A stretch of DNA of 40,805 nucleotides from Chloroflexota bacterium (GTDB taxonomy: Bacteria; Chloroflexota; Dormibacteria; CF-121). Both the position numbers and the translations under genes were made by a program. Below, in pieces: positions 1 through 40,805 of this stretch; the stretch's first letter is position 1, and every line of letters begins with the position of its first letter. The stretch is from the NCBI GenBank assembly GCA_005889225.1, contig VBEW01000017.1, positions 1 through 40,805 on the forward strand, in the 5' to 3' direction. Under the pieces are notes generated by a model. It was not told where the DNA came from. It saw nothing but the letters and a program-made list of their open reading frames with translations, and ran no database searches.

Positions 1-998
1 ACGACCGTGATGGATGGAACCGCCGCCGTGATCGTCGGTACGACTGCCTGGTCGACGGCGTCGCGCGCCACGCGGACCGCGTTGAAGATCGCCCGCGCAT
101 CTGAGCGGCCGTGGGCGATCACCACCACACCGTTGACGCCCAGCAGCAGCGCGCCGCCGAACTCCCTCCAGTCGGCCCGACGTCGGACGGCCCGCAGCTT
201 GGGGCGCATGAGCAGACCGCCCAGGGTGGCCAGCGGGTCGCCGCGTACCGCGTCGCGCATGCTCTGGAAGACAAACTCGGCGGCGCCCTCCGCCGTCTTG
301 ATCAGGACATTGCCGCTGAAGCCGTCGGTCACCACGACGTCCGCCTTCCCTCGGAAAATGTCCTTGCCTTCGACGTTGCCGATGAAGTTGATCCCCGGCT
401 GGGCCCGCAGCAGGGGCTCGGCAGCCTGGACGAGCTGGTTGCCCTTGCCGGCCTCCTCGCCATTGCTGAGCTGAGCCACCCGCGGACTCGCGACGCCCAT
501 CAGCTTCTCGGCGTAGATACCGCCCATCACCGCGTACTGCAGCAGGTGCTCCGGCTTGGCGTCCGTGTTTGCGCCGACATCGAGGAGGAAGCAGTTCTTC
601 CCAGTGGCGGTCGGGATGATGGAACCGATCGCCGGTCGGTCGATGCCGGTGATGCGGTGCAGCCCGAAGAGGGCCGCCGCCATCACCGCCCCGCTGTTGC
701 CGGCGCTAACCAAACCATTGGCCCGCCCGTCCTCGACCATCTGGATGCCTCGGACAATGGAGGACGCCTTCTTGCTGCGCACGGCTTGGGCCGGATGCTC
801 GTCCATGCCGATCACCTCAGGCGCATCCTCGATCTGGGCCCACTTCCCGGCTCCCGAGGCGGCGAGCGCGGCGTCGACCCTGTCTTTCATGCCAACGAAG
901 ATGACCTCGACACCCAGCTCGCGGTGGGCCTCGACACCACCTGCCACCACCTGTTCAGGGGCAAAATCACCGCCCATGGCGTCGAGCGCGATCTTCAT
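1..998 (-). CDS. plsX: Phosphate acyltransferase PlsX (3' part, runs off window edge)
   Basis: Reverse-strand translation from ATG at 998 reads MKIALDAMGGDFAPEQVVAGGVEAHRELGVEVIFVG...GLVSAGNSGAVMAAA...; not in the ORF track because no stop lies inside the window. Confidence 0.93.
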   Translation of the reverse strand, partial: MKIALDAMGGDFAPEQVVAGGVEAHRELGVEVIFVGMKDRVDAALAASGAGKWAQIEDAPEVIGMDEHPAQAVRSKKASSIVRGIQMVEDGRANGLVSAGNSGAVMAAALFGLHRITGIDRPAIGSIIPTATGKNCFLLDVGANTDAKPEHLLQYAVMGGIYAEKLMGVASPRVAQLSNGEEAGKGNQLVQAAEPLLRAQPGINFIGNVEGKDIFRGKADVVVTDGFSGNVLIKTAEGAAEFVFQSMRDAVRGDPLATLGGLLMRPKLRAVRRRADWREFGGALLLGVNGVVVIAHGRSDARAIFNAVRVARDAVDQAVVPTITAAVPSITV

Positions 999-1023
999 GA
1001 GACTCCGCCCAGGTAAGGGGCGA

Positions 1024-2946
<1,923 letters not shown>

Positions 2947-2950
2947 TCAA

Positions 2951-2956
2951 ATTATA
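2951..2956 (-). promoter_or_regulatory. Putative -10 element of gyrB promoter (TATAAT)
   Basis: Reverse complement reads ...ccaaattcggTATAATttgaatacgcgatTTG(start); AT-rich gap between gcvPB and gyrB. Confidence 0.5.
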
Positions 2957-2992
2957 CCGAATTTGGCGCTAAAAATCGGCTATTGCCGGCGC

Positions 2993-4450
2993 CTAAAGTG
3001 GCGCGGCTTTCGGTACCGTCCCCGAGGCAGCAACCGGCGCGGCGGCGGCGGCTCTGGGCCGCCAGCGCAGGTCGAGCTGGCGCGCCGCCCGGACTTCATC
3101 GAGCCGTCCCACCGGCGCCTCGTGCGGCGCGGTCCTGACCATCTCGGGATCGCGCGCGATCTCCTCGACGATCTGCTCCATCGCCTTGATAAAGGCGTCG
3201 AGCGTGGCCTTTGATTCGGTTTCTGTTGGCTCGATCATGAGCGCCTCGGGCACGATCAGGGGAAAGTAGATCGTCGGGGGGTGAAAGCCGAGGTCGATCA
3301 GCCGCTTCGCGATGTCCTTCGCCGACACGCCCTGCGCCTTTGACTTCTTTGCCGTCAGCACGAATTCATGCAGGGATGGGCCACCGAACGCATCCTCGAA
3401 GGAGCGGCGGAGGTGATGCCGCAGATAGCTGGCGTTGAGCACCGCGTTCTGGGCGACCTCGCCGATCGTGTTGCCGTAAGTACGGATGTAGGCGTAGGCG
3501 CGAACCAGCATCCCGAAGTTGCCGTAGAAGGACCGGACTTTCCCGATCGACTGCGGACGGTTGTACTCGAAACGAAATCCTTCATCGGTCCGCTCCACCG
3601 TCGGGATAGGCAGGAAGGGCACCAGGTGGGACTTGACGCCAACCGGTCCGGCGCCCGGGCCCCCACCGCCGTGCGGGGTCGAGAAGGTCTTGTGCAGGTT
3701 GAGATGGACCACGTCGAAGCCCATGTCGCCTGGCCGCGCAACCCCCACCAGCGCGTTGAGGTTGGCGCCGTCGTAGTAAACCTGGACCCCTTGCTCATGC
3801 GAAAGCCGCGCGATTTCCAGAATGTCCTTTTCGAATAGACCCACGGTGTTGGGATTGGTCAGCATCACGGCGGCCACCCGGGTCGACAATTTGCTCTTCA
3901 GATCGTCGAGCTGAACGAGACCGTCCGGCCCGGACTTGATGGTCACTGTCTTCAGCCGCGACAGCGTGGCGCTGGCCGGGTTCGTCCCATGGGCGCTGTC
4001 CGGGACCAGCACCTCATCGCGACTCTCGCCTCGGCTGCGATGGTAGGCCTGGATCATGCGCAGGCCGGTCCACTCGCCGTGGGCGCCGGCGGCCGGCTGC
4101 AGGCTCATGCGATCCATGGCGGTGAGGGCGAGCAGCGCCCGCTCCAGCTCCCACATCAGGCGCAGGGCGCCCTGCGCACGCGCCGGCGGGTGATAGGGAT
4201 GCAGGTCGGCGAAATCATCGAGGCGGGCCAGGGCTTCGTGACCCTGGTGCAGGTTGAAGTTGAGCCGTCCCAACTGGCCGAAGTGGCGCGCCACCTCCGG
4301 CTCGCTCAACGAGGCAATCGGCAAGGATGACGTTCGCCGTAAGCCGGCGGGAACGAGCTCATCGATCGGCCTGACGGTGACGCCTGGTGCCGGCAGGCGG
4401 GGGCTTGGCCGGTCCTCCCGGCCCAGCTCGAAGAGCAGGGGCTCGCTCAC
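2993..4450 (-). CDS. gcvPB: Glycine dehydrogenase (decarboxylating) subunit 2
   Basis: PLP-lysine region HLNLHKTFSTPHGGGGPGAGPVGVK; GTG start overlaps the gcvPA stop (GTGA), so the 691-aa ORF in the track is over-extended. Confidence 0.95.
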   Translation of the reverse strand: MSEPLLFELGREDRPSPRLPAPGVTVRPIDELVPAGLRRTSSLPIASLSEPEVARHFGQLGRLNFNLHQGHEALARLDDFADLHPYHPPARAQGALRLMWELERALLALTAMDRMSLQPAAGAHGEWTGLRMIQAYHRSRGESRDEVLVPDSAHGTNPASATLSRLKTVTIKSGPDGLVQLDDLKSKLSTRVAAVMLTNPNTVGLFEKDILEIARLSHEQGVQVYYDGANLNALVGVARPGDMGFDVVHLNLHKTFSTPHGGGGPGAGPVGVKSHLVPFLPIPTVERTDEGFRFEYNRPQSIGKVRSFYGNFGMLVRAYAYIRTYGNTIGEVAQNAVLNASYLRHHLRRSFEDAFGGPSLHEFVLTAKKSKAQGVSAKDIAKRLIDLGFHPPTIYFPLIVPEALMIEPTETESKATLDAFIKAMEQIVEEIARDPEMVRTAPHEAPVGRLDEVRAARQLDLRWRPRAAAAAPVAASGTVPKAAPL

Positions 4451-5778
4451 GCCAGCACCTCGAGGTAGCGCTCGATGGCTCGAGGATGATTGAGTTCGGT
4501 GACCGAAACCAGCAGGGCATCCGACAGCTCCGGGACGAACCGGCCCAGCGGAAGCCCGCCAAGGACACCTCGCTCGAGCATGAAGGTCTGTGCCTGCTCC
4601 GCCGGATATGGGGTGCGCAGCACGAATTCCCAAAGAAACGGCCCCTCGAAGGCCAGCCGGTACCCTTTGCGCTCCACCAGCTGACCCGCCAGGTAGTGGG
4701 CGCGCTGGGCACTGAGCTCCGCGAGTTGCTTCAAGCCGGCTCCCCCCATGTGTGCCAGGTAAACGGTGGCGGCCAGTGCCATCAGGGCGTGGTTTGTCGT
4801 GATGTTCGAGGTGGCGTGCTCGCGCCGGATGTGCTGTTCGCGCGCCTGGAGAGTCAGGACGTATCCGCGTCGACCCTCGCCGTCGACGGTGGCGCCGACC
4901 AGCCGGCCGGGCATGCGCCGCAGCAGCGGCTCCTTGCAGGCGATAAATCCGAGGTACGGGCCGCCAAAGGACAGCGGCAGTCCCAGCGGCTGTCCATCGC
5001 CGACCGCCAGGTCGGCGCCATAGTCCCCCGGGGCCGCCAGCAGCCCCAGTGAGATCGGATCGACGCAAGCAATCAGCAAAGCCCCCGCCCGATGGGCCAG
5101 GTCGCTGATCGGCTGGGGATCTTCGAGCACGCCGAAGAAATTCGGCTGCTGGAGGATGACGGCGGCGGTGGTCGCGGTGACCGCTTGTTCCAGCTTTGCC
5201 GGATCGACTCGGCCGTCCACGCCAGGTGCGACACGGAGGATCTCGTAATGCTGCGCTTCCGAGTAGGTCTGCAGCACCTGCGCATACTCCGGATGGAGCG
5301 CGCCGGCGACGACGACGTTCTGCCGATTCGTGTGCGCCACCGCCATCGCCGTTGCCTCCGCCAGCGAGGTCGCCCCATCGTACAGCGAGGCGTTGGCCAC
5401 ATCGAGTCCGGTCAGCAGCGTGATCATCGTTTGAAATTCGTAGGTCGCCTGTAATGTTCCCTGGCTGGCCTCCGCCTGGTACGGCGTATAGGTGGTGTAG
5501 AAATCGGGCCGCGAGATCACCTGGTTCACGATGGCCGGACTGAACCGGCGAGAGGCGCCCGCGCCAAGGAAACTGTGTGACGGCGGGATCCGATAATTCA
5601 ACCGACCCAGCTCGCGGAAGTACTGAACCAGCTCGACCTCCGACAATGGCTCCGGCAGATCGACGCGATCCAGTCGCAGGCGCTCGGGAAGGTGGCTGAA
5701 GAGACCGTCGACGCTGTCGAGCTCGAGCGCCTTGAGCATCTCGGCGCGGTCCTTTTCGGCGTTCGGAAGGTAGGTCAA
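4447..5778 (-). CDS. gcvPA: Glycine dehydrogenase (decarboxylating) subunit 1
   Basis: MTYLPNAEKDRAEMLKALELDSVDGLF...FLGAGASRRFSPAIVNQVISRPDFYTTYTPYQAEASQGTLQATYEFQTMI. Confidence 0.96.
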   Translation of the reverse strand: MTYLPNAEKDRAEMLKALELDSVDGLFSHLPERLRLDRVDLPEPLSEVELVQYFRELGRLNYRIPPSHSFLGAGASRRFSPAIVNQVISRPDFYTTYTPYQAEASQGTLQATYEFQTMITLLTGLDVANASLYDGATSLAEATAMAVAHTNRQNVVVAGALHPEYAQVLQTYSEAQHYEILRVAPGVDGRVDPAKLEQAVTATTAAVILQQPNFFGVLEDPQPISDLAHRAGALLIACVDPISLGLLAAPGDYGADLAVGDGQPLGLPLSFGGPYLGFIACKEPLLRRMPGRLVGATVDGEGRRGYVLTLQAREQHIRREHATSNITTNHALMALAATVYLAHMGGAGLKQLAELSAQRAHYLAGQLVERKGYRLAFEGPFLWEFVLRTPYPAEQAQTFMLERGVLGGLPLGRFVPELSDALLVSVTELNHPRAIERYLEVLA

Positions 5779-5782
5779 CCGG

Positions 5783-6169
5783 TCACGCGGGAGCCTGGCC
5801 CTTCACGAAATCGTCGTAGGCCTTCTCGTCCAGCAGTTTTGGGTTGTCTTTGATGGCCCGGAGCTTGATGATCCAGCCTTTGCCGTACGGGTCCTGATTG
5901 ACGTACTCGGGATGGTCCTTCAACTCCTGATTGACATCGGCGACCTCGCCACCAACGGGGCTGTAGAGATCGGACGCCGCCTTGACCGATTCGATGACGC
6001 CCAGCCGGCCACCGGCATCGAGCTGCTGGCCGACCGTCGGTAGCTCGAGGTAGATGACGTCGCCCAGCTGGGACTGGGCATACTCGGTGATCCCGATGGT
6101 CGCCGTATCACCATCTTGCTTGACCCACTCGTGGCTCTCGCTGAATCGCATCCCGCTCACGTCTGGCAT
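5783..6169 (-). CDS. gcvH: Glycine cleavage system H protein
   Basis: MPDVSGMRFSESHEWVKQDGDTATIGITEYAQSQLGDVIYLELP...GVIESVKAASDLYSPVGGEV (lipoyl-lysine motif); start at internal ATG preceded by a purine-rich SD. Confidence 0.97.
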   Translation of the reverse strand: MPDVSGMRFSESHEWVKQDGDTATIGITEYAQSQLGDVIYLELPTVGQQLDAGGRLGVIESVKAASDLYSPVGGEVADVNQELKDHPEYVNQDPYGKGWIIKLRAIKDNPKLLDEKAYDDFVKGQAPA

Positions 6170-6185
6170 CGCTTCCCCCTTTCTC

Positions 6186-7274
6186 TCATTTGGGATGAGG
6201 TCGCTTGTAAAAGGGGAGAGAAACCACTTCCGCCGGCGCCGCGCTCCCGCGGACATCGACCTCGAGTCGCGTCTGTGGTTCCGTCAGCGCAGGAGGCACG
6301 TAGGCCATCGCGATGTTGTAGCCGAGCGTGAAGGAGACGTTTCCCGAGCTGACCACCCCAAGGGGTCGCCCGTCGCGCAACACCCGATAGCCATGACGCG
6401 GAATGCTTCGATCGAGCATCTTCAGACCGACCAGCCTCCGGTCGAGACCGCTCTGGCGCGCCCGCACGATGGCGTCCCGGCCGATGAAATCCTTGTCAAG
6501 GCTCAGCGTCCACTCCAGACCTGCTTCGAGCGGATTGGTCTTGTCATCCATGTCGTTCCCGTAGAGCCGCATTCCCGCTTCCAGTCGGAGTGTGTCACGC
6601 GCCCCCAGGCCTGCCGGACGGATGCCGTCGGCCTGGCCCTCCTCGAGCAACGCCCGCCACAGCCGGCCGGCGTCGTCGTTTCCGCAGAATAACTCGAAGC
6701 CATCTTCGCCGGTGTAGCCAGTCCTCGAAATCACGCAGGCCACGTCCGCGACCCGGCCCTCGATGAAGGCGTAGTACTTGATACCGTCGAGCGGGGATGG
6801 GGTCAGGCGCTGCACCAGACCCACCGCGCGTGGCCCCTGGACGCCCACGAGCGCCCACTCCCGACCGACGTTGAAGACTGGGCCGTCCGGGGAATGCGAG
6901 CGGATCCAGTCGAAGTCGCTGTCCTGATTGCCGGCATTGACCACCAGCAGATAGCCACCATCCGCTACCGCATAGACAAGGACGTCGTCGATGATGCCAC
7001 CGTCGTCATTGCATAGCAGGGCGTATTGGACCCGTCCCGTCCGCAGCGCGGTCAGGTCGCGGGTGAGGAGCCGCTGCGCGACGGCATCGTCCTTGAGACG
7101 GATCTCCCCCATGTGAGACAGATCGAACAGACCGACGGCCTCCCGGACGGCTCGATGTTCCTCGCGGATGCTGGTGTACTGCAGCGGCATGAGCCAGCCG
7201 CCGAAGTTGGTCATCTGGGCGCCGAGGCGGACGTGTTCCTCGTACAGCGGGGTCCGCTCGGCAGTCACGACCAA
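6186..7274 (-). CDS. gcvT: Aminomethyltransferase (glycine cleavage T protein)
   Basis: TPLYEEHVRLGAQMTNFGGWLMPLQYTSIREEHRAVREAVGLFDLSHMGEI...SRTGYTGEDGFELF; TTG at 7274 or GTG at 7268 as start. Confidence 0.96.
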   Translation of the reverse strand: MVVTAERTPLYEEHVRLGAQMTNFGGWLMPLQYTSIREEHRAVREAVGLFDLSHMGEIRLKDDAVAQRLLTRDLTALRTGRVQYALLCNDDGGIIDDVLVYAVADGGYLLVVNAGNQDSDFDWIRSHSPDGPVFNVGREWALVGVQGPRAVGLVQRLTPSPLDGIKYYAFIEGRVADVACVISRTGYTGEDGFELFCGNDDAGRLWRALLEEGQADGIRPAGLGARDTLRLEAGMRLYGNDMDDKTNPLEAGLEWTLSLDKDFIGRDAIVRARQSGLDRRLVGLKMLDRSIPRHGYRVLRDGRPLGVVSSGNVSFTLGYNIAMAYVPPALTEPQTRLEVDVRGSAAPAEVVSLPFYKRPHPK

Positions 7275-7277
7275 ACG

Positions 7278-7862
7278 TCAGGCCTCGTGGTCGTCAAGGT
7301 CGTCGATGTAATCGCGGAGCTCCTGGTCGTTCAGATCGCGCGCCTCGCCGAGCATCCCGAGGATGACGTTGACGCGAGCCTCCTCCCACTGCAGGAGCTT
7401 GGCGAGCTCGGCGGGTGTTGCCGGTCGACTCAAGCGGCCCGAGAGCAGCCGCTGCGCCGACTCCAGCAGGCGGCAGGCGACCACGAACGCCTCATCGTTG
7501 CGTTGTGCCTCTTCCGTCTGCGCCAGCACATCATCCATCGTCGCGGCGATGGCATGGACCAGCCGCGCGTGGAAGGCGCCCTCTCCCGGCTTGTAATGCT
7601 CAACGGCCGAGATCAGGCCCACCGTCCCTTCCTGGAACAGGTCGCCGAAGGCGACGCCGCGCTTCTTGCGAGCCTGGGCGGCCTCCAGAACGAGATAGAG
7701 GTTGTGCTCAATGAGTCTGCGGTTCGCGTCGTCGCGGGCAGGGCCCTGGCTGTTGAGCAGCCGCCGCTCCTCGTCGTTGGACAGGCGCGGATAGCGAGCC
7801 AGCTGGGCTCGGTAATCGGCCTCTTCACCATCCACGGATCGCGGCTCGGCACGTTGCGCCAC
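7278..7862 (-). CDS. Sigma-70-like protein (regions 1.2-2-3-like, no region 4)
   Basis: YRAQLARYPRLSNDEERRLL, RRLIEHNLYLVLEAAQARKKRGVAFGDLFQEGTVGLISAVEHYKPGEG resembles sigma-70 regions 1.2-2.2; RPATPAELAKLLQWEEARVNVIL resembles region 3; ends in an acidic tail. Confidence 0.75.
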   Translation of the reverse strand: MAQRAEPRSVDGEEADYRAQLARYPRLSNDEERRLLNSQGPARDDANRRLIEHNLYLVLEAAQARKKRGVAFGDLFQEGTVGLISAVEHYKPGEGAFHARLVHAIAATMDDVLAQTEEAQRNDEAFVVACRLLESAQRLLSGRLSRPATPAELAKLLQWEEARVNVILGMLGEARDLNDQELRDYIDDLDDHEA

Positions 7863-7868
7863 ACCTTC

Positions 7869-7874
7869 ATTCTA
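7869..7874 (-). promoter_or_regulatory. Putative -10 (TAGAAT) of leaderless promoter for the sigma-like/gcv operon
   Basis: TAGAAT + GAAGGT + GTG start at 7862. Confidence 0.5.
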
Positions 7875-7880
7875 CGAAGG

Positions 7881-7898
7881 CCCGACCGCTCGGCCGGG
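7881..7898. promoter_or_regulatory. 18-bp imperfect palindrome between divergent promoters (candidate operator)
   Basis: cccgaccgctcggccggg; 7 of 9 arm positions complementary. Confidence 0.4.
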
Positions 7899-7900
7899 AC

Positions 7901-7906
7901 TATCAT
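7901..7906 (+). promoter_or_regulatory. Putative -10 (TATCAT) of leaderless nfeD promoter
   Basis: TATCAT + caactc + GTG start at 7913. Confidence 0.5.
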
Positions 7907-7912
7907 CAACTC

Positions 7913-9295
7913 GTGAAGAGGGCTGGTCGCCTCTTTCTCGCGGCCGTCACGCTGGTCGCGCTTTTGCCTGCCACCGCAGCGCGCGCTGCCGAGCCGCACG
8001 TCGTGGTCGCCACCCTGAACGGCGTGATCAACCCGATCACTGACAACTACGTCTCGAATGCCGTGGACAAGGCGGTGCAGGGACACGCGGGCGCGCTGAT
8101 CATCGCGCTGGACACCCCAGGCGGCCTCGACACGTCCATGCGCAACATCATCAAGAAAATGCTGGGAGCCCCCGTCCCGGTTGTGGTCTTCGTCTCGCCC
8201 TCCGGGGCACGGGCCGCCTCCGCCGGGATGTACATCACGGAGGCCGCCGACATCGCCGTGATGTCGCCCGGCACGAACATCGGCTCGGCCCACCCGGTCA
8301 GCCTGGGCGGCAGTAACCCGGCACCCAGTGCCAGCCCCGGAGCCTCGGGCGCGTCGCCGGCTCCCGACATCGAGGACCAGAAGATCGAGAACGACGCCGC
8401 CGCCTACGCCCGCGCGCTGGCCACCCTCCACCACCACAACGCCGACTGGGTTGAAAAAGCCGTCCGGCAGAGCATCAACGCGCCTGCGGACGAGGCCGTA
8501 CAGCTGGGAGTCGTCGACTTCGAGAGCCGCGACCTCGACACCTTGCTACAGGATCTCGACGGCCGGCAGGTCACCAAGGGTGGCCGCAGCTACACATTGC
8601 AAACGGCTTATGCCGGGATCGAGCGGGTCGACATGAGCGGCTTCGACCAGTTCCTGGAAGCGGTCGCTGACCCGAACCTGGTCTACCTGCTCTTCCTGCT
8701 GGCGATCATTGGGATCGGTTTCTGGGTGACGCATCCCGGCCTGGTGCTGCCGGGCGTCGTGGGCGTGATCGCCGGCTTGCTCGCCGCCCTGTCCCTCTTC
8801 AATCTCCCGATCAACATCGCGGGCTTGCTCCTGATCCTGCTCGCGATTCTGCTATTCATCGTGGACCTCAAAGCCGTGACCCACGGCGTCCTGACGACCG
8901 GTGGCATCGTCGCGATGACCCTGGGCGGATTGCTCCTGATCAACACCGGCTTTCTCTCGGAAGCCGTCAATCTTCCACTGCTGCTCATCACGGTCCTAAC
9001 CATCGCCGGCATCTTCTTCTTCATCCTTCAGAAAGTGATCGCCTCCCGGCGGCAGCCGTACGCCGCAGGCGAGGAGTCCATGGTGGGTCACATTGGAACG
9101 GTCCGCGAGTCGCTCCACCCGGATGGCATGGTCTTCGTCGACGGCGCGCTGTGGCAGGCAACCGCGACGAGCGGGCCGCTGCCCGCAGGCACTCAGGTCC
9201 GGATACTCGGGCTGGATGGCCTTCGGCTCCGCGTGGAGCCGGTGCAGCAGCAACAAGGCACGATGGCGGAGGGACCGCAAGTGGCATCCTCATAG
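7913..9295 (+). CDS. NfeD-family membrane-bound ClpP-class serine protease
   Basis: Signal peptide, LDTPGGLDTSMRNIIKKML, FVSPSGARAASAGMYI, multi-TM segment and C-terminal NfeD OB-like domain (GHIGTVRESLHPDGMVFVDGALWQATA). Confidence 0.93.
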   Translation: MKRAGRLFLAAVTLVALLPATAARAAEPHVVVATLNGVINPITDNYVSNAVDKAVQGHAGALIIALDTPGGLDTSMRNIIKKMLGAPVPVVVFVSPSGARAASAGMYITEAADIAVMSPGTNIGSAHPVSLGGSNPAPSASPGASGASPAPDIEDQKIENDAAAYARALATLHHHNADWVEKAVRQSINAPADEAVQLGVVDFESRDLDTLLQDLDGRQVTKGGRSYTLQTAYAGIERVDMSGFDQFLEAVADPNLVYLLFLLAIIGIGFWVTHPGLVLPGVVGVIAGLLAALSLFNLPINIAGLLLILLAILLFIVDLKAVTHGVLTTGGIVAMTLGGLLLINTGFLSEAVNLPLLLITVLTIAGIFFFILQKVIASRRQPYAAGEESMVGHIGTVRESLHPDGMVFVDGALWQATATSGPLPAGTQVRILGLDGLRLRVEPVQQQQGTMAEGPQVASS

Positions 9296-9346
9296 GCGCT
9301 GCCGCCACCCGTAACATGTGACCACTGCATTAGCGAGGAGGGACCC

Positions 9347-10144
9347 GTGGGCATATTCGCGCTGATCGTCCTCGGCATCATCGTCCTGGTCGTGCTTATC
9401 GGCTTGAGCTCGGCGATCCGCATCATCAACGAGTACGAGCGCGGCGTCCTATTTCGGCTGGGCCGCTTGATGACGCTGAAGGGACCCGGCCTGCGGCTGA
9501 TCATTCCGTTTGGCATCGACAGGCTGGTCAAGATCGACCTGCGGACGGTCACCCTGGAGGTGCCGCCCCAGGAAGTCATCACGCTCGACAACGTCACGGT
9601 GAAAGTCAACGCGGTCATCTACTTCCTGGTCGTGAATCCGAATTCCGCCGTGACCAAGGTGGCCAACTATATCAACGCCACGTCACAAATAGCGCAGACG
9701 ACATTACGGAGCGTGCTCGGCCAGTCGACCCTCGATGAGCTCCTGGCGAACCGCGAGAAGATCAACACCAGGCTGCAGCAGATCATCGACGAGCAGACCG
9801 AGCCCTGGGGCATCAAGGTCTCGACCGTCGAGATCAAGGATGTCGAGCTGCCGCAGACGATGCAGCGCGCTATGGCGAAGCAGGCCGAGGCCGAGCGCGA
9901 GAAGCGGGCGAAGATCATCCACGCCGAAGGCGAGTTCGCGGCCGCCAAGCAGCTGACCGAGGCGGCCACGGTTATCGCCCAACAGCCGAGCGCACTGCAA
10001 CTTCGCTATCTACAGACCCTCACCGAAATTGGGGTCGAGCGGAACACCGTCATCGTCTTCCCAATGCCGATCGACATGATGCAACAGCTCATCGAGCTGC
10101 GGGACGCCAAAGGCCGGGGGTCGACGGCACCGGCGAAGACCTGA
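9347..10144 (+). CDS. SPFH/Band 7 slipin (stomatin-like)
   Basis: [18 protein letters not shown]...[56 protein letters not shown] before GTG. Confidence 0.95.
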
Positions 10145-10167
10145 CGCCCCTCCTCGCCAGCGGCGAC

Positions 10168-11127
10168 GTGGCCCTCGATGTCGCCACCGTCGTCATCCTC
10201 AGCCTCATCGGCGGCCTCTACGTGCTTGCCAACTTCGGCGAGCAGAACCCAACCGCCCGCATCATCACGCTGGTTGCCGGCGGCGGGCTCTCTGCGATCG
10301 CGCTGCTGGCGGGCCTGCTGGTAGCCGTGAACAACGTGGCCCAGTACGCCGTCGGCGCGGTGCGCCCCGAGCAGTTTCGGACCAATGAGCTGCTCGGCAT
10401 TCCCCTGACGATTGCGGGCGCCGCCGGCCTGCTCTACCTGTGGCCACCGATCCAGCGCGCCGTTGCGCGGGTGATCCCGGTGCGTCCCGGGTCGCCAGTC
10501 ATGTACCTGACCGTGGTGCTTGGACTGCTGTTGGTGGCCCAGCAAGTTGGGGCGCAGGTGCAGCCGGGCCCACCGCTGACAATCGGCGATCTTCTGGCAC
10601 AGGACGTCCCGTTGCTGGTCTTGTGCTTTGTCGGCGTCGGAATTTTCGTGCGTCGCTCACCGCGTCAGACGGTCGAGCGGCTCGGACTGCTTTCCCCACG
10701 CCAAAAGCGGTGGTGGCTGGTGGCCGTCCTCGGCATCGGGGTGTTCATCGCGGTGGCGTTCGCGATCGAGGCAGTCGCCAACGTCGTCTCCCCGAGTCAG
10801 CAAAAGCAGGTCACCGACGTGACGACCGCCCTGTTCAGCCACTTCAACAATCCCGCCGCCATCATCTTCCTCGGGGTACTGGCGGCCGTCGTCGAAGAAA
10901 CCCTCTTTCGCGGCGCCCTGCTGCCGCGGTTTGGCATCGTGATCAGTTCCATTCTGTTCGCGGCGCTCCACACGCAGTACGCCGTGAGCTTTGCCACCCT
11001 GGAGGTCTTTACGCTCGGGCTGGGGCTGGGATGGTTGCGCGTGCGCGCCGGCAGCATCCTTCCCGGCATGGTGACCCATGCCGGCTACGACATTGCTGTG
11101 GGGTTCCTCTCGCTCATCGCGAAATAG
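10168..11127 (+). CDS. CPBP-family intramembrane metalloprotease
   Basis: Multi-TM protein with EETLFRGALLPRFG, FAALHTQYA and THAGYD motifs. Confidence 0.87.
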   Translation: MALDVATVVILSLIGGLYVLANFGEQNPTARIITLVAGGGLSAIALLAGLLVAVNNVAQYAVGAVRPEQFRTNELLGIPLTIAGAAGLLYLWPPIQRAVARVIPVRPGSPVMYLTVVLGLLLVAQQVGAQVQPGPPLTIGDLLAQDVPLLVLCFVGVGIFVRRSPRQTVERLGLLSPRQKRWWLVAVLGIGVFIAVAFAIEAVANVVSPSQQKQVTDVTTALFSHFNNPAAIIFLGVLAAVVEETLFRGALLPRFGIVISSILFAALHTQYAVSFATLEVFTLGLGLGWLRVRAGSILPGMVTHAGYDIAVGFLSLIAK

Positions 11128-11155
11128 ACAAACGTGCGTTTGCGATGGGCCACCG

Positions 11156-11161
11156 TATAAT
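11156..11161 (+). promoter_or_regulatory. Putative -10 element (TATAAT) upstream of parA
   Basis: caccgTATAATcccgg in the CPBP-parA gap. Confidence 0.4.
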
Positions 11162-11196
11162 CCCGGCAGAAGCCGTCCTGCGTTCCAGCCAGCAAA

Positions 11197-11955
11197 TTGC
11201 CAAGAGTCTACGCAGTCGTCAACCAGAAGGGCGGAGTCGGGAAGACTACCACCGCCATCAACGTGGCGGCCAACCTTCCGGAGCTCGGCTTGAGCGGGCT
11301 CATCGTGGATATGGACCCGCAGGGCAACACCACCAGCGGTCTCGGCATCGTCCGAAGCGAGCTCAGCCATAGCATCTACAACGTCATCATCGACGCCGAG
11401 GACATCAACGACGTGATCCGTCCGACAGCCGTCCCCGGCCTCGACATCCTGCCCTCGCATCGATCTCTGGCCGGCGCGGAGATCGAGCTCATCAGCTTGC
11501 CCCGCCGGGAACGGCGGCTGCTCTACGCGCTCGAGTCGCTGCGCGTTGCCTATGACTACATCATCATCGACTGTCCTCCATCGCTGGGCCTGCTCACCGT
11601 GAACTGCCTGGTGGCTGCGGAGTACATGCTGATTCCCATCCAGTGTGAGTACTACGCATTGGAAGGGCTCGGGGCCCTCACGCATACCAGCCAGTTGATC
11701 CAGCGGGACCTGAACCCCCGCTTGAAGATCGGGGGCATCGTGCTGACCCTTTTCGACCCCCGCACCACCCTGGCGCTGCAGGTTGCCCAGCAGGTGCGGG
11801 CCCAGTATCCGGAGAAAACCTTTCGCACGGTCATCCCGCGCAACGTGCGTCTCAGCGAGGCGCCCAGTCACGGGATGCCGATCACCCAGTACGACCCGAC
11901 GTCGCGCGGCGCCGTCGCCTACCAGGAACTCACCAAGGAGTTGATCGCCAGATGA
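11197..11955 (+). CDS. parA: Chromosome partitioning ATPase ParA/Soj
   Basis: VYAVVNQKGGVGKTTTAINVAANL...IVDMDPQGNTTSGLG (deviant Walker A). Confidence 0.96.
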   Translation: MPRVYAVVNQKGGVGKTTTAINVAANLPELGLSGLIVDMDPQGNTTSGLGIVRSELSHSIYNVIIDAEDINDVIRPTAVPGLDILPSHRSLAGAEIELISLPRRERRLLYALESLRVAYDYIIIDCPPSLGLLTVNCLVAAEYMLIPIQCEYYALEGLGALTHTSQLIQRDLNPRLKIGGIVLTLFDPRTTLALQVAQQVRAQYPEKTFRTVIPRNVRLSEAPSHGMPITQYDPTSRGAVAYQELTKELIAR

Positions 11956-12836
11956 ATAAACGGCGCGGACTGGGTCGGGGCCTCGAGGCCCTGATCCCTT
12001 CGGGGGAGTACGTCGAGGAGCTGAGCTCTGACAACCGCGCGCGGCGCCGCTTCGCGTTGCAGGTCGCCATTACCGATATCCGGCCCAATCCGGAGCAGCC
12101 GCGCCGCGGCTTCGAGCCAGGGTCGCTACAGGAGCTGGCCGACTCCATCCGGATGCACGGTATCCTGCAACCGCTGCTGGTCCGGGAGGGTCTCGCCGGA
12201 TACGAGTTGATCGCCGGCGAACGCCGACTTCGGGCGGCCGAGATCGCGGGCCTGACCGAGGTCCCGGTCATCGTCCATCCAGGAAGCGGCGGCCGCCTCG
12301 AAGAGCGCCTGGAGCTGGCCCTGGTCGAGAATCTCCAGCGGACGGACCTCAACCCGATGGAAGAGGCGCGCGCCATGCAACGGCTGCTCCGCGACTTCGG
12401 GTTGACCCAGGAGGCCCTGGCCGAACGGCTGGGAAAGAACCCGGTGACCATCGCGCAACGGGTGCGCCTGCTCGGACTGCCCGAGCCCGCCATCAAAGCC
12501 ATCGAGACCGGAGCCATCACAGCCGGGCACGGCGTGGCGCTACTTGGTATTCCGTCGGTCTCGGAGCAACTTATCGGCCTGGAGCGAATTATTCGAGAGC
12601 ACTGGAACGTGCGGCAGACCGAGGCCTGGATCCGGTCGCGCGCCACCGCGATGGGCAGCCGAACACTTCGTCACCGGTCGGCCTCAGACCCCGAAACCCG
12701 CGCGCTTGAGGCTGAGTTCCGCCAGGCACTCGGCACCAAGGTGGTGCTCACCCGGCTACGGAACGGTGGACGATTGACTATCGAGTTCTACAGTGACGAG
12801 GAGCTCGAAGCAATCAGGCGCCGCGTGATTCGCTAG
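11952..12836 (+). CDS. parB: Chromosome partitioning protein ParB/Spo0J
   Basis: KRRGLGRGLEALIP, ITDIRPNPEQPRRGFEPGSLQELADSIRMHGILQPLLVR, GYELIAGERRLRAAEIAGL; 4-nt overlap with parA. Confidence 0.96.
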   Translation: MNKRRGLGRGLEALIPSGEYVEELSSDNRARRRFALQVAITDIRPNPEQPRRGFEPGSLQELADSIRMHGILQPLLVREGLAGYELIAGERRLRAAEIAGLTEVPVIVHPGSGGRLEERLELALVENLQRTDLNPMEEARAMQRLLRDFGLTQEALAERLGKNPVTIAQRVRLLGLPEPAIKAIETGAITAGHGVALLGIPSVSEQLIGLERIIREHWNVRQTEAWIRSRATAMGSRTLRHRSASDPETRALEAEFRQALGTKVVLTRLRNGGRLTIEFYSDEELEAIRRRVIR

Positions 12837-12866
12837 CGCGGAGCTAGCACGTGTAACGGTTCGGGT

Positions 12867-13316
12867 TTACTCCCGGATCCAGCGATCCGCGGTGCGCTCG
12901 TACTCGTGCAGCTCATCCGGGCTGAAAAAGAGGGCCATTTCGGTTTCGGCGCGCGCTGCCGAGTCCGACCCGTGGATCAGGTTCATCCCGAGGTCGAGCG
13001 CGAGGTCACCGCGGATCGTTCCAGGGGCGGCCTTCAGGGGGTCTGTGCTCCCCATGACGCTGCGCACCACCGTCACGGCCTCCCGCCCTTCCCAGATCAT
13101 CGCGACTACCGGGCCCGAGGTAATGAAGGCAATCAGTCCGTCGTAGAACGGTTTGCCCTGGTGTTCGGCGTAGTGGCGGACGGCGAGCTCCCGGGAGATT
13201 CGCATCATTTTCATGGCGACCAGCTTGAGTCCGCGCCGTTCGAGCCGAGCCAGGATGGGGCCGATCAACCCGCGCTGCACGCCGTCCGGCTTGACCAGAA
13301 CCAACGTCCGCTGCAT
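12867..13316 (-). CDS. ndk: Nucleoside diphosphate kinase
   Basis: [36 protein letters not shown]...[20 protein letters not shown]. Confidence 0.97.
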
Positions 13317-13321
13317 GCGGC

Positions 13322-13921
13322 CTAGGGACCGGAGGCGAAGGTCGGCTTGGCGCCGAGGAAGCCAACGTCGCCCAGCGGCCAGATCCGGATCTCAGCCTTT
13401 CCGAGAATTGAATCGAGTGTGATCGGACCGAAGGTTCTCGAATCGCTGGAGTGGTTGCGATTGTCGCCCATGACGAAGTATTCATCAGGCGGGATCAGTT
13501 GATCCTGGCCGGATGGCGGCCAGTTGTTGTTATAGGTCCACGCTTCCGGCAGATATGGCTCGTGCAGCACCTGGCCGTTGATGTACACCACGCTCTTTGC
13601 GATCCGGATTCGCTCGCCGGGCAGCGCGATCACGCGTTTGATGAAGTCGCGGCTTGCTTCATCGGGTGGCTTGAACACGATGATGTCGCCCCGTTGCGGT
13701 GGATGAAGTTTGTAGGAAATTTTTGAGGCGACCAGCAGATCATTGTCATGCAACGTCGAGTACATGCTCGAGCCGAGGACGTGCACGGTCTGCACCGCGT
13801 ACTGAATGACGACGTAAAGAACGAGCGCAAGGAACACGATCTCGAGCGTGTCCCTGAGGAAAGACTTCTGGCGCTGGGATTGCGCCGGCGCCGGCGGTTG
13901 CGCCATTTGCGACTGCGCCAT
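13322..13921 (-). CDS. lepB: Signal peptidase I
   Basis: [69 protein letters not shown]. Confidence 0.96.
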
Positions 13922-13989
13922 CCTTTAGCTGTTCAACTTCATCCGGGGCGATTCATTGTAAACCGGAAGTCGAGAGAGCTTGCCGCCGC

Positions 13990-15270
13990 TCAGCCGATCT
14001 GCTTGAGGAACGGGGCCTCACTGCGGAAGGGACCGATGACGGCCAGCTGCAGAGCCTGGCTGAACAACTCCCGGGCAATCCGTCTCACGTCGTCGGCGGT
14101 GACGGCGTCGATCTCCGCCACGGTCTCGTCGACATCCTGGATCTTCCCCGTGAGCGCCTCCTGACCGCCGTACCACGTCGCCACCGAGTTGGTGCTCTCC
14201 ATCTGCAGCAGCAGCCGTCCCTTGTAGAACTCCTTGGCTTTCGTTAGCTCGGCGGCGTCGACGGGCTCGTCACAGAGGCGGCGCAACTGCCCGACGATGG
14301 CGCCGACTGCCCGCGCCGCTTGGCGCGGCTCCGTTCCGGCGTAGACCCCGAGCACCCCCGTGTCGTACATCTTGTTGACAAAGGAATGGACGTCGTAGGC
14401 CAGGCCGAGCTTCTCCCTCACCTCAAGGAACAAGCGCGAGCTCATCCCCTCGCCCAGCACGCAGTTCAGGATGTCGATGACGTGGCGGTCTTTGTCCATG
14501 TACGAGGGGGCGTGCACCCCGAGACAGACGTGCGCCTGTTCCGTCTTCTTCGACTTCAACAGAACGCCGGGTCGTTGTCCATTACCGATCGAGGGCAGGA
14601 ATGATGGTGGCGCGGCGCCGTTGCCGCGTGGCTTGAGGTAGGGCTCGATCAGCCCGATCGCCTCGTCATGGGTGACGGGTCCCGCGATCGTCACCACCAG
14701 GTTGCGTAGCAGGTAATGCTCCTCCAGATAGCGCAGCAGGTCGTCGCGCGTGAGGGCCCGGACGGAGGCTTCGGTCCCCCCCACGTCCCGCCCAAGCGGA
14801 TGGTTCGGCCAGCTGATCTGTTCGAACAGGCTGTGCACGTACTCCTGAGGCGAATCCTGGTACATCCGCAGTTCCTCGAGCACGACGAGACGCTCCTTTT
14901 CGAGCTCGCCCGGGTCGAGCAGCGGCTGGAAGAGCATGTCGCCCAGCACATCGATAGCCAGTTTTGCCTTCGTCTTGGGCACCCGGGCCCAGTACATGGT
15001 CAGCTCCTTGTCCGTCGCGGCGTTCAGGACGCCACCGACGCCCTCGATGGCCTCGGCGATCTGCTTGGCCCCGCCATAGCGGGCCGATCCCTTGAAGAAC
15101 ATGTGTTCGAGGAAGTGGCTGATTCCCGCTTCCTGGTCGGACTCATACCGCGATCCGACCTTGAACATGATCGCCATGGTGATCGACGGCCGGTCGGCCA
15201 GCTCCGTGGAAACCACCCGCGCCCCGGTCGCCAGCGTGTCGAGACGATAGTTAGGAGGGGACTGGGGCAC
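13990..15270 (-). CDS. M16 family (pitrilysin-like) zinc peptidase
   Basis: VGSRYESDQEAGISHFLEHMFFKGSARYGG (HxxEH); GTG start at 15270 preferred over the upstream ATG in the track. Confidence 0.93.
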   Translation of the reverse strand: MPQSPPNYRLDTLATGARVVSTELADRPSITMAIMFKVGSRYESDQEAGISHFLEHMFFKGSARYGGAKQIAEAIEGVGGVLNAATDKELTMYWARVPKTKAKLAIDVLGDMLFQPLLDPGELEKERLVVLEELRMYQDSPQEYVHSLFEQISWPNHPLGRDVGGTEASVRALTRDDLLRYLEEHYLLRNLVVTIAGPVTHDEAIGLIEPYLKPRGNGAAPPSFLPSIGNGQRPGVLLKSKKTEQAHVCLGVHAPSYMDKDRHVIDILNCVLGEGMSSRLFLEVREKLGLAYDVHSFVNKMYDTGVLGVYAGTEPRQAARAVGAIVGQLRRLCDEPVDAAELTKAKEFYKGRLLLQMESTNSVATWYGGQEALTGKIQDVDETVAEIDAVTADDVRRIARELFSQALQLAVIGPFRSEAPFLKQIG

Positions 15271-15276
15271 GAGCTG

Positions 15277-15282
15277 AGTATA
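15277..15282 (-). promoter_or_regulatory. Putative -10 (TATACT) of leaderless promoter for the M16 peptidase
   Basis: TATACT + cagctc + GTG start. Confidence 0.5.
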
Positions 15283-15354
15283 TCGTAGGGGTGCCGACGC
15301 CCTGGCAGATTTCGATCCCGGTCGCGCCGTATTTATGAGCGGGACGATATCCAG

Positions 15355-15360
15355 TAAAGT
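15355..15360 (+). promoter_or_regulatory. Putative -10 (TAAAGT) of leaderless promoter for the 15367 ORF
   Basis: TAAAGT + gttagt + GTG start. Confidence 0.45.
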
Positions 15361-15366
15361 GTTAGT

Positions 15367-15708
15367 GTGACGGAGCATTCGGAATTCATGCAAAGCCTGG
15401 AGCGGCTTATCGTCCGGGTCGAAGCCTGGAGCTACGCCGACACGGACGCTGGTGCCGGCCAGTCGAGAGAGCTGGCCAGAGCGCTGAAGTCATTGGCCTC
15501 GATCGCGCCGACGCCGGCGCTCCGCGCGGGGGTTCGCCACGCCCAGGACGCGCTCGACGATGGGTTGTCGGCCGAGGTCGTGGCTGCCGCCCTCTACCGG
15601 CTGCGCGCCGAGTGGGAGGCCGGCAGGCCTCAGGCGTCTTTGCCGCCCTCGCCTGGGCGCCGCTCACCAAAACGCGGGCGATCGCCGAACCGCGGACGGT
15701 CGCCGTAG
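15367..15708 (+). CDS. Hypothetical 113-aa protein, convergent 3' overlap with jag
   Basis: GTG start 6 nt after TAAAGT; helical-looking SRELARALKSLASIAPTPALRAGVRHAQDALDDGLSAEVVAAALYRLRAEWEAG then Arg/Ser/Pro-rich tail. Confidence 0.5.
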   Translation: MTEHSEFMQSLERLIVRVEAWSYADTDAGAGQSRELARALKSLASIAPTPALRAGVRHAQDALDDGLSAEVVAAALYRLRAEWEAGRPQASLPPSPGRRSPKRGRSPNRGRSP

Positions 15709-16403
15709 CGTGGTCGATCCCCGTAACCGGTTCCCTGACGCGACAGCGGGGGTGATGGTGCGGGCGTGGGGCGCTCGGCCGGGCGTCGGGCCGCCGTAAC
15801 CCCGTCGGGCAGGATCGCCACCCGGCGATTCGGCTCTTCGCCCTGGCTCTCGGTGCGGATGCCTGGCTCTTTCTCCAGGGTGATGTGGACGATGCGCCGC
15901 TCATACGACTGCATGGGATCCATCATCACCCGCTCGCCGGTTCGGCGAACCCGCTCCGCCAGCCGAAGCGCCATCTCCTTAACGGTTTCCTCGCGCCGAT
16001 TGCGATAGTGCTCGACATCGACGACCAGGCGCCGGCGGTCGGCGCGGCCCTCGTTGAGGATCAGGTTGACCACGGTCTGAAAGGCGCGGAGGGTCTCGCC
16101 CCGCCAGCCGATCAGGAGTCCGAGGTTATCGCCTGCGACATCGATCATCACCGGATCCTCAGCCTGCCGGATGAAGACCTGAGCTGAGATGCCCATCTTG
16201 TAGAGCAGCTCTGCCACGACCTGGCGCGCCCGCACGGCATAGGTCTCGCGCACCGTCACCCGGACCCGGGCCGCCTGCGGAGTTTCGTCGATCACCTCGA
16301 TCTCGACGTTCTCGCGTGCTTCCTCCAGGTCTTCCAGTGCCTTCTCGACGGCTTCGTCGACGGTTGTGCCGGTGGTCTCCACGCTGTCGCTGCTCGTGCT
16401 CAT
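15630..16403 (-). CDS. jag: Jag/SpoIIIJ-associated RNA-binding protein (Jag_N-KH-R3H) with repetitive basic tail
   Basis: VEKALEDLEEARENVEIEVID, GLLIGWRGETLRAFQTVVNLI, R3H SYERRIVHITLEKEPGIRTESQGEEPNRRVAI; adjacent to yidC. Confidence 0.93.
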   Translation of the reverse strand: MSTSSDSVETTGTTVDEAVEKALEDLEEARENVEIEVIDETPQAARVRVTVRETYAVRARQVVAELLYKMGISAQVFIRQAEDPVMIDVAGDNLGLLIGWRGETLRAFQTVVNLILNEGRADRRRLVVDVEHYRNRREETVKEMALRLAERVRRTGERVMMDPMQSYERRIVHITLEKEPGIRTESQGEEPNRRVAILPDGVTAARRPAERPTPAPSPPLSRQGTGYGDRPRYGDRPRFGDRPRFGERRPGEGGKDA

Positions 16404-17194
16404 GCGGCTTTCCCCCTACCAAGGCGCGGCGGGGAGAGTGACCCCCAGCCGGTAATGAAGTACTGCTGACCGATGCTGAAGAGGTTGCTGACCACCCAGT
16501 AGAGCGCCAGGGCGGCGGCGAATTGCAGCGAGATGAACCCGATAAACACCGGCAGGATCAGCGTCATGTTTTGCGTCATCGCCGCCTGGGTCGCGTCCTG
16601 GCTTGCCATGCCACCCGGCGGCGTCATCATCTTCGTCTGCACGAAGGTCGTCAAGCCGGCGAGGAGCGGCAGCACGATCGCGAGTGGGACGAACTGCCCG
16701 GCCTGCAGCGCGGTGTGATCGAGCGATATGCCGAGGAACTTGAAGTCGTGAATGGGCAGGGTCTGATGCGCGTCCCGGATCACGTAAAAGAGCGCGATCA
16801 GGATGGGGGACTGGATCAGCGCGGGAAGGCAGCCGCTCATCTGCGCCAGCGGGTTGATGTTGTGCTCTTTGTAGAGCGCCATCGTCTCCTGGTTGAGGCG
16901 CTGCGGGTCCTTCTTGTACTTCTTGCGGATCGCCGCGAGCTGGGGTGCGATCCGGCGCTGCTCAGCCTGCACCCGGCGTGAGGTCGTCAGCTGGTACTGG
17001 AAGATCGGCGAGATGACGAGCTTGATGAGGATCGTCAGGAGCACGATGGCGATCCCGAACGGCCCGATCGATTCCGCCAGCGCATTCCCGCTCAGGAAAC
17101 CCAGGATCGCCTTGAGCACGGCATGGATCGGCACCCCGATCACGGTCCACCACAGTAACCAGATCGGGTGCCAGAGTTGACCGATGCTATTCAT
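16400..17194 (-). CDS. yidC: Membrane protein insertase YidC/OxaA
   Basis: [82 protein letters not shown]. Confidence 0.96.
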
Positions 17195-17406
17195 GGCACC
17201 GGGTCCCAGCCGCCCGCGTGAAACGGGTGGCAGCGCCCGATCCGCCTAAGCGCCATGCCCCAGCCGCGCCACCAACCGTAGCGGGCGATCGCCTCATACC
17301 CGTATTGGGAGCAGGTGGGTGTGAAGCGGCAGCCGGACACCAGGCCGAAGATCGGGCCGAGCGTTACCCGGTAGACCCGGATCAGCGCAAGCGATGCCGC
17401 CGTCAT
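17191..17406 (-). CDS. yidD: Membrane protein insertion efficiency factor YidD
   Basis: [44 protein letters not shown] at 17406 overlaps the rnpA stop (ATGA). Confidence 0.93.
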
Positions 17407-17741
17407 TGCCCCCAGCTCTTCGCCCACAACATTTCTATCTCCTGCCGCAGCCGCGCGAATTCGGCATCGCCGGCGCGCGCCCGTGCCACGATTACAACGT
17501 CGCGGCCGCCCGTTGCCCGTGTCACCAGGGGCCGGACCAGCTCGCGCAACCGCCGCTTGATTCTATTCCGGACGACGGCGTTGCCAAGCTTCCGGCTGAC
17601 GGCCAGGCCGACCCGCGGCCGGCCAAGCTCATTATCGCTTACGAAGACGGCCAGGTACTCGGAAGCCGCTCGCCGGCCGGATCGCAGCGTCCGATCGAAG
17701 TCGGCCGAGCGCAACAGCCGTTCGGGCCGCTTTAACGCCAC
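17403..17741 (-). CDS. rnpA: Ribonuclease P protein component
   Basis: [27 protein letters not shown]...[28 protein letters not shown]. Confidence 0.96.
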
Positions 17742-17753
17742 GAAAGCGCGAGG

Positions 17754-17909
17754 CTACCGGGCGCGCCGGCTGGCGGTCGGCGTGAGCCGACGACGCCCCT
17801 TTCGGCGGCGGGCCTTGATGACCTTGACGCCGCCGGGGCTCGACATGCGGGCACGGAATCCGTGGACCTTGACCCGCTGGCGCTTCTTCGGTTGGTGGGT
17901 GCGCTTCAT
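17754..17909 (-). CDS. rpmH: 50S ribosomal protein L34
   Basis: Reverse-strand translation [51 protein letters not shown]; below the ORF-track length cutoff. Confidence 0.96.
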
Positions 17910-18047
17910 GACAGTGGCTGGTTCCGGGCGCTAACGATAGCATGGCGACACCGCGGCGCCATCGTACGGAATTTCGTATTGCGCGACCAAAAGGCATTTG
18001 CTATTATTCCGCTGCCCTGGAGAGCTACGGCAAGTAATCTCAACAAC

Positions 18048-18056
18048 TTATGCACA
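18048..18056 (+). promoter_or_regulatory. DnaA box TTATGCACA
   Basis: Matches the TTATNCACA consensus. Confidence 0.75.
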
Positions 18057-18103
18057 TGAGGCTGGGGAGACCTCGATAGACTTCTCCACCGTTGTGGGAA
18101 GCT

Positions 18104-18112
18104 TGTGTATAA
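18104..18112 (-). promoter_or_regulatory. DnaA box TTATACACA (reverse strand)
   Basis: tgtgtataa on + strand; matches the TTATNCACA consensus. Confidence 0.75.
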
Positions 18113-18224
18113 GTTGAGTCCCGGCTAACGCCGTCCATGGGCCCTGTTTCCGTCCGCGCGTCCGCCGCGCAGTCCGGCTCTGCTCTCCAACCAAGCGATC
18201 GCGTGTATAGCTGTGGAGGAGTGT

Positions 18225-19580
18225 ATGAACCCAGAGCAGATCTGGCAGGCGGCGCAGGAAGAACTTCGGTTCCAGCTCAGTAAGCCGAGCTACGAGACCT
18301 GGCTGAAGAATGCGTCGCTCGTCGGCCGTGAAAAGAATGCCTTCAAAATCGGCGTGCCGACGAAGCTGGCCAAGGACTGGCTCGAGGATCGCTATTCCGC
18401 GATGATCAAGGAAACTCTGTCAGCGATCGTCTCCGGCGACGTCAGTGTGGCGTTCGAAGTGGTCCCGGGGCAGCCGGAGCCGCTCAGCCGCCGCTCGGCC
18501 GTCGCTGTGGCGGAAGAACCGCCGCACGAGGAGGAGGAACCGGTGCTGGCCGAGGCCTCGCAGCTCAATCCGAAATTCCAGTTCCAGCATTTCGTGGTGG
18601 GCAACAACTCCCGCTTTGCGCATGCGGCCTGCCGTGCGGTCGCCGAGACGCCGGCCAAGGCCTACAACCCACTCTTCCTCTATGGCGGCGTCGGACTTGG
18701 CAAGACACACCTGATGCATGCCATCGGTCATGCCGTACTGGAAAAGCATCACCGCCGGCGGGTTGCCTACGTGACCAGTGAAAAGTTCATGAACGAGATG
18801 ATCTCGTCCATCCAGGAAGGCCGGATGAACGACTTCCGGACACGCTATCGAACCGTCGACGTCTTACTGGTCGACGACATCCAGTTCCTCGCCGGCAAAG
18901 ATCGGACCCAGGAAGAATTTTTCCATACCTTCAATTCCTTACATGAGTTGAACCGCCAGATCGTGATCTCGTCCGACCGCCCGCCGAAAGAGATCCCTAC
19001 CCTGGAGGACCGGCTCCGTTCCCGTTTTTCGTGGGGTTTGATCGCCGATATCCAGCCCGCCGACTTTGAAACACGGGTCGCTATCCTGAAGTCCAAAGTT
19101 GGTCCCTACGCCCGCCTGGTACCGGAGGATGTGCTCTCCTTCATCGCACACAAGATCCAGAAAAACATCCGCGAACTCGAGGGGGCGCTGATCCGGGTGA
19201 TCGCCCATGCCTCGCTGAACCGCAGCGCCGTCAACGTGGACATGGCGGCGAGTCTGCTCCAGGACGTCATCCCCTCTACCGAAACCCGCACCCTCTCGAT
19301 GGAGACCATCTCGCGAACGGTCGCGAACTTTTACCACATCAGCCTCGAGGAAATGAAGGGCAAGCGCCGGGACAAGCACATCGTGTTCCCACGCCAGGTG
19401 GCGATGTATCTGATCCGCGAGGAGACGGCGTCATCGTTGCCGGCCATCGGGCAAGCCTTCGGGGGGAGAGACCATACAACCGTCCTTCATTCTTACGAAA
19501 AGATCTCTACTGATTCAAAGGAAGACCAGCGTATTCAGGCAGATCTCCGAAAACTTCGTGAGCTCCTTTATTCGCACTGA
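18225..19580 (+). CDS. dnaA: Chromosomal replication initiator DnaA
   Basis: YNPLFLYGGVGLGKTHLMHAIGH, VLLVDDIQFLAGKDRTQEEFFHTFN, GGRDHTTVLHSYEKI; ATG at 18225 has SD ggaggag. Confidence 0.98.
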   Translation: MNPEQIWQAAQEELRFQLSKPSYETWLKNASLVGREKNAFKIGVPTKLAKDWLEDRYSAMIKETLSAIVSGDVSVAFEVVPGQPEPLSRRSAVAVAEEPPHEEEEPVLAEASQLNPKFQFQHFVVGNNSRFAHAACRAVAETPAKAYNPLFLYGGVGLGKTHLMHAIGHAVLEKHHRRRVAYVTSEKFMNEMISSIQEGRMNDFRTRYRTVDVLLVDDIQFLAGKDRTQEEFFHTFNSLHELNRQIVISSDRPPKEIPTLEDRLRSRFSWGLIADIQPADFETRVAILKSKVGPYARLVPEDVLSFIAHKIQKNIRELEGALIRVIAHASLNRSAVNVDMAASLLQDVIPSTETRTLSMETISRTVANFYHISLEEMKGKRRDKHIVFPRQVAMYLIREETASSLPAIGQAFGGRDHTTVLHSYEKISTDSKEDQRIQADLRKLRELLYSH

Positions 19581-19794
19581 GACCTGTGGAATACGCGCGT
19601 AAGGGACGTGGATGTTGTTGGAAGCGCCTTGACCTGGGGATATCGCCCGGGCGAGCGCACAGTTTGTGAAAGCTATAATTGGGCCTATTCGAACGCGCGG
19701 AAGAGGGTTTTCCCTGTTATGCACTGTCCTACGACTTCGACTCTCTTTTCAATTACAGCTTCTTCATGACAGGGTCGTGTAGACAAGGAGCATC

Positions 19795-20910
19795 ATGAAG
19801 GTCACCATCACCGCTGGAAACCTCGGCCAGGGGCTACAGATTGTTTCCCGCGCGGTCTCGTCCCGAACCACCTTGCCCATCCTCAATAACGTGTTACTCC
19901 AAACCGCGGACACCGGGTTGCAGCTGACCGCCACCAACCTCGAGATCGGCATACGGCAGGTCATTCCCGCCGAGGTTCAGGAAGAAGGTGGCATCACCGT
20001 GCCAGCCCGGCTGCTGACGGACTTCGTCACCGCGCACCCAGACGAACCGCTCTCCATGACCCTGGACCGCAAGACCCAATCCCTGGCAGTCAAGAGCAAC
20101 CGGTTCGATGCCAATATCCGGGGGATCGATCCGGCGGATTTCCCGCCCGTGCCGGCGGGGGTCGAAGGCCGGAAGGTCAAGGTCGACCAGGCGGAGTTGA
20201 AGGATGCGATCGAGCAGACCGTGATTGCCGCATCCAGCGACGAGGGTCGCCCGGTGCTCACCGGGGTCTATGTCCAGCTCAACGGAGGTAAGGCAACTTT
20301 TGCCGCGACAGACGGGCATCGGCTGGCTGTCAAGACGCTGGCCGTTCAGGCCGAACCGGGCGAAGGCGAGACGATCGTGATTCCGGCGCGGGCGCTGAGC
20401 GAGCTCAGCCGGATCTTGAAGGCGGCGGACGAAGGAGTTGAGGTGACGGTCGGCGCACAGAAAAACCAGGTGTTCTTCAAAACCCGCGACGTCGAGCTGA
20501 TGAGCCGCTTGATCGAGGGTACCTATCCCAACTATCAGCAGGTCATCCCCAGTCAGAGCACGACGACCATCACGGCGAAGACCCAGGAACTGTTGTTCAC
20601 AACCAAGATGGTGTCGCTCTTTTCAAAGGACGCGGCCAATGTCGTCAAGTTCAAAGCAGAGGGTGGCAAGCTGACCCTGACGGCGAACACCAGCGAAGTC
20701 GGTCAGAACGTGGCGGCGGTCGAGGCCAGGATCGAGGGCCAGGATCTGCAGGTGGCCTTCAATTCCAAGTACTTGCTCGACGTGCTGGCCATCATCGGCA
20801 GCGAAGAGGTGCAGCTGGGCTTCACCGGCCCATTGAATCCCGGCCTGATCAAGCCAGTTGGCAAGGACAATTACCTCTACATCATCATGCCGGTTCGCGT
20901 CGCTATGTAG
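19795..20910 (+). CDS. dnaN: DNA polymerase III sliding clamp (beta subunit)
   Basis: MKVTITAGNLGQGLQIVSRAVSSRTTLPILNNVLL...FAATDGHRLAVKTL...YIIMPVRV; SD aaggag. Confidence 0.97.
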   Translation: MKVTITAGNLGQGLQIVSRAVSSRTTLPILNNVLLQTADTGLQLTATNLEIGIRQVIPAEVQEEGGITVPARLLTDFVTAHPDEPLSMTLDRKTQSLAVKSNRFDANIRGIDPADFPPVPAGVEGRKVKVDQAELKDAIEQTVIAASSDEGRPVLTGVYVQLNGGKATFAATDGHRLAVKTLAVQAEPGEGETIVIPARALSELSRILKAADEGVEVTVGAQKNQVFFKTRDVELMSRLIEGTYPNYQQVIPSQSTTTITAKTQELLFTTKMVSLFSKDAANVVKFKAEGGKLTLTANTSEVGQNVAAVEARIEGQDLQVAFNSKYLLDVLAIIGSEEVQLGFTGPLNPGLIKPVGKDNYLYIIMPVRVAM

Positions 20911-20925
20911 CCGACACCGACCAGG

Positions 20926-22056
20926 TTGTTTCTTTCCAACGTCTCACTCTTTGATTTTCGGAATTATGCGGAGCTCGACCTGGGGCTGGAGCGTTCCGCC
21001 ACGGTGTTCTTCGGCGGAAACGCGCAGGGAAAGACCAACCTCCTCGAGGCGGTGGCCCTCACCGCACTGACCCGCTCGCCACGGACGCAGCAAGCGGCCG
21101 AGCTGGTTCGGTTCGGGCAGCCGGCCGCCCGCGTCACCTGCGGCGTCCAGACGGAGGCCGATCGGAAAGAGCTGGAAGTTCGCGTCATGTTGAGTCCGAC
21201 CGCTACCGGCGCGCGTGCCTCCCGTCGGTTCACCGTTAACGGCATTCACCGGCGATCGAGCGACATGATCGGCTCGCTTCGGGTGGTTCTCTTCTGGCCC
21301 GATGACCTTCAGCTCGTCAAGGGTTCAGGCGAGGGCCGCCGCCGCTTCCTCAACACGCTCCTTGGGCAGCTTGATGCGGGTCACGCGCGAGAGTTGAATC
21401 GCTACGGCCATCTCCTCGACCAGCGCAACGCGCTACTGCGCGCGATTCGAGACGGCCGCCAGCCGCTCGACGAGCTCGAGGTGTGGACGACCGCCCTCGC
21501 CGAATCGGGCGCCGCCATCATGGTCGAGCGGCAGCGGCGCCTGCTGGAGCTGCAGCCGATTGCGGCCGCCTTCCACCGCGAGCTCAGCGATGATCGCGAG
21601 CACCTCGAGTTGCGCTATCGACCGGCCGGTGCCCGCATCGGCGAGGCGCCGCTGGAGCTCGTGACCGAGCAACTCAAGGCGGCCATGCGGGACGCCCGTG
21701 ACGAAGAGGTCGGACGTGGACAGACAGCTGTCGGGCCGCAGCGGGATGATGTCGAGGTGTGGCTCGACGATCACGAGGCCCGGCTCTTTGCCAGTCAGGG
21801 ACAGCAGCGGAGCGCCGTACTCAGCCTGAAGCTGGCGGAATTGCACTACCTGGCGGAGGTGACCGGCGAGCAGCCGGTCCTCCTGCTCGACGACGTGATG
21901 TCCGAACTCGATCCGGCGCGTCGCGAGCGGTTGCTCGCCGCCCTGGAGCCGGGACCGCAGGCGATGATCACTGCGGCCGATCTCAACGACCTGCCCAGGA
22001 GCATCCTGGAGCGGGCGGCGGTATTTCGCGTCGAGCAGGGCACCGTCCATGCGTAG
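20926..22056 (+). CDS. recF: DNA replication/repair protein RecF
   Basis: FLSNVSLFDFRNYAELDLGLERSATVFFGGNAQGKTNLLEAV...LLLDDVMSELDPARRERLLAAL; TTG start. Confidence 0.96.
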   Translation: MFLSNVSLFDFRNYAELDLGLERSATVFFGGNAQGKTNLLEAVALTALTRSPRTQQAAELVRFGQPAARVTCGVQTEADRKELEVRVMLSPTATGARASRRFTVNGIHRRSSDMIGSLRVVLFWPDDLQLVKGSGEGRRRFLNTLLGQLDAGHARELNRYGHLLDQRNALLRAIRDGRQPLDELEVWTTALAESGAAIMVERQRRLLELQPIAAAFHRELSDDREHLELRYRPAGARIGEAPLELVTEQLKAAMRDARDEEVGRGQTAVGPQRDDVEVWLDDHEARLFASQGQQRSAVLSLKLAELHYLAEVTGEQPVLLLDDVMSELDPARRERLLAALEPGPQAMITAADLNDLPRSILERAAVFRVEQGTVHA

Positions 22057-22342
22057 CGTTGGGGAGGCGTTGCCGCGGGCATTGAAATCGCTTGGCATCT
22101 CGCGGCGGACCCGTGAGGCTCAGGCGCTCTGGCTCTGGCCTCAACTCGTCGGCCCCGACCTCGCCAGCGAGACAGCCGCCCAGATGCTGCGCGGCGGCAC
22201 GCTGTGGGTGACCGCCAGCAGCACGCCGCTGGCCCACCAACTCCACCTCGAGCGGCGTGGCCTGATCGACAGGCTGAACGAGATGATCGGCGCCCCCGTC
22301 GTGCGCGAGATCCGCTTCCGCCAGGCAGGTCCGTCGCGATGA
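22049..22342 (+). CDS. DUF721 / DciA-like protein
   Basis: ALWLWPQLVGPDLASETAAQMLRGGTLWVTASSTPLAHQLHLERRGLIDRLNEMIGAPVVREIRFR; position after recF. Confidence 0.85.
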   Translation: MRSVGEALPRALKSLGISRRTREAQALWLWPQLVGPDLASETAAQMLRGGTLWVTASSTPLAHQLHLERRGLIDRLNEMIGAPVVREIRFRQAGPSR

Positions 22343-25134
22343 TCGCGAACGCCGTCGGGTTGACCGACGCCCAGAAGACGGCGGTGGCGCACCCCCAGGG
22401 ACCGTTGCTGATCGTGGCGGGCGCTGGGACCGGCAAGACCCGAGTCCTGGTCGAGCGTTACCGCCGGCTTCGAGGGCAGGGCGTGCCGGCCGAGCAGATC
22501 CTGCTGCTGACGTTCACCGAAAAGGCGGCGCGTGAAGTGCTGGACCGTGTCGAGCTGGAAGACGAGCTGCCGGCGGGCGAGCGCTTTGTGCTGACCTACC
22601 ATGCGTTTGCCCAGCGGTTCCTGCAGGAAGAAGGTTGGCTGTGCGGAATCCCGAAGTCGTTTCGCATCGTCTCTGAGGTTCGCAAATGGGAGTTGATGCG
22701 CGACGTGCTCCTGGCGCAGCGCCCGCCGCACCTCTTCCACGCCCAGCGGCCCTACGAGCGCATCGCTGAGCTGCTCAAACTGGTGGAGCGGCTCAAGCAA
22801 GAGCTCGTATCACCTGACGAATTCGTCGCCTGGGCCGGTCGCATGGCCGGTGACGATGATCCGGTAGTCGCCGCCCAGCGGGAAGCCGCCCTCGTCTACC
22901 GCGACTATCAGCAACGATTGTTGGTGGAGGAACGCCTCGATTTCGACGACACCATTTACTACTCGGTCCAACTGCTCCTCAACCAGCCCTCGGTCGCAGC
23001 GCGCCAGTCCCAGCGTTTCACCTATCTGATGGTCGATGAGTTTCAAGACACGAACTTCGGCCAGAGCCGGCTCCTCGAGCTGCTCGCCGGACCAGGAAGA
23101 AACCTGTGCGTGGTGGGCGACGATGACCAGAGTATCTACAAGTTTCGCGGCGCCTCGGTTGCCAATCTGCGCCGCTTCCGCTCGGTGTTTCCGGACGCCG
23201 CCGTGGTTCGGCTGGAACAGAACTTCCGGAGTCGCGGCCCGATCCTGCGGGCCGCCGGCCGGCTGATCTCGCTGGACCCGGAGCGATTGGAGAAACGGCT
23301 CGAGACCACGCGTGGCGAGGGCCGGCCGGTCAGTGTATTGACCGCAACCAGTGTGACCGAGGAGGCGGATGCGGTCGCGGCCTACGTCAAGACCGCGATC
23401 GACGAGGGACGTCACCGGCCGAACGCGATCGCCATCCTGCTACGCGCCAATGCGCACCTTCACAATTTCGCCCGCGCGATGCAGCGCATCGGCGTCGCCT
23501 ACCAGGTCAGCGGGGGTCGCGGCTTTTACCAGCAGCCTGAGATCAAAGACTGCCTGGCGTTCCTGCGGGCCACGGATAGCCCAGACGACACGGTCTGCCT
23601 GATGCGGCTGCTGAGCCTGCCACGCTACGCCGTTGATCCGGTGCAGGCCGGCCGCTGGTCGCGCCGGGCGCGGGACGATGGTCGCCGATTCTTTGACATC
23701 CTGGAGGAGGCCGACGATGGCGGGGCCCGCCGGCTGACCACGGACCTGCGGCGCTTCGCCGGGCAGGCACTTCGGCTTGCCGTCGATGATCTCTTCTACG
23801 AGGTCATGGAGCAGACTCGCTACCTCGACCTCCCGCGCTTTACCGGGCCGATCGAATCACTGCAGGTCAGCGCGAACGTTCAGAAGCTGGCCGAGCTGAT
23901 CGGCGCCTACTGCGACGAGCACGCAGATCAGCACCTGGCCGCCTATCTCAAGCACCTGGATGCCACGGAAGCGGCGCAGGCGGATGAGGAGATCGCCCCC
24001 CTGGACGAGACGGTGAATGCGGTCCACCTGATGACCGTGCACCAGGCCAAGGGCCTCGAGTTCGGGCTCGTGGTCGTCCCGCATCTGGTCGAGGGCCGGT
24101 TTCCATCCAGCCGCCGAAGCGAAGGCCTGACGCTGCCGAACGATCTTCTGAAGGAAGAGCTGCCGCCAGCCGAGCTGCACATGGCGGAAGAGCGCCGCCT
24201 CGCCTACGTCGCGCTCACCCGGGCCCGCGAAGAGGTCGTCTGCACCCTGGCGGGTCGCTACGAGGGGGTCAAGGACTGGCGGCCGTCGCGCTTCCTCCAG
24301 CCGATTCGGGGTGATGAGGGACGGGAGCTCGCCGCCAGCCAGCTTCTTACGCCGCCGGTCGGTGGATTGGTGGAGGTCGCCCGCCAGGTCGAGCTCCCCC
24401 TGAACGACGCCCCGCCGATCGCCGCGCTCTCCTACACGCAGGTCGATACGTACTTGCGCTGTCCGCAGATGTATCAGTACCGTTTCGTCTTCCGGTTACC
24501 CACCCGACCGCGGCCGCAGATGCAGTTCGGTCGCATTCTCCACGAGGCGCTCAAGGACTCGCTGGGCAGCATCGAGCGGGACCGGCCGCTGAGCTGGGAG
24601 ATGGTCAACGCCGCCTACGTGGCGGCCTGGGCGCGCGAACGATTCTGCGCGCCGGAACAGGCACCCTCACTCCAGGACCTGGGCCGGAACTACTTGCGTC
24701 GGGCCTTCGATGCGGGCGACCTGAGCAAGCCCCTGCTGCTGGAGCAACCGTTCAGCCTGCGGGTCGATGGACTGCGGCTCAGCGGGCGTATCGATCGGGT
24801 GGACCGTCACCCCGATGGGATGTACGAGGTCATCGATTACAAGACCGGTTCGGCCAGGCGAGCTACCGAGTTGCAGCGCGACCTTCAGCTCGGCGTCTAT
24901 GCCCTGGCGGCGCGCGAGGTGTTCCGCTTCAGCCCGCTGAAGCTTTCGTACTACTACCTCGAGACCAGCGAGCGGGTTACGGTCGACAAACCAGCCGAGC
25001 GGCTGGAGGAAGACCGGCAGACGATCGTGCGGGTGGCCGACGGGATTCGTGCCGAGCTCTTTCCCGCGAAGCCCGACCGGATGAAGTGTTCAGCCTGCGA
25101 CTTCAAGCTCCTCTGTCCCAGCGCCGCCGTGTAG
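22339..25134 (+). CDS. UvrD/Rep-type helicase fused to C-terminal Fe-S PD-(D/E)XK (RecB-like) nuclease
   Basis: Walker A VAGAGTGKTRVLVERYRRL, VDEFQDTN, GDDDQSIYKFRGAS; nuclease GRILHEALKDSL, SGRIDRVDRHPDGMYEVIDYKTGS; Cys ligands YLRCPQMYQYRF and KCSACDFKLLCP; ATG overlaps upstream stop (ATGA). Confidence 0.92.
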   Translation: MIANAVGLTDAQKTAVAHPQGPLLIVAGAGTGKTRVLVERYRRLRGQGVPAEQILLLTFTEKAAREVLDRVELEDELPAGERFVLTYHAFAQRFLQEEGWLCGIPKSFRIVSEVRKWELMRDVLLAQRPPHLFHAQRPYERIAELLKLVERLKQELVSPDEFVAWAGRMAGDDDPVVAAQREAALVYRDYQQRLLVEERLDFDDTIYYSVQLLLNQPSVAARQSQRFTYLMVDEFQDTNFGQSRLLELLAGPGRNLCVVGDDDQSIYKFRGASVANLRRFRSVFPDAAVVRLEQNFRSRGPILRAAGRLISLDPERLEKRLETTRGEGRPVSVLTATSVTEEADAVAAYVKTAIDEGRHRPNAIAILLRANAHLHNFARAMQRIGVAYQVSGGRGFYQQPEIKDCLAFLRATDSPDDTVCLMRLLSLPRYAVDPVQAGRWSRRARDDGRRFFDILEEADDGGARRLTTDLRRFAGQALRLAVDDLFYEVMEQTRYLDLPRFTGPIESLQVSANVQKLAELIGAYCDEHADQHLAAYLKHLDATEAAQADEEIAPLDETVNAVHLMTVHQAKGLEFGLVVVPHLVEGRFPSSRRSEGLTLPNDLLKEELPPAELHMAEERRLAYVALTRAREEVVCTLAGRYEGVKDWRPSRFLQPIRGDEGRELAASQLLTPPVGGLVEVARQVELPLNDAPPIAALSYTQVDTYLRCPQMYQYRFVFRLPTRPRPQMQFGRILHEALKDSLGSIERDRPLSWEMVNAAYVAAWARERFCAPEQAPSLQDLGRNYLRRAFDAGDLSKPLLLEQPFSLRVDGLRLSGRIDRVDRHPDGMYEVIDYKTGSARRATELQRDLQLGVYALAAREVFRFSPLKLSYYYLETSERVTVDKPAERLEEDRQTIVRVADGIRAELFPAKPDRMKCSACDFKLLCPSAAV

Positions 25135-25144
25135 CCGTCACCAG

Positions 25145-26266
25145 TCAGTCACTCATCCGCTTGAGGACGTCGGCAATCTGAAAGGCCGCGGCCGGGTCCG
25201 CCGCCGCCCGCGCCCGTCGCGCGTCGTCCATCCGCTCCGACTCGGGCTTGCCAAACCAGGTGGTGACCGCCTCGACCAGGTCGCGCGGTCGAGGAACATA
25301 GCGGCCCAGCTTCCGCCGGGTGACCTCCCGAACATTGCCCGCTTCCTGGCCGGGGAGATACCCGGTCAAGAGCAACGGGCAACCGCAGGCCAGCCCTTCG
25401 GCGATCATGCCCGGACCGGCACGGGTCCCCAGCAGATCGGCGGCGAGCAGGAGCTCCGGCATGTTGTCCACGAACCCGAAGACGTGCACACCGGCGTGGT
25501 TGTCCTCGCGGATTCGCTGGGCGAGCGCTCGGTTGCGTCCGCAGACGGCCAGCACCTGGACGTCGAGGGGCGAGCGGGCCAGCGCGGCGGCGTACTTCCG
25601 CAAAGGCTCGGTTCCATCGCCGCCACCGGTCAGCAGCACGGTCGGCGCGTGGGGCCGCAACCGAAGCCGGAGCCGCATTGAGGTCTTGTCCGTGAAATGA
25701 CGGATGGCGTCCGAAAAGCGGGGATGGATCGGCAGTCCCGCTAAGACCAGCCGATCGGCCGGCACACCGCGCCGCCGGCAGAGATCGTAGGCGGACTGAG
25801 AGGGACAGATGATGCAGTCCGCGTTGAGGTCGGTCCAGGCCCGGTGAAAGTCGATCCAGTCCGTGATCACCGTCACGCGCGGCACCGCATCGGGCATGAC
25901 ATCGGCGGCGACGTGGTTGAGCAGCGGGTGGAAGCTGGCGACCAGCGCCGGGCCTGGTTCGAGGGCCCGGCGCAGTTTTCGCCGAAGGCCGCGGCCGATG
26001 GCATGCTGGAAGAGGCGGACCGTGGGCTGCACGTTCGTGAGGTTATAGGCGAGTCCCCAGAGAACCGGCACGTGTCGCGTGATAGGCCCGTAGAGTGCGG
26101 TCAGCCGTCCGGCAACCACCCGCTGGTCCGCCATGGGGTCGAAGCATTCGACAGTAAACCGGTTCGGGTAGCGCAGCTGCAGCGCTGCGGCGACCGCCTC
26201 CGCGGCGGCGCGATGGCCGGCACCGGTGTCGGAGAAAAGAAAGAGGAGGCGCTTGGGGACGGACAC
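25145..26266 (-). CDS. MGDG synthase/UDP-glycosyltransferase (GT28-like) family protein
   Basis: VPKRLLFLFSDTGAGHRAAAEAVAAALQLRYPNRFTVECFDP...VTVITDWIDFHRAWTDLNADCIICPSQSAYDLCRRRGV...GTRAGPGMIAEGLACGCPLLLTGYLPGQEAGNV. Confidence 0.9.
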   Translation of the reverse strand: MSVPKRLLFLFSDTGAGHRAAAEAVAAALQLRYPNRFTVECFDPMADQRVVAGRLTALYGPITRHVPVLWGLAYNLTNVQPTVRLFQHAIGRGLRRKLRRALEPGPALVASFHPLLNHVAADVMPDAVPRVTVITDWIDFHRAWTDLNADCIICPSQSAYDLCRRRGVPADRLVLAGLPIHPRFSDAIRHFTDKTSMRLRLRLRPHAPTVLLTGGGDGTEPLRKYAAALARSPLDVQVLAVCGRNRALAQRIREDNHAGVHVFGFVDNMPELLLAADLLGTRAGPGMIAEGLACGCPLLLTGYLPGQEAGNVREVTRRKLGRYVPRPRDLVEAVTTWFGKPESERMDDARRARAAADPAAAFQIADVLKRMSD

Positions 26267-26467
26267 GGCCGAGGCGCATCCTAGCGTACCGTCGGACAAG
26301 GACCGCGATCAGACGTTTGGGCTCGAGCCTCGCCGGCTAAGAATCGAAGCAACAGTCGCCCAGGGCGACCTGGCCGGCACCCGTCAGGCCGTCGCCGCAC
26401 GTTTGCTGCCGGTTCGCCGCCCGCTCGTACTGATTTGAAGTTGACCCGATGACGACCAAACCGCGAG

Positions 26468-26486
26468 GATGGAGTGGCGCTCCATC
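26468..26486. repeat. Perfect 7-bp inverted repeat (gatggag-tggcg-ctccatc) upstream of the GT4 gene
   Basis: Direct reading; about 8 nt upstream of the SD-like AAGGAGG. Confidence 0.6.
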
Positions 26487-26507
26487 GCCACGCAAGGAGG
26501 GACCGCG

Positions 26508-27776
26508 CTGAAACCGCTCGCCATCATCAGCCTGCACGCCTCGCCGGTCGCCGCCCTCGGGGCGGGAGAAAACGGCGGGCTGAACGTCTATGTCCGGGCG
26601 GTCTGCGAGGAGCTGAGCCGGCGCGGCATCCCGACTGAGGTCTTCACCAGACGCACCAGCGTCGGCGGACCTGAGCGGGTGCGCCTTGCGGAGAAGAGCT
26701 GGGTCACCCGGCTGCCTGTCGGACCCCCCGAGGACATCGATAAGAGCGCACTCTTTGACCTGCTCCCCAGCTTCACCGAGGCCATGCTCGACGAGCAGCG
26801 GCGGCGTCGCACCGGTTACGGCCTGGTGCACAGCCACTACTGGCTTTCGGGTTGGGTCGCGGCCCGGTTGCGTGACGAGTGGAAGGTGCCCTGGTTCCAC
26901 ACGTTTCACACGCTGGCGCGGGTCAAGAACGAGCGCGCGGCGGAGGGCGCCCTTGTCGAACCCGAGCACCGGATCGCAGTTGAGCAGGCCATCGTGCGTA
27001 ACAGCGACCGCCTGATTGCCTCCAGTCTCCAGGAGGCCGACGACCTGGTCCGCCTTTATGGCGCATCGCGCAGCCGGGTCAGCGTGGTCGCGCCTGGCGT
27101 GGATCTGCGCCTATTCGCCCCTCGGCCGACCGAGGCGTTGCGAGCCGAACTGGGCCTGGGCAACGCGCCTGTCGTCGTGTTCGCCGGCCGGCTCGAGCGG
27201 CTCAAGGGAGCGGAGATCGTCATCCGCGCCATCGCCCTCCTGGCCGGAGCGAGCGAGGCGTCCGAGCAGCCGGTTCTGATCGTCATCGGGGCGGACAGCC
27301 ACAACGGCGCCAGCGAAAGCCGCGCCAGCGGCGGCGAGCGAGCCCGGCTGGAGGCACTGACCCGGGCGCTGGGCGTCGACACCCAGGTCCGGTTCGTCGG
27401 ATCGGTCGAGCAGGCCGAGCTGGCCGCCTACCTCGGCCTGGCTGCGGTGTGTGTGGTGCCCTCGTACAGCGAGTCATTCGGCCTTGTGGCACTCGAGGCC
27501 AGCGCCTGTGGCACTCCGGTGGTGGCCGCCCGGGTGGGTGGCGTGCCAGCCATCGTCAAGGATGGCCTGACCGGCTTCACCCTGAGTTCCCACGATCCCG
27601 CGCTCTACGCGGAACGGATCGGACGGCTCCTCCACGACGAGGAGCTACGGCTGTGCTTCAGCCGGCGGAGCCGGCTCGTGGCCACCCAGTTCAGCTGGAG
27701 CGATACCGTCGACCGGCTGGTCGCCGAATACACCGCGCCTCTCCTGCCCGAGCTGCGGCCGGCCATCGCCGGCTGA
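26508..27776 (+). CDS. Glycosyltransferase family 4 (MshA/sucrose-synthase-like)
   Basis: KPLAIISLHASPVAALGAGENGGLNVYVRAVCEELSRRGI...VHSHYWLSGWVA...PSYSESFGLVALEASACGTPVVAARVGG; probable CTG start at 26508 after AAGGAGG, ATG alternative at 26469. Confidence 0.9.
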   Translation: MKPLAIISLHASPVAALGAGENGGLNVYVRAVCEELSRRGIPTEVFTRRTSVGGPERVRLAEKSWVTRLPVGPPEDIDKSALFDLLPSFTEAMLDEQRRRRTGYGLVHSHYWLSGWVAARLRDEWKVPWFHTFHTLARVKNERAAEGALVEPEHRIAVEQAIVRNSDRLIASSLQEADDLVRLYGASRSRVSVVAPGVDLRLFAPRPTEALRAELGLGNAPVVVFAGRLERLKGAEIVIRAIALLAGASEASEQPVLIVIGADSHNGASESRASGGERARLEALTRALGVDTQVRFVGSVEQAELAAYLGLAAVCVVPSYSESFGLVALEASACGTPVVAARVGGVPAIVKDGLTGFTLSSHDPALYAERIGRLLHDEELRLCFSRRSRLVATQFSWSDTVDRLVAEYTAPLLPELRPAIAG

Positions 27777-27799
27777 ACGCTTGACTCCAGGGCCAAAGT

Positions 27800-27836
27800 T
27801 TGGTTGAATGACCAAGTCTTTTGATTGGCTGACCAA
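27800..27836. promoter_or_regulatory. Candidate TetR operator region with two inverted repeats
   Basis: TTGGTtgaatgACCAA (27800-27815) and TTGGctgaCCAA (27825-27836) just upstream of the TetR gene. Confidence 0.5.
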
Positions 27837-27859
27837 CTAACCAAAACTGGAGGTCGCTC

Positions 27860-28483
27860 GTGCCCGATCAGACCAAGGACAGGATTATCGATGCGGCCTA
27901 CCGAGCCCTGGTCAGGCGGGGGTACCACGAGACCTCGATGAAGGACATCGCCGCCGAGGCCGGGGTTGCGCCCGGGCTGGCCCATTACTACTTTGAGACC
28001 AAGGAAGACCTGCTGGTGGCGGCGATCGAGCGCGGGTGCGAGCCGGCCATCCATGCCTGGGAGCAGGCGGGGTTGAATTTCACCGGACCGTTGCCCGAGG
28101 ACGCCGATCCGATGACATTCGCCCGCATCGGCTTCGAGCTGGCGAAACAGGAGCTCAAGGCCTATGGCGAACTGTTCGTGCTGACGTTCGACATGTTCGG
28201 CGTGGGCCTGCACAATCCGAAGATCGGGTCCGCGGTGCGAACCTTCATCGACGAGCGCCGGGCGTTTGTCGCCCGCATCACCCAGGGGGTGATCGCCGGC
28301 ATGGCCGAGCCGCCGGAGGCGTCGGTTGACGCGATCGCCGCGAGCATCTGGGGCAGCCTGCACGGCATCTATCTGCAGAAGGTGATGGATCCGGCGTTCG
28401 ACGCGGACGCCGCGATCGACGCCCTGAGCGAAATGACGATGGCGTTCGCGACCGGACGACGTCGGGCGTTAGTGGAGGGCTGA
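27860..28483 (+). CDS. TetR/AcrR family transcriptional regulator
   Basis: KDRIIDAAYRALVRRGYHETSMKDIAAEAGVAPGLAHYYFETKEDLLVAAIE; SD ggagg. Confidence 0.95.
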   Translation: MPDQTKDRIIDAAYRALVRRGYHETSMKDIAAEAGVAPGLAHYYFETKEDLLVAAIERGCEPAIHAWEQAGLNFTGPLPEDADPMTFARIGFELAKQELKAYGELFVLTFDMFGVGLHNPKIGSAVRTFIDERRAFVARITQGVIAGMAEPPEASVDAIAASIWGSLHGIYLQKVMDPAFDADAAIDALSEMTMAFATGRRRALVEG

Positions 28484-28484
28484 G

Positions 28485-30707
28485 ATGTTTGCCTGGTGGG
28501 GTCAATTCGTCTACCGGCACCGCTGGGCGGTGCTGGGCGTTTCCGGCGTCATGCTGGCCGGCTCGATCGTCGCCCTCTTCAACGGCGGCACGCTGAAGAA
28601 CAGCGGCGGCCGGGATACCGAGTCGGGACGTGCCCTGGCGCTGATGCAGGACCAGCTGCCCCAGAATGGCGCCGGCTCGTCATTCGTGCTCGTCTTTGGC
28701 AGCAACTCACTGGCGGTCAGCGATCCCAGCTTCAAGCAGGCGATGCTCACCGCGCTGCAGCCGTTGAAAGCGGATTCTCGCGTGAAGACGGTCGAAACCC
28801 CCTTTGATGTGCCGGCCGAGCAAGCTCGCGCGATGACGTCAACCGATGGCCACCATGCCTTCGCCCAGGTCTCCCTCAAGGACGATTACTCCAGCGCGCG
28901 CCAGTACTACGCGCAGCTGCGCGCCCAGGTCCGGTCGGACCGGCTGCAGGTGCTGGGCACGGGGAACGTCGCGATTGGCTCCGACTTCGACAAGTACCTG
29001 GCGTCCGACCTGCAGCGCGCCGAACTGGTTTCGCTGGCCATCATCGTTCCGCTGCTCCTGATCGTCTTCGCCACCGTGGTCAGCATGTTGCTGCCGCTCG
29101 GGGTGGGCGGGCTTGCGGTGGTTGGCGGCCTGGCCGGGGTTGGCGTGCTGGCGCGCTTCACCGATGTCTCGACCTATTCCACGAATATCGTCACCCTGAT
29201 CGGTCTCGGAGTGGCGATCGACTACTCACTCTTCATCGTCAACCGGTTCCGCGAAGAGCTGTCCGCGGGCCAAACCCCCGAGCAGGCGCTCATCGCCAGC
29301 ATGCGGACCTCGGGTCGGGCGGTGACGTTCTCGGGGATCACTGTCGCGATCGGGCTGAGTGCCATGCTCTTCTTCCAGGGCTCCTTCCTGGCATCGATGG
29401 GCTCCGCCGGCGCGATCGTGGTCGCGATCGCGGTGCTCTATGCGCTGACCTTCCTGGCCTCGCTCCTCGCCATCCTGGGCCATCGGGTGAACTGGGCACG
29501 CCTTCCGCTTCCCCGCCGTACCGCCGGCCGCGGCCTGTGGCACGGCCTCGCCATCCGGGTGATGCGGCGCCCATTGCTGGTGCTGCTCCCGGTCGTCGGG
29601 CTGCTGTTGCTGATGGTCGTGCCCTTCCTCCAGATCCGCATCGCCAATGGCGACGTGGGCATGCTGCCGCCGAGTGCCGAGACCCGGCGCGGCTATGACC
29701 AGCTGCAAACGTTTCCAGGCCAGGGTCAAACCTTCTTCAGCGTGGTGGTTCGCTACCCGAGCGGCGGCCCGCTCACCAAAGAGCGGGTAGGCGAGCTCTA
29801 CGACCTCGCCCAGCGAGTCAAGCAGGTCCCGGGGGTGGAAGGCGTGGAGAGCCTGGTGAGCTTCGACGGGACGCTGACGCGCGCCGACTACCAGACACTG
29901 CTGACCCAGCCGGCCTCAGCGCAGCCGGCCCGGGTCCAGGCGATCGTCCATGAAACGACCGGCTCCGAGATCGCCGTGCTCTCGGTCGTGACCAAGCACG
30001 GTCAGGAAAGCGACGCCTCGCGCGCCATCGTTCATTCGCTGCGCAACATGGCGCCACCCGCCGGGAGCTCGATGCTGGTGGAGGCCTTCTCCATCGACTT
30101 CACCGACTTCATCCTTGCGCGCATCCCGCTGGCGGTGGCGTACGTCATGGTCGTCACCTACGTCGTCCTCTTCCTGCTGACCGGTTCCGTGGTGCTGCCA
30201 TTGAAGGCGGTCATCATGAACATCCTGTCGATCGGCGCCTCTTTCGGGGCGCTGGTCTGGATTTTCCAGCAGGGCCATCTCAGCTCACTGCTCAACTTCA
30301 CCGCCGCACCGCTCGATCCTTCGGTCCCCGTTCTCCTGTTCTGCATCGTCTTCGGGCTCTCGATGGACTACGAGGTCCTGCTGATCAGCCGGATCCAGGA
30401 GGAGTATCGGCGCACCCGGGACACGACCCAGGCGGTGGCCGATGGGCTGGAGCGAAGCGGACGGCTGATCACGGGCGCGGCGGCCATCATGGTGGCGGTC
30501 TTCCTGGCATTCGGGCTGGCGGACGTGGTCTTGATCAAGTCGATCGGACTGGGCCTCGCGATCGCCGTGGCCCTCGATGCGACGCTGGTGCGGGCGCTGA
30601 TCGTGCCGGCGGTGATGCGGCTGCTGGGTCGAGCCAACTGGTGGGCGCCCCGACGTCTGGCGCGATTGCATCGGCGGATCAGCATGGAGGAACCGCTGGC
30701 GGCGTAG
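28485..30707 (+). CDS. MMPL/RND family transporter
   Basis: 12-TM-like architecture with GLGVAIDYSLFIVNRFREEL and FGLSMDYEVLLISRIQEEY duplicated motifs. Confidence 0.95.
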   Translation: MFAWWGQFVYRHRWAVLGVSGVMLAGSIVALFNGGTLKNSGGRDTESGRALALMQDQLPQNGAGSSFVLVFGSNSLAVSDPSFKQAMLTALQPLKADSRVKTVETPFDVPAEQARAMTSTDGHHAFAQVSLKDDYSSARQYYAQLRAQVRSDRLQVLGTGNVAIGSDFDKYLASDLQRAELVSLAIIVPLLLIVFATVVSMLLPLGVGGLAVVGGLAGVGVLARFTDVSTYSTNIVTLIGLGVAIDYSLFIVNRFREELSAGQTPEQALIASMRTSGRAVTFSGITVAIGLSAMLFFQGSFLASMGSAGAIVVAIAVLYALTFLASLLAILGHRVNWARLPLPRRTAGRGLWHGLAIRVMRRPLLVLLPVVGLLLLMVVPFLQIRIANGDVGMLPPSAETRRGYDQLQTFPGQGQTFFSVVVRYPSGGPLTKERVGELYDLAQRVKQVPGVEGVESLVSFDGTLTRADYQTLLTQPASAQPARVQAIVHETTGSEIAVLSVVTKHGQESDASRAIVHSLRNMAPPAGSSMLVEAFSIDFTDFILARIPLAVAYVMVVTYVVLFLLTGSVVLPLKAVIMNILSIGASFGALVWIFQQGHLSSLLNFTAAPLDPSVPVLLFCIVFGLSMDYEVLLISRIQEEYRRTRDTTQAVADGLERSGRLITGAAAIMVAVFLAFGLADVVLIKSIGLGLAIAVALDATLVRALIVPAVMRLLGRANWWAPRRLARLHRRISMEEPLAA

Positions 30708-30786
30708 CGGCCGCGCCGGCTAAACCCTTCACGACTTCGTCGCCGTACGCCTCGATGGGTCGGCGGAAGCGGCGCGATATATCAGG

Positions 30787-32052
30787 GTGCGCCCCGCCCG
30801 CATGCCGCGTCCCCGCCCGGCCCCCATCGGCGGTCACCGGCCAGAAACTCGAGTCCGGATCGATCGCGGCGGCTGGCTGCTCTTCTTCGCCCACGGGCTC
30901 TCCGGCCTCGGGGCGGGGCCCTTTGTTGCCTTCGGAGCCATCTACCAGCACGACCTGGGCGCCAGCGCCTTCGAGATCGGGCTCGTCGCCGCGGTCGGCA
31001 TGCTCGTGGCAACCCTCGTCATCTTCCCGGGCACCCGCATGGCCGAGCGCCGTAACCTCCACAAGACGATCATCGCCGGCTGGTTAATCGCAATCCCCGG
31101 CCCCCTGTGCTTCGCGGTCGCGCCACACTGGGCCTGGACCGCGCTCGGCGTCATCTTTATGCAGGCAGCCGTCATCAACACCCCGGCGATCAGCGTGTAC
31201 CTCACGCTGGGCGTGCCCCGCGATCGGATCGCCATGGTCATGACGACCGTGCTGTCCGCCTATTCCCTTGGGCTGATCGCCTCGACCCTGCTGACCGGCG
31301 TACTGGCCGAGGTCATCTCGTTGCGCGCGCTCTTCTGGATGGCGGCGGGATTTTCCGGGCTGGCGGCGCTCTGCATCTGGTTCTTGCCGGCGAAGGAGCC
31401 ACCGCGGCTGGTCCTTCCGGCTTTGCGCTACCGCGACCTGATGCAGTACCCCGCGTTTCGGGTGCTGCTGGTGCTGTTCTCGGTCGTGACCGTCATCATC
31501 TTCATCCCCTGGACCTTCACCGCCCTGTACGCGCGGGAGGCCGCCCATGTCGACAACGTCTGGATCGGCGTTCTGATGAGCATCCTGTACCTGGGATCGG
31601 TGCTCTTAGGGCTGAGCCTTGGCCGCTTGCGACGGTCGATGGGCAGTGTCGGCATCGTCCTCTGCTTCGAGGCCGCCTACGTGGTGTCGGCGGTGTTGCT
31701 GCTCTCCTCCACGGCGCTGCCGATCCTCGGCCTGGCCTTCTTCTTGCGGGGCGCGTTCTGGTCGTTCCGCCAGGTGATGACCGCGGTCATCGGGGAGGTG
31801 CTCCCCGATCATGCGATGGCGCGGGGCTACGGCCTGTTCGCCTTGCTCACCGGGGCGGTGGTGGTGGTCGCCTACCCGATCGGCGGCTGGATGTACGGGA
31901 TCGGGGCGCGGACACCGTTCTGGTCATCGGCTGTGCTGATGGCAGTCGCCGTGCTGATCACGATCGTCGTTCGCGCCTACTTCCACGCGAACTATCTGAA
32001 GCCGCCCCAGATCGACGCGGTTCAGGACGATGTCAAGCCGCTGGCGGCCTAG
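30787..32052 (+). CDS. MFS transporter
   Basis: Multi-TM protein, GLSGLGAGPFVAFGAIYQHDLGASAFEIGLVAAVGMLVATLVIFPGTRMAERRNLHKTII. Confidence 0.9.
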   Translation: MRPARMPRPRPAPIGGHRPETRVRIDRGGWLLFFAHGLSGLGAGPFVAFGAIYQHDLGASAFEIGLVAAVGMLVATLVIFPGTRMAERRNLHKTIIAGWLIAIPGPLCFAVAPHWAWTALGVIFMQAAVINTPAISVYLTLGVPRDRIAMVMTTVLSAYSLGLIASTLLTGVLAEVISLRALFWMAAGFSGLAALCIWFLPAKEPPRLVLPALRYRDLMQYPAFRVLLVLFSVVTVIIFIPWTFTALYAREAAHVDNVWIGVLMSILYLGSVLLGLSLGRLRRSMGSVGIVLCFEAAYVVSAVLLLSSTALPILGLAFFLRGAFWSFRQVMTAVIGEVLPDHAMARGYGLFALLTGAVVVVAYPIGGWMYGIGARTPFWSSAVLMAVAVLITIVVRAYFHANYLKPPQIDAVQDDVKPLAA

Positions 32053-33743
32053 CCGGCCGGATTCCAGTTCGGCGAGGTCGCAGTGTACGGGTAATCCGCC
32101 TCCCATTCGGTGAGCTGCTGGGGACGCGAGCCGTCGCCGTTCATCACGTAAATCTGGGGCAGGTCGCCAACCTGGCCGGTGAAGCTCACCCGGCGATCGT
32201 ACGCGGGGGTATTGGGGGTCGATCCGTTGGGCGCCTCCTTGCTGCCGGTGACCTTGACCACGCCCCCGACCTCGCCCGCGGAAAAGATGTTGACGCGATA
32301 GAGCGCTGCGGAGAGGCCGTCGCCGGTGGCGGCGAAGAGCGTGCTGTTGTCGCTCAGCCAGGCGGCCGCCGTGATGTCCAGCGCACCACCCCGGCGGTAC
32401 GCGCTGGCCCCGCTGGCGGAGAGGTCGTAGACCCAGAGTTCCGGGCCGCTGGCCGTCATCCGGCGGAAGGCGAGCTTGGTGCCATTCGGCGACCAGGCCG
32501 GGTGGTCGGCGGGATCATCGAGGCCGGCCGGCCGGTAACGGCTGCGCAGGTCGAGGTTCATGATCCAGAGATGGTTTTGGCCCACGCGATCCGCGGTGCT
32601 GTAGGCAACCGACCGGCCATCAGGGCTGAGCGCCACCGGGCCGGTGACCAGCCCGTCGGCCGGATCGGTGAGGGCGACATCGGTGAGCGTGGCCGGGCGG
32701 AAACGGCGCAAGCTCCCATCTTTGAGATAGACGATCGTTCCGTCGGCGGACCAGTAGACCTGCGAGCCGCCGATGCCGGGGCTGGCGATGGCCCCGGTGG
32801 ACATGTCGACGATCTGGATCGCGCCGCTGCCGGCACCGCGGGGCGCACGGACGAGTGCCAGCCGCCGTCCGTCGGGCGCCCAGTCGAACGCGAGGATGGC
32901 GTCCTGCGTCTGGCCCTGGCCAGGGAGCTGATACAGGATTTTGGGGGTGGCGCGCGAGAGAAAGCTGTCCGCATGGGGATCGACCAGGCCGACCGCGAAC
33001 GCCGGCTGCTCCCGCTGCCCGACCAGGTAGCCGATCTTTCTTAAGAGAGAAAGGTTCCCGGTGCGGAAATGGGTTTGGACCTGGCCGTCCAGTGCGTTGT
33101 CGTGGACGTCCATCGGCCGGTCGATCGACACGGTATAAGCCTGATTCGACTGCAGGACCGAGAGAGGAATGATTTCGAACTGGGCGCCGTCGCCGCCCGG
33201 GCGCGTGCGTAGCAGGAAGGGCGTGTCCGGACTCAGCTGCACGGCCGCCCGCATCGTGTCGGCCCGCATCGCCCGGTTGAAGCTCAGGATGATGTTCCGA
33301 TCCGGTGCCACGGAACCCGCGTTGTCACCCGGGTCGACCGAGGTCAGCATCGGCCGCCCTTCGGTGGTGAAGTGCCAGGAGTGGTCGAGCGTGTTCTGCT
33401 GACCGCTGGCGTCGGCGTAGCCGGCGTGCATGGCGACGGTATACGCGGTGGACAGCTCGAAATTGACGTGCGGGTGGACAAACACCATCGTGTTGCCGGT
33501 CCAGGCAAAACGGCAATTCTTCGAACCCGCGCAATCCTTCAGGGCGGGCGAGAGCGCAAATCGTTTCTCTACCGAATCGTGGTTCATGGGCCGGTCGAAG
33601 CTGATGCTGATCGCCTGGTTGGTCGGCACATCGGTCACCTCACGGCTGGGAGAGATGCTCACGATTCGAGGCGGATTGAGGGCGCACCCGCTCAAGAGGC
33701 AGGCGAGGACCGCCAGCGTAAGGAGGATGGCGCGCCGCATCAC
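32049..33743 (-). CDS. Lipoprotein with Big_5-type Ig-like domains and TolB-like beta-propeller
   Basis: Lipobox LLSGC; two Ig-like blocks (VTDVPTNQAISISFDRPMNHDSV, VAPDRNIILSFNRAMRADTM); propeller repeats LALVRAPRG, VALSPDGRSVAYST, HPAWSPNGTKLAFRR. Confidence 0.85.
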   Translation of the reverse strand: MMRRAILLTLAVLACLLSGCALNPPRIVSISPSREVTDVPTNQAISISFDRPMNHDSVEKRFALSPALKDCAGSKNCRFAWTGNTMVFVHPHVNFELSTAYTVAMHAGYADASGQQNTLDHSWHFTTEGRPMLTSVDPGDNAGSVAPDRNIILSFNRAMRADTMRAAVQLSPDTPFLLRTRPGGDGAQFEIIPLSVLQSNQAYTVSIDRPMDVHDNALDGQVQTHFRTGNLSLLRKIGYLVGQREQPAFAVGLVDPHADSFLSRATPKILYQLPGQGQTQDAILAFDWAPDGRRLALVRAPRGAGSGAIQIVDMSTGAIASPGIGGSQVYWSADGTIVYLKDGSLRRFRPATLTDVALTDPADGLVTGPVALSPDGRSVAYSTADRVGQNHLWIMNLDLRSRYRPAGLDDPADHPAWSPNGTKLAFRRMTASGPELWVYDLSASGASAYRRGGALDITAAAWLSDNSTLFAATGDGLSAALYRVNIFSAGEVGGVVKVTGSKEAPNGSTPNTPAYDRRVSFTGQVGDLPQIYVMNGDGSRPQQLTEWEADYPYTATSPNWNPAG

Positions 33744-33779
33744 CAGATACTAGGAGAGCGAAATTAGCGGAGGCTAAGC

Positions 33780-35261
33780 CTAGCGCTGTTCTTCGAGCAC
33801 CTGGCGCATCTCGTTCGCCAGGTTCGTCAGGCGCGCCGGGTCGACGAACATGATCGACGTCTGCGAGATCCGGTCGATCGTGCGGTCCAGCGCGTCGACA
33901 TTGTGCTCGGTGGAGCTCAGCATCTCCTTCACCTTCTTCGAGCGACTCTGGAGCGCGCTGTCGGCCATCTGGTTCAGCTGGCTCATCAGGGACGGCCAGT
34001 CGATGTCCGGCTCGGCACTGGCTGGTGCGGCGGCCGGCGGAGCTGGCGCGCGCGGCTGGGCTCGCGGCGCCGCCTGGGGCGCTGGAGCGGTCGAGGGCTG
34101 AGGCGGCGCGGGCCGGTAGACCGTTGCCGGCACCGAGGGCGTCATCGCCAGCATCTCTTCGAGGCTCACGGAAGCCGGCTCCTCGAGGTCAGCGACGGCC
34201 TTGACCTCGATCCGCGTCTTGGTATCGGCGCACAAGCGGGTCACGATTTCCGGATCCTGCATGAGCTGCGGCTGGCCGCGGGTGAAGGCGCCCAGCAGCT
34301 GGCCGTCGCGCAGCAAGATGATGCCCATCTCGTCCGGGGCACGGACCAGCAGGCTGCCGTGGATCTTTTCCTCCTGCAGGTATTGGAGAAGGGCGCGGAC
34401 ATCGACGAAACGCGCCAGCAGGCCCTGCAGGATGGTGGGCGCGGTCAGCAGCTGATAGATGGCCGTCACCACCTCGGAGGTGAGCTCGATGACGTCCATG
34501 CTGCCCTCGCCGCGATCGACGTCGTTCTTGAACAGGGAGAAGGCGGTCCGACCGGTGGACACGACGGCGCCCCCGTCGTAAAAGCTCTCGATCAGGCTTC
34601 CCTGGTAGAAGAGGATCATGCCGCGCGAGGCCTGTCCCGTGAGCCGCAGATAGCCGGTCAGCCGGTCGGTGCTCAGCGAGCGCAGCAGCTTGGGAAAGTC
34701 AACGAAGGCCGTCTTCAAGGACTCGTAGACGAGCTTGCCAACCGGCAGGGGGTACAGCTCGGTCGGGGGTGGTCCCTCTTCCGCGGTGGGCTGCGGCGCG
34801 ACCTGCGGCTGCTGGCTCACGACGGCCCGCTCACTGACCGGGTGGGGGACGGGCGCGGCGGGCGCCGGCCCGGCTGCCGGCGTTGGAGGTGTCCGGATGG
34901 CCGCCACCGGGCCATTGTCGGCGCCGGGCACCCCCCGTCGCTTCGCCTCCGCCAGAATGTCTGCGGTGGGCGCGGTGATCGTCTCCTCGGTCGGCAGCTT
35001 CGACTTGGGATCAAAGGTGTAATCGCCCTGGCGCCAGGCAAGCGGTTCGAAGACCGCCTCCTCGCCCTGACTGCCGTTGCCATACGCGTGGAACAGGTGG
35101 CCAAAGAGAAAAAAGAGCGAGAACGCCTCGCCACCGCTGCGGACTTGAAGGGTCCCCGTGGCGCGCTGAGCTTGCATCGACTGCAAGAGAGATAGCAGGG
35201 GGGTTTGGTCTAACGATCCCTTGTAGTCCACAAGTCTCGGCGCTTGCTCGATGGAACTCAA
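33780..35261 (-). CDS. Multi-domain DUF4388-like protein with Pro/Ala-rich linkers and C-terminal helical region
   Basis: YKGSLDQTPLLSLLQSMQAQRATGTLQVRSGGEAFSLFFLFGHLFHAYG; LLRSLSTDRLTGYLRLTGQASRGMILFYQGSLIESFYDG; LLQYLQEEKIHGSLLVRAPDEMGIILLRDGQLLGAF; TTG start at 35261 after gggaggc. Confidence 0.82.
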   Translation of the reverse strand: MSSIEQAPRLVDYKGSLDQTPLLSLLQSMQAQRATGTLQVRSGGEAFSLFFLFGHLFHAYGNGSQGEEAVFEPLAWRQGDYTFDPKSKLPTEETITAPTADILAEAKRRGVPGADNGPVAAIRTPPTPAAGPAPAAPVPHPVSERAVVSQQPQVAPQPTAEEGPPPTELYPLPVGKLVYESLKTAFVDFPKLLRSLSTDRLTGYLRLTGQASRGMILFYQGSLIESFYDGGAVVSTGRTAFSLFKNDVDRGEGSMDVIELTSEVVTAIYQLLTAPTILQGLLARFVDVRALLQYLQEEKIHGSLLVRAPDEMGIILLRDGQLLGAFTRGQPQLMQDPEIVTRLCADTKTRIEVKAVADLEEPASVSLEEMLAMTPSVPATVYRPAPPQPSTAPAPQAAPRAQPRAPAPPAAAPASAEPDIDWPSLMSQLNQMADSALQSRSKKVKEMLSSTEHNVDALDRTIDRISQTSIMFVDPARLTNLANEMRQVLEEQR

Positions 35262-35384
35262 AACACGCCTCCCACCGCCCCGAGATTTCTCCCCAATGCT
35301 AGCACAGGCCAAATACGATACTCCAAGTGTTCGTGACGCGGGGTTGCCGCTGCTCGGCGGGGTGGCCCGCTAAGCTGAGGGCGG

Positions 35385-36404
35385 ATGCCCGAATTGACGA
35401 CCTGCGAGGATGCGTCCGCCTGGGACGCGTTCGTTTCGCAGGCCCGCGACGCCTCGTTGCTGCAATCCTGGGCATGGGGCAGCCTCAAATCGCGCTACGG
35501 CTGGCAGCCCCGCCGCTACCTCTGGGTCGAGGCCGGCCGGCCGACCGCGGCCGCCGCCGTTCTGCGCCGGCGCCTTCCGGGTGGGCTCTACCTGGACTAC
35601 GCTCCGCGCGGGCCGATCCTCGACGGTCAGCTCGAGCACTGGCCCGACCTCTGGCCGGCGCTGCGCGAACGCCTGGCGGCCGAGGGAGGCACGGTCCTCA
35701 AGGTCGATCCGGAATGGACCACTGATGCGCAGCGAGCCGCGCTGACCGCCAGCGGGGCGCTGCCCAGCCGGCATCCGATCCAGCACCAGGCGACCATGGT
35801 GGTCGATATCAGCGGTGGTGATGCGGCGCTGATGCGGCTGAAGGAGTCGACGCGGCGAAACATCCGATCGGGCAGCCGGCAGGGCATTACGGTGGAAGCC
35901 TCGCAAGCGTCAGCGGCGATGGACAGCTTCTACGACCTGCTTCAGGAGACGGCCGTCCGCGAGCAGTTCACCATTCGCGCCCGCGCGTACTACCAGGACC
36001 TGCTCGGCCTCTTTCGCGAGCGGGGCCAGGTGTGCGTCTACCTCGCCCGACTCGAGGAACGATTGCTGGCCGGGGCCGTCATGCTCTATTTCGGGTCGAA
36101 GCTCATTTACCTTTACGGCGGCACGCGCTCGGAGGCGAAAGACCTCAAACCCGGCTATCTGCTGCACTGGCGCGCGATCGAGGACGCGCAGCGTCGAGGC
36201 TGCACCAGCTACGACATGTGGGGGGTGCCGCTCGATCCCCAGCCAGGCCAGCGCGGCTACGGCTATTACGTCTTCAAATCGCGCTTCAACGGTCGCCTGG
36301 TCCGCTTTATCGGGCTGTACGACCTGCCGGTCAACCGGGCCGCCACGCTGACGATCCGCCTGGCCGAGCGATTCGCGCGGACCGGCCAGCCCGAGTTTGT
36401 CTGA
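35385..36404 (+). CDS. FemAB/FemX-like peptidoglycan-bridge aminoacyltransferase (GNAT fold)
   Basis: LLQSWAWGSLKSRYGWQPRRY...YQDLLGLF...YLYGGTRSEAKDLKPGYLLHWRAIEDAQRRGCTSYDMWGVP...GYYVFKSRFNGRLVRFIGLYDLPVN. Confidence 0.92.
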   Translation: MPELTTCEDASAWDAFVSQARDASLLQSWAWGSLKSRYGWQPRRYLWVEAGRPTAAAAVLRRRLPGGLYLDYAPRGPILDGQLEHWPDLWPALRERLAAEGGTVLKVDPEWTTDAQRAALTASGALPSRHPIQHQATMVVDISGGDAALMRLKESTRRNIRSGSRQGITVEASQASAAMDSFYDLLQETAVREQFTIRARAYYQDLLGLFRERGQVCVYLARLEERLLAGAVMLYFGSKLIYLYGGTRSEAKDLKPGYLLHWRAIEDAQRRGCTSYDMWGVPLDPQPGQRGYGYYVFKSRFNGRLVRFIGLYDLPVNRAATLTIRLAERFARTGQPEFV

Positions 36405-37422
36405 AACCGCGGCGGCCATCACCCACGGTCACGCCCTGGGCGCGCAGGCCTGGGACCGGCTCCTGCTCGAGCAGCCCGAAGGCAACCTGCTGCAGAGCTG
36501 GACCTGGGGCGAGCTGCAGGCGCGATTCGGCTGGCGCATCGAACGCCTGCTCGTCCAGGATGGGCGGCACGGCCTTTGCTCGCTGCAGCGCACGACCACC
36601 CTGCTGCCCCGAGGCGCGGTCTACTACGTGCCGCGGGGTCCAGCCGTGGTCGCGGCGGCGCGAGTCCAGGTCCTGGACGAGCTGGAGCGACGGGCGCGTG
36701 CCGGCGGCGGCATCGTGCTGCGGGTCGAGCCCAACGACCGGGTTGGCGACCAGTGGCCGGCATTCTTCGAGGGGCGCGGCTTTGTTCGGGGGGATCCGGT
36801 CCAGCCGCCGGCGACCCAGCTGCTTCGCATCGATCGTGAGCCCGAGACATTGAAGGCCGGCTTCAAGCCGAAGACCCGCTACAACCTCAACCTGGCTGAG
36901 CGGAAAGGCGTGACCGTCACCGGTTCACGCGACGTCACGACATTCGCCCGGCTCGCAGCCGAAACGGCAAAGCGCCAGGGCATTCATCTTCCCGGCGCCG
37001 CCTACTACCAGGCGGCCATCGACCTGTTCTCGCCACGGGATGAGGTCCGCCTGTACCTGGCGCAGCACGAGGGGGACACGCTTGGCGGGATCATGGTCTT
37101 CCGCTTCGGCAAGACCGCCTACTACCTGTTCGGCGGCTCCATCGAACACAAACGCGAGCTGATGCCGAACTACCTGCTGCACTGGCAGGCGATGATCGAC
37201 TTTCGAGCACTGGGCTGTGACACTTACGACTGGTGGGGAATCCCGGAAGAGCCGGCACCCGACCATCCGTGGTTCGGGTTGTACCGGTTCAAGACCGGCT
37301 TCGGGGGCGAGACGGTCCGCTACATCGGCCTCTACCAGCGGGTCCTGCGGCCGGGGCCTTTCAAGCTGGAGCGCCGGCTGCAGCAATTGAAGGCGCGAGT
37401 TCGCCAGCCTATACTGCGGTGA
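36397..37422 (+). CDS. FemAB/FemX-like aminoacyltransferase, paralogue 2
   Basis: LLQSWTWGELQARFGWRIERL...KTRYNLNLAERKGV...YLFGGSIEHKRELMPNYLLHWQAMIDFRALGCDTYDWWGIP...LYRFKTGFGGETVRYIGLYQRVL. Confidence 0.92.
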   Translation: MSETAAAITHGHALGAQAWDRLLLEQPEGNLLQSWTWGELQARFGWRIERLLVQDGRHGLCSLQRTTTLLPRGAVYYVPRGPAVVAAARVQVLDELERRARAGGGIVLRVEPNDRVGDQWPAFFEGRGFVRGDPVQPPATQLLRIDREPETLKAGFKPKTRYNLNLAERKGVTVTGSRDVTTFARLAAETAKRQGIHLPGAAYYQAAIDLFSPRDEVRLYLAQHEGDTLGGIMVFRFGKTAYYLFGGSIEHKRELMPNYLLHWQAMIDFRALGCDTYDWWGIPEEPAPDHPWFGLYRFKTGFGGETVRYIGLYQRVLRPGPFKLERRLQQLKARVRQPILR

Positions 37423-37423
37423 C

Positions 37424-38536
37424 ATGGCGAGGGAGCGAACGCTCTCCGAGCAAGCGTTTGAGCAGTTCCCCCAGGCCCTCATCCTCGTCGACCGCGAAGC
37501 GACCGTGATAGCCCTGAACCCGGTCGCTGAGCGCCTGACCGGATGGGACCGGGGCGATGCGCTGGGTCGGCCGGCGGCCGACATCCTCGAGGTGCGCACC
37601 GAGACGGGTGTCAACCTGTGCGCACCGAACGGCGCGCTGCGGCGCGCGCTGCGGCTCGGCAAACAGATCAACACCCACTTCGCCTACCTGTTCCGCTTGC
37701 GCACCAGCGACGATCCAGTCAGAGTCGCCTACTCGGTCTCGCCGCTGCACATTAAAGGCCGCAGTCCCGACGGGGCAGTGATCGTCGTCCACGATGTCAC
37801 CCCCGAGCTGGAGACCATCGAAGCCCGCGATGCGTTGATGCTGGCGGCGTCGCACGAGCTGAAAACGCCCCTGACGACGCTCAAGGGTCTGAGCGAGCTC
37901 TTGCTCGACTTTGACCTGAGCGAGGCCCAGCGGCGGGAGCTGTTGCAGGATCTGCACGGCCAGGCCGACCGGATGGAGCGGCTGATCGGCGACATCCTGT
38001 CGGTAAGCCGGATCGACTCGGGACGGATCTCGGTGGACCTCTCGCGGGTCGACGTGGCGTCGGTCGTGCAGCACGTGTGCGACGAGGTCCGGCCGATGCT
38101 CAATGGTCGCACCCTGAAATGCCGGATCCCGGAGGACCTGCCCGCCGTCATGGGTGAGGCGCGGAAGCTGCACCAGATCCTGGTGAACCTGGTGAACAAT
38201 GCCATAAAATATTCCGAGCCCGGCACCCAGATCACCCTCAGCGCGCGAGGCGATGCGTCGGCCGTGAGGTTCGAGGTCTCAGACCAGGGGGTCGGAATCC
38301 GCAAGGAACATATGCCCCGCCTCTTCGAGAAGTTTTATCGCGCCGACGACCCGGTGGTCCGACGTACCTCCGGCACCGGGCTGGGGCTGTACATCGTGCG
38401 CAGCCTGGTCACCATGCTGGGCGGGCAGGTCCATGTGCGCAGCCGGCATGGAAAGGGCACGGTCTTCACCGTCACGGTGCCGCGGGCGGAAACGACCGCT
38501 CGGACCCGGCCGCGCGTTGCCGTCGGCGCCCACTAG
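37424..38536 (+). CDS. PAS-domain sensor histidine kinase
   Basis: PAS-like N-terminus (PQALILVDREATVIALNPVAERLTGW); H-box AASHELKTPLTTLKGLSELLLD; ATPase VNLVNNAIKYS, DQGVGIR, GTGLGLYIVRSLV. Confidence 0.96.
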   Translation: MARERTLSEQAFEQFPQALILVDREATVIALNPVAERLTGWDRGDALGRPAADILEVRTETGVNLCAPNGALRRALRLGKQINTHFAYLFRLRTSDDPVRVAYSVSPLHIKGRSPDGAVIVVHDVTPELETIEARDALMLAASHELKTPLTTLKGLSELLLDFDLSEAQRRELLQDLHGQADRMERLIGDILSVSRIDSGRISVDLSRVDVASVVQHVCDEVRPMLNGRTLKCRIPEDLPAVMGEARKLHQILVNLVNNAIKYSEPGTQITLSARGDASAVRFEVSDQGVGIRKEHMPRLFEKFYRADDPVVRRTSGTGLGLYIVRSLVTMLGGQVHVRSRHGKGTVFTVTVPRAETTARTRPRVAVGAH

Positions 38537-38542
38537 CCACTG

Positions 38543-39253
38543 ATGCCACCGCCGAAGAGGATCCTGATCGTCGACGATGAGGCGATGATCCGCAAAGCGA
38601 TCCATCTGGCCCTGGAGAAGGAAGGCTACGAGGTAGTCGAGGCAGAGACCGGCGGCGAGGCTCTCCGCCGCATCGAGCTGAACAAGCCCGACTTGATCTT
38701 GCTCGACATCATGCTCCCCGATGTTTCGGGGTTCGATGTCTGCCGCGACATTCGCAAAGCAGGCCTGCGGGTGCCGATTATCATCCTCAGCGCCAAGACC
38801 GAAGAGATCGACGTCGTGGTCGGGCTGGAGATCGGCGCCGACGACTACATCACCAAACCCTTCCGCACCCGTGAGCTGCTGGCCCGAATCGCGGCCCATT
38901 TACGAAAAGCGCGCCAGGAAGAGGAAGCCGTCAACCAGGGTCGCCTGGAATTCAAAGACCTGGTCATCGATCTCAACGAGCGCCGTGTTTTCCACGATTC
39001 CAGTGAGGTGTTGCTGACGCACACCGAGTTCGATTTGCTGGCGTTCCTCGCCTCGAACGCCGGCAAAGTACTGTCCCGCGAAAAAATCCTCAACCACGTG
39101 TGGGGCTACGAGTACCCGATCGAGACTCGGGTGATCGACGTCCACATCCGCAACCTGCGGCGGAAGATCGAGCAAGACCCATCGCATCCGTTTTTCATCC
39201 TGGCGGTACCGGGCATCGGTTACCGCTTCACCAGCGCCGGCAAACTCGGTTAA
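38543..39253 (+). CDS. OmpR/PhoB-family response regulator
   Basis: RILIVDDEAMIRKAIHLALEKEGYEVVEAETGGEAL...LILLDIMLPD...GADDYITKPF; winged helix VWGYEYPIETRVIDVHIRNLRRKIE. Confidence 0.97.
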   Translation: MPPPKRILIVDDEAMIRKAIHLALEKEGYEVVEAETGGEALRRIELNKPDLILLDIMLPDVSGFDVCRDIRKAGLRVPIIILSAKTEEIDVVVGLEIGADDYITKPFRTRELLARIAAHLRKARQEEEAVNQGRLEFKDLVIDLNERRVFHDSSEVLLTHTEFDLLAFLASNAGKVLSREKILNHVWGYEYPIETRVIDVHIRNLRRKIEQDPSHPFFILAVPGIGYRFTSAGKLG

Positions 39254-39260
39254 TCGTTCC

Positions 39261-39280
39261 CACCTTTCAGCGGAAGGGTG
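39261..39280 (+). terminator. Possible hairpin after the response-regulator gene
   Basis: cacctttc-agcg-gaagggtg: 8-bp stem (one G-T wobble) and 4-nt loop; no T-tract. Confidence 0.35.
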
Positions 39281-39301
39281 AGGTTGGGGCAGGGCCCGAT
39301 G

Positions 39302-39517
39302 CTAGAGCACGAGAACCCTCAGATCTTGCGGGGTCGGCGTACGTTGAACAGGCGCCGAATCCTCTAGATAGATCTCTAGCTCCCGCATCAGTCCATCAAC
39401 CACGTGCAACAGGACATGAATCGTGACGAGAAGCTAAATGATTCGGTCCTCGGCTTTTGAGGGCCTTCGAAATTCCCCTGCCAGATCGTCCCGGTCGTTA
39501 GCGGACACCGTACTCAT
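39302..39517 (-). pseudogene. Decayed small ORF with one in-frame TAG
   Basis: Single reverse frame reads MSTVSANDRDDLAGEFRRPSKAEDRII*LLVTIHVLLHVVDGLMRELEIYLEDSAPVQRTPTPQDLRVLVL*; internal stop at 39434-39436. Confidence 0.5.
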
Positions 39518-39559
39518 CACGGCGTGCGTTCACGAGTGCGGCACTCATTTCATCGCCCG

Positions 39560-40696
39560 CTATGAGGCGGCAGCGCCGGCCGCCGGCCGGAGTTCCCGGT
39601 AGATCGCCAGCAGGCGGTCGAGGTTGTCGGACAGACCGTAGCGCTCCACGACGCGGGCGCGCGCCCGCCGGCCCAGCTCGGCGCGAAAGTCGGGGAACTC
39701 GATCAGTGTGCGCAGCGCCAGGCGGAGCTGGCCGTCGAGGTCCCGGGGGTCGACCACCATGCCTGCCCCCTGGAGCGCCTCACCATCGGAGCCAACGTCC
39801 GTCGCGACCGACGCCACGCCGCAGGCCATCGCCTCCAACAGCGACAGCGACAGGCCCTCCACCAGCGAGGGTAGGACAAAGATATCCATGGCGCGCAGCA
39901 TCGCGATGCGCTCGGCCTCGTCGAGCACCTGGCCCGTGAAGATGATGCGCCGGCTGCCATACCGCCGCTCGAGCCGGCGCCGCTCGCTGCCGCTGCCGAC
40001 GACGACCAGCTTGACGTCCTCGGCCGCGTCGACGTCCTGAAAGGCGCGCACCAGCACATCGACGTTCTTCTCCGGATCGACCCGGCCCAGGTATCCAACG
40101 AGCGTGCTCGCTTGCGAGGTCTGCTTGAAGGCTGACGATCCGGGTGCGTACTTGTCTACGTCGACCCCGTTCGGGATGATGGCCACATTCGCGGCCGGAA
40201 CGCCGTAATTCTCGAGCAGGCTCTTCTGCTGTTCCGAAAAGATGATCACCCGGTCGAAGCTCGCCAGCGACTGCGCGTAGAGACGATAAACGGCCGAGCT
40301 GATCCCCTGCCAGAGAGAAAAGCGCGAATCGTACGGGACGTGAAAGGTCGCCACCACGGGCAGGCCCAGTTCGTGACAGAGCTCTGGGAGCCCGAAATCG
40401 ATCAGCGTCGAGAAGCTGAGCGAGACGTGCACCAAGTCGACCTGCTCCCGGCGGAGCAGGTCGGTGATGATTCGCTTCGTCCTGGGCGAAGAGATTATGT
40501 ACCGGTGACTGCCCGTCAAGGACCGGAGGGTGAGCGTGTCGTCGGTGACGGCGGCCAGCGCGCCGTGATGGACGAAGAAGACTTTGACGCCGCGCGCCCG
40601 AAGTCCGGCGACGATCTCGCGGGAATAGGTCAGCAGGCCGTCGCCGGCGCGGCCGCTCTGGTGACCCAGCCAGGCAATCCGCAGCGGCTCGCTCAT
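39560..40696 (-). CDS. Glycosyltransferase family 4
   Basis: IAWLGHQSGRAGDGLLTYSREIVAGLRARGVKVFFVHHG...VGYLGRVDPEKNVDVLVRAFQDV...LPSLVEGLSLSLLEAMACGVASVATDVG. Confidence 0.93.
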   Translation of the reverse strand: MSEPLRIAWLGHQSGRAGDGLLTYSREIVAGLRARGVKVFFVHHGALAAVTDDTLTLRSLTGSHRYIISSPRTKRIITDLLRREQVDLVHVSLSFSTLIDFGLPELCHELGLPVVATFHVPYDSRFSLWQGISSAVYRLYAQSLASFDRVIIFSEQQKSLLENYGVPAANVAIIPNGVDVDKYAPGSSAFKQTSQASTLVGYLGRVDPEKNVDVLVRAFQDVDAAEDVKLVVVGSGSERRRLERRYGSRRIIFTGQVLDEAERIAMLRAMDIFVLPSLVEGLSLSLLEAMACGVASVATDVGSDGEALQGAGMVVDPRDLDGQLRLALRTLIEFPDFRAELGRRARARVVERYGLSDNLDRLLAIYRELRPAAGAAAS

Positions 40697-40805
40697 CGGG
40701 AGTCGATGTCCTCGAGGAGGTCGAGCAGGAAGGGGCGGTTCTGAAGTTCGGGGTGGGGGATGTGGAGGCTGGGCTCGTCGACGATGCGACCGTCGTAGCG
40801 AAGGA
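40693..40805 (-). CDS. folK: HPPK (FolK) C-terminal fragment, truncated by window edge
   Basis: Reverse-strand LRYDGRIVDEPSLHIPHPELQNRPFLLDLLEDIDSR* matches the conserved FolK C-terminus (DEP..L.IPHP...R.FVL); stop overlaps the GT4 start (ATGA). Confidence 0.75.
   Translation of the reverse strand, partial: LRYDGRIVDEPSLHIPHPELQNRPFLLDLLEDIDSR

Follow-up and report, generated by a model that had tools for sequence, protein, structure and literature searches.

The 50-bp gap that separates the divergent genes for a sigma-like protein and an NfeD protein is, with good confidence, an ordinary compact pair of independent divergent leaderless promoters, between which a palindrome lies by coincidence; the positions of the elements, their conservation in relatives and a genome-wide signal of the same kind are direct observations. 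According to this reading, two distinct leaderless promoters would point outward from a compact divergent region, each depending chiefly on a TANNNT -10 box placed 6 nt before a GTG codon, and each mRNA would begin at or beside its own start codon, where we place the transcription start sites. The left promoter would serve the operon that comprises the sigma-like gene, gcvT, gcvH and two gcvP-like ORFs, while the right one would serve NfeD, the slipin (Band_7) and CPBP genes, beyond which lie parA and a parB-like gene. Most likely both promoters are modest and fire independently, although their activity and the absence of regulation are themselves deduced.

The window (the whole stretch of 40,805 nucleotides that was analysed) corresponds to contig C35 in a genome bin of soil Chloroflexi (2.9 Mb, 296 contigs, ~65% G+C), and the close relatives of its genome are soil Chloroflexi bins too. 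The features are collected in the table below. Only six proteins were covered by the Pfam scan; for gcvH, the gcvP ORFs and parB, the names derive from sequence and gene order.

Features of the divergent promoter region and of the flanking operons (positions in the window)
Feature	Position	Strand	Remarks
Divergent promoter region, intergenic, 50 bp	7863..7912	.	50 bp between both start codons, also in same-genus genomes
-10 box TAGAAT, sigma-like/gcv operon	7869..7874	-	6 nt from GTG; identical in 14/14 same-genus genomes
Leaderless GTG start, sigma-like gene	7860..7862	-	GTG or ATG in 14/14 relatives
-10 box TATCAT, NfeD operon	7901..7906	+	6 nt from GTG; 5/6 columns invariant in 14/14
Leaderless GTG start, NfeD gene	7913..7915	+	invariant in 14/14; frame opens with signal peptide MKRAGRLFLAAVTLVALLPATAARA
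Possible weak -35, NfeD promoter	7878..7883	+	AGGCCC, 17-bp spacer; its assignment as -35 is inferred
Imperfect palindrome CCCGACCGCTCGGCCGGG	7881..7898	.	7/9 pairs; probably chance; centre 2 bp from middle of gap
Sigma-like protein, 194 aa	7278..7862	-	sigma regions 2 and 3, without region 4; degenerate 2.3/2.4
gcvT, second gene of sigma-like operon	6186..7274	-	synteny; then gcvH and two gcvP-like ORFs
NfeD1b-type protein, 460 aa	7913..9295	+	Pfam NfeD1b_N, NfeD_membrane, NfeD
Slipin/SPFH (Band_7) protein	9347..10144	+	Pfam and synteny
CPBP (Rce1-like) membrane protein	10168..11127	+	Pfam and synteny

The first-pass annotation had placed the gap, both boxes and their 6-nt distances, the 26-bp separation and the palindrome correctly. 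The first base of the reverse GTG is 7862 and the forward GTG begins at 7913, so that the two start sites, if transcription begins there, are 51 bp apart, with 26 bp (7875-7900) between the two -10 boxes. A clear signal peptide at the beginning of its frame speaks for the forward GTG as the NfeD start. Strong -35 boxes were sought in this window with spacers of 16-18 bp, and the best match to TTGACA was 2/6 on each side.

The evidence that both boxes are real comes mainly from comparison among 14 genomes of the same genus (L002-L015, genus g1, the window's own included), in all of which the spacer is 50 bp long. At 7869-7874, ATTCTA (the reverse TAGAAT) is invariant in 14/14 genomes; the forward TATSATCA at 7901-7908 varies at position 7904 alone (C/G); the sigma-like gene starts with GTG or ATG, and NfeD always with GTG. 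The mean pairwise column identity is 1.00 for the reverse -10 box and 0.93 for the forward one, as opposed to 0.51 for the palindrome columns, with third codon positions in the first 20 codons giving 0.49 for the sigma-like gene and 0.70 for NfeD. Across the 14 species the spacer has almost no invariant part but the two boxes, and most of the remainder varies about as much as third codon positions do. Conserved besides the boxes, for reasons we cannot fully explain, are G7880 (14/14), C7882 (13/14), C7887 and G7897, of which the first two fall within the putative NfeD -35, a hexamer that in relatives mostly reads ACGACN. The comparison was extended to three more genera within the family and, in another family of the class (f3), to five genomes; in all these lineages both -10 boxes are kept 6-9 nt from the starts, the reverse one as ATTCTA, ATTGTA or ATTTTA. 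Conservation of the spacer, which had been suggested as a check, thus gave a divided answer: the -10 boxes and the flanking genes are kept, but the symmetry of the palindrome is lost in most relatives, the outcome that had been named in advance as refuting it.

The same type of signal is found throughout the sampled genomes. A simple codon-based gene caller was applied to 369 kb of G000 and 715 kb of G003, a member of the same genus. TANNNT occurs at 6, 7 and 8 nt from candidate starts with frequencies of 2.6%, 1.6-1.8% and 0.9-1.3%, against a background of ~0.4% at most other distances and ~0.1% at internal codons. A candidate box at 6-8 nt precedes 217 of 1,499 called genes, which, after subtraction of the background of ~0.4% per distance, corresponds to a leaderless share of ~11% of genes, a very rough figure given that the true starts are not known. 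Matches to the -35 consensus at four or more positions are only mildly enriched in the sampled genomes (30 vs ~17 in shuffles). The gap carries the marks of leaderless sigma-70-type promoters, namely TANNNT 6 nt from the start on both sides and joint conservation of box and start in relatives. The earlier assignment of divergent leaderless promoters is therefore borne out by the conserved boxes, starts and spacing together with the genome-wide leaderless signal. That one or both boxes are coincidental, with transcripts beginning upstream within the opposite gene, is very improbable, since both boxes and their distance to the starts are invariant across genera and TANNNT is enriched genome-wide at the same distance.

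The palindrome fares differently. An 18-bp imperfect palindrome does exist near the midpoint of the gap, as the first-pass annotation had reported, but as a feature it is unconserved and resembles chance: L012 and the two closest relatives retain 6/9 pairs, the other ten 1-4/9. Among shuffled 50-mers, 3.6% reach 7/9 pairs at 18 bp, and in 35% of shuffled gaps a palindrome of 14-22 bp can be found that has no more than two mismatched pairs. Allowing up to 3 mismatches, we found 27 matches genome-wide vs 44 for the reversed control. Conservation, shuffles and genome-wide recurrence all speak against a role as an operator, which we reject, and the palindrome is most likely incidental. An operator-controlled divergent switch would be recognized by a conserved operator between its promoters, which this gap does not have.

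It had also been proposed that transcription from the two promoters is mutually exclusive and forms a switch. In such a model, polymerase on one side would block access to the opposite promoter, while the direction would be set by a regulator that binds the palindrome. The geometric premise is sound: with the starts placed 51 bp apart and an assumed polymerase footprint of about -40 to +20, footprints would by our own arithmetic overlap by some 30 bp, and two polymerases could not occupy the gap simultaneously. Moreover, the 26-bp spacing is constant in genus g1 and in L016 (genus g4), and strong activation of one side of an E. coli bidirectional promoter can repress the other (PMC12825309). 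However, the palindrome is neither conserved nor recurrent, and the distance between the -10 boxes is 12 bp in L017, 43 bp in L018 (the other two sister genera) and 60-80 bp in f3, all with the same flanking gene order. In addition, the five E. coli bidirectional promoters studied have basal activities too low for competition (PMC12825309), and, by analogy with them, we adopt independence as the default reading. A switch is consequently very unlikely; a short gap and overlapping footprints alone do not imply one here. Clade-wide selection for a fixed interlock spacing is rejected in view of the range of 12-80 bp in other lineages. A caveat to the preferred reading of two independent promoters is that geometry may be important within g1 and L016, where the spacing stays at 26 bp.

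Compact divergent pairs recur in the lineage. In 1.48 Mb of G003 we surveyed 203 divergent pairs, 9 of which have TANNNT boxes on both sides; six of these nine have starts <90 bp apart, some of them sharing a single -10, whereas control box distances give 0-1 close pairs each. The spacings of the six close pairs are 20 bp (three pairs with overlapping boxes), 33, 51 (the orthologue of the site described here) and 59 bp, and G000 contributes one additional divergent pair (L047), whose starts are separated by 25 bp. In the pairs with overlapping -10 boxes (e.g. TACGATA), the likely starts are 20-25 bp apart; they are located in L047 near 3480-3495, and in G003 on C9 near 131700 and 156850 and on C14 near 87730. 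We regard these as candidate leaderless bidirectional promoters. This lineage of soil Chloroflexi thus appears to have leaderless promoters, and compact divergent pairs of them, as a matter of course; for the mapping of start sites, the gap is a conserved example with clear bounds.

The sigma-like protein deserves separate consideration. Its homology to SigA extends over regions 2 and 3 (E 6.5e-28), and its predicted structure (pLDDT 89.5) has sigma factors as the best Foldseek matches, at TM-scores that are modest (about 0.5). Region 2.2, which contacts the polymerase clamp, retains its DLxQEG motif. On the other hand, FHARLVHAIAATMDDVLAQT stands where SigA has a conserved tyrosine, tryptophans and RQ, which means that the protein has lost RQ and the melting aromatics; the features of a functional sigma-70 factor (the aromatics of regions 2.3/2.4, the -10-reading residues and region 4) are missing. 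The gene is kept beside gcvT-gcvH across the window's family and f3. Its position next to the promoter region in relatives with conserved synteny, together with the clear SigA homology and the sigma-factor fold matches, would suit an alternative sigma that reads one of the -10 boxes and controls its own promoter region. This is nonetheless highly improbable: both boxes resemble the ordinary genome-wide TANNNT signal, and a promoter-reading role is disfavoured because the protein has no region 4 and the segment with which SigA reads the -10 box is replaced. It is possible that the protein is a promoter-blind sigma paralogue. The further idea of a promoter-blind pseudo-sigma that would bind RNA polymerase, tune -10-only leaderless promoters and link glycine cleavage with the NfeD-slipin operon is distinctly unlikely. 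A literature search on sigma factors without region 4 returned nothing more specific. We consider the sigma-like protein a better lead than the switch, and a sigma factor so degenerate merits a study of its own.

In f3 (L026, L028-L031), the gap between the divergent genes holds TGTTCCACGTTTTACA, a non-palindromic parS-like 16-mer. Genome G033 has 10 exact copies (on C52 and other contigs), one of them ~25 bp from a parB-like gene, and none of the reversed control. It may be a divergent parS. The 16-mer is absent from G000, and no parS was found in the window within 3 mismatches.

Among known systems, stand-alone TANNNT boxes that adjoin ORFs act as leaderless promoters in Deinococcus (PMC12340547), and predictions of leaderless genes exist for 4 out of 12 Chloroflexi genomes (PMC3160421). 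The leaderless TANNNT promoters of Deinococcus-Thermus (PMC12340547) and Actinobacteria (PMC3160421) resemble those described here in the short distance from box to start, the G+C-rich background and the often weak or absent -35; unlike them, the predicted promoters of the gap belong to a Chloroflexi lineage and stand back to back. A literature search on overlapping divergent promoters yielded nothing more specific. The bidirectional promoters of E. coli and Salmonella (PMC12825309, PMC10268837) are similar in that their divergent starts are too close for two polymerases. However, they share one near-symmetric -10 element, with starts 10-23 bp apart in the E. coli promoters of PMC12825309 and 7-25 bp apart in the definition of Warman et al. 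(PMC10268837). The gap, with two -10 boxes 26 bp apart and probable starts separated by 51 bp, falls outside that definition, and the other pairs in G000 and G003, with overlapping boxes and presumed starts 20-25 bp apart, fit the bidirectional class better.
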